Positions 1-34,881 of a DNA stretch of 34,881 nucleotides are shown in pieces. The position numbers were made by a program, and so were the translations under genes. This DNA comes from a virus, in IMG/VR virus record IMGVR_UViG_3300020474_000050, positions 1 through 34,881 of that record; one strand, given 5' to 3'. Positions within the stretch are counted from its first letter, which is position 1. The number at the start of each line of letters is the position of its first letter. The notes beneath the pieces are model-generated. The model was not told where the DNA came from. It was given only the letters and a program-made list of their open reading frames with translations, and did not search any database.

Positions 1-1373
1 AGGTTCGTGGTATATGAACCACCCTTCCAATTAAACGTTTGACCAGCACCTAAAGTATCTCTAGCGGCAGCAAATGCCTCACTAAAACTCATATCATCAA
101 AACTTTTTTCTGGAGTTGTAGCGTTTACACTTTCTATATTATTTTGATACTGTCCAGATGCTGCTTCCATCTGAGCTAGAGTTTCTTGAAACTTTTGCTG
201 ATTTTCTTTCTTCTCGTACCCTGGTTCATGGGCAGCTTGAGCCGCCCAAGAAGCACTAGTTTCAGGATCAACCGTACCACCAAACGTAAGATTATATGCA
301 GATATATCGCCTGTATTCTTCCAATCGTCACCAACTTTACGATTAATTGAAGTAATCATAAGATCTGCGTCTGGACCGGGTGCGGATCCTTGCCACCCCA
401 TCTCCTCAGACTTACCTTCATTCGCATCATACGTGTAACCTTGACCCGTATTTCTATCTACCATATAGACAAAACTACTTTTATTTGTAAAAATATTACC
501 CGAAACTCCATCAATACCTACATTAGCAAGACTATTTCCATGTTGAGAAGTGAGGTAAAAAGGCTTAGTTGGATCTGCTATTTCTGGTACTGGAGCATTT
601 GGATCAACATACCTATAGGTACCAGCGTCTGCACCAGATTTAATATTCATATCAGAAGATATTTTATCTTTCTTTCCGTACCCTGCTTTTTCTGCTATTT
701 TTTTCCATTGTTCAAATCCACCCCCAACATTCTGCCATCCTGAATAACTTTTAAACGTATCTAAATCAGAATAATCACCTCCACTACCTTTTATAGCACC
801 ACCTAATGGTATTCGTGCTGCAGCTTGTTCTGGAGTTAAACTATTAATTTGTGCGTCTGTTAGTGAGCCATTACCTATAACCCCTGGTCCGGGATCATTG
901 AAAGGTTGTGGTGTAGTAGCAGCTGCAGGGGTAGGTGTTGACGGGGTAGGCGTAGCTGGGGTAGGTGTTGCTGGGAGAGGTGTTGATGGAGTAGAAGTAG
1001 AAGGTATAACATTAACTACAGAATTTGGTAAGTTAGCTATAGGTATGTAATCTGGTACTGAATCATCATTCCTTGTTTCCTCATTTATAAACTTGTCAAA
1101 ATTAGTTACTTTTGGAGGGCCACCAGTATTCTTTTCATACGTATCAAGTTGATCTTGAGTAAAGTTGTATTGTATCACCATACCAGTAATATTAGTATCA
1201 GTTTTTGGACCTTGAACATACGTTATTTCTGGAGTTGGAAATAGCTCCTCAACTTTTGCCATTTCCGCTTTATACTCAGGGTTGCTACCATCAACCACCC
1301 CATTCACAGCATATTTATTCATAAGTTCCACAACGTAGTCGATTCTGTCGGGGTTTAGATACATAGGGCCCAT
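1..1373 (-). CDS. Partial virion-associated protein with Pro/Thr-rich linker (3' end beyond window)
   Basis: The frame stays open from an ATG at 1373 to the left edge (457 codons seen, no stop), so the C-terminus is missing. The start forms a TAATG overlap with the transglycosylase stop, implying translational coupling. An N-terminal region of about 110 residues is followed by a low-complexity Pro/Thr/Ala linker (repeats such as TPATPTPSTPTPA). A second globular part ends near the edge with SFSEAFAAARD and FNWKGGSYTTN. That AFAAAR...F.W.G..Y.T signature occurs, to my knowledge, near the C-terminus of many phage structural proteins, so only a few residues may be lost. I infer a virion or tail-associated role from this and from the neighbouring lysozyme-like gene; the function is not otherwise recognised. 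Confidence 0.8.
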   Translation of the reverse strand, partial: MGPMYLNPDRIDYVVELMNKYAVNGVVDGSNPEYKAEMAKVEELFPTPEITYVQGPKTDTNITGMVIQYNFTQDQLDTYEKNTGGPPKVTNFDKFINEETRNDDSVPDYIPIANLPNSVVNVIPSTSTPSTPLPATPTPATPTPSTPTPAAATTPQPFNDPGPGVIGNGSLTDAQINSLTPEQAAARIPLGGAIKGSGGDYSDLDTFKSYSGWQNVGGGFEQWKKIAEKAGYGKKDKISSDMNIKSGADAGTYRYVDPNAPVPEIADPTKPFYLTSQHGNSLANVGIDGVSGNIFTNKSSFVYMVDRNTGQGYTYDANEGKSEEMGWQGSAPGPDADLMITSINRKVGDDWKNTGDISAYNLTFGGTVDPETSASWAAQAAHEPGYEKKENQQKFQETLAQMEAASGQYQNNIESVNATTPEKSFDDMSFSEAFAAARDTLGAGQTFNWKGGSYTTN

Positions 1374-2083
1374 TATTTTTTTCCTTTTCTTAAACTTGCT
1401 ATACCCGATAAAGGAAGACCAGACATCTTCGCCGGATTAAGCATAGGTAAATTCTTCAACGAACTTAATGGTGACATACCACTCATTTGACCAAAACCTT
1501 TTCTGTTTTGAATAGTAGGTGGTCTTTGCATTTGTGGTGTCATGCGATTAAACAAATCTGCAATCGTTTTTTGCATGTTACCTATACTACCAGACATAGT
1601 AGTAGCAGGCGAACCAGTATTCATCTTTGGAGTAACAGGCATTTGGTCATTAGGGACCGAGGTTCCCGGATCAAAACCCGGTCTGCCAGATTGATTAGAA
1701 AGCAAATCATTAGCATAATTCTGTGCAGCATTGGATACTGTTCCTTTGTCCACGTTACCCATACCACCATTATATGCCATCAGCGCTTTACGATAGTCAC
1801 CTTGATAATACTCTAATAATGCTGCAAGGTACTCGGCTCCAAAACGTAAGTTATCTAGGGCATCACCTCTATCCTCAATAGGCTTAACACCTAAACCAGG
1901 CTGAAGACCCGTCTTATACATGATTTGTGTAAGTCCAATCTCGCCAGCTGCACCTTTGGCTTTAGGATCAAAATTACTTTCTTTCTGAACCAATCTTACA
2001 AACAGTTCTGGATCTACTCCATACTTCTTTGCAATCCTTTTGGCAGCACCACGTAATAAACTCTCTTGTGTTTGGAATGCCAT
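1373..2083 (-). CDS. Lytic transglycosylase (SLT domain), virion-associated or lysis
   Basis: A 236-residue protein whose first ~115 residues form a soluble-lytic-transglycosylase fold. The catalytic Glu is in QKESNFDP (about residue 35), followed by GEIGLTQIM (48-55) and AYNGG (103-107), in the usual family order. It would cleave the glycan strands of peptidoglycan between MurNAc and GlcNAc. The C-terminal half is Pro/Met/Gly/Ser-rich and without recognisable domains. No signal peptide is visible, which fits a virion-borne entry enzyme better than an exported endolysin, though holin-dependent release is possible. The start has a good AAGGAG ribosome site 6 nt upstream. It is followed by a coupled structural gene (TAATG), again favouring a virion role. 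Confidence 0.9.
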   Translation of the reverse strand: MAFQTQESLLRGAAKRIAKKYGVDPELFVRLVQKESNFDPKAKGAAGEIGLTQIMYKTGLQPGLGVKPIEDRGDALDNLRFGAEYLAALLEYYQGDYRKALMAYNGGMGNVDKGTVSNAAQNYANDLLSNQSGRPGFDPGTSVPNDQMPVTPKMNTGSPATTMSGSIGNMQKTIADLFNRMTPQMQRPPTIQNRKGFGQMSGMSPLSSLKNLPMLNPAKMSGLPLSGIASLRKGKK

Positions 2084-2223
2084 TTTTACTCCTTGTTAAT
2101 TTACCTTACACCATTTCCAAATGAAAATACACCCATGATTTTTTTTGAGGGTTAGGGAACCTACTAATGAAATTATTGGCGAATGAATTTACAAAACTGA
2201 TATTATATGTGCGTAGGTGTTGC

Positions 2224-2327
2224 ATCCCCCCAACATATAGGGGGGATCCCCTTTTGATGTTGCGTTCTGGTGAACGCAAGATCCTACAGTAACCCCCAAC
2301 CCATGTTCCCATGAAATGGGAACATGG
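2224..2327. other. Cluster of three strong hairpins in the 400-bp intergenic gap 2084-2483
   Basis: Within about 100 nt there are three perfect stems. The first is ATCCCCCC/GGGGGGAT (2224-2231 with 2240-2247, 8-nt loop). The second is TTGCGTTC/GAACGCAA (2260-2267 with 2272-2279, loop TGGT). The third is a 12-bp stem CCATGTTCCCAT/ATGGGAACATGG (2301-2312 with 2316-2327, loop GAA). None has a T-run expected of an intrinsic terminator. The cluster separates the minus-strand transglycosylase from the plus-strand early genes. It could be a small structured RNA, a transcription or packaging signal, or paired operators. No convincing ORF lies here; the rest of the gap holds the promoter described separately and AT-rich sequence. 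Confidence 0.55.
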
Positions 2328-2413
2328 AACAAACCATGAACATTCAACATGCCAAGTGTCAAATAACTGACAGTTAATTGTTGTAAAAATATAAATTAAT
2401 TGTTGTCTGGTGG

Positions 2414-2460
2414 TTGACGAATCATAATAGATGATTATATTAAACTTATTACTATTACAA
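2414..2460 (+). promoter_or_regulatory. Sigma70-like promoter and conserved leader for the first early unit
   Basis: TTGACG (2414-2419), 16-bp spacer, TATATT (2436-2441). The predicted transcript starts near 2448, and TATTACAA lies at 2453-2460, the same leader element seen at the other early units. Just upstream, TTAATTGTTGT is repeated directly at 2374-2384 and 2396-2406 (22 bp apart, about two helical turns), which may bind a regulator. The ribosome site is a separate AAAGGA 5-10 nt before the ATG at 2484. Confidence 0.65.
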
Positions 2461-2483
2461 ACATAACAAAGAAAGGATACATA

Positions 2484-2789
2484 ATGGGTGGAAAAGAATT
2501 ATGGATCAAAGAAGAAGAAAGAGTAGAAGAGGTCATGGTTGATCTTCTTTACGAATGTGTAAGTTTTTATGCACATGAAATAGCTTATGAAGAATTTGAA
2601 AAGTTAGTTGACCAATTCCTAAAAGATGGAACTGTCCCAACACTTGATATGAGATACCCATGTCCAGAAGATCGTATCAAAACTTTTGATATATCTTCAG
2701 ATCAGTTTGGTGAAGATTGGTACAGAGAAAGAGTAGAATTTCTTGTAGAAGAACATCAAGCAGAATATAAAGAATTGGTGTGGACATAA
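2484..2789 (+). CDS. Small acidic early protein, unknown function
   Basis: A 101-residue, strongly acidic and mostly helical protein, rich in Glu/Asp with aromatic residues. I recognise no domain, signal peptide or membrane segment. It is the first gene behind the 2414-2441 promoter and is followed by a TAATG-coupled gene. Acidic small proteins at the head of early phage regions often bind and inhibit host proteins or mimic DNA; that is only an inference from position and charge here. Confidence 0.8.
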   Translation: MGGKELWIKEEERVEEVMVDLLYECVSFYAHEIAYEEFEKLVDQFLKDGTVPTLDMRYPCPEDRIKTFDISSDQFGEDWYRERVEFLVEEHQAEYKELVWT

Positions 2790-3040
2790 TGAAAGCATCA
2801 GATATAAAAGCTAAGTTTGGCAACCTCTTTGTTAGAGGTTGCTACACTAAAAAAGATGGATCACTCAGAAAATTTTGGGGTCAACTAAGAACTGATAACA
2901 AAGATGAAACATACATCTTATACAATGACTATAGAAAGCATGGTATTAGACGTATCAACCTTGACCATGATAATATTATCATATCACACAAAAAGGTTGG
3001 CATCTTAATAAACCCAACAGAAAGGTTATTGAAGAGGTAA
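2789..3040 (+). CDS. SH3-barrel-like (WYL_2/DUF2693-type) small phage protein
   Basis: An 83-residue basic protein. The ATG at 2789 overlaps the previous stop as TAATG, so I prefer it to a GTG nine bases upstream. The pattern F-T-K-K-D-G-S-L-R-x-x-x-G-x-L followed by a Y-D-x-x-K-x-x-x-R-x-I segment resembles the small Sm/SH3-barrel proteins of phages annotated WYL_2 or DUF2693: 'TKKDGSLRKFWGQL' is the clearest part. These are thought to bind nucleic acid or regulate, but no activity is established that I know of. A hairpin follows at 3048-3071. Confidence 0.75.
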   Translation: MKASDIKAKFGNLFVRGCYTKKDGSLRKFWGQLRTDNKDETYILYNDYRKHGIRRINLDHDNIIISHKKVGILINPTERLLKR

Positions 3041-3047
3041 CCACCCA

Positions 3048-3071
3048 AGGCCACCCAGAAATGGGTGGCCT
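3048..3071 (+). terminator. Hairpin between early genes, weak terminator
   Basis: Nine-base-pair perfect stem AGGCCACCC/GGGTGGCCT (3048-3056 with 3063-3071) with loop AGAAAT, followed by AATTTATT. It is GC-rich and sits exactly between two genes, but the tail is only moderately T-rich. It may attenuate transcription or be a processing site rather than a full stop. Confidence 0.5.
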
Positions 3072-3089
3072 AATTTATTGGAGAATCAA

Positions 3090-3293
3090 ATGATAGATCA
3101 CTACAAGAAAATGATATCAAATAAATTACTTGGACAACTAACTGATAAACAAATTGAACAAGAAATTGCTAGATTTAAAGAAGAGTTATTTCAAAGAAAG
3201 AAAGACTTGATTGTATATGAAACTGCTTTTGTTGGCGAAGAGGTTGTACCAAAATCAAATAAATACAAACCAGAAATATGGGTGAAAAAATGA
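3090..3293 (+). CDS. Small early protein, unknown function
   Basis: A 67-residue, Lys/Glu-rich, probably helical protein, not recognised. I choose the ATG at 3090 because GGAG lies 7 nt upstream with the GGAGAATCAA leader used by other early genes here; a TTG at 3078 is less likely. Its stop overlaps the next start as ATGA. The sequence has a central amphipathic helix (residues ~10-50) and a basic C-terminus ending WVKK. Confidence 0.7.
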   Translation: MIDHYKKMISNKLLGQLTDKQIEQEIARFKEELFQRKKDLIVYETAFVGEEVVPKSNKYKPEIWVKK

Positions 3294-3460
3294 TTGGAAT
3301 ATTAGGACTATTATATTCATTGAGTGGCTTAATGCTATTCTTTATTGGAATGCTTACTTACATGGAAACAGACTTTGACTATCATGTGAGTATCATAATC
3401 GCAAGTGTTGGAATAGTGGCACTTGTAAAAGGAATCTTCATTATGAACAAAGACAACTAG
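3290..3460 (+). CDS. Two-TM small membrane protein
   Basis: A 56-residue protein translated from an ATGA overlap with the previous gene. It has two hydrophobic segments: residues ~2-22 (IGILGLLYSLSGLMLFFIGM) and ~33-50 (VSIIIASVGIVALVKGIFIM), joined by a short acidic loop, so it should span the membrane twice. Function is not recognised. Candidates are a holin-like or superinfection-exclusion protein, but the early position argues against a holin and there is no lysis gene beside it. Confidence 0.7.
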   Translation: MIGILGLLYSLSGLMLFFIGMLTYMETDFDYHVSIIIASVGIVALVKGIFIMNKDN

Positions 3461-3474
3461 ACAAGGAGGTTATT

Positions 3475-3750
3475 ATGAAGAATCAATTTGGAAAGACTAG
3501 ACCACATGACTCACCTTATGCAATCTACCAAGGTGATGGTGGTTTCGAGTGGAGAATATTAAAGACTTATCGTTCTGCTCAGAACGAAAAGAAAGACAAG
3601 TATGCTAGATGGTTTGTGTCTGCTACTAGCTATCACATGCCAGAAGGTGAGTATGAAATGGGAGATACATATATCCATGACATACTTATCAATGGGAGAG
3701 GTAAGCTAATAGATGCGACTCCAGAATGGAGAGATGCTTACTCTCACTAA
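3475..3750 (+). CDS. Small early protein, unknown function
   Basis: A 91-residue protein with an excellent ribosome site AAGGAGGT 4 nt before the start. The central sequence reads as a compact alpha/beta domain: FEWRILKTYRS near residues 24-34, then KYARWFVSATS, then GDTYIHDIL. It resembles the small phage proteins that track a quantity or modification state, but I cannot assign a family. It is followed directly by a hairpin that also carries the next promoter. Confidence 0.75.
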   Translation: MKNQFGKTRPHDSPYAIYQGDGGFEWRILKTYRSAQNEKKDKYARWFVSATSYHMPEGEYEMGDTYIHDILINGRGKLIDATPEWRDAYSH

Positions 3751-3754
3751 TCAC

Positions 3755-3803
3755 TTGCAAGGAGATTGTGGCTATGCTACAATCTCCTTATTAACTATTA
3801 CAA
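3755..3803 (+). promoter_or_regulatory. Terminator-like hairpin merged with a promoter and conserved leader
   Basis: A 14-bp stem (one G-T pair) runs from 3759-3772 to 3776-3789 with loop TAT. The same bases contain TTGCAA (3755-3760), a 17-bp spacer and TACAAT (3778-3783), a good sigma70 promoter whose -10 lies in the right arm. Transcription would begin near 3790 and put TATTACAA (3796-3803) into the leader of the next gene. Stopping the upstream transcript and starting a new one from the same 35 bp repeats the arrangement at 4935-4982. Confidence 0.6.
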
Positions 3804-3813
3804 GGAGAATCAA

Positions 3814-4224
3814 ATGAAATATGTAACTTTTCAACACAGAGATTTACGCAAACTTATCAAGCATTCCAAAGAGAATGTAAGACACTATCCATATACAAAT
3901 AAGATTGCACATGAGATTGGTCTTACCTTAGTAAAGGACGAAGGTGTTTATCTCATGTCATCTGCAAAGAAAACTCTTTTAGATCCTAAGAAAGAGAAAA
4001 CAGAAACCATAACACCCAACCTCGTAGTGTATGGTAGAGGATATAAACCCACAGAATCAAACAAGGATACTCTATGGGATAAGACTTATGAGTTTAGTAG
4101 AGATGACTTTGCTGAATTTATTCCTCTGACACCACAACAACTCTCTAACTTAAAGAGTATGCACATCCCAAAAATAACTATTGGATTGGATCAAGAAACA
4201 GATGAGATGGTTATATCTGTATAA
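3814..4224 (+). CDS. Early protein, unknown function
   Basis: A 136-residue protein. The ATG at 3814 has AAGGAG 6 nt upstream within the shared early leader; an upstream in-frame start at 3766 lies inside the hairpin and is rejected. No family is recognised. There is a basic N-terminus (HRDLRKLIKHSKENVRH), a central charged region and a C-terminal part with alternating hydrophobics (IPKITIGLDQ, EMVISV) suggesting beta strands. It is followed by the GC-rich gap at 4225-4445. Confidence 0.75.
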   Translation: MKYVTFQHRDLRKLIKHSKENVRHYPYTNKIAHEIGLTLVKDEGVYLMSSAKKTLLDPKKEKTETITPNLVVYGRGYKPTESNKDTLWDKTYEFSRDDFAEFIPLTPQQLSNLKSMHIPKITIGLDQETDEMVISV

Positions 4225-4445
4225 GAGTTGGCTTGGGGGGAGCCTGTCCCTCCATCCTTGTCGCTGCTGGTGGCTGATAGTTATTGAACATCTCAATCTG
4301 CCACCAGTAGTTGTTCCAAAAAATTTGGTAAGGTCGCAATGAAGCTGCAAGGTCGCAACCAGGCAGCCGGGCCGCAATGATGGAGCCGGTGCTGGTGTTA
4401 CTCCTGGTCTTGCCGCTGCTGCTGCAACTGACAACAAATTAATTG
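4225..4445. other. GC-rich intergenic region, candidate origin or structured RNA
   Basis: About 220 bases between two early genes are clearly richer in G and C than their surroundings and code for no convincing protein on either strand. They contain an imperfect stem GCTGGTGGC/GCCACCAGT (4265-4273 with about 4300-4308), a GGCT...AGCC hairpin at the left end, the three 19-bp iterons described separately, and a CAACAAATTAATTGTTG near-palindrome at the right edge that abuts the next promoter. The different composition suggests a functional non-coding element. Confidence 0.5.
4330..4386 (+). repeat. Three tandem 19-bp iterons, consensus AAGGTCGCAA
   Basis: Units begin at 4330, 4349 and 4368. The first two share AAGGTCGCAA exactly; the third reads CGGGCCGCAA. 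All three also share GC at the end of the 19-bp unit. The period is exact over three copies. Head-to-tail iterons of this kind bind replication initiators or repressors. A second cluster of CGCAA units lies at 5600-5657, on the other side of the early genes. Confidence 0.6.
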
Positions 4446-4499
4446 TTGACAAGGTACAATAAATTTGAAACAATAAGATATTAATTTTAATTATAACAA
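4446..4499 (+). promoter_or_regulatory. Promoter with conserved early leader
   Basis: TTGACA (4446-4451), 17-bp spacer, AACAAT (4469-4474). The leader element appears as TATAACAA (4492-4499) and includes the AAGGAG ribosome site for the gene at 4511. The -35 overlaps a third copy of TTAATTGTTG (4439-4448), which is also repeated upstream of the 2414 promoter. Confidence 0.5.
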
Positions 4500-4510
4500 G
4501 GAGAATCAAC

Positions 4511-4921
4511 ATGGGTTTAGACATGTATTTATGTGGGGAAAAATACCACAGACAATATAATAAAGGGGAAGAATTAGAAAGACCAACAACAGATGGCATT
4601 CCCCAAAAGTCTGTTCAACTAGATTTGGGATATTGGAGGAAGCACCCAAATCTACATGGCTATATCGTTAATACATACGCAGATGGTGTAGACGAATGTC
4701 AAGAAATCCATCTCAATGCAGATGCTTTGGAAGATATTGCATGTGCTATTGAGTTGGATAGACTACCACATACTGATGGCTTCTTCTTTGGCACATCTGA
4801 ATGGCATGAAGAAGACAAGAAAGAAAATGCTGAGATCTTTAGAAGAGCAAAGGCTTGGCTTGAATCCTATCCACAAGAGGACAGAATTTGGAATCATGTT
4901 TACTATAGAGCATCTTGGTAA
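4511..4921 (+). CDS. Conserved phage protein of the MGLDMYL type
   Basis: A 136-residue protein beginning MGLDMYL, with YWRKHPNLHGYIVNTYADGVDECQEIHL in its middle (quoted in parts: YWRKHPNLHGYIV, DGVDECQEI). This start and the YWRK-N-x-x-H-x-x-x-V block define a widespread family of small phage and bacterial proteins. It is sometimes carelessly labelled phosphoglycerate kinase in databases; no enzymatic role is supported. It is a single-gene unit: its own promoter upstream, and a strong terminator 14 nt downstream. Confidence 0.85.
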   Translation: MGLDMYLCGEKYHRQYNKGEELERPTTDGIPQKSVQLDLGYWRKHPNLHGYIVNTYADGVDECQEIHLNADALEDIACAIELDRLPHTDGFFFGTSEWHEEDKKENAEIFRRAKAWLESYPQEDRIWNHVYYRASW

Positions 4922-4934
4922 GTAAAAATAAGAG

Positions 4935-4962
4935 AGGCAAGTGCCATTGGCACTTGCCTTTT
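4935..4962 (+). terminator. Intrinsic terminator
   Basis: A perfect 11-bp stem AGGCAAGTGCC/GGCACTTGCCT (4935-4945 with 4949-4959), loop ATT, then TTTT. It closes the 4511-4921 unit. The right arm doubles as the -35 box of the next promoter. Confidence 0.8.
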
Positions 4963-5001
4963 GCTTGTTGCTAGAGTACAATTTAACTTTAATTATTACA
5001 A
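4954..5001 (+). promoter_or_regulatory. Promoter overlapping the terminator, with conserved early leader
   Basis: TTGCCT (4954-4959, in the terminator arm), 17-bp spacer, TACAAT (4977-4982) preceded by CTAGAG. Transcription should begin near 4989, with TATTACAA at 4994-5001 followed by the AAGGA ribosome site of the next gene. CTAGAG next to the -10 recurs at 10622-10627, and TTTAGAG at the minus-strand promoter at 31038. Confidence 0.65.
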
Positions 5002-5010
5002 GGAATCAAA

Positions 5011-5283
5011 ATGAAAAATATTACAGAACATCAAGGCGTTCTACATGTCGTTCAACGTTTGAACAATTCAGTATATGGCAACCCAAGGTACCTGGTTTAC
5101 GTACTAGATTATAATAGTAGTGACAAACGAGTTCTTGCTACTGGATGGTCTGCCAAGACAGTTCCAAACTCAAGCGAGGGTTACAGTATCACCAACCATG
5201 ATGGGAAGGTGGTCAACTGTAAGATAGGGACGCTACGAAACGCCGCCCATATCTTTGATGTGGAAGAGGTGTCAAATGCCTAA
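5011..5283 (+). CDS. Small early protein, unknown function
   Basis: A 90-residue protein with alternating hydrophobic strands (VLHVVQRL, PRYLVYVLDY, KRVLATGWSAK) consistent with a small beta-rich fold, not assigned to a family. It starts 10 nt after an AAGGA ribosome site in the shared leader and overlaps the next gene by 8 nt. Confidence 0.75.
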   Translation: MKNITEHQGVLHVVQRLNNSVYGNPRYLVYVLDYNSSDKRVLATGWSAKTVPNSSEGYSITNHDGKVVNCKIGTLRNAAHIFDVEEVSNA

Positions 5284-5512
5284 CTGGAAACAAGAATTTT
5301 ACGATTACGTTTATTCGTTCTATGGAAAACATCCTGAAGGTATATACCTTCAGGAGTTAAACCTAACCAGGAGGAAGATCAAAAAATATTGTGACATCTA
5401 TATAGATGTACACCAGCTGCTATACCCCCGGGAAAGTTTACTCTATATGGTGGGATGTGACTCTATAGATAGGGAACGTGTCCGGGATATAATAGTCAAC
5501 CATGAAACCTAA
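5276..5512 (+). CDS. Small early protein, unknown function
   Basis: A 78-residue protein. I choose the ATG at 5276, which has GAGG 6 nt upstream in the end of the previous gene, over an in-frame start at 5255. It has a basic central stretch (LTRRKIKKY) and many Tyr residues; no domain recognised. Its stop codon (5510-5512) overlaps the stop of the convergent nuclease gene (5509-5511 on the other strand), in the tetranucleotide CTAA. Confidence 0.75.
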   Translation: MPNWKQEFYDYVYSFYGKHPEGIYLQELNLTRRKIKKYCDIYIDVHQLLYPRESLLYMVGCDSIDRERVRDIIVNHET

Positions 5513-5973
5513 ACAGTTTCCTTGTCGGTCCGGCCCTTCGGGGCCGGTACTGTTTCAAGTTTCTTTTTATAATGATCCAGTACAAGAGGTTGCAAAGACG
5601 CAAACAAGGACGCAAAGTCGCAAGCTCGCAACGTGTAAAAAGGTGCGAGGTCGCAAAGACCTTGCTCCTTTAATCTTGCACCTTGATCCCCTCGAAATAA
5701 AAATAGATCCCCCCAAAAGAGATGCTTTACCAAGAAGAAATTTAACCCACCACTTACAGAATACTTATAATTCCAAGCCACTTGATGAGGAGAGATGTTT
5801 ACTGCGTTGCTTTTGGTTGTCTTTAACTCACACCAGAAAGGCAACCCATACCAAAGAAAGTGTACGTCTGGTATGCCACCACCATTTCTATTCTCTATCC
5901 TCGTTGCTATCATGTTCGAGGGCAAGTTTCTCTTCATCTGTTTCCAAAGATTGCTCTCCATTCCCTTGCTCAT
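5509..5973 (-). CDS. VRR-NUC family PD-(D/E)xK nuclease
   Basis: A 154-residue protein with the nuclease core in its first ~75 residues: an N-terminal helix with Glu (RIENRNGG), GIPDVHFL with Asp36, then FWCELKTTK with Glu49 and Lys51, and SPHQVAW with Gln64. This is the VRR-NUC version of the PD-(D/E)xK site (D...ExK...Q), known from phage nucleases and FAN1-type enzymes that process branched DNA. The last ~50 residues are encoded by the CGCAA repeat cluster and the terminator hairpin and look unstructured. It overlaps the small terminase gene by 86 bp, and a role in resolving or trimming DNA for packaging is possible. Confidence 0.85.
   Translation of the reverse strand: MSKGMESNLWKQMKRNLPSNMIATRIENRNGGGIPDVHFLWYGLPFWCELKTTKSNAVNISPHQVAWNYKYSVSGGLNFFLVKHLFWGDLFLFRGDQGARLKEQGLCDLAPFYTLRACDFASLFASLQPLVLDHYKKKLETVPAPKGRTDKETV
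5511..5570. terminator. Terminator between convergent genes, UUCG-capped hairpin
   Basis: Inner stem CCGGCCC/GGGCCGG (5530-5536 with 5541-5547) closed by the stable TTCG tetraloop. An outer stem AAACAGT/ACTGTTT (5511-5517 with 5549-5555) surrounds it, and TTTCTTTTTAT follows at 5560-5570. It terminates the rightward early transcript. The hairpin is also inside the last codons of the leftward nuclease gene, whose C-terminal residues are therefore constrained by it. Confidence 0.8.
5600..5657. repeat. Cluster of CGCAA units, mostly 8 bp apart
   Basis: GCAA cores begin at 5592, 5600, 5612, 5620, 5628 and 5653. From 5610 to 5632 they form a tandem octamer (GACGCAAA, GTCGCAAG, CTCGCAAC). They share GTCGCAA with the iterons at 4330-4377. 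They are inside the 3' end of the nuclease gene, where they encode the repeated DFASLFASL stretch. Confidence 0.55.
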
Positions 5974-6430
5974 TTGTTATGTCCTTATATGTTCCATCAA
6001 CTAGAAATGCTTGTGGATATTTACGTTGTAAATCTGCAAGTCTTGATACGATTTCATCTCTTGATAGCTGGTCTATGTTATGAGTTGTTTCTCTTCTATC
6101 TATAGTAAGACCACCAAGAGCAGAACGAATTTTTTCTGCGTTGATCGCAGCCGAAAACTGTCCTTCTTCTTCAGCACCAAGAGAAAGTTTATGCAACCTT
6201 TCAAGTTGACCAATGAGAGTGACACCATATCTTCTCTCCCTTTCTTCTCGAAGCTCAGTTATGTATGCCAGTACATGTGGATAATCTCTGCCATTCAAAA
6301 GTCTGGACGCATGTTCCTTGGCTCTATCAATATTGTAACCAGAAAGTCTTGCGCATTCTGCGTTGCTATAAATTCCCTCGACAATTTTTTCAGCAAATGT
6401 CTTCTGTCTATTCGTAAGTTTATTTTCCAT
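5888..6430 (-). CDS. terS: Terminase small subunit
   Basis: A 180-residue protein. The N-terminal helix-turn-helix (LTNRQKTFAEKIVEG ... NAECARLSGY, residues ~5-32) and the following helices (LLNGRDYPHVLAYI, AAINAEKIRSALGGL) match the Terminase_2-like small subunits that recognise the packaging site and load the large subunit. The C-terminal ~50 residues are acidic and overlap the nuclease gene. No Shine-Dalgarno site precedes the ATG, and the best promoter would start transcription only a few bases before it. The large subunit, normally the next gene, is not in the window. Confidence 0.85.
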   Translation of the reverse strand: MENKLTNRQKTFAEKIVEGIYSNAECARLSGYNIDRAKEHASRLLNGRDYPHVLAYITELREERERRYGVTLIGQLERLHKLSLGAEEEGQFSAAINAEKIRSALGGLTIDRRETTHNIDQLSRDEIVSRLADLQRKYPQAFLVDGTYKDITNEQGNGEQSLETDEEKLALEHDSNEDRE

Positions 6431-6439
6431 ATAAGAACA

Positions 6440-6468
6440 TTTATAAGAAATTATGTAAACAATGTAAA
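6440..6468 (-). promoter_or_regulatory. Candidate promoter for the small terminase gene
   Basis: On the minus strand TTTACA (6468 to 6463), 17-bp spacer, TATAAA (6445 to 6440). The start would lie near 6433, about 3 nt before the ATG at 6430, giving a nearly leaderless message, in line with the absence of a ribosome site. The -35 is the middle copy of the left GTAAAC triplet, so whatever binds the repeats would control it. Confidence 0.45.
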
Positions 6469-6529
6469 CCTATGTAAACAAGCGAGGGCATATATAATAG
6501 GTTTGGTTTACGGTGTTTACGGTGTTTAC
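6455..6529. repeat. Mirror-image array: three GTAAAC facing three GTTTAC
   Basis: GTAAAC occurs at 6455, 6464 and 6474; its complement GTTTAC at 6506, 6515 and 6524. Within each triplet the copies are 9-10 bp apart. The pairs are symmetric about one centre near 6492 (6492, 6492 and 6492.5 for the three pairs). The centre contains TATAAT (6493-6498). The array lies between the divergent small-terminase gene and the large plus-strand operon. It is most simply read as a cooperative operator or an initiator-binding site. Confidence 0.75.
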
Positions 6530-6617
6530 AAGAAAAACCACTTGAAAAAAAATAAAATTATTTTCTCTGGTGAAACATATATAAAGTGTAAATCTGTAAA
6601 TTGTTTTATAATACCTC

Positions 6618-6669
6618 TTGACATATATTATAACAACATTATATTTGAGATATCTTTTAATTATTACAA
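6618..6669 (+). promoter_or_regulatory. Promoter and conserved leader of the methyltransferase operon
   Basis: TTGACA (6618-6623), 16-bp spacer, TATATT (6640-6645); the same 16-bp spacing and -10 as the 2414 promoter. The leader carries TATTACAA (6662-6669) and the AAGGAAGGA ribosome site for the gene at 6684. This looks like the strongest promoter in the window. Confidence 0.75.
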
Positions 6670-6683
6670 GGAAGGAATCAATT

Positions 6684-7088
6684 ATGATTACAAAGATAGA
6701 TAAGAATGAATGTCGTATCATTAGAGATGCAATAGTAAATGCTTTGAAAGATGTAGAGAATACTCTAGGTCTTGAGATTAATCTAGGTAGTGGTAGGTTT
6801 GATGAAGATTGTCTGACCTTTAATAAAGTAAGTTGCAAGGTTCAAGGTGCTAAGTCACAAGAACAGAAAGACTTAGATTGGTTTTTAACTACCACCCATG
6901 ACTATGACAACGTAGACTTTGACAAAGTATTTTCTTATCAAGGTAAGAAGTTCAAAGTTTCTGGCTTCAATATGAAAGCAAGGACTAATCGTTGGAACGT
7001 AGTCGATACTCTTACTGACAAACAGTATAGAATTAATGATGACACATTGAAAGCATGGTTCACAAAGGACAAGGCATCATGCGAATAG
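6684..7088 (+). CDS. Conserved small phage protein, unknown function
   Basis: A 134-residue protein, start chosen at 6684 with AAGGAAGGA upstream (an upstream in-frame start lies inside the promoter). The opening MITKIDKNECRIIRDAIVNAL and a following LGLEINLGSGRFDEDCLTF stretch (cited in parts) resemble a family of small phage proteins that start with KxxCxxIRxxIxxAL and a glycine-containing strand. The function is unknown. It is the first gene of an operon that runs to 11274 with overlapping starts and stops. Confidence 0.75.
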   Translation: MITKIDKNECRIIRDAIVNALKDVENTLGLEINLGSGRFDEDCLTFNKVSCKVQGAKSQEQKDLDWFLTTTHDYDNVDFDKVFSYQGKKFKVSGFNMKARTNRWNVVDTLTDKQYRINDDTLKAWFTKDKASCE

Positions 7089-7252
7089 TTCCTTGTGAGA
7101 ATGGTGTTGGTGAGTGGGAGATTGATCCTACTCACGAAACCTTTGACACTTACGCAGAAGCAGAAGAGCATCTGCGTAAGTTAGAAGACGAGATGTCTTT
7201 AGTAAATATTCAAATGGATTTATTTAGATTATTAGAAGGGAGGAGGTCATGA
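7079..7252 (+). CDS. Small protein, unknown function
   Basis: A 57-residue acidic protein that starts at 7079 inside the end of the preceding gene (10-nt overlap). It consists of a short strand region (RIVPCENGVGEWEI) and a helix rich in Glu/Leu (TYAEAEEHLRKLEDEM). It stops in an ATGA overlap with the next gene. No family recognised. Confidence 0.65.
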   Translation: MRIVPCENGVGEWEIDPTHETFDTYAEAEEHLRKLEDEMSLVNIQMDLFRLLEGRRS

Positions 7253-7485
7253 ATGGTAAAGATTGGAATAAGAATGACACTTCATACTACGCAGTTTACT
7301 ACAGAGAAGAGTATGGGGAATCGATTGACGTAGTCACGAATGACTTTGGGGGATGGTTGAAAAAAACCAACGAGGATAGAGTTGATGAAGACCATCCAGA
7401 TTACGAGATATACACAAATAGTAAATATAAACCTGACGATTTTCTATTAAAAGATGTTGAAGTATTTTCAAGGAAGGGAAAATAA
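7249..7485 (+). CDS. Small protein sharing an 11-residue identical segment with the giant virion protein
   Basis: A 78-residue protein, started from an ATGA overlap with AGGAGG upstream. Residues 52-62, YEIYTNSKYKP, are identical in protein and in all 33 bases to a segment of the 1455-residue virion protein (23983-24015). Around this core the similarity fades but keeps a pattern: FGGWLKK before it (residues 33-39) against MGSYLRR, and EVFSR after it against DIFFR. It may be a captured or duplicated piece of the virion protein domain. The function is unknown. Confidence 0.75.
   Translation: MNGKDWNKNDTSYYAVYYREEYGESIDVVTNDFGGWLKKTNEDRVDEDHPDYEIYTNSKYKPDDFLLKDVEVFSRKGK
7402..7434 (+). repeat. 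33-nt exact dispersed repeat, copy 1 (inverted relative to copy 2)
   Basis: The 33 bases 7402-7434 are identical to the reverse complement of 23983-24015. Both copies are exactly 11 in-frame codons (YEIYTNSKYKP). The bases immediately outside differ on both sides. Confidence 0.9.
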
Positions 7486-7486
7486 A

Positions 7487-7906
7487 ATGCCTAATCATTG
7501 TACAAACGAAGTGTATATAAGTTTCAAGGATCAAGGAACGACAGATAAGTTTCTTGAATTTGTGAAAGGCAAAGACACAGAGGGGGAAGAGATGCCTTTT
7601 ACATTCAACGCAATCATACCAACACCAAATGGCAAGTGGGATTATGATTGGTGTTGTAAAAATTGGGGAACAAAATGGGATGCCTACAATCATGGGGGTG
7701 GAGATAGCAGAGTTGTCATTGATAAAGAAGACGACCAAATTGTAACCATAGAATTTCTTACTGCATGGGGACCTCCCCATCCTATCTTAGAAAAGATTAA
7801 TGAAAAGTTTGGCGATAAGATTGAGTATTGCAGATGGTTTTATCGAGATGAAGCAGACATGTTCTGTGGTTATCTTGATGAAGATGTGGGGATGAGTGAT
7901 GAGTAA
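7487..7906 (+). CDS. YubB/DUF1281-like ferredoxin-fold protein
   Basis: A 139-residue protein beginning MPNHCTN, followed by FNAIIPTPNGKWDYDW and CCKNWGTKWDA, then FLTAWGPPHPILEKI and a C-terminal FCGYLDED. The order MPNxCTN... F(N)xIIPxP... WCxxNWGTKWDA... F.TAW.PP.P is that of the YubB-type (DUF1281) ferredoxin-like proteins found on plasmids and phages. No biochemical role is established. The ATG at 7487 is preferred, 2 nt after the previous stop, with AAGGAAGGG upstream. Confidence 0.85.
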   Translation: MPNHCTNEVYISFKDQGTTDKFLEFVKGKDTEGEEMPFTFNAIIPTPNGKWDYDWCCKNWGTKWDAYNHGGGDSRVVIDKEDDQIVTIEFLTAWGPPHPILEKINEKFGDKIEYCRWFYRDEADMFCGYLDEDVGMSDE

Positions 7907-8087
7907 AAAGAAAAAAGATACTTACTACCTTAGAGTTCGAGTAACATATGAAGATGTAGTTGAGGTGAAAGCTAAAGACTTTCACGAGGCACAATGTAAA
8001 GCAGAACAATATGTATTCGACAATATGAATGATGGCATTGAATCAACAACAGAAATAGAGGAGTGGTCAGATGAGTTCCACCACTAG
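7899..8087 (+). CDS. Small protein, unknown function
   Basis: A 62-residue protein starting with a basic run (SKKKK), then RVRVTYEDVVEVKAKDF and a helix with EAQCKAEQYVF, probably a small beta-alpha domain. The start at 7899 lies in the last codons of the preceding gene, and its own end overlaps the methyltransferase by 17 nt. No family recognised. Confidence 0.7.
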   Translation: MSKKKKDTYYLRVRVTYEDVVEVKAKDFHEAQCKAEQYVFDNMNDGIESTTEIEEWSDEFHH

Positions 8088-9537
8088 ACTTAGACACGTA
8101 GATTTATGTAGTGGCATAGGTGGTTTCAGCTTGGGATTTTCTTGGGCTGAATTATCTAAGACCATTATGTTCTGTGACACAGAAAAGTGGTGCAGACAAA
8201 TACTTAACCAAAATTTTCCAAACATACCTATAGCTACAGATGTAAAGGAGTTAGCTAATGACCCAGAAAGACTTGTTCCAGACCACGACATCCTCACGGC
8301 AGGATACCCATGTCAACCCTTCTCCGTCGCGGGACTTAGGAAAGGCGAAAAAGATGACCGCCACATCTGGCCGGACATCTTTAGAATTGTTACATTCAAA
8401 AGACCCTCTTGGTGCGTTTTCGAAAACGTTTATGGTCACGTTGCCTTGGGCCTCGACAAAGTGTTGTCTGACATGGAAAGCCAAGGCTACGCCACACGGA
8501 CGTTTATTGTACCAGCTTGTTCCAAAAATGCTCCCCATAGGAGAGATAGATTATGGATCGTCTGCAAAAATGTGGAGGACTCCAATAGTGGACGACTCGA
8601 AGAACGTAACTCCAAATCCCAAGAGGCATCAAGGTCTGTACGCACAAGTGCAAGAGACGGGGATGGAGAAACTTTGGGCGACACCTCGAGTGGGGGGAGA
8701 GGAAGGCTTCGAGTCAGTAGAGAAGAGGTTGGGGACTCAAGCAGCCAAGAAGCACAATCTGTACTCGCAAGTTCAGTACGAGGAGATGTGGCTGACACCA
8801 ACATCAACCAACATAAACGAGAGGACAGAAGAGGGGATGCAGAAAAGAAAGGAGATGAGAAACAAAAGTGGACGCAACACAGTTCCTCCGGGAAATCTAG
8901 CAGAACAAGTGAAGCATGGGTATCCCATCAAGGACATGCGAGAGAGCAAACTATGGCCTACTCCAAATGCTTGGGATGGGAACAGAGGACCGAGATCCAA
9001 GGAGAATTTGATCGAGAAGAACCATCAGATCAATCTGATCTCAGCGGTGAAGGACGCACAAGATCCAGAACCAGTTCACATGTGGCCTACACCTCGAGCC
9101 AAGGAACCTGGAAGGACGACCAAAGGTTATGGGAGAGGTCTGAAGGAGTTGGTCGAGGGGAAGGAACAACTATGGCCGACACCTCGGGCGAGGGATTACA
9201 AGGACGGAACCTCGATACCACCTTCGATCAAGGAAGGGAAGAGGAGTCACAACTTGGGTACGAAGGTACAAGAGAAGATGTGGCCTACACCATCAGCCAA
9301 CGAGGACGCGGCGGGTCTTCCAGGAGGGAAGATGCAGAAGATGTTGGGCAACCATCCAGAATTAGGGAAGACGAAGGCATCTGGTTCGCTGAACCCGACG
9401 TGGGTAGAGTGGCTCATGGGATATCCAAAAGGGTGGACCGTCTTAAAGGATTAGGTAATGCCATAGTACCACAGTTGGCAATGCAAATTGGATTAGCAAT
9501 TAAAGAGGAGATTGATAATGACAAGCATACGAAGTGA
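8071..9537 (+). CDS. DNA (cytosine-5) methyltransferase with an unusual target-recognition region
   Basis: A 488-residue enzyme that methylates cytosine at C5 using SAM. Seen in order: motif I DLCSGIGGFSLG (11-22), motif IV GYPCQPF with catalytic Cys81, motif VI FENV (117-120), motif VIII HRRDRLWIV (156-164), and motifs IX/X RLKGLGNAIVPQ (457-468). Residues ~170-445, where the target-recognition domain should be, are dominated by Ser, Arg, Glu, Gly and Asp, with VADT/VAYT repeats. The same DNA encodes a second, conserved protein in another frame. It starts 8 nt after GAGGAG. It may protect the phage genome from host restriction; no partner endonuclease is present. Confidence 0.93.
   Translation: MSSTTRLRHVDLCSGIGGFSLGFSWAELSKTIMFCDTEKWCRQILNQNFPNIPIATDVKELANDPERLVPDHDILTAGYPCQPFSVAGLRKGEKDDRHIWPDIFRIVTFKRPSWCVFENVYGHVALGLDKVLSDMESQGYATRTFIVPACSKNAPHRRDRLWIVCKNVEDSNSGRLEERNSKSQEASRSVRTSARDGDGETLGDTSSGGRGRLRVSREEVGDSSSQEAQSVLASSVRGDVADTNINQHKREDRRGDAEKKGDEKQKWTQHSSSGKSSRTSEAWVSHQGHAREQTMAYSKCLGWEQRTEIQGEFDREEPSDQSDLSGEGRTRSRTSSHVAYTSSQGTWKDDQRLWERSEGVGRGEGTTMADTSGEGLQGRNLDTTFDQGREEESQLGYEGTREDVAYTISQRGRGGSSRREDAEDVGQPSRIREDEGIWFAEPDVGRVAHGISKRVDRLKGLGNAIVPQLAMQIGLAIKEEIDNDKHTK
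8258..9454 (+). CDS. Nested (overprinted) gene inside the methyltransferase: WxTP-repeat phage protein
   Basis: A 398-codon frame lies wholly inside the methyltransferase, shifted by one base. It has its own ribosome site, AAAGGAG (8244-8250), 7 nt before the ATG. The protein has a Thr/Ser-rich N-terminus, CCLTWKAKATPHGRLLYQL (about 69-87), seven (M/L)W(P/R/A/L)TP repeats at about residues 105, 139, 177, 232, 275, 305 and 341, and a C-terminal block SLNPTWVEWLMGYPKGWT (377-394). From memory, the WPTP repeats and the LNPxWVEWLMGxPxGWT ending are conserved in a family of phage proteins linked to C5 methyltransferases. The function is unknown; a regulator or partner of the methyltransferase is an inference. 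Confidence 0.8.
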   Translation: MTQKDLFQTTTSSRQDTHVNPSPSRDLGKAKKMTATSGRTSLELLHSKDPLGAFSKTFMVTLPWASTKCCLTWKAKATPHGRLLYQLVPKMLPIGEIDYGSSAKMWRTPIVDDSKNVTPNPKRHQGLYAQVQETGMEKLWATPRVGGEEGFESVEKRLGTQAAKKHNLYSQVQYEEMWLTPTSTNINERTEEGMQKRKEMRNKSGRNTVPPGNLAEQVKHGYPIKDMRESKLWPTPNAWDGNRGPRSKENLIEKNHQINLISAVKDAQDPEPVHMWPTPRAKEPGRTTKGYGRGLKELVEGKEQLWPTPRARDYKDGTSIPPSIKEGKRSHNLGTKVQEKMWPTPSANEDAAGLPGGKMQKMLGNHPELGKTKASGSLNPTWVEWLMGYPKGWTVLKD

Positions 9538-9937
9538 TCTATCTGGAGAGAGATTAATTCGAGAGGACAGAGTGACAAGTGTACCCAAGTGTTACACTTG
9601 TCAAAGGGAAGCCAAGCGAAAAACTGTGACGCATTACAGTACACATGCTTACCAAGGTCCCGAAGAAATTAAGAAGGAAACACCGGTTACAGATGAGAAT
9701 GGTAGAGTTTCCTACATTACAGAGGTGTTTACTGGACATTATGTTATGAAGTTCGGCAACTTTTGTTCTGTTAAATGTGGATTGAATTGGGCGAATAGTG
9801 AGCTAAACAGAAGAAGAATACATAGGCTTGAACAAAAGCAAGCCAAGGCTCAACGAGTTGGTGAGGGTTGGAGTTCTGAAAACCAGGCTAAACTTCAGCA
9901 ATTCAAAGAAGCACAGAAGGGGAAGAGGTATGGATAA
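9518..9937 (+). CDS. Putative zinc-binding small protein
   Basis: A 139-residue protein with CYTC (Cys25, Cys28) and FCSVKC (Cys83, Cys87), about 55 residues apart. This looks like a four-cysteine zinc site of a treble-clef or ribbon type. The C-terminal third is a basic, Gln/Lys-rich helix (RRRIHRLEQKQAKAQ). Start taken at 9518 with AAGAGGAG 7 nt upstream, so it overlaps the methyltransferase by 20 nt. Nucleic-acid binding is plausible; no family recognised. Confidence 0.7.
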   Translation: MTSIRSDLSGERLIREDRVTSVPKCYTCQREAKRKTVTHYSTHAYQGPEEIKKETPVTDENGRVSYITEVFTGHYVMKFGNFCSVKCGLNWANSELNRRRIHRLEQKQAKAQRVGEGWSSENQAKLQQFKEAQKGKRYG

Positions 9938-10112
9938 CAAAAAGAAATCCATAGCTGATGAGTTCGCAATCAATAACTTTCTTAACAAAGAGAAAGAACA
10001 TGCAAACAGATGGGCAAACCAGCACCGATGGAGAAATGGTGGCAGACATATATCGAAAGCTATTAGGACTCATTTGACGAAAGGTAAGAAGACCAATGCG
10101 AAAAATAAATAG
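9930..10112 (+). CDS. Small basic protein, unknown function
   Basis: A 60-residue, strongly basic protein (MDNKKK at the start, TKGKKTNAKNK at the end) with a central Trp/Arg/His-rich segment (RWANQHRWRNGGRH). The start at 9930 has GGAAGAGG directly upstream and lies in the end of the previous gene. It probably binds nucleic acid, judged only from charge. Confidence 0.6.
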   Translation: MDNKKKSIADEFAINNFLNKEKEHANRWANQHRWRNGGRHISKAIRTHLTKGKKTNAKNK

Positions 10113-10278
10113 GGCTGAAGAATACCAGTTGCAGTTTCTAAGACGAGAGGTAGATCGTACTATGGAACAATGGATTGCAAAGCCGCAACATCAAGACCTA
10201 TCGAGCAACGCAAACCAGGCACAAAAAGAATTGAGAGAATTTGTAATCAAACTAAGGAAAGAAGGAGTTAATATATGA
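10096..10278 (+). CDS. Small helical protein, unknown function
   Basis: A 60-residue protein, mostly helical with basic and Gln-rich character (EYQLQFLRREVDRTMEQW; QAQKELREFVIKLRKEG). It overlaps its neighbours on both sides (17 nt before; ATGA after). No family recognised. Confidence 0.6.
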   Translation: MRKINRAEEYQLQFLRREVDRTMEQWIAKPQHQDLSSNANQAQKELREFVIKLRKEGVNI

Positions 10279-10589
10279 GTGAATATAATAAATATGATGA
10301 ACATGGAAACTTAAAACCACCAATATCTTTTTATAATAATCCAAAGGATCAGATTAAGCAGATACTTGTAGAATACTTAACGTCTAGTGGTAGTGGATTC
10401 GCAATCACAGAGGAAGGGGAGCAAGTATTCTTATCAGAACGACTTGTATCTCGCATGGATGTACAACCCGGAGATATCTTTGATGCACATGTATTGCTAA
10501 ACTACGCAGACAAAAGAGAGAGGATCAAGTACCGGGCAATGAGAATAGTAGAGCCACAAGTAATAGCACCCATCTTTCAAGATACTTGA
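10275..10589 (+). CDS. Possible OB-fold (cold-shock-like) protein
   Basis: A 104-residue protein. SGSGFAITEEGEQVFLSERL (residues ~38-57), followed by VQPGDIFDAHVL and YRAMRIV, follows the strand pattern of a cold-shock-type OB fold: G-x-G-F-A...VF(L/I)...G-D-x-F-x-A. The usual RNP aromatic residues are not all present, so I hold this loosely. It would bind single-stranded nucleic acid. It is the last gene before an internal promoter region. Confidence 0.65.
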   Translation: MSEYNKYDEHGNLKPPISFYNNPKDQIKQILVEYLTSSGSGFAITEEGEQVFLSERLVSRMDVQPGDIFDAHVLLNYADKRERIKYRAMRIVEPQVIAPIFQDT

Positions 10590-10653
10590 CCATAACTTGT
10601 CCTTAGTGTACAAGTAGTTACCTAGAGTATAACAATTAAGGAGTAGGTAACTA
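10586..10653 (+). promoter_or_regulatory. Internal promoter with 10-bp inverted-repeat operator
   Basis: TTGACC (10586-10591), 17-bp spacer, TACAAG (10609-10614). Downstream is TATAACAA (10628-10635), matching the early leader. TAGTTACCTA (10615-10624) and TAGGTAACTA (10644-10653) form a perfect inverted repeat 19 bp apart that brackets the leader and the AAGGAG ribosome site and ends on the first base of the start codon. The next gene encodes a ribbon-helix-helix protein, so autoregulation is likely. Confidence 0.6.
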
Positions 10654-10883
10654 TGAATGAGAATGAATTTGCAAAAGGTCATTTAAAAGATAAGCTAACT
10701 ATTAGTCTTCCTAACAAGAAAGAGCTACCTTTTAGAAATGTAGCTCTTCTCCCGGAAGACCACGATAAGTTAAAAGCTATAGCAGTTACGGAGCAGAGAA
10801 CAATGACACGACAACTATCTGTTATTATTCGGAGAGAATACGAAAAGTATTATGATCCAGCTGAACCCACAGTAGGTTCATAA
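10653..10883 (+). CDS. Ribbon-helix-helix (Arc-like) DNA-binding protein, probable autoregulator
   Basis: A 76-residue protein. The RHH core starts at about residue 27: strand FRNVALL, helix PEDHDKLKAIAVTEQ, turn R-T, helix MTRQLSVIIRREYEKY. This is the Arc/CopG arrangement, in which two copies pair their strands and lay them into the DNA major groove. About 25 extra residues precede the strand. It follows a perfect 10-bp inverted repeat in its own leader. Expected role: repression of its own unit, or of other phage promoters. Confidence 0.8.
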   Translation: MNENEFAKGHLKDKLTISLPNKKELPFRNVALLPEDHDKLKAIAVTEQRTMTRQLSVIIRREYEKYYDPAEPTVGS

Positions 10884-11104
10884 TGATCTATGAAGGAGCA
10901 GTAACAGGAACACAGATTGTTTTGTATAGCTTTCTAATGGTTGTAAACTTTGAGAAAGAAGTAGATTGCGAAGCAGCTGCAAAGATTGTACACAAAGAAG
11001 AGTACATTGAAGGTGGATGTTGGAAGTCATATAGATATGTCCATTCAGCACCAATGAAAAGACCAGATGACTTATGGAGAAATGTAAGTGGGGGTAGAGA
11101 ATGA
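10883..11104 (+). CDS. Small protein, unknown function
   Basis: A 73-residue protein started at a TAATG overlap with the RHH gene and ended in an ATGA overlap with the next. It has a hydrophobic N-terminal stretch (TQIVLYSFLMVVNF, ~residues 9-22), weakly membrane-like but interrupted, then a charged region with several Lys/Glu and Trp residues. No family recognised. Confidence 0.65.
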   Translation: MIYEGAVTGTQIVLYSFLMVVNFEKEVDCEAAAKIVHKEEYIEGGCWKSYRYVHSAPMKRPDDLWRNVSGGRE

Positions 11105-11274
11105 CATGTCCTAGATGTGGTACACATCCAACGTGTTATGTCTATGTGCATGGACACATGCAATGTGCTTTATGTAATCAAGTCATAGATGATTGTTGTC
11201 AAGGAGAACAATGTTATGATCCTTGGAAAGTACAATCAGATAAGAACATAACTAGCGACAAGAAAGGAGAATGA
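11101..11274 (+). CDS. Zinc-ribbon protein, short
   Basis: A 57-residue protein from the ATGA overlap at 11101. CPRC (Cys3, Cys6) and CALC (Cys22, Cys25) form a classical zinc ribbon, followed by DDCCQGE. This CPRCG...HGH..C..C...DDCCQGE layout is a recurrent small phage protein. It probably binds zinc and perhaps nucleic acid; no activity is known to me. It is the last gene of the operon before the terminator. Confidence 0.8.
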   Translation: MTCPRCGTHPTCYVYVHGHMQCALCNQVIDDCCQGEQCYDPWKVQSDKNITSDKKGE

Positions 11275-11326
11275 TGGTATGCTACGAATCATACTCATAA
11301 TCCCTCCTACCCGTAAGGGACACCTC

Positions 11327-11363
11327 GGGGGAGATTTTCTCCATGATCTCCCCCACTTTTTTT
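11327..11363 (+). terminator. Strong intrinsic terminator of the methyltransferase operon
   Basis: A perfect 9-bp GC-rich stem GGGGGAGAT/ATCTCCCCC (11327-11335 with 11346-11354), 10-nt loop, then AC followed by seven T (11357-11363). It ends the plus-strand operon that begins at 6684. The T-run overlaps the stop codon of the convergent 26-residue gene. Confidence 0.9.
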
Positions 11364-11442
11364 AGATACGCAGTATAGCTATCAAGATACTGACGATAGC
11401 TACATAACATATTAAGTACCATAGCATTATAAAGAAATCCAT
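11362..11442 (-). CDS. 26-residue single-TM microprotein coupled to the helicase operon
   Basis: ATG at 11442 forms a TAATG overlap with the stop of the preceding gene, and AGAGGA lies 5 nt upstream, an excellent ribosome site. The peptide is almost entirely hydrophobic (MDFFIMLWYLICYVAIVSIL, then IAILRI), so it should insert into the membrane once. No family recognised. Its last codon overlaps the T-run of the opposing terminator. Short as it is, start, coupling and composition agree, but only expression data would prove it. Confidence 0.55.
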   Translation of the reverse strand: MDFFIMLWYLICYVAIVSILIAILRI

Positions 11443-11687
11443 TACTTCCTCTTTAACTGATTCGTTTTACCTTCTTTACCTTTCAACAATCTTTCCGGCT
11501 CTCTTGAATACCCACGTATCTGCGTAACGTTGTTACGTTTCATGGCTTTCAAAAATGCAGATGCGATTGAAGTGTCCAGACCACTAAGATTTGATATCTC
11601 TTTTGTTGCGTTCTCTAGGTTCGTCCACCCTTTTTTATAATCACATACTGCTTCTATTAATTCCTCTTTGGTTTTAGAGTTAGCCAT
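11442..11687 (-). CDS. Small basic helical protein downstream of the helicase
   Basis: An 81-residue protein, basic at the C-terminus (RLLKGKEGKTNQLKRK), helical, with KTKEELIEAVCDYKKGW at the start. The gene overlaps the helicase end by 31 nt, so the two are co-translated. It may be a DNA-binding helper of the helicase; that is inference from charge and position. No family recognised. Confidence 0.7.
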   Translation of the reverse strand: MANSKTKEELIEAVCDYKKGWTNLENATKEISNLSGLDTSIASAFLKAMKRNNVTQIRGYSREPERLLKGKEGKTNQLKRK

Positions 11688-13126
11688 TGTCTTGCTTCTT
11701 CTCCTAATACTTTTGCACTAAGGTTTATTTTATTCCTTAAAGATTCTACAATTCTTTCGTCCAGAGTTCCTTCAGATATAAGGTCAACATAAGTAACCTT
11801 ATTCTTCTGTCCTATTCTATGGCATCTGTCTTCTGATTGTTGCCTTGTATCTAAATTAAAATCATTAGCATAATATACAACAAGGTTAGCTTCTGTCAAA
11901 GTCAAGCCATATCCAGCAGTTGCCGGGTTGCCTACAAAAAATCTTAGCTTGTGCTTTGGGTTCTGAAAGTTCTCAATAATTCTCTGTCTTGATTCGTCAG
12001 ACGTATCACCAAAGAAAGATGCAGCTGCACCATCATACTTTTCATTCAATCGTTTTGTTATTTGTTGAATGTCATATCTAAATCGTGACCAGATGATAGC
12101 CTTGCCATCATGTTCCTCGAGTATTTCTTCGAGTGCTTTCATTCTATTAGATTGAAAGTATTTCATTTCACCATCATCTGTTTTCAAATGACCAGACATA
12201 ACTTGTTGTATGCGTAGTAATTGTGTAATGATAGCTGGTGCTGTAACCATCTCACCATCATCAAACAATAACATGGCTTCATCTTGTAGCTTCTTATACA
12301 TAACATGTTGCTCATCAGTTAGAGTAACATATCGTGCAGTATAAGTTTTCTCTGGTAGATCCAAACAATCTTTCTTCAGTACACGATACGAATGTAGATC
12401 AAGAAGATTGGTTAGAGTATCGAGGTTCCTATATCCTACAACTTGTTGAAAGGAATGAGTACCCATAGTTCTACGATTGATAACTGCATACATACCCTGA
12501 AAGCTATAGTAGTTTTCATGTCCTAATAATCCTGGTCTAAGAAACTCACATTGCTGGTATATATCCAGAGGTGATCTTGTAATTGGAGAGCCAGTTAATA
12601 TTCTTTTGTACTTGAATTTGTCTGCAATCTTTACTAAATTCTTACTGCGTTTGGCCTTATGGTTTTTGATTGTCGTTGATTCGTCAATCGCTATAAGACC
12701 AAAGCTGCCAAGCGCACCACCTAACCATTCACCAGCTTTCTTTCCTTTGACCGTACTGAATGCTTCAACGTTCATCACAAATATTGTAAGACCATAAAAG
12801 TTTTCTTGCACAGAACGTAACTCTTTCTCTTGAGTTTTGTTTGGATTAGCTACCCAACGAATCACTCTGTTAGGTATGTCGTCTGATAAATGTTCTGGTA
12901 TTTCTTTGGCTACCCAATTTCTATACACACCTTTTGGTGCTATGATGAGAGCAAAGTTTACCTCACCTCTTTGGAACAACATACCAAGTTCATCCAATAA
13001 AACTTTGGACTTCCCGGTTCCCATCTCCATAAAATATCCATACTCTCTTTTACCCAATGCCCTGCGTAATGCAGTTTCTTGATGCTGATATGGTTTTGTT
13101 TTAAATTTGTACTTGACTACCATCAT
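11657..13126 (-). CDS. SNF2/DEAD-type superfamily 2 helicase
   Basis: A 489-residue SF2 ATPase/translocase. Walker A is MEMGTGKSKV (34-42). Motif II is DESTTIKN, with DEST in place of DEAD/DEAH. Motif III is LTGSPITRSP. The second RecA lobe has AIIWSRFRYDI, then FFVGNPATAGYGLTLTEA and QQSEDRCHRIGQKNKV (motifs V and VI, with the SNF2 signature HRIGQ). It would move on DNA in the phage replication or recombination pathway. It is transcribed opposite to the replication operon, from a divergent promoter at 13144-13172. An alternative start three bases downstream (13123) is equally possible. Confidence 0.92.
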   Translation of the reverse strand: MMVVKYKFKTKPYQHQETALRRALGKREYGYFMEMGTGKSKVLLDELGMLFQRGEVNFALIIAPKGVYRNWVAKEIPEHLSDDIPNRVIRWVANPNKTQEKELRSVQENFYGLTIFVMNVEAFSTVKGKKAGEWLGGALGSFGLIAIDESTTIKNHKAKRSKNLVKIADKFKYKRILTGSPITRSPLDIYQQCEFLRPGLLGHENYYSFQGMYAVINRRTMGTHSFQQVVGYRNLDTLTNLLDLHSYRVLKKDCLDLPEKTYTARYVTLTDEQHVMYKKLQDEAMLLFDDGEMVTAPAIITQLLRIQQVMSGHLKTDDGEMKYFQSNRMKALEEILEEHDGKAIIWSRFRYDIQQITKRLNEKYDGAAASFFGDTSDESRQRIIENFQNPKHKLRFFVGNPATAGYGLTLTEANLVVYYANDFNLDTRQQSEDRCHRIGQKNKVTYVDLISEGTLDERIVESLRNKINLSAKVLGEEARQWLTLKPKRN

Positions 13127-13143
13127 ATATCTCCACTATAGTC

Positions 13144-13182
13144 ATATTACGGATTGGCAAATGAGTTGTCAATCCTTATCTG
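13144..13182. promoter_or_regulatory. Divergent promoters sharing a 25-bp inverted repeat
   Basis: GGATTGGCAA (13151-13160) and TTGTCAATCC (13166-13175) form a near-perfect palindrome (one mismatch). Minus strand: TTGACA (13172 to 13167), 17-bp spacer, TAATAT (13149 to 13144), a very good promoter for the helicase. Plus strand: TTGGCA (13154-13159), 17-bp spacer, TATCTG (13177-13182), weaker, for the replication operon. Each -35 box lies in one arm of the palindrome, so one bound protein could control both directions. Confidence 0.7.
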
Positions 13183-13210
13183 AAACTTAAAACGATAGGA
13201 GTTTTTATTG

Positions 13211-13771
13211 ATGACAGATATATTTGATGACATGTTTGACGCGGCTGGTGCGTTGAGTGATGTAGATGTTAACACCAGTAAAGATCTTAGCAAGTTAGTT
13301 CAGCAGTTAAAAGATACTGAGGATCAACTTGATAAGCTCGATCAACAACAAAGGCACTTGAAGTTTGTTGCTCACAAGATAAAGACCGAACATATTCCTG
13401 CATTGATGGAAGAGATGGGTCAATCAAGTGGCACATTCAATGGTGTCGAAGTTAAACTTGTACAGAAAGTTGATGCTAGAATCTCTGAAGGTAAAAAGGA
13501 AGAGGCTTTTGCATGGCTCCGAAGTAATGGACATGATGGTATCATACAAAATACTATCAATCTTTCTTTTACAAAAGGAGAAGACAACCTAGCCGGAGAT
13601 GCTATGGGGATGTTGAGGGAGAAAGGATTTAACCCTGTGCAAAAAGAAACAATACATGCCAACACATTGAAAAGTTTTATAAGTAAAGGTCTTGAACAAG
13701 GCATACCTATGGAACTTGATTTGTTAGGTGCGTATGTCCGTAACGAAGCCAAGATAGGGAGGAAAGTATAA
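13211..13771 (+). CDS. Coiled-coil protein at the head of the replication operon
   Basis: A 186-residue protein, start at 13211 with AGGAG 9 nt upstream. Residues ~25-60 form a coiled coil (LSKLVQQLKDTEDQLDKLDQ). A middle domain with GTFNGVEVKLVQKVDARI follows, then a C-terminal segment (MLREKGFNPVQKETIHANTL, IPMELDLLGAYVRNEAKI). That ending is shared, as far as I recall, by phage proteins that sit just before SSB-like genes; no function is established. A role in replication or recombination is inferred from position. TAATG overlap with the SSB-like gene. Confidence 0.75.
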   Translation: MTDIFDDMFDAAGALSDVDVNTSKDLSKLVQQLKDTEDQLDKLDQQQRHLKFVAHKIKTEHIPALMEEMGQSSGTFNGVEVKLVQKVDARISEGKKEEAFAWLRSNGHDGIIQNTINLSFTKGEDNLAGDAMGMLREKGFNPVQKETIHANTLKSFISKGLEQGIPMELDLLGAYVRNEAKIGRKV

Positions 13772-14559
13772 TGGCAACAGCAGTAGCACAAGTAAAAGGA
13801 GTATCAGTTTCAACTGAAATGGCTGATGATATATTTGATATGGCAGGAGCAGGTGCAGATTTCTCAAGTGATGAGATGCAAATGCCCTTCATTAGAATAG
13901 CACAAGCTATGTCACCAGAGATTAAGAAGTCTGATGCTAAGTTTATCGAAGGATGTGGACAAGGTGATATCTTTAATAACCTTACCCAAGAATACTGGGG
14001 TGAGGGTGTTGAGGTAATACCATGTTACGTTCAAACCAAGTACACCGAGTGGGTATCACTTGATGATGGTGGTGGATTTGTAGGTGAGATATCTCCTACA
14101 GACCCGGTGCTTCAGCAAACTACTCGTGAAGGTAGCCTTGAAACTTTACCTAATGGGAACGAGGTTGTTAAAGCTGACAACTATGTTGTGTTGGTAAAGT
14201 CTGGTGATGGTTCTTGGACACCAGCTATACTTGATATGAAAAGTACAGCACTTAAAGTTAGTCGTAGATGGAAGACACAAATCAATCTACAAACTATCAC
14301 ACATCCAAAGACTAAGAAGATTGCTAAGTGTCCTATCTTTGGAAACATCTGGAAACTCAAGACCGTTGAGGAAACCAACAAACAGAATCAAACTTACTTT
14401 AATTATTCTGTAACTAAGGTTGGTCTTATTGAGGATGCTGACTTGTTTACCCAGGCTAAAACATTACATGTTTCTAGTTCTAAAGGTGAAGTAAAGACAG
14501 ATGCTCCAGAGCAAAGTCAAACGAACCCGTCAACTGATACTGACGAAGTTCCATTCTAA
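13771..14559 (+). CDS. SSB-like single-stranded-DNA-binding protein with bacterial-type C-terminal tip
   Basis: A 262-residue protein. The body has IRIAQAMSPEIKKSDAKF, WGEGVEVIPCYVQTKYTEWV and a FGNIWKLKT strand region, a pattern found in phage ssDNA-binding or recombination proteins beside primases. The C-terminus is Ser/Thr/Glu/Asp-rich and ends TDEVPF, close to the E. coli SSB tip (DDDIPF) that recruits repair and replication partners. It probably coats single-stranded DNA at the phage fork. It is coupled to the previous gene (TAATG) and directly followed by the primase, which carries a similar ending. Confidence 0.7.
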   Translation: MATAVAQVKGVSVSTEMADDIFDMAGAGADFSSDEMQMPFIRIAQAMSPEIKKSDAKFIEGCGQGDIFNNLTQEYWGEGVEVIPCYVQTKYTEWVSLDDGGGFVGEISPTDPVLQQTTREGSLETLPNGNEVVKADNYVVLVKSGDGSWTPAILDMKSTALKVSRRWKTQINLQTITHPKTKKIAKCPIFGNIWKLKTVEETNKQNQTYFNYSVTKVGLIEDADLFTQAKTLHVSSSKGEVKTDAPEQSQTNPSTDTDEVPF

Positions 14560-16095
14560 ATGATTCACGCACAAGAAATGCTTGCCGCCTTTGAGGGATC
14601 GAAGGCGGCTCATGGCACTACCCATGTTGGAAGAGTTGGTAGGAACGGCAAGGCTGATGCTGATAGCCGGATTGTGCGTGAGCCATTAACTACGGATAAG
14701 ATACAAGCACATCTTGATGGGAAGCAGGGGGTCGGAGCTATACCCATCAATGATAAGAACGAGTGCAGATGGGGAGCGCTAGATATAGATGTGTATGACT
14801 TAGATCATGCCAGCTTGCAGCAGAAGATACAGAGGTTAAAGTTACCTCTGGTGCATTGTAGGTCTAAATCTGGTGGAGCGCACTTGTTCTTGTTTCTCAC
14901 CCACTATGAACAAGCATCTGTAGTACGAGAGTACCTATTAGAAATGGCAGTTGCCTTGGGTCATAGTGGGAGTGAGATTTTTCCAAAGCAAGATAAGATA
15001 CTATCAGATCGAGGTGATGTGGGTAACTTTATTAATTTACCATACTTCAATGCAGATGAACCAATGAGATATTGTTTCAATAAAAAAGGTGAGGCAATGG
15101 AACTTGAAGAGTTTGTAAAGTTCCTACAGAAAAGCAAGGTATCTACAGACAAACTAGAAAAGTCTACTGTATCCGGGAAGAGAAAGTATTTTTCTGATGG
15201 ACCTCCATGCTTGGAACATCTGTTTGCTAATGGTCCGAGTGGCGAGGATCGAAACAAAAAGTTATTTATGTGTGGTGTTTACTGTAGGTTAAAGACACCA
15301 GATGATTGGGTTAAGGAATTTGAAACTATGAATAGGCAAATGTTTACAACGCCATTAGATGCCAAGGAAGTGATGAACTTACAGAAGTCTTTAGATAAGA
15401 AAGAATATTTTTATACGTGTGAACAAGAACCATTTAAAAGTTATTGTGACAAACAACTTTGCATGACCAGAAAGTATGGGGTAGGAGATGATGGACCAGA
15501 GATGCCAGCTATTGGTAGCTTAACTATTCTATTATCAGAACCACGATTGTATTTTATGGACGTTGGTGGACAGAGAGTTCAGTTATCTACAGAACAGTTA
15601 CAGAACCAGCTGCTATTTCAACGTGCTTGCATGGAACAAATACTGGAGATGCCACCAACTATGCGTCCTAACAAATGGAATGCAACTGTATCTAAACTAT
15701 TGAAGGATGCAACTAAGTTAGAAGTACCAGAAGAACTAACCATTAGTGGTCAGTTCGTAGAGTTATTACAAACGTTCTGTACAAGTAGGATCAAAGCTAT
15801 GCACCCGGAAGAAATGAATCATGGCAAGCCTTGGACAGATGAAGGGGTAACCATGTTTACTATGCCAGGTTTGATGGAGTTCTTAAACAATCGTAGGTTT
15901 ACCCATTTCACCAGAGCGCAGGTTCAAGAACAACTTAAACGTTTGAACAATGACCAAACTTGTCATGGACATAAGAGTGTCAAGAAAGAGAATGGTGGTA
16001 GAACTACTATACGAGTGTGGTGGGTTCCAGAATTTAAAGTAGAAGAAGTGGAAATGAAAGTAGAGGACATGAGCAATGACGAAATACCCTTCTAA
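14560..16095 (+). CDS. AEP-type primase (TOTE family) with SSB-like tail
   Basis: A 511-residue protein. The N-terminal ~210 residues are an archaeo-eukaryotic primase domain: WGALDIDVYD holds the metal-binding DxD (Asp75, Asp77), RSKSGGAHLFLF (101-112) the conserved SxH-like strand, then GSEIFPKQDKI and GNFINLPYF. It should make primers from NTPs for PolA. The central part has Cys residues (YCDKQLCMTRKYGVG) similar to the zinc-binding or linker region after many AEP domains. The rest is helical, ending in an HTH-like region (FLNNRRFTHFTRAQVQEQL). It ends SNDEIPF, like the SSB tip. There is no helicase domain, so unwinding must come from the neighbours. Confidence 0.85.
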   Translation: MIHAQEMLAAFEGSKAAHGTTHVGRVGRNGKADADSRIVREPLTTDKIQAHLDGKQGVGAIPINDKNECRWGALDIDVYDLDHASLQQKIQRLKLPLVHCRSKSGGAHLFLFLTHYEQASVVREYLLEMAVALGHSGSEIFPKQDKILSDRGDVGNFINLPYFNADEPMRYCFNKKGEAMELEEFVKFLQKSKVSTDKLEKSTVSGKRKYFSDGPPCLEHLFANGPSGEDRNKKLFMCGVYCRLKTPDDWVKEFETMNRQMFTTPLDAKEVMNLQKSLDKKEYFYTCEQEPFKSYCDKQLCMTRKYGVGDDGPEMPAIGSLTILLSEPRLYFMDVGGQRVQLSTEQLQNQLLFQRACMEQILEMPPTMRPNKWNATVSKLLKDATKLEVPEELTISGQFVELLQTFCTSRIKAMHPEEMNHGKPWTDEGVTMFTMPGLMEFLNNRRFTHFTRAQVQEQLKRLNNDQTCHGHKSVKKENGGRTTIRVWWVPEFKVEEVEMKVEDMSNDEIPF

Positions 16096-16300
16096 GCTAA
16101 TGAAAGTTAGTGAGATATCAGAATGGTTAAACGTATCTGAAGCAGCCATATATAAGTGGGTGAATGAAGAACGTTTTCCAAAGCCAATTAAGTTTGGCGA
16201 AGAAGATAACAAGCGACAATCTTCTCGATGGGTTCGAGAGGACATAGAGAATTGGTTAGAAGAAAAAAGAACCAAGAGTATAAGAAGCCAATTTGAATGA
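16076..16300 (+). CDS. AlpA/MerR-like helix-turn-helix protein
   Basis: A 74-residue DNA-binding protein. KVSEISEWLNVSEAAIYKWV (10-29) is the winged-helix HTH of AlpA/excisionase-type proteins, followed by the typical FPKPIKFG and RWVREDIENWLEEK. Such proteins act as transcription activators or excisionases. No integrase is visible, so a transcription role is more likely here. The start at 16076 overlaps the primase by 20 nt; a second start at 16100 is possible. Confidence 0.85.
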   Translation: MTKYPSKLMKVSEISEWLNVSEAAIYKWVNEERFPKPIKFGEEDNKRQSSRWVREDIENWLEEKRTKSIRSQFE

Positions 16301-17826
16301 GAAATAGTAAACTAATACTGGGTCCACCTGGTTGTGGAAAGACGCATACTTTGATAGAAGAAGTAAAGAAAGCTATTGGAGAAGGTGTATCTTCTACACG
16401 TATTGGTGTCGTATCTTTTACCAAGAAAGCTATCAGCGAATTTATAGATAGAGCCTGCTCTGAGTTCCCTAATCTAACCAAAGATAATTTCCCCCACTTC
16501 AAAACTCTACATGCTACCGGGTTTCATGGTCTTGGTTTAGAATCGTCTGACGTTATGGGAAGAGAAGACTATAGATTATTGAGTGGTATGCTTGGAGTAG
16601 ACTTCGAGGGTGGAGATGCAACATCAGTAGATGATGGTATTAGTATTCCTGCTATTGGTGGGTCAGGTGCTAAGTATCTACAGATGATAATGAGAGCAAC
16701 GTATAGAGAAGTTACTCTTGAACAAGAGTATAATATGCAAGGTGATTACAATTTATTTTTTGAAAAGTTAATGCAGATATCTTTACAGTTAACTTCTTAT
16801 AAAAGTCATGTCACTAAGTTAGACTTCTCTGATATGATATCTCAATACATAGAGAACGTAGATCCACCACACCTAGATCTTTTGATTATTGATGAGGCTC
16901 AAGATCTCACACCACTACAATGGACAATGGCAAGAAAGATGGCAGATAATGCAGGAGAAATTATTATTGCTGGTGATGATGACCAAGCAATTCATCGGTG
17001 GACAGGCGTAGATGTCCAGAGGTTCGTTGATTCTTCTGACAATGTAAAGGTACTTAATAAATCATATCGCCTACCACGAGCCGTATTTAACGTATCTCAG
17101 AGCATTGCTAGACGTATACCTAATAGAATACCTAAACCATTTTATCCAAGAGAAGATGAAGGGAATGTGCAATGGGTGTACAGAGTAGAAGACTTACCCT
17201 TGGAGCAAGGTTCATGGACTATCATGGCAAGAACGAATGGTTTCGTTAAGAACATAGCTGACCGACTAAGGGGGATAGGATATTTCTTTTCGATAAAAGG
17301 TTATCCATCTATTAAACAAGAGTACATACACGTTATGTCTATCTGGAAAGACTTACAACAAGGATATGCTCTGCCAGTAGAAACAATCAAAAGGTTCTAT
17401 AGATCAGTTCCAAAAACAAAAGAACATGCGGTGGTAGCAAGAGGTTCTGCGTCTTTGTTAGATATGTTGGAACCAGATGCAGACGTAGATTATCACCAGT
17501 TAGTTAAGGACTTTGGTATGCTTGCTCCATTGGATCGAGATGCGAAGGACATAGCTAAATTAAGCAGAGAAGAAAGACTATACATGGAAGCTATCGAAAG
17601 AAGAGGAGAATCTATTGACGGTATTCCACGTATAAAACTATCAACTATCCATGCCATGAAAGGGGGAGAGGATGATAACGTTGGTGTTTACTTAGGATCT
17701 ACACAAGCATGTATGGAAGGTAAGCATCCAGAAGATGAACATAGAGTATTCTATGTGGCAGTTACTCGAGCAAAACAAAACTTATATTTAATTGAATCAG
17801 ATAAAAAATACAGGTACGAAATATGA
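16297..17826 (+). CDS. UvrD-like superfamily 1 helicase
   Basis: A 509-residue SF1 DNA helicase. Walker A GPPGCGKT (9-16), motif Ia SFTKKAISEF, motif II IIDEAQDLTPLQW (197-209), motif III AGDDDQAIHRWTG (225-237), motif IV region LNKSYRLP, motif V STIHAMKGGEDDNV and motif VI EDEHRVFYVAVTRAKQNL. All key residues are present; the size is closer to compact phage helicases such as Dda than to full UvrD (about 720). It likely works 3'-5' on the phage fork or in recombination. ATGA overlaps on both sides place it in the replication operon. Confidence 0.93.
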   Translation: MRNSKLILGPPGCGKTHTLIEEVKKAIGEGVSSTRIGVVSFTKKAISEFIDRACSEFPNLTKDNFPHFKTLHATGFHGLGLESSDVMGREDYRLLSGMLGVDFEGGDATSVDDGISIPAIGGSGAKYLQMIMRATYREVTLEQEYNMQGDYNLFFEKLMQISLQLTSYKSHVTKLDFSDMISQYIENVDPPHLDLLIIDEAQDLTPLQWTMARKMADNAGEIIIAGDDDQAIHRWTGVDVQRFVDSSDNVKVLNKSYRLPRAVFNVSQSIARRIPNRIPKPFYPREDEGNVQWVYRVEDLPLEQGSWTIMARTNGFVKNIADRLRGIGYFFSIKGYPSIKQEYIHVMSIWKDLQQGYALPVETIKRFYRSVPKTKEHAVVARGSASLLDMLEPDADVDYHQLVKDFGMLAPLDRDAKDIAKLSREERLYMEAIERRGESIDGIPRIKLSTIHAMKGGEDDNVGVYLGSTQACMEGKHPEDEHRVFYVAVTRAKQNLYLIESDKKYRYEI

Positions 17827-18086
17827 AAAGAGAAAAGATTCTACAAGAAGCAGAAAGACTAATCAATGGTGACAGAGCAGCTGCGTATGGAGATGCGTAT
17901 GTGAACCATAAAAGAATAGCTGACATGTGGTCAGTAATCTTTGGTCAAGAGGTAACAGTAAAGCAAGTATTGTTGTGTATGATAGCTTTGAAAACTGCAA
18001 GGCTTGTGCATGATAGCCATGAGGATTCATGGGTTGATATCTGTGGGTATGCAGGATTAGGGGGTGAGATAGATGGCAAGGGATAG
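17823..18086 (+). CDS. DUF6378-like small protein
   Basis: An 87-residue helical protein. AERLINGDRAAAYGDAYVNH, KRIADMWSVIFG, VTVKQVLLCMIALKTARL and SWVDICGYAGLG follow the pattern R-x-x-x-Y-G-(x5)-R-I-A-x-x-W...A-L-K-x-A-R-L...D-S-W-V-D-x-x-G-Y-A of DUF6378 proteins, common next to phage polymerases. The fold is reminiscent of MazG-like nucleotide pyrophosphohydrolases, though the catalytic acidic set is not clear here. It overlaps the polymerase start by 14 nt. A role in nucleotide supply is an inference. Confidence 0.75.
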   Translation: MKREKILQEAERLINGDRAAAYGDAYVNHKRIADMWSVIFGQEVTVKQVLLCMIALKTARLVHDSHEDSWVDICGYAGLGGEIDGKG

Positions 18087-19983
18087 GAAAGATAAAAGCA
18101 CTATTGATTTCTACCACAGATATGATGCTGATGTAATAGATAAACCTTGGAATATACCAACTGAATTTCCAGACCTTACAAAGTACAAGCAAGTAGCAGT
18201 AGACTTAGAAACATGTGATCCTAATATTAAAACCTTTGGTCCCGGGTGGGCGAGGAAGGATGGTTTCATTGTAGGTGTGGCAGTTGCAGCGGGTGATTAC
18301 TATGGGTACTTCCCCATTCGACACGAGAATGGACACAACCTAGATCCAAAGATCACATTACGTTGGCTCAAGAAACAGATGGAAACACCTCACATAGATA
18401 AGATTATGCACAATGCTACGTATGATTTAGGTTGGCTCCGTGCTGAAGGTATCGAGGTACAAGGTAGAGTGATTGATACTATGGTAACGGGTGCTGTTGT
18501 TGATGAGAATAGGTTTTCTTATAGCTTGGATAATCTAGGTAGAGATTGGATTGACATGCGTAAGAATGAAAAGTTATTACGTGCTACTGCAAAAGATTGG
18601 GGAGTAGATCCAAAGGCACAGATGTACGTCCTTCCACCAACTGAGGTTGGTGCTTATGCAGAACAAGATGCTATTATGACTTTGAAACTTTGGGAAAGGT
18701 TAAAGCTAGAACTAGAGAAACAGGATCTATGGAACATCTGGAGATTAGAAACAAGTCTTATACCTACCATGTTAGACATGAGAACAAATGGAGTTCGTGT
18801 AGATTTAGACAAAGCTGACCAGATTGAAATAGCTTTAAAGGAAAAGGTTGAGGACTTGAAGAAGTTTATCAAGAGTAAATCAACTATAGATATCCAGCCC
18901 TGGGCAAGTGATTCGGTTCGCCAAGTCTTTGAGAAACTAGATTTGAAATACCCAAAGACAGAAGAGACAGGCGCTCCATCTTTTACTAAACAGTTTCTTG
19001 CGAACCATCAACACGAGGTGTGTCAAGCTATTGTAAAGTTGAGGGAGTTCGATAAGGCAGGATCTACGTTTATCAATACAATTAAAACTCATGCACATAA
19101 GGGAAGGATACATGCAGAGTTCCACCAGTTAAGAAGTGATGATGGTGGTACAGTAACCGGAAGGTTTTCTTCATCTAACCCTAATCTGCAGCAGATACCG
19201 GCTAGGGATCCAGAGATTAGAAAAATGATACGTGGTTTGTTTATTCCAGAAGAAGGAACCAAGTGGGGATCCTTTGACTACTCAAGCCAAGAACCAAGGC
19301 TCTTGGTACATTTTGCTGCAAGTCTAGGATCAGGTACACATGAGATGGTAGCTGGTATCGTAGAGGAATTTAATAATGGTGATGTAGATTTACACCAGAT
19401 GGTAGCAGACTTTGCAGGCATCACTAGGAAAGAAGCAAAGACCGTAAACCTTGGTATTATGTATGGCATGGGTAAAGGTAAACTAGCCAATCAGTTAGGT
19501 GTGGATATAGATACAGCATCTGAAGTATTGGAAACACATAAATCCAAAGTTCCTTTTGTAAAAGGTCTGGCGGATAGGGCAAGTAAACAAGCATTAAAGC
19601 ATGGAGTGATTCGTACTTTACTTGGTAGACGTTGCCACTTTCATTTGTGGGAACCAAAAACTTTTGCATATAACAAACCTCTTCCTTTGGAAGAAGCGCA
19701 AAAGACATACGGTCCACCATTGAGGAGAGCCTTTACTTACAAGGCTTTAAATAAACTGATACAAGGTTCAGCTGCAGATCAGACCAAGAAAGCTATGGCT
19801 GATTGTTATAAGGAAGGACTTCTTCCTATGTTAACTGTGCATGATGAACTATGCTTTTCAGTAGAGAACGATAAACAAGCAAAGGAGATAAAAGATATAA
19901 TGGAAAACGGATTAAATGATATATTGAAAGTACCATCTAAGGTAGATGATGTACTCGCAAATAATTGGGGAGAAGTAGAATGA
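18073..19983 (+). CDS. polA: DNA polymerase, family A, with 3'-5' exonuclease; Leu at the 762-equivalent
   Basis: A 636-residue replicative polymerase. Exonuclease: VDLETCDP (Asp44, Glu46), HNATYDLGWL (Asp118), YAEQDA (Tyr195, Asp199), all intact. Polymerase: motif A SFDYSSQEPRLL (Asp402), motif B RKEAKTVNLGIMYGM (Lys456, Leu460, Tyr464), motif C TVHDELCF (Asp591, Glu592). There is no 5'-3' exonuclease domain. Position 460 aligns with E. coli Phe762, which is Tyr in T7 polymerase. In marine viruses Leu there has been linked to slower, possibly temperate, replication. The start at 18073 overlaps the previous gene. Confidence 0.96.
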   Translation: MARDRKDKSTIDFYHRYDADVIDKPWNIPTEFPDLTKYKQVAVDLETCDPNIKTFGPGWARKDGFIVGVAVAAGDYYGYFPIRHENGHNLDPKITLRWLKKQMETPHIDKIMHNATYDLGWLRAEGIEVQGRVIDTMVTGAVVDENRFSYSLDNLGRDWIDMRKNEKLLRATAKDWGVDPKAQMYVLPPTEVGAYAEQDAIMTLKLWERLKLELEKQDLWNIWRLETSLIPTMLDMRTNGVRVDLDKADQIEIALKEKVEDLKKFIKSKSTIDIQPWASDSVRQVFEKLDLKYPKTEETGAPSFTKQFLANHQHEVCQAIVKLREFDKAGSTFINTIKTHAHKGRIHAEFHQLRSDDGGTVTGRFSSSNPNLQQIPARDPEIRKMIRGLFIPEEGTKWGSFDYSSQEPRLLVHFAASLGSGTHEMVAGIVEEFNNGDVDLHQMVADFAGITRKEAKTVNLGIMYGMGKGKLANQLGVDIDTASEVLETHKSKVPFVKGLADRASKQALKHGVIRTLLGRRCHFHLWEPKTFAYNKPLPLEEAQKTYGPPLRRAFTYKALNKLIQGSAADQTKKAMADCYKEGLLPMLTVHDELCFSVENDKQAKEIKDIMENGLNDILKVPSKVDDVLANNWGEVE

Positions 19984-20231
19984 AAGATCCTTGGAAGAAT
20001 TTTAAAGTTGAGAAGTGTTTAGGTTTGAAACAAATGCACCCAATGCAGGTAGAAACTTTGATGGATTTTATTGGTCTTAGTCTTATGGCAGGTGCAGAAT
20101 CGGGAGAGGATGATCTGATGGATCAGATAGAAAACAAAGCAGACGAACTTATTCGTATGTTTGGTGGATCTGGCATTAGAATAAAAACTACAGATGATCT
20201 ACCAGATGGGTTTAAAAAAGGACTACATTAA
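19980..20231 (+). CDS. Small helical protein after the polymerase, unknown function
   Basis: An 83-residue protein, start chosen at 19980 (ATGA overlap with the polymerase stop; an earlier start at 19965 is less likely). It is acidic, with helices QVETLMDFIGLSLMAGAES and QIENKADELIRMF and a C-terminal KTTDDLPDGFKKGLH. No family recognised. Coupling to PolA and to the next gene (TAATG) suggests a replication-linked role. Confidence 0.7.
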   Translation: MKDPWKNFKVEKCLGLKQMHPMQVETLMDFIGLSLMAGAESGEDDLMDQIENKADELIRMFGGSGIRIKTTDDLPDGFKKGLH

Positions 20232-20986
20232 TGCCAGATATAATTTTTAAAACATGGGAACCTTATTTTGGCACACTAGAGGAACCCATGCCAGCTACCA
20301 AGTGTGTTCCAGAATACTATAAGAAAATGGATATGTGGGTACATGAACCAAAAGTCTATAATCACAATCAATTATCATCTGGTATGACTATGAAAGCATG
20401 TATTCCCATAAGGGATTTACTAACAGCAGGATATATCATATCTCTTTGGGAAGAATTATTTGTTGAGAAAAGAGTACATAATGAAAGTGATGACGGTAGA
20501 GTTTTTTCTTTTGCAGGGACAGCAGATGGTAAAGATGTAACTAGTGGTACGGGTCTTTCCACAGTAGAAGCTCATGGAATAAGACAGTTTCAAGCATCTC
20601 CCTTATTTAAAAAAGCTAGAGATAAAGAAACTGGAAATCGAGTACCAAAGATGAGTTGTCCTTGGACTTTTCATACCCCTCCCGGATATTCTTGTTTGTT
20701 CTTACCACCACAGTATAGAGAGAATAGAATAGAAATATTACCTGCTATTGTAGATACAGATAAATGGCATCTAGTTCAGTTCCCATTCTTGTTTAATGGA
20801 TTTAAAGATAAAGAAACTGTACCAATAGGAGAACCAGTAATTCAAGTGATACCTTTTAAAAGAGAAAACTGGAAGATAAAGGTGCAGGAAAACAAATCGA
20901 ATAGAGCAAGTCTTCTTTATAGTTTATTCAGAAAGTTAACAAGTGCTTATCACAAGTTTCATCATACCAAAAAAAATTGGCGTTAA
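20231..20986 (+). CDS. DUF6065-like protein of unknown function
   Basis: A 251-residue protein. KACIPIRDLLTAGYIISLW (near 55-73) and WTFHTPPGYSCLFLPP (near 145-160), followed by LVQFPFLFNG and IGEPVIQVIPFKRENW, match my recollection of DUF6065-type proteins in marine phages. There the K-C/A-x-P-x-x-D-x-x-x-x-G-Y-x-I and H-(x)-P-P-G-Y-S blocks are conserved. Its activity is unknown. The HTPPGYS block could be part of a metal or nucleotide site. Its stop overlaps the stop of the convergent 1455-residue gene within TTAA (20983-20986), and no terminator hairpin is visible there. Confidence 0.75.
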   Translation: MPDIIFKTWEPYFGTLEEPMPATKCVPEYYKKMDMWVHEPKVYNHNQLSSGMTMKACIPIRDLLTAGYIISLWEELFVEKRVHNESDDGRVFSFAGTADGKDVTSGTGLSTVEAHGIRQFQASPLFKKARDKETGNRVPKMSCPWTFHTPPGYSCLFLPPQYRENRIEILPAIVDTDKWHLVQFPFLFNGFKDKETVPIGEPVIQVIPFKRENWKIKVQENKSNRASLLYSLFRKLTSAYHKFHHTKKNWR

Positions 20987-23900
20987 CCCGTAACCTTGGC
21001 GATGGTCTGTGTGTTTGGATTGTCGCCTACAACAATAGGGTTTGTTCTAATGTTAGGATTGGTTGTATTAGATGAAAGAGGTACACCACCAAAGCGACCG
21101 GGGGGAGGAGCAGGTGGTGAGAAAAGTTTATCAATTCCTTTGTTGAATAACTCAAGAGGAGTAGGACCTTTTTGTTCCTCTTTCAGTTGTTGATTAACAC
21201 TAGGCTCTATAGGTACACCACCAAAACGTGACTCACCACCCGGTACTAAACTTCTATTTATCATCATCTTTTGTATTCGTTCAATAGATTGTCTTGGATA
21301 TAAATTAACATTGTTAAATCGTGACAGTTTCATAAAGTCTGTTCTACTAACTTTGTATGGTTGAAACTTACCCGCCAAAATACTTTTTACTCCACCTATC
21401 TTTTCTTTTTGAAGTATCTCACCTATTTTCTGGTCATCTAATCCTAGCTTTCGGTAGCCTTCTATGACTTGATAATATTTTTTATCAAGTTCAAATTTGT
21501 TTTTATTTGCTGTCATGTAGCCATCTAGGATTTGTTGTGAATTTACATTCGCATCATCTAAAACGCTACTAAATGCACTCTTTAATCTTTTTTGTGCTGA
21601 TGACAATTCATAAACTGAAAATCTAAAACTTACTTCGGGATCAAACTCTTGTGGAGTTACTGCCATTAAAGAATATATAAGTTGTTCTGGTCCATACTGT
21701 CTACCTAACTTATCTTTAGGATCCACTATGTCTGGAGCTATTGCACCTATAGTTTGACGCAATATCTTCTTTGGCTTTATCTTAACACCAAGAGGATTAA
21801 AGTTTAAAGGATCAAGAGGATTTAACTCTGCTTGAAGTGGATTTATTCTTTCAAGTGTAAAGGGTACGAAGTTTGGTATAACAGTATTCAAGATGTGTGC
21901 AAATCCTTTAGCAATTTTATCTCCAGCAGGGTCTTTTGGATCATATATTCGCGCTCCAGTTGCAGTTTGGTTTTGGACTACTGCATCTACTATAGACTCA
22001 GTAAGCATGGCTTCTGATACAAAAGGTTCTGCAATCTCATATAAAGAACCCAAAACAGCATTGTTAAATATTTGTTCTGTACTAGCACCTGTTTTTTCTG
22101 CGTTGTCTACCTCTCGTATAAGACGAACAAGAGGACGTACTAAAGTGTCATAAGGATTTGATATACTAAAGTTGATGTATTGTATCTTACCATCTTCTTT
22201 ACCAAGAGGAATTAAGGTAGCTCCTTTTTCCCAAGGTGCGCCCGCTACTTGTTGGTAGGCTTCCATCTCTTCTCTTGAAACACCACTAATGTCGTGCATG
22301 AAATGTTTAAACGCTATAGGAGCAGCCACAGTTGTACCAAGTAATCCAGTTAATCTTTGTCTACCCCTAGCTTGTATTCCCGCTATGTCAGATGCCATGT
22401 CATCAATAGCTTGACGCGCTATATTAAAACTAGTTCTGTATATCTCCATAGGGAACACAATGAAGTTACCAAAGGGTAGTCTACGCAAAGTAGAAACCAA
22501 ACTAGATGCAGCTTTATTGTAGTTTGGTACAGTATCACGAACAATCTGTGCTGCTCTATCTTTAATCAAGGTATCATACAAACCTGGATACTCATTTAGA
22601 TTTATTTTTGATAGATCATCAGTAGATACACCTGCTCTTCGTAAGGTATTAAGTGTATCTGGATCTAATCCTTTACCCCCTTTTACTAGGTAAGAAAGTT
22701 TTTGCGTGTCAGACACACCTTCCAAAGCATACTTTAGTTTGGTTTGTTCCGCATGATAAGAATAATATTTCCAAAAATCATCCGAACCTTGATAAAATTC
22801 TTCAGCAAGTCTGGTTCCTTTCATAACAGTCTTTGCACCAGGTGCGCTCTTAACTTTTCTAGCTATTTCTTCTCCAAGTATAGCACTCATGCCATCTCGA
22901 TTTGACATATCTCTTTCAGAAGAAAGAATACCTTTTCTCAAGCTGTCTTGTATCTCTCTTAGCTCTGTATTCGTACCAAGTATACCTCTTCTTCTCGCAT
23001 CTTCTAAATCTCTTAATACAGCTTCATCACCTTTTTTAAATATACTTGCTGAAATGGCAGCTTTTGCGTCACTTAAACTACCACCTCTTCCAAATGCTGG
23101 AATGTTTCCGTTAGCAGTTGCAAACGCAATAGCAGTATAAAAGTTTCTTGCCTGTGTGACTGGAGATAAAACTGTTTTAGAATACTGTGATAATGCCTTA
23201 CCACGTAAGAAAGCATTTGCTAGATATCTTATTCCTGCTGCACCAAACGTATCATCTCTAGCAACAAATCTAGTTAAATCATTGTAAACATCTTTTGGAA
23301 CGTAATAACCATCTAGCTGACCCCATCCTTGTTGGTTCAGTTGTTTAAAAACTTGATCCTCTTGTCCCGGTTTTTTAGCTATACTCTGACCTTCCTCTGA
23401 ACCAAGTCTTACGTATCCTTTTTTCTTTAGATCAAGTATAAACTCATCATCTACACCAGCCCTTGTCATAGAGGGAGGAATAAATAGTTGTCTTATGGTA
23501 GGACTTTCATCTGATAATCGCGCTATCGTAGCAAAGTAATCATCAACAGCTGAGAATTGTGATAGGTCGGCAACAGTAGATAGATACGCTTCTCTTGGAT
23601 CTTTAACCTCACCCATCAAAGCTCTTAATGTTTTTGGAAGTTCAGTTCTAGTAACAAAGATACCAGTATCTAATTTATCACGAGCCACTCGTGTAACACC
23701 CGGCAATCCAAATCTAAGATTTCCTTCTTGGTTATATATGGTATGTCTATCAAGAAAAGTTTGTCTTGCTTTTTCCGCTAGTTCTTGTGTGACTTCTCCA
23801 TTAATCTTTGCTGTTGCTGAATTAGTTCCTATGTTATTAACAGTTATATTATTCTTTCTAATAAAATCATCAGTAAGAATTTTTCTAAATTTATCTTTTT

Positions 23901-25350
23901 TAGCTAAAGTAGTTAGCTCTGATTCTGTCATCTTTTTATTTCCTCTGAAAAAAATGTCAGCAGCTTTAATAGATTCTTCAGTAGGTTTATATTTACTATT
24001 TGTGTATATCTCGTAGTTCCTTCTAAGATAACTACCCATACCTTTTCGTATGATATCTTCTACGTTCAATCCTTCTGGTGTTGTGTATCCAGCTTTTTGT
24101 AAGAAGTCACTTTGTAAAACTTTATTACTTAATGTATCAACATGCTTTCTCATTCTTAATACTGGTTGCCGCATACTTTCAGGTAGTTCAGAAAGTATTC
24201 TTGATTTTAAACCTGCATCTTTCTCCACCAAGTAATCATCAATCCTATTAATAAAGTAAGCATCTGTTAAAGAACCTTGTTGTGGAGGTAAATTTTCCAT
24301 AGCTTTTTTTATTTCTTTATCAATATCAGCTAGGTTTTGTTCTGCCCTTCGCATATCAGTTTGAATTTTTGGATCTAAAAATAGTCTTTGATCTCCTACT
24401 TGCTCTGGTAATACACCTCTGTATCTACCAAATGCCAAAAGTCCAGCTAATCTATTTCGAAAAGTAGACAGATCATCTGGTGCTGTCATTCTTTTATAAA
24501 TTAAATTGTCTATGTTGTTGGCGGTTTGTGCAAGATAGTCACTAGCCTTTTTAGAAATCCTTTGTCCAGTTGTAGTTCTACCTGCAGCTCTAGCTCCAAC
24601 TCCACCACTATACAATAGACCACCCACTACATTACCAATTACATTTGCTTCAGTAAAAATTTTAGCTTTGTTCAAAAGTCTTTGTGCAGCTGCCTCTCTA
24701 CCTGATAATCCAATCAAGTCAGTAGTTTTCATAGGATTAAAACCAATCCAATCACCAATGACTGTACTGGCTTGGTCATCTGCAACTACAGTTTCTACGC
24801 CTGCAAAAATTGCACCATCTTTTACGTATTGACCTAGCTTACCCATCTTAGTTTTAGGTACAGCTTTTGCTGCTTTACCTACCTTAGATGCAATATTTAC
24901 TGCACCAAGACCCGGTGCAAGGTATTGAGTTACAAACTCTGTGCCTTTACCTGCAAGACCTTCTGGATTTATGTCAAGGGATTCTCTTAGTTTGTCACCA
25001 CCTCTATCTATTGCACCTCCAATGTCACTACCCGCCACCATATCTGGCACAATACTTGCCAAACCACCAATACCTTCCAGAATACCAATAACTCCAGAAA
25101 CAAAACCTTCGCCCGCTTCTCCTATTGGTTTTGTTATAAATTCACCAAGAGAAGTAACACCATCATCCACACCTACAATGTTATCAACTACCATATCAAT
25201 AGCAGAACGGTCTGGATTAAATAAGAATGATTTTTCTAAGAATGATTTTTCTTTTTCGTTTAAAGGGTTTCCTCTATCACCAAGAGGTTCACCTCCAAAA
25301 CGATTGGATGGTGGTTGTGAAAAAGGATTGTCACCAAAACGATTTGCCAT
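20983..25350 (-). CDS. Giant virion protein (1455 residues), probable internal or ejection protein
   Basis: By far the largest gene here. The first ~330 residues are rich in Gly/Ala and amphipathic or weakly hydrophobic helices (GFVSGVIGILEGIGGLASIV), as in proteins ejected into the host. Long helical regions follow, with scattered conserved-looking blocks (GSYLRRNYEIYTNSKYKP near 438-456). Four RFG[G/D]xP motifs occur, two at the N-terminus (residues ~4 and ~17) and two near the C-terminus (~1375 and ~1419). One of its segments is identical, in 33 bases, to an early gene. No enzyme domain is recognised. An internal virion/ejection role is inferred from size, composition and place among structural genes. 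Confidence 0.85.
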   Translation of the reverse strand: MANRFGDNPFSQPPSNRFGGEPLGDRGNPLNEKEKSFLEKSFLFNPDRSAIDMVVDNIVGVDDGVTSLGEFITKPIGEAGEGFVSGVIGILEGIGGLASIVPDMVAGSDIGGAIDRGGDKLRESLDINPEGLAGKGTEFVTQYLAPGLGAVNIASKVGKAAKAVPKTKMGKLGQYVKDGAIFAGVETVVADDQASTVIGDWIGFNPMKTTDLIGLSGREAAAQRLLNKAKIFTEANVIGNVVGGLLYSGGVGARAAGRTTTGQRISKKASDYLAQTANNIDNLIYKRMTAPDDLSTFRNRLAGLLAFGRYRGVLPEQVGDQRLFLDPKIQTDMRRAEQNLADIDKEIKKAMENLPPQQGSLTDAYFINRIDDYLVEKDAGLKSRILSELPESMRQPVLRMRKHVDTLSNKVLQSDFLQKAGYTTPEGLNVEDIIRKGMGSYLRRNYEIYTNSKYKPTEESIKAADIFFRGNKKMTESELTTLAKKDKFRKILTDDFIRKNNITVNNIGTNSATAKINGEVTQELAEKARQTFLDRHTIYNQEGNLRFGLPGVTRVARDKLDTGIFVTRTELPKTLRALMGEVKDPREAYLSTVADLSQFSAVDDYFATIARLSDESPTIRQLFIPPSMTRAGVDDEFILDLKKKGYVRLGSEEGQSIAKKPGQEDQVFKQLNQQGWGQLDGYYVPKDVYNDLTRFVARDDTFGAAGIRYLANAFLRGKALSQYSKTVLSPVTQARNFYTAIAFATANGNIPAFGRGGSLSDAKAAISASIFKKGDEAVLRDLEDARRRGILGTNTELREIQDSLRKGILSSERDMSNRDGMSAILGEEIARKVKSAPGAKTVMKGTRLAEEFYQGSDDFWKYYSYHAEQTKLKYALEGVSDTQKLSYLVKGGKGLDPDTLNTLRRAGVSTDDLSKINLNEYPGLYDTLIKDRAAQIVRDTVPNYNKAASSLVSTLRRLPFGNFIVFPMEIYRTSFNIARQAIDDMASDIAGIQARGRQRLTGLLGTTVAAPIAFKHFMHDISGVSREEMEAYQQVAGAPWEKGATLIPLGKEDGKIQYINFSISNPYDTLVRPLVRLIREVDNAEKTGASTEQIFNNAVLGSLYEIAEPFVSEAMLTESIVDAVVQNQTATGARIYDPKDPAGDKIAKGFAHILNTVIPNFVPFTLERINPLQAELNPLDPLNFNPLGVKIKPKKILRQTIGAIAPDIVDPKDKLGRQYGPEQLIYSLMAVTPQEFDPEVSFRFSVYELSSAQKRLKSAFSSVLDDANVNSQQILDGYMTANKNKFELDKKYYQVIEGYRKLGLDDQKIGEILQKEKIGGVKSILAGKFQPYKVSRTDFMKLSRFNNVNLYPRQSIERIQKMMINRSLVPGGESRFGGVPIEPSVNQQLKEEQKGPTPLELFNKGIDKLFSPPAPPPGRFGGVPLSSNTTNPNIRTNPIVVGDNPNTQTIAKVTG
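23983..24015 (-). repeat. 33-nt exact dispersed repeat, copy 2
   Basis: Reverse complement of 7402-7434, in frame in the giant virion gene (codons 446-456, YEIYTNSKYKP). Confidence 0.9.
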
Positions 25351-25352
25351 GT

Positions 25353-26432
25353 TTAAGTTTTCTTATATGGTTTGCCATCTGCCTTGTCTATATATATCGT
25401 TCCCGGTTTTAACGCATCATACTCTTCTTGTGTATTAACAACTTTATATTGTGGTGTACCTGGGGTAGTAGTTGTTCCGGGGATGGGTATACTACCTGGT
25501 GCAACGGTGCTAGGATCCATACCATAAAGTCTTGATACTTGTTGTATAGCTTGTGACATTGCAACATCAGGATCAGCATTAAATTGACTTGCCATAATGT
25601 CATTGAACACTCTAATCACAGCATTTTGAAAAGGTTCTACAGTTTTACCACCACTACCAGTTTTACCAGCACCAGCTCTCAACATAGCTGTCTCACGTTT
25701 ACCAGCAAGACCCAAAGCGTAGGCTTGCGCTATTCTTGCACCTAAACTACCCGGTTGAGCCAGACTACCACTAACTAAAACTTTCATAATTCTATCATCT
25801 AGTTCATCAATGGATAATCGTTCTGGAGCTTTATTACCAGTTACAATTTTATAGGATTCTTTAACCCCTTCTTCTGTAGGTGGTTGCCCTGTTATACTAG
25901 TAACTGCTTTGGTCTTTTCTTCTGTAGTTCCATTAGTAGCCTTACTTATTTTAGTAATATCTTCTTTAACTTGCTCTTCTGAACCAGGCATCATATTCTT
26001 TATTAGTTCATACAAACCAGCAAATGCTTGAGGTACAGCCATAGGACTAGGAGTTTGAGTAATGTTACCAGAACCTGCACCTTGTTTAAACATCTCCATT
26101 AAATTTGGAGTGGTGGGTCCACCAGTTGACAACATCTTTGGAGCAGGCTTTTGATTTGGTGGCGTAGGCGGGCCCTTAGGAATAGGTGGTTTCGCAACGC
26201 CCATAGGCTTTCTCGTAGGTTGTACTGGAGAAAGAGAAGCCATACGCATCTCAGGTAGTCTTATGTTTGGTGGTGTAGTCATAGGTTGTGGCATAGCTCT
26301 CATTGGATTATTAAGCTGAGAGTTAAGTAGTTCTGTAGAGGATGCCATGATCCCTGCCATCATACTTAATTTATCACGAGCCATTCTATCATTTACATTA
26401 AACAAAGCCGGATTATTAATTCCTCCAAACAT
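25353..26432 (-). CDS. Virion-associated protein with Pro-rich N-terminus
   Basis: A 359-residue protein, started in a TAATG overlap with the previous gene. Residues ~45-115 are Pro/Met-rich and unstructured (PPNIRLPEMRMA, PPIPKGPPTPP). A helical middle part follows, and the C-terminus ends with YKVVNTQEEYDALKPGTIYI then DKADGKPYKK. That ending (a Y-DALxxGT-x-Y-x-D-x-x-G-x-x-x-K module) is common at the ends of phage structural proteins. Probably an internal or tail-associated virion component; no enzymatic motif. Confidence 0.8.
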   Translation of the reverse strand: MFGGINNPALFNVNDRMARDKLSMMAGIMASSTELLNSQLNNPMRAMPQPMTTPPNIRLPEMRMASLSPVQPTRKPMGVAKPPIPKGPPTPPNQKPAPKMLSTGGPTTPNLMEMFKQGAGSGNITQTPSPMAVPQAFAGLYELIKNMMPGSEEQVKEDITKISKATNGTTEEKTKAVTSITGQPPTEEGVKESYKIVTGNKAPERLSIDELDDRIMKVLVSGSLAQPGSLGARIAQAYALGLAGKRETAMLRAGAGKTGSGGKTVEPFQNAVIRVFNDIMASQFNADPDVAMSQAIQQVSRLYGMDPSTVAPGSIPIPGTTTTPGTPQYKVVNTQEEYDALKPGTIYIDKADGKPYKKT

Positions 26433-27679
26433 TAGCCACTCCCACTTGTATTAGCCAAACTTCCTAACCCAAACAATCCACCGCCGCCACCACCAGCAGA
26501 TAGTGTGTTAGCTACGGTAAAAATATTTCCTATTGGATTTGCCTTGGGCGCTCCAGTTACACCAAGTGTAGATTGTCCACCGGGTAAACCAGTTAATATA
26601 TCTCTCATGTATGCGAACCTACCAAATGGTTCGTATGCGTCTTCTAGTTGTCCTGCTCTAGCCACATCAAACTCTGATTGTAATTGTGCTTGCTCTAAAG
26701 AACCAACGTTAAACAATGCGTTCACATCTTTTGCTAGGCTTTCTTGTGCAGCTTGACCCAATGCACCTTGCTGAACACCAAGTGAACCAATGCCCTGACC
26801 AAGTTGTCCAAACAGTTGTGCAGCTTTTTGACCATAGTTAAGAGCATTATCAAATGCTTTAGCTCTAATGTCTGCACCAGTTTTAGCTTTTATATCTGCA
26901 AGATTTCTTTGTAACTCTGATTCTTGTACAGCAGCACGGGATCCACCAAATGCACCAGATCCAATAGCTTTGGCTCGTTCTCCTATCTTTGCTATGTCAC
27001 CTTGTCTGTCAAGTTCTGCCATTGTAGTGTCAAGAACTTTTTCTACAAAAGGATTGTAGAACTTATCTATCTGACTTGGATCAGCAAACCCACCTTGCAT
27101 CTCTTGTATTGGGTTACCTTGTGCATCAAGAATTTGATTACCTTCTTTATCTGTCTTGTAGATAGGTACTTGGTTTCCTTCTGCATCAGTTGTAAACATA
27201 GGAGTTCCAATACCCATCTGATAGGCTTGTTGTCCTAAGTCTAAAGTACCTTTTGCTTTGCCTAGTTGTTCCTTGTAAGCACCTATACCACCATAGTCAT
27301 AGGTCTTCTCTCCTGTGTCTGGATCTATTGTTGGCGCTCCAGTTAACAACTCCATTGCTTTAATTTGTGGATCAGTAAATCTAATAATGTCTGGTTGTGC
27401 TACTCCACCCTCATAGACTTGTATAGGATCACCATATTGGTCATACTGAATGTTACCTTCAGCATCTTTCTGGTACATAGGTGTACCATCTTCGTTAAAT
27501 TGTGGAGTACCAAGTAACGGGTTCTGAGTAGCAAAGCCACTAATCTCTTGACCAATTACATTACCTTCTGCATCAAGTACATCTTCAGTTTGAAAAACGT
27601 TTGCTAATAAATTTTTTAGAAAATCTTCTTGATACTGCGGTAGCAGCGTCATACTTTTTTGAACGGTATCCTGCGCCAT
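26432..27679 (-). CDS. Virion protein with duplicated DAEGN modules
   Basis: A 415-residue protein. The N-terminal half has repeated D-A/K-E-G-N and D-A-Q-G-N units in two copies of a ~45-residue block: one around KDAEGNIQYDQYGDPIQVYE, the other TDAEGNQVPIYKTDKEGNQ and on to DAQGNPIQEMQGG. The C-terminal half is a helical Ala/Gln-rich region (RAAVQESELQRNLADIKAKT) ending in a Gly-rich tail. This resembles phage internal or tail-shaft proteins; the DxxGN units could be calcium-loop or beta-turn repeats. No function can be assigned more exactly. Confidence 0.8.
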   Translation of the reverse strand: MAQDTVQKSMTLLPQYQEDFLKNLLANVFQTEDVLDAEGNVIGQEISGFATQNPLLGTPQFNEDGTPMYQKDAEGNIQYDQYGDPIQVYEGGVAQPDIIRFTDPQIKAMELLTGAPTIDPDTGEKTYDYGGIGAYKEQLGKAKGTLDLGQQAYQMGIGTPMFTTDAEGNQVPIYKTDKEGNQILDAQGNPIQEMQGGFADPSQIDKFYNPFVEKVLDTTMAELDRQGDIAKIGERAKAIGSGAFGGSRAAVQESELQRNLADIKAKTGADIRAKAFDNALNYGQKAAQLFGQLGQGIGSLGVQQGALGQAAQESLAKDVNALFNVGSLEQAQLQSEFDVARAGQLEDAYEPFGRFAYMRDILTGLPGGQSTLGVTGAPKANPIGNIFTVANTLSAGGGGGGLFGLGSLANTSGSG

Positions 27680-27682
27680 AAC

Positions 27683-28582
27683 TTAGACTTTCCTTTCAAA
27701 GTTTTTCATCATCTTGTACATCTGAGCCGCGCCTTTATTTCTATTCCCATCACCTGCTCCTTTAACAGCATCAGCGGTCATAACAAATTCACCGTCCGAG
27801 AGGCGAGCTTCTTGAACCCTGCCACCATTTTGATAGATAGCAGCGGGTATCGAATCACTTTTACCAGTACCGGGTCCCTCAATCATACCACCCATTGCTC
27901 TATTCATAACTACTTGTCTTGGAACGTTTGGTACTTGAACACCTCTGAAACTAGGATTTCTTTCTCCAGTAGCAAATTGTTGTTCTTGTAAAGGTGTCAT
28001 GCTTGGTTGTGGTTTAAGTATGTTATTTAAAATCATAGACATTAGTATTGGATCATTTACCTGACCACCTTTTGTTACACCCGTAAGATCAAAAAGATTA
28101 CTAATACCACCAGTAATACCACCCAACATTTGTTTACCTTGTCCTGCTACGGTGTTCATTACATTCTGTCCTACGTTACCTTGTCCTGCTGTACGAGGAC
28201 CTTGAGAAATAGCATTCATCAATGCTGCACCCCTTTGTTGTGCAGAGTTACCAGAACTATCACCAGCATATCCAAGTAAATCTAAAGTTAGACCTGTTGG
28301 ACCCATAGTAGCACCACTAAACAAACTACCAATTCCAGATTGGATAGCATCTTCGATTGAACCACCTGCGGCTAAAGCACCAAGACCACCACCAAAAGCT
28401 GCACCCATAGGATTGCCACCACTAGCAACCATACCAACAAGCGCACCTATTGAACTAAATAGATCGCTACTTGGTTCTGCCATAACTGATTTGTTTGAAG
28501 TTGTAGTAGCTGGTGCTGAACTACCCCCACCAGATTTATTGACGTTAGAATACATCTCCTCTATAACTTGTGGGTCGATCAT
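27683..28582 (-). CDS. Conserved marine-phage virion protein (GEFVMTADAV type)
   Basis: A 299-residue protein. The C-terminal block GPGTGKSDSIPAAI, LSDGEFVMTADAV, GAGDGNRNKGAAQMYKMM is a strong signature. I recognise this G-P-G-T-G-x-S-D-x-I-P...L-S-D-G-E-F-V-(M/I)-x-A-D-A-V module from many phage structural and internal proteins, often near the C-terminus. The N-terminal ~180 residues are Gly/Ala/Ser-rich and probably flexible or membrane-interacting. Good AGGAG ribosome site. A virion-interior role is likely. Confidence 0.85.
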   Translation of the reverse strand: MIDPQVIEEMYSNVNKSGGGSSAPATTTSNKSVMAEPSSDLFSSIGALVGMVASGGNPMGAAFGGGLGALAAGGSIEDAIQSGIGSLFSGATMGPTGLTLDLLGYAGDSSGNSAQQRGAALMNAISQGPRTAGQGNVGQNVMNTVAGQGKQMLGGITGGISNLFDLTGVTKGGQVNDPILMSMILNNILKPQPSMTPLQEQQFATGERNPSFRGVQVPNVPRQVVMNRAMGGMIEGPGTGKSDSIPAAIYQNGGRVQEARLSDGEFVMTADAVKGAGDGNRNKGAAQMYKMMKNFERKV

Positions 28583-28804
28583 TTAGGTTTCTCCTGATAT
28601 AGCTTCGGGCGCTGTTACTGTTATACTTGTACTACGTTTTTCCTTTCCTGTCCATAATTGTCCACAGATTGGACATGTTCCATCTGGATAACTAGCAATT
28701 TCTTCTGGAGTGTCTACTTCATTACCACAACTTACACATGTTATTTTATCTGAACTTGTAGCGGGTCGCCATTTAGAACCATTTGGCATAGTTATTACTG
28801 TCAT
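28583..28804 (-). CDS. Zinc-ribbon protein among structural genes
   Basis: A 73-residue protein with CVSC (Cys23, Cys26) and CPIC (Cys44, Cys47), a rubredoxin-like or zinc-ribbon site, and a basic/Thr-rich tail. It starts at an ATGA overlap with the upstream gene and ends 1 base before the next. A zinc-binding minor virion or assembly protein is possible; no family recognised. Confidence 0.75.
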   Translation of the reverse strand: MTVITMPNGSKWRPATSSDKITCVSCGNEVDTPEEIASYPDGTCPICGQLWTGKEKRSTSITVTAPEAISGET

Positions 28805-29097
28805 GTTGTCACCACCGTTACTGATCCTACGTTTCCTGTTCCAGTAGAACCTCTGACATGAGGTCTATTAACTAAAGGTATCTTAACAAATCCATCGTGA
28901 GAGAACAATCCCCCATTTTCCAATCCCGAATCATCAGTTGGTAGGTCTGTTATAACTAATTTTGTGTGTCGTCCTTCTCCCGGATTTTGTATTTGTTCCA
29001 TGTATAATGAAAAGGCACGAACAATTTCTGCAAAGTATTGTGGAGTATATTGATTTGGTGGTATTGGAAAGAATGGTAATGGTAGATTACGTGACAT
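28801..29097 (-). CDS. Small structural-region protein, unknown function
   Basis: A 98-residue protein with a Pro-rich N-terminus (LPFFPIPPNQYTPQYF), then LVITDLPTDDSGLENGGLFS and a Val/Thr-rich end. The L-P-x-x-D-S-G-L-x-x-G-x-L-(F/Y) segment occurs, to my knowledge, in small phage virion proteins that pair with the neighbouring large tail gene. It is coupled to both neighbours (ATGA overlaps). Confidence 0.75.
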   Translation of the reverse strand: MSRNLPLPFFPIPPNQYTPQYFAEIVRAFSLYMEQIQNPGEGRHTKLVITDLPTDDSGLENGGLFSHDGFVKIPLVNRPHVRGSTGTGNVGSVTVVTT

Positions 29098-31013
29098 TAC
29101 CTTCTCCCGTCTGGACGTATCTCAAGTCTTGGTGTACCTAATCTCCAAGTTACACCTTGATTAACTGATTCTATTCTAAATGCAAAACTTCTACCACGAA
29201 CCCGTATAAATACTTGATCTGTAAACTGTTCAACAGGAACAGATGAAGTCTTTGTTACGTTCTGTGTATCAGATTGAAGATAGTTTCCACCGGGGAAGTT
29301 TCTAGTTTTGATTGTAAAAACTGCTTCTGGTGTGGACACAGAAGAGTTCAAGAACGTAATGTCTGGAACAAGTCTTGTCATAAAAATAAACCTATCGCCC
29401 TCACCTAAATCTATTTGACTTGATTCAATGTGCGCTTCTATAGGTTGAACAGGATCATAGGAACCATCATCAAAACCATTTTCATGTTCATATAAATAAC
29501 CATTACTAGCTGCGATTGGAAAGTCATTTATTCCTCTGTCTATCCAGGCAGTTCTTCCAAGATTACCAAAGTACCAAACCTTTTCTTGGTAATTATATAC
29601 AACATACCTATCTACATTTTCGCTAGAAGAAGATGGATAAAACCACCATATCTCTGAATTAGCACTATTCAAACCAGCTGTTACTTTGTTTGCTTGTAAA
29701 TCATTGAAGTCATCAAAAACATGATCTCTTACGGTGCAAGGTAATTTTTGTACTTGACCAGTATATACATAGAACTCATTTCTACCCATCCAAAACACAC
29801 TATCTTCAATAGCAATAGCTGCTAATGGTCCTCTTACTGTAATGTTTTCTGATATAAGATTAACACCAAAGGTAAAAGGTGGACCTAGAAACTGCATAGA
29901 ATATAAAGACTCATCTGTGAATACCAGTATTTGTTGTCTTGTTTCTTGTGCTGTAATGATCTCAGAACCAGAACCAAGTCTTAATTCACCTGCTGTATTG
30001 GTTGCAGTTGCTGCCCAATCAGTTAGAGATTCTTGGCTCGAGAACCTAATAGACAAAGGATCTTGTACTCCGGGATTAGCTTCTGTATCACAACCAAAAG
30101 CTATAATATGTCTATCTTTATCAGATACCATAATCTGTTTTGCTATAGTAGGTGCGCTAATGGAACCTGCCAAACTACTTAATGCTACTGCCCTAGTACC
30201 TGTACCATTGGTTGCATCCCAATAGTAAATATTACCATTTCTTATATTCATAAGAAGATCTTCACCAAAGTTATCATGTGACCAAATTCTTAAAGTGTCA
30301 GTAGCTAGGTTAATAGTTGCAGCTTCACCCCATCCTGCTCTACCCCATGTTCCAACTCCCCAACCATTACTAAGAACTACAGTATCTATTCCACTATTGA
30401 CTTGATATTGTCCAGTTGTACCACCACCATTACCAGAATCAGAACCATCTGCATTAACCTCAGTAGGAGTATATACTCCATTTACAGATATATCACTTAG
30501 ATCTTGTACAGTTCTTGCTCTAATCGTGTAAGAGTTTGCGTTTACTACCTCATCTATTTTATATTCTTGTTGAAGAATAGCTTTAGTTATTTGACCACCT
30601 AACCCACCTGCAGTAGTTACAGAGCTATAGATAACAAAATCACCTTGTACTGCACCATGACCTGTATGAGTAACAGTAAGTACAGAAGAACCATTTACTG
30701 CAGCAAAAGTTATACCCGTTGCAGCGTTAGTTCTTATTGGAGTAATGTCATAGTATACACCAGATTGTTCAATGTAATACTTTGCATCACAACCAAGACC
30801 AATAAATTTATCAAGGTTTAAAGAAACCCAAGGATGTAATGCACGACAAGTTCCAAGGAACGAGGTAGTAGATTTTTTTAACCAACCACCAATTTTTTCT
30901 GGCAGACCGAATCTAAACCTAACTTTGTCTACATCAAACCAACCACCCTCGTTTGTATAAGAAGTAGTTTCTTTATTAACACCGGGTTTAAATTGAAGTT
31001 TTTGTAAAGGCAT
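29097..31013 (-). CDS. Large tail or head-tail protein (beta-rich)
   Basis: A 638-residue protein opening MPLQKLQFKPGVNKETTSY, then GGWFDVDKVRFRFGLPEKIG and GWLKKSTTSFLG. The Lx-F-x-P-G-(V/I)-N-x-x-x-T...G-W-(F/Y)-D-x-(D/N)-x-(V/I)-R-F-R start is characteristic of a widespread podovirus protein with a beta-rich, possibly propeller-like body. Similarity to P22 gp10-type stabilisation proteins is possible but not provable here. The body has many short strands (Ile/Thr/Val), and the C-terminus (WRLGTPRLEIRPDGRR) is also conserved-looking. It is probably part of the head-tail junction or tail tube. A promoter lies just upstream. Confidence 0.85.
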   Translation of the reverse strand: MPLQKLQFKPGVNKETTSYTNEGGWFDVDKVRFRFGLPEKIGGWLKKSTTSFLGTCRALHPWVSLNLDKFIGLGCDAKYYIEQSGVYYDITPIRTNAATGITFAAVNGSSVLTVTHTGHGAVQGDFVIYSSVTTAGGLGGQITKAILQQEYKIDEVVNANSYTIRARTVQDLSDISVNGVYTPTEVNADGSDSGNGGGTTGQYQVNSGIDTVVLSNGWGVGTWGRAGWGEAATINLATDTLRIWSHDNFGEDLLMNIRNGNIYYWDATNGTGTRAVALSSLAGSISAPTIAKQIMVSDKDRHIIAFGCDTEANPGVQDPLSIRFSSQESLTDWAATATNTAGELRLGSGSEIITAQETRQQILVFTDESLYSMQFLGPPFTFGVNLISENITVRGPLAAIAIEDSVFWMGRNEFYVYTGQVQKLPCTVRDHVFDDFNDLQANKVTAGLNSANSEIWWFYPSSSSENVDRYVVYNYQEKVWYFGNLGRTAWIDRGINDFPIAASNGYLYEHENGFDDGSYDPVQPIEAHIESSQIDLGEGDRFIFMTRLVPDITFLNSSVSTPEAVFTIKTRNFPGGNYLQSDTQNVTKTSSVPVEQFTDQVFIRVRGRSFAFRIESVNQGVTWRLGTPRLEIRPDGRR

Positions 31014-31037
31014 AGATCATCTCCTATATGCACACGT

Positions 31038-31066
31038 ATCATACTCTAAAATGTATGATAGAGCAA
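31038..31066 (-). promoter_or_regulatory. Promoter with operator-like inverted repeat before the structural genes
   Basis: Minus strand: TTGCTC (31066 to 31061), 17-bp spacer, TATGAT (31043 to 31038), with TTTAGAG just before the -10 (compare CTAGAG at 4971 and 10622). ATCATAC/GTATGAT (31038-31044 with 31053-31059) forms a 7-bp inverted repeat over the -10. It would drive the genes from 31013 leftwards. Confidence 0.5.
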
Positions 31067-31072
31067 TACTGC

Positions 31073-31663
31073 CTACAACACCTTTGGGATATCATCTTTA
31101 GGTTTTTCCTTTTGAGATGGAACTTCCATGTAATCTATGATACCATTTATCCTTGGTATTTCTCCAGTATATGCTACTGAATGTGGTAATCTATTGTTGA
31201 TTTCTATTGCATCCCCTTCATACATATCTACTTTTTGACCAGCAATCATAAAGTGCATGTTGTCATAATCTCCATCTATACACCAATGTATTCTATGCGT
31301 AACTCCAAAGTAAGGGTGAGAATCACTATGGTTAGCAATATTACTATTTGGTGCTAACTTAACAAAAATTGCAGTAGTGCAAACAAAAGGTTTATCTAAA
31401 TACTTTTCGCAGAAAGCATCACCAATGGGTTTTACCCATTCCATTAATTTTTCTGTATGTTTATACTGGTGCATGTTTAGATGAGGATAATTACTTCTAT
31501 CTGGAAAGATAGCAGCAATAGTGTTTGTTGCTTTGTGCGCATCAAACTGGTCTTGTCTTTGTGTAAATTCCCCCCAATCTTCGGGTGGTAAACTTTCAAG
31601 AAACTCCTTTACTGGTGTTGGGTCAAATTTACCTATCATTAAACTTCTAGCTATTATATCCAT
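31073..31663 (-). CDS. Aspartyl/asparaginyl beta-hydroxylase-like 2-oxoglutarate/Fe(II) oxygenase
   Basis: A 196-residue protein. NHSDSHPYFGVTHRIHW (from residue 111) gives His112-x-Asp114 of the metal site. NRLPHSVAYTGEIPRI gives the distal His161 and the 2-oxoglutarate-binding Arg171. This HxD...H...R order and the F-G-x-x-H-R-x-H stretch are typical of Asp/Asn beta-hydroxylase-type oxygenases, which hydroxylate a protein or small-molecule carbon with O2. I chose the ATG at 31663 (TAATG overlap; GGAGGA 9 nt upstream) over 31672, where the ribosome site would touch the start codon. It is the last of three coupled modification enzymes. The substrate is unknown. Confidence 0.85.
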   Translation of the reverse strand: MDIIARSLMIGKFDPTPVKEFLESLPPEDWGEFTQRQDQFDAHKATNTIAAIFPDRSNYPHLNMHQYKHTEKLMEWVKPIGDAFCEKYLDKPFVCTTAIFVKLAPNSNIANHSDSHPYFGVTHRIHWCIDGDYDNMHFMIAGQKVDMYEGDAIEINNRLPHSVAYTGEIPRINGIIDYMEVPSQKEKPKDDIPKVL

Positions 31664-32463
31664 TATATCCATTCCTCCCAGAATATGTTGTAACGTTCTC
31701 TTAAATTGTTTGCGAAAGGTTCTACTCTGCCTAAGTCAGTTCTTCCAGATCGCATTTCTTTTTCAATAGTGTGCATAGTATCGTACATTCCATAGTGTCG
31801 ATCAAGTTGTTTATTTGCATTTTGAATGTTGTTTGTTTGAAAATTAAAAGCACTAGCTCCTATGTAGTCACAAAGTTTATTTAATTCTTTTTGTGGGTTA
31901 GCACAAAGTTTATGATAATCTATAAACAAAAAGTCTTTAGCTCTTTGTTGGATTACAGATGCTTCATACAAAGCAGTATACGTTCTACCTATGGCTCCTT
32001 TGTAACTCATAAACTCTTCAACCAATCCTAATGTAGTAGGATAAAGTTCTTGTTTTACTAAATCAGTTTCGTATGCTGTATAAGTAATTGGTTCTTTTTC
32101 TTTCAGACGTAAGAAAGAAGCAACACATTCTACAGGATCACGAACCAAAACTACAACTTTATAGTCATCAAAAACTTGATCTGCCATGTCCAAATAAAAA
32201 AGCCACTCTCTATTCTTATCAAACACAAATTGATTGTGTGAATATAAATAAGAATGCAAAGATCCTTTTAATACTTTTAAACATTCTTTTTGTTGGTTAG
32301 TAGCCAATGACTTTGCATTATTATAAAATACATTTCGTATAGCATTTGAAATACCAATCGACAAAGATCCTTCTATAACTTTAAAATCGTCATGTTGACT
32401 CAACAACCCACACAAAATGGTGGATCCACTTCGTGGAAGACTAAATAAAATTACTGGCTTCAT
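31663..32463 (-). CDS. Sulfotransferase (PAPS-dependent)
   Basis: A 266-residue cytoplasmic-type sulfotransferase. The 5'-phosphosulfate-binding loop is FSLPRSGSTILCG (7-19), with the PRSGST form of the P-loop-like motif. The 3'-phosphate-binding strand is VVVLVRDPVECVASFLR, with Arg and Ser in the usual places. It would transfer sulfate from PAPS to a hydroxyl or amino acceptor. It starts at an ATGA overlap with the methyltransferase and is followed by the hydroxylase in TAATG, so the three are co-translated. Sulfation of a surface glycan or tail protein is an inference; the acceptor cannot be read from sequence. Confidence 0.9.
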   Translation of the reverse strand: MKPVILFSLPRSGSTILCGLLSQHDDFKVIEGSLSIGISNAIRNVFYNNAKSLATNQQKECLKVLKGSLHSYLYSHNQFVFDKNREWLFYLDMADQVFDDYKVVVLVRDPVECVASFLRLKEKEPITYTAYETDLVKQELYPTTLGLVEEFMSYKGAIGRTYTALYEASVIQQRAKDFLFIDYHKLCANPQKELNKLCDYIGASAFNFQTNNIQNANKQLDRHYGMYDTMHTIEKEMRSGRTDLGRVEPFANNLRERYNIFWEEWI

Positions 32464-33110
32464 ACGTCTGCGGTTACTAGAATATTACCTGCCCAATTAG
32501 AAGAATAAGAGCTTGGATTTTTCCAAGTAAGACTACTATACGAACTATCTAAATAAGATTTTATATTATTTATAGTAGGAACTTTAGTTTTTGCATACCA
32601 ATTACCTACTCCAGAATCTGGATTAGTTCTTTCTACAGAATCAGCAGAGGTACATACAGGTCCTTCAAGAATAAGTTTATCTCCAAAACTAGCTAGTTTT
32701 GTTATAAGTGTGGATTGAGTAGTTCCAAGATGGATCATGCCTGCACAAAAAACTACATCAATATCAGCAGGTGCTGTATAATCTTCCCACTTAGAAATCG
32801 CTAAAGTATATTTGGAAGTAGCAAAGTATTTTTGTAAATTAGTATTAGCAACACCAATGACACCACTATCAGAATCAATACCAACAACGTGACTTGCGTT
32901 TTGATCTAATAGCCAACTCATCCATCTTCCATTGTTGCAACCTACATCAAGAACTTTTTTACCACTAACTAAAGATGCAATACTATTAAAAAACGTAGCT
33001 CTGTCATTTAGTACCGTTTTAGAAATACCTGTTCCTTTGGATCCTACGTTCTGTTCAGTAAGTCCATCTGCTTCGTCCGTAAAATCTAATTTGTCATTGA
33101 AGTAAGTCAT
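32460..33110 (-). CDS. SAM-dependent class I methyltransferase
   Basis: A 216-residue protein with motif I KKVLDVGCNNGRWMSWLL (51-68), VGIDSD (76-81) as the acidic ribose-binding loop, and VVFCAGMIHLG (motif IV region). It is a standalone Rossmann methyltransferase, not DNA-specific by any visible signature. Its start overlaps the previous gene by 17 nt; it ends in ATGA with the sulfotransferase. A small-molecule, sugar or protein acceptor is likely; the context suggests a shared product with the two neighbours. Confidence 0.85.
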   Translation of the reverse strand: MTYFNDKLDFTDEADGLTEQNVGSKGTGISKTVLNDRATFFNSIASLVSGKKVLDVGCNNGRWMSWLLDQNASHVVGIDSDSGVIGVANTNLQKYFATSKYTLAISKWEDYTAPADIDVVFCAGMIHLGTTQSTLITKLASFGDKLILEGPVCTSADSVERTNPDSGVGNWYAKTKVPTINNIKSYLDSSYSSLTWKNPSSYSSNWAGNILVTADV

Positions 33111-33927
33111 CTGGTTCTAACCTTATGTTTGCTAATTGTACGAGATCTTCTATTGTATCTAAATGATTTAAATATTGTATAGCATTTGATTCAACTTTGC
33201 GAACATAATCTGTTACGTGTTTACAAAACTTCACCATAGTTTCTTCATTCATTGTTACTGTCCTGCCCGAAGAATCATACCACTCAAAATCTTCTGGTAT
33301 ATCATTGTGACTTGCTCTTAGCCCAAGCAAAGATATGTAAGCAATGTTTCTAAACTTCAAGTCATAGTGTCTGTTACCAAATTCAAAACCTTCCGCCCAA
33401 ATCATATCTTTACAAAAATCTAAATTATCTTTTTTGCTGTGCATAATTTCTTCTCTACCAAACTCGTGAACTTCAAAAAATTCTATTGCGTTTGGGCTAC
33501 CATCTCCTGCTAGTCTGTAACGAGGATCCATTCGATAGGCTTTGTGATATACATGTTTGTATTTATCAAAATTAAAAGGAACCACTCTAAGTATACCTAG
33601 CTCCCATAGTTTACTATCATAAGTATTTTCATCCAAGATATGTCCATGAAAATTTATTACTGGATCTACATATTCCGCAGTAAATCTACCATCCATGTAT
33701 CTTACCCATTTAGGACCGGGTACATGTTTCCATTGTTTTTTATATTTTTCTTTATCTTTTTTTGCTCCTACTGGATTACCTACCCATGACCGAGGCGCCA
33801 TAGAATTTACCCAAAAGTCATCTGGATAATCTCTATACCCATTTGGTTTCAATGGATACTTCTTATCTTTTTCTACATCATAATTAAAAAACTCATCATA
33901 TTTAAGTCTATTTGGATCAAATCCCAT
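33094..33927 (-). CDS. Tail-region protein with DUF4376-like C-terminus
   Basis: A 277-residue protein. The last ~75 residues (SGRTVTMNEETMVKFCKHVT, DYVRKVESNAIQYLNHLDTI, then EDLVQLANI) resemble the DUF4376 domain found next to tail fibres, with helices arranged as a chaperone-like module. The first ~200 residues are charged, Tyr/Trp/Pro-rich, and not recognised. It starts after GGAGGAAAGG and lies directly downstream of the tail fibre gene; a tail assembly role is inferred. Confidence 0.7.
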   Translation of the reverse strand: MGFDPNRLKYDEFFNYDVEKDKKYPLKPNGYRDYPDDFWVNSMAPRSWVGNPVGAKKDKEKYKKQWKHVPGPKWVRYMDGRFTAEYVDPVINFHGHILDENTYDSKLWELGILRVVPFNFDKYKHVYHKAYRMDPRYRLAGDGSPNAIEFFEVHEFGREEIMHSKKDNLDFCKDMIWAEGFEFGNRHYDLKFRNIAYISLLGLRASHNDIPEDFEWYDSSGRTVTMNEETMVKFCKHVTDYVRKVESNAIQYLNHLDTIEDLVQLANIRLEPDDLLQ

Positions 33928-33939
33928 GCCTTTCCTCCA

Positions 33940-34842
33940 TTAACTCCATGACACTTTGGCATACCCAACGTTTGAATTTTGTCCTACTGTAGTATCGTGA
34001 TAAGTACCAGCTGTCAAAGTACCACCCGTTGATTTACTTGAGCCAGAGTGACCACCATAATTACCTGTGTTGTTTGCAGGACCACCACCATTTTCTCCAC
34101 CACCAGAACCACCAGAAGTATAGTAACAACGACCACCACTATTACTTTCTCCATTAGTACCATTATTATTTGTGATTACACGACCACCACCAAATACATT
34201 ATTGTCTGTAGCTAAAGCTGCATCCGCATCACTTGCTCTACAATAATGATAAATGTTACTATAATTATAATAGGTTTGCCCTCTATCTGGTCTACCAGAA
34301 GCACCACCACCACCAGCAGAAAGATGAACACTATTACCAGCTGCGTTGTAAGCAACCGTAGCGCATCCTCCCGGAGCGCCAGAATAATTTACTTGATTGG
34401 CGCGAGTAGCTTCTGATCCAGAATAAACATTAGCCGCAGTACCAGAACGCCAAGCGTACTTAGCAGCACCTGCTTGTGTCGAACCATCTGGAGTTCTAAA
34501 AGCTAGATCTGTAGGATCCATACTAGTATGCACAACTTTAGATGCTTTACCTACTAATTGTCCCGGGCCACAACCAGGTGTAAAACCATTGTTTGCTTGT
34601 GGTTGATTAAAGATTACATCACTAGGGTTCCAACCTCTATTGGAATTTGGTGTATAAACATTTGAACCATTAACACCTATAATTTCAACCGTTACCGTTG
34701 AATACCCAACGGGTTGATAAGATGCTTGTAAGTTTTGTGAGTCAGAAGCAAACCAACTTCCCGCTGCTTCACCACCACCACCAGCTATGCCACAGCCATA
34801 ACCTCTGGCTGAAGCTGCTCCGAACGTTGCTAATATAGGCAT
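33940..34842 (-). CDS. Glycine-rich tail fibre or receptor-binding protein
   Basis: A 300-residue protein. The start MPILATFGAASARGYG is typical of Gly-rich phage tail proteins. Gly/Ser/Asn-rich stretches (GGGGASG, YYTSGGSGGGENGGGP, GNYGGHSGSS) alternate with short strands, and it ends VGYAKVSWS, a common C-terminal signature. Such proteins fold as polyglycine-rich adhesin tips that determine host range. It has a very strong ribosome site (AAAGGAGG, 34847-34854). It heads the tail-modification block. Confidence 0.85.
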   Translation of the reverse strand: MPILATFGAASARGYGCGIAGGGGEAAGSWFASDSQNLQASYQPVGYSTVTVEIIGVNGSNVYTPNSNRGWNPSDVIFNQPQANNGFTPGCGPGQLVGKASKVVHTSMDPTDLAFRTPDGSTQAGAAKYAWRSGTAANVYSGSEATRANQVNYSGAPGGCATVAYNAAGNSVHLSAGGGGASGRPDRGQTYYNYSNIYHYCRASDADAALATDNNVFGGGRVITNNNGTNGESNSGGRCYYTSGGSGGGENGGGPANNTGNYGGHSGSSKSTGGTLTAGTYHDTTVGQNSNVGYAKVSWS

Positions 34843-34852
34843 TTATCCTCCT

Positions 34853-34881
34853 TTACGCAAATTGAACTTGACTAGCTAATA
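34853..34881 (-). CDS. C-terminal end of an upstream tail gene (partial)
   Basis: The open minus-strand frame from the right edge reads LASQVQFA and then stops (TAA at 34855-34853), just before the ribosome site of the tail gene. The length is too short to identify a family. The composition is compatible with the end of a tail protein, but only neighbouring sequence would confirm it. Confidence 0.45.

Follow-up and report, generated by a model that had tools for sequence, protein, structure and literature searches.

A coupled methyltransferase, sulfotransferase and hydroxylase gene set beside a putative adhesin in a podovirus-like phage: candidate enzymes for adhesin modification

Three enzyme genes of a podovirus-like phage, encoding a class I SAM methyltransferase (MT), a PAPS sulfotransferase (ST) and an Asp/Arg hydroxylase-type 2-oxoglutarate (2OG)-Fe(II) oxygenase, lie directly behind the genes for a glycine-rich protein and a 277-aa protein in the adhesin/fibre slot of the tail locus, and this five-gene run, with its order and overlaps unchanged, recurs in a diverged second lineage whose tail backbone has a different closest relative. 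It is proposed, with moderate confidence, that the enzymes are made late in infection and modify the adhesin (or its fibre) within an interchangeable five-gene receptor-binding module. The window, the whole stretch of DNA analysed here, is a virus record of 34,881 bases in which the DNA polymerase, primase and helicase genes are mostly on the plus strand and the tail genes on the minus strand, the latter being translated in the order glycine-rich protein, 277-aa protein, MT, ST, hydroxylase, 638-aa tail protein.

The enzyme genes and their neighbours

All three enzyme ORFs are intact. MT (32460..33110, minus strand; 216 aa) carries motif I as VLDVGCNNG and matches Methyltransf_25 (Pfam PF13649) at 9.7e-10 (39.5 bits, Pfam cut-off 27); in NCBIfam its top-scoring profiles, among them CmoB-type and PrmA-type methyltransferases, all stay far below the cut-off. 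ST (31663..32463, minus strand; 266 aa) matches Sulfotransfer_3 (PF13469) at 5.5e-19 and phrog_27463 at 7e-29, with Pfam scores of 69.7 bits in the window and 64.2 in the diverged relative L005 (cut-off 27). The hydroxylase (31073..31672, minus strand) matches Asp_Arg_Hydrox (PF05118) at 2.4e-5, with 24.7 bits in the window and 26.3 in L005 (cut-off 22.6), and all three enzymes of L005 likewise score above the Pfam cut-offs. The hydroxylase comprises 199 aa from the first ATG and 196 aa from the ATG at 31663, the latter being the likely start given the TAATG junction with ST, a GGGAGG about 10 nt upstream and alignment with the start in L005. The MT gene overlaps that of the 277-aa protein by 17 nt, MT and ST share a 4-nt ATGA, and ST meets the hydroxylase at TAATG; ORF calls and Pfam thereby bear out every enzyme family and junction that a prior sequence-only reading had assigned. 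A strong Shine-Dalgarno sequence precedes the glycine-rich gene and none of their own is evident for MT and ST, so that these two are probably translated in coupling with the tail genes upstream of them.

The cofactor-binding residues are intact. In ST these are the PAPS-binding motifs LPRSGST (5'-phosphosulfate loop) and R108...S116 (3'-phosphate), the latter and an LPRSGST-type loop being kept in six phage homologues (alignment A7), and a DKNR motif is common to the window ST and cyanophage sulfotransferases. The nearest solved structures are polyketide synthase (PKS)/CurM sulfotransferases and the protein-tyrosine sulfotransferases TPST1/2 (TPST1 at E 6e-11 and TPST1/2 at about 1e-10 against the ST profile, with a slightly better score for the PKS sulfotransferase domain); TPST1/2 are thus the nearest non-polyketide solved relatives, but are eukaryotic enzymes. 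Action of ST on a hydroxyl-bearing side chain would fit this pairing, as a fit and not a proof. In the hydroxylase, the Fe(II)/2OG ligands H115-x-D117, H164 and R174 are present and, by inspection, invariant in both lineages. A PDB search with the hydroxylase gave no meaningful match, its AlphaFold2 model from a two-sequence alignment is of low confidence (pLDDT 38), a profile search of genome contigs returned only two weak matches in Chryseobacterium, and Asp_Arg_Hydrox was absent from the 15 related phage records searched.

The first gene of the run (33940..34842, minus strand) encodes a 300-aa protein of 19% Gly and 10% Asn, with 18 Tyr, which matched no Pfam, PHROG or PDB entry and no gp38- or Pam3 gp24-type adhesin profile or structure. 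Its composition and position, together with a short N-terminal motif, PILATFGAASARGY, that it has in common with the one-gene adhesin of the locus L046, are the grounds for designating it a putative distal receptor-binding adhesin; the motif reads MLASFGGGSARGF in L046 and ILATFGAASARGY in the window, the distal part is not common to the two, and the match is statistically weak (21 columns, hhalign E 0.004, probability only 8.6%). Glycine-rich distal receptor-binding proteins are known: gp24 of cyanophage Pam3, a receptor-binding fibre of this composition, has its own dedicated chaperone (PMC9608196). Pam3 gp24/gp25 and gp38 of phage S16 resemble the putative adhesin in this respect, but differ in that modifying enzymes are not described for them and sequence similarity to the window protein was not detected.

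The 277-aa protein (33094..33927, minus strand), which might conceivably be a fibre-assembly chaperone or adhesin partner, has a C-terminal DUF4376-like region (E 0.0053, 17.6 bits; E 0.0027, 18.6 bits for its homologue in L005; neither reaches the cut-off of 25) and a low-confidence AlphaFold2 model from a two-sequence alignment (pLDDT 36); the sequence-only reading had called it a tail protein, and its family matches are limited to these sub-threshold DUF4376 hits. Downstream of the five genes, and outside the proposed module, lies a 638-aa tail/stabilization protein (29097..31013, minus strand; phrog_3287, 1.3e-70), 39% identical to the stabilization protein of DSL-LC04 and 35% to the homologue in HTVC027P. 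The ‘large tail gene’ of the sequence-only reading is this protein, annotated as a stabilization protein in a relative.

Several further features of the record were observed. The window is a fragment, as a 457-aa gene (3-1373) runs off its start; the near-identical contig L002 extends 7.6 kb upstream of the glycine-rich gene, beyond the window end at 34842-34881, into adaptor and fibre genes, and via this contig a 79-nt stretch at 7402-7475 was found to be 82% similar to sequence within the tail-gene half of that contig, a small dispersed repeat. A DNA methyltransferase (8071-9537; phrog_363, 1e-64) has an unusually long internal region, 477 residues being matched to 265 profile positions.

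Conservation and exchange of the five genes

L002 (99.97% identical to the window) carries all five genes in this order, and so does a diverged lineage of two contigs, L005 and L006, identical across 13,202 shared bases, in which the 17-nt and 4-nt overlaps are also the same. Amino acid identity between the window and L005 is 48% for the glycine-rich protein, 48% for the 277-aa protein, 52% for MT, 57% for ST and 70% for the hydroxylase; for comparison, the 638-aa tail protein is 67% identical, and the values for other structural proteins range over 31-87%. dN is 0.25-0.53 (0.25-0.46 for the three enzymes) against saturated dS, indicating strong purifying selection. Low dN with saturated dS, together with the invariant cofactor motifs, implies that the enzymes are under selection to work, and retention of order and overlaps at 48-70% identity implies that the cassette is not a chance assembly. 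Recent random insertion was rejected in view of the presence of the module in two diverged phages and of purifying selection. The three-enzyme cassette described from the sequence is therefore real and coupled as stated there, its order of translation being corrected to MT, ST, hydroxylase, and the same gene order in other phages, which that description had pointed to as a check, was found in L005/L006; the conserved unit is nonetheless longer, extending upstream to the glycine-rich gene. Module carriers comprise only these two lineages: IMG/VR profile scans with MT, ST and hydroxylase, based on short peptide patterns that may miss distant copies, found no third.

The 638-aa tail protein served as a backbone marker for comparison of the slot. 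An alignment of seven homologues retrieved 80 further IMG/VR loci, of which 48 include 2.5 kb or more of sequence upstream, and relatives of any of the five genes were found neither in these 80 loci nor in six published relatives. Upstream of the tail protein, gene content is syntenic as far as the fibre gene fib425 in closer relatives and then varies from phage to phage, the slot being filled by a single 342-aa glycine-rich adhesin (PF12810) in L046, a GP38-type adhesin in L109, a Gly_rich_2 protein in HTVC023P and large fibres in others. In the tail protein tree, L005 is sister to L046, the one-gene adhesin holder (support 100/100; 80% identity), and the window, to which L005 is 67% identical, groups with L035 (89/93); a single clade of the two carriers is rejected (AU p 9e-5), and other backbone genes agree with the L005–L046 grouping. 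Plain inheritance with the backbone was accordingly rejected by the AU test, although the same pattern could also arise if other lineages had undergone repeated replacement. The simplest reading of these trees and gene contents is that exchange or replacement has affected the five genes together, without regard to the backbone, and, with carriers that are not sisters and a hypervariable slot, they appear to behave as one interchangeable receptor-binding module.

Joint conservation, coupling and exchange in two lineages with non-sister tail-scaffold proteins support the earlier view of the three enzymes as one unit, and weigh against the possibility that they are separate accessory genes acting on different substrates (for example, MT on a translation factor or tRNA and ST on a metabolite) and co-inherited by linkage only. 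The breadth of the MT family, with its sub-cut-off CmoB-/PrmA-type resemblance, is in keeping with such independence, as is the occurrence of distant ST and hydroxylase homologues alone in other phages; independent occurrence, which the sequence-only reading had named as evidence against a unit, was seen in those distant homologues and in none of the 80 scaffold relatives. With the 17-nt and 4-nt overlaps kept and the genes exchanged jointly with the adhesin in two backbones, separate functions are considered unlikely.

Related arrangements in other marine phages

Oxygenase genes occupy the corresponding position in several pelagiphage-like tail loci, where one to three 2OG-Fe(II) oxygenases come after glycine-rich adhesins or collar genes within the receptor-binding slot (L027 7369-8982; L025 7292-8953; L041 82-2309; L055 1716-4395). 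Pelagiphages HTVC023P and HTVC027P have the same tail backbone (a 638-aa homologue) and the same slot as the window; in HTVC023P a glycine-rich adhesin is followed directly by a 2OG-FeII_Oxy_5 gene and then by the 638-aa homologue, the HTVC027P slot holds three 2OG enzymes, and L041 and L055 encode glycine-rich proteins with 2OG enzymes. The oxygenases of these two pelagiphages differ from the window enzyme in being of the 2OG-FeII_Oxy_3/5 families, and neither sulfotransferase nor methyltransferase was seen in their slot. A 2OG oxygenase was present in 4/9 loci with a glycine-rich adhesin in the slot against 2/40 otherwise (Fisher p 0.007), a hand count with thresholds set post hoc that is only suggestive.

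A second parallel is found in T4-like cyanophages, where S-SKS1, AG-345-L05 and AG-345-O18 encode sulfotransferases of a family homologous to ST (24-39% identity, alignment A7) beside fibres and 2OG oxygenases. In these phages and in many of the loci L170-L192, the ST homologues are flanked by GYxxGG-repeat fibres on one side and by prolyl-4-hydroxylase-like or DUF6445 oxygenases on the other; the loci differ from the window in their large GYxxGG-repeat fibres, other oxygenase families and, often, glycosyltransferases, and no coupled MT–ST–hydroxylase unit was seen in those of S-SKS1 and AG-345. A glycine-rich or repeat fibre lies within 3 kb of the sulfotransferase in 22 of 33 sulfotransferase clusters, ten of these 22 also having a 2OG oxygenase; 2OG genes are similarly frequent beyond 3 kb from the sulfotransferase and within it (10/178 vs 29/377 ORFs), so that their co-location is not specific. 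Homologues also occur elsewhere, with a sulfotransferase away from fibres in S-SCSM1 and a distant hydroxylase homologue among hypothetical genes in BUCT-ZZ01.

Within the cyanophage loci L113 1-13848, L031 729-6037 and L170-L192, enzymes of three kinds (DUF6445/2OG oxygenases, sulfotransferases and prolyl-4-hydroxylase-like enzymes) alternate with GYxxGG-repeat fibres, and GT1 glycosyltransferases and a carbamoyltransferase are present in some cases. Downstream of the sulfotransferase locus of Marine virus AG-345-O18, two neighbouring genes (L031 10016-13161) encode strikingly cysteine-rich proteins of 758 and 290 aa, and the prolyl-4-hydroxylase-like gene beside the sulfotransferase of S-SKS1 (L030 6226-6887) consists of two overlapping ORFs, as if by frameshift or sequencing error.

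Candidate substrates and implications for host recognition

In the proposed mechanism, this podovirus-like marine phage would have a receptor-binding module that is interchangeable between phages, its five genes running from 34842 to 31073, in which the glycine-rich protein would be the distal adhesin and the 277-aa protein would probably aid its folding or assembly. MT, ST and the 2OG hydroxylase, co-made by coupled translation late in infection, would modify side chains of the adhesin (or fibre) before virion completion, so that the surface in contact with the receptor would gain a fixed negative charge from sulfate and be altered in polarity and hydrogen bonding by the hydroxyl and methyl groups; enzyme activity itself, and the order and chemistry of the reactions, are presumed. 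The linkage of the enzymes to one adhesin type, and the parallel placement of oxygenases and sulfotransferases near fibres, would favour the adhesin as substrate; of the targets listed by the sequence-only reading, a tail protein gains most. Successive modification of a single substrate, with hydroxylation supplying a site for sulfation, as that reading suggested, is conjectural.

The closest competitor, which is less probable than adhesin modification but still to be taken seriously, is that the enzymes modify a glycan, whether host lipopolysaccharide or capsule, blocking superinfection or aiding progeny release, or a virion-attached glycan, and lie beside the adhesin since they alter its receptor. 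Sugars are commonly O-methylated and sulfated, sulfotransferases of the ST family in other phages occur in clusters that also encode GT2/GT1 glycosyltransferases, methyltransferases and a carbamoyltransferase, and enzymes and adhesin matched to the same receptor would also yield linkage to one adhesin type. However, GT2 was not found in the L002, L005 and L006 records, nor GT1 in these or the window (a search of two families in records that may be fragments), and the enzyme genes belong to the run of structural genes, where their translation is coupled to that of tail genes, and not to the early genes; to our knowledge, moreover, Asp_Arg_Hydrox enzymes are not usual sugar modifiers. Synthesis or tailoring of a small molecule acting on the host or competitors is very improbable, as the PKS sulfotransferase domains that stand just ahead of protein-tyrosine sulfotransferases as the nearest structures to the ST profile are offset by the adhesin-slot placement, the structural-gene context and the lack of a biosynthetic core gene nearby.

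For the capsid of mycobacteriophage Maravista, phage-encoded enzymes have been proposed to act on virion proteins (PMC11256854); mycobacteriophage virion glycosylation differs in its glycosyltransferases and capsid target from sulfation, methylation or hydroxylation of an adhesin. The 2OG-Fe(II) oxygenases of pelagiphages are classed as auxiliary metabolic genes of unknown substrate (PMC9599517), and marine-phage papers list 2OG oxygenases and sulfotransferases alike under this heading, with a role unknown or, going by neighbouring genes, assumed to be in DNA repair (PMC10580990, PMC9146016, PMC11288001, PMC9599517). Among the open-licence papers searched, none was found on sulfation or hydroxylation of a phage adhesin by enzymes, and none that brings together oxygenase, sulfotransferase and post-translational modification with the tail fibre of a phage.

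More broadly, and more tentatively than for the window itself, it may be that marine phages decorate their receptor-binding tips, with the swapped adhesin and MT–ST–hydroxylase unit as one instance and the fibre-locus 2OG oxygenases and sulfotransferases of cyanophages and pelagiphages as the same kind of virion-modifying enzyme. If so, sulfated, hydroxylated and methylated side chains would form part of the host-recognition surface, and phage-encoded sulfation and hydroxylation would be virion modifications exchanged together with the adhesin, providing an extra layer of host-recognition diversity invisible to sequence-based host prediction, and a concrete, testable substrate for many of the 2OG oxygenases and sulfotransferases of marine phages.
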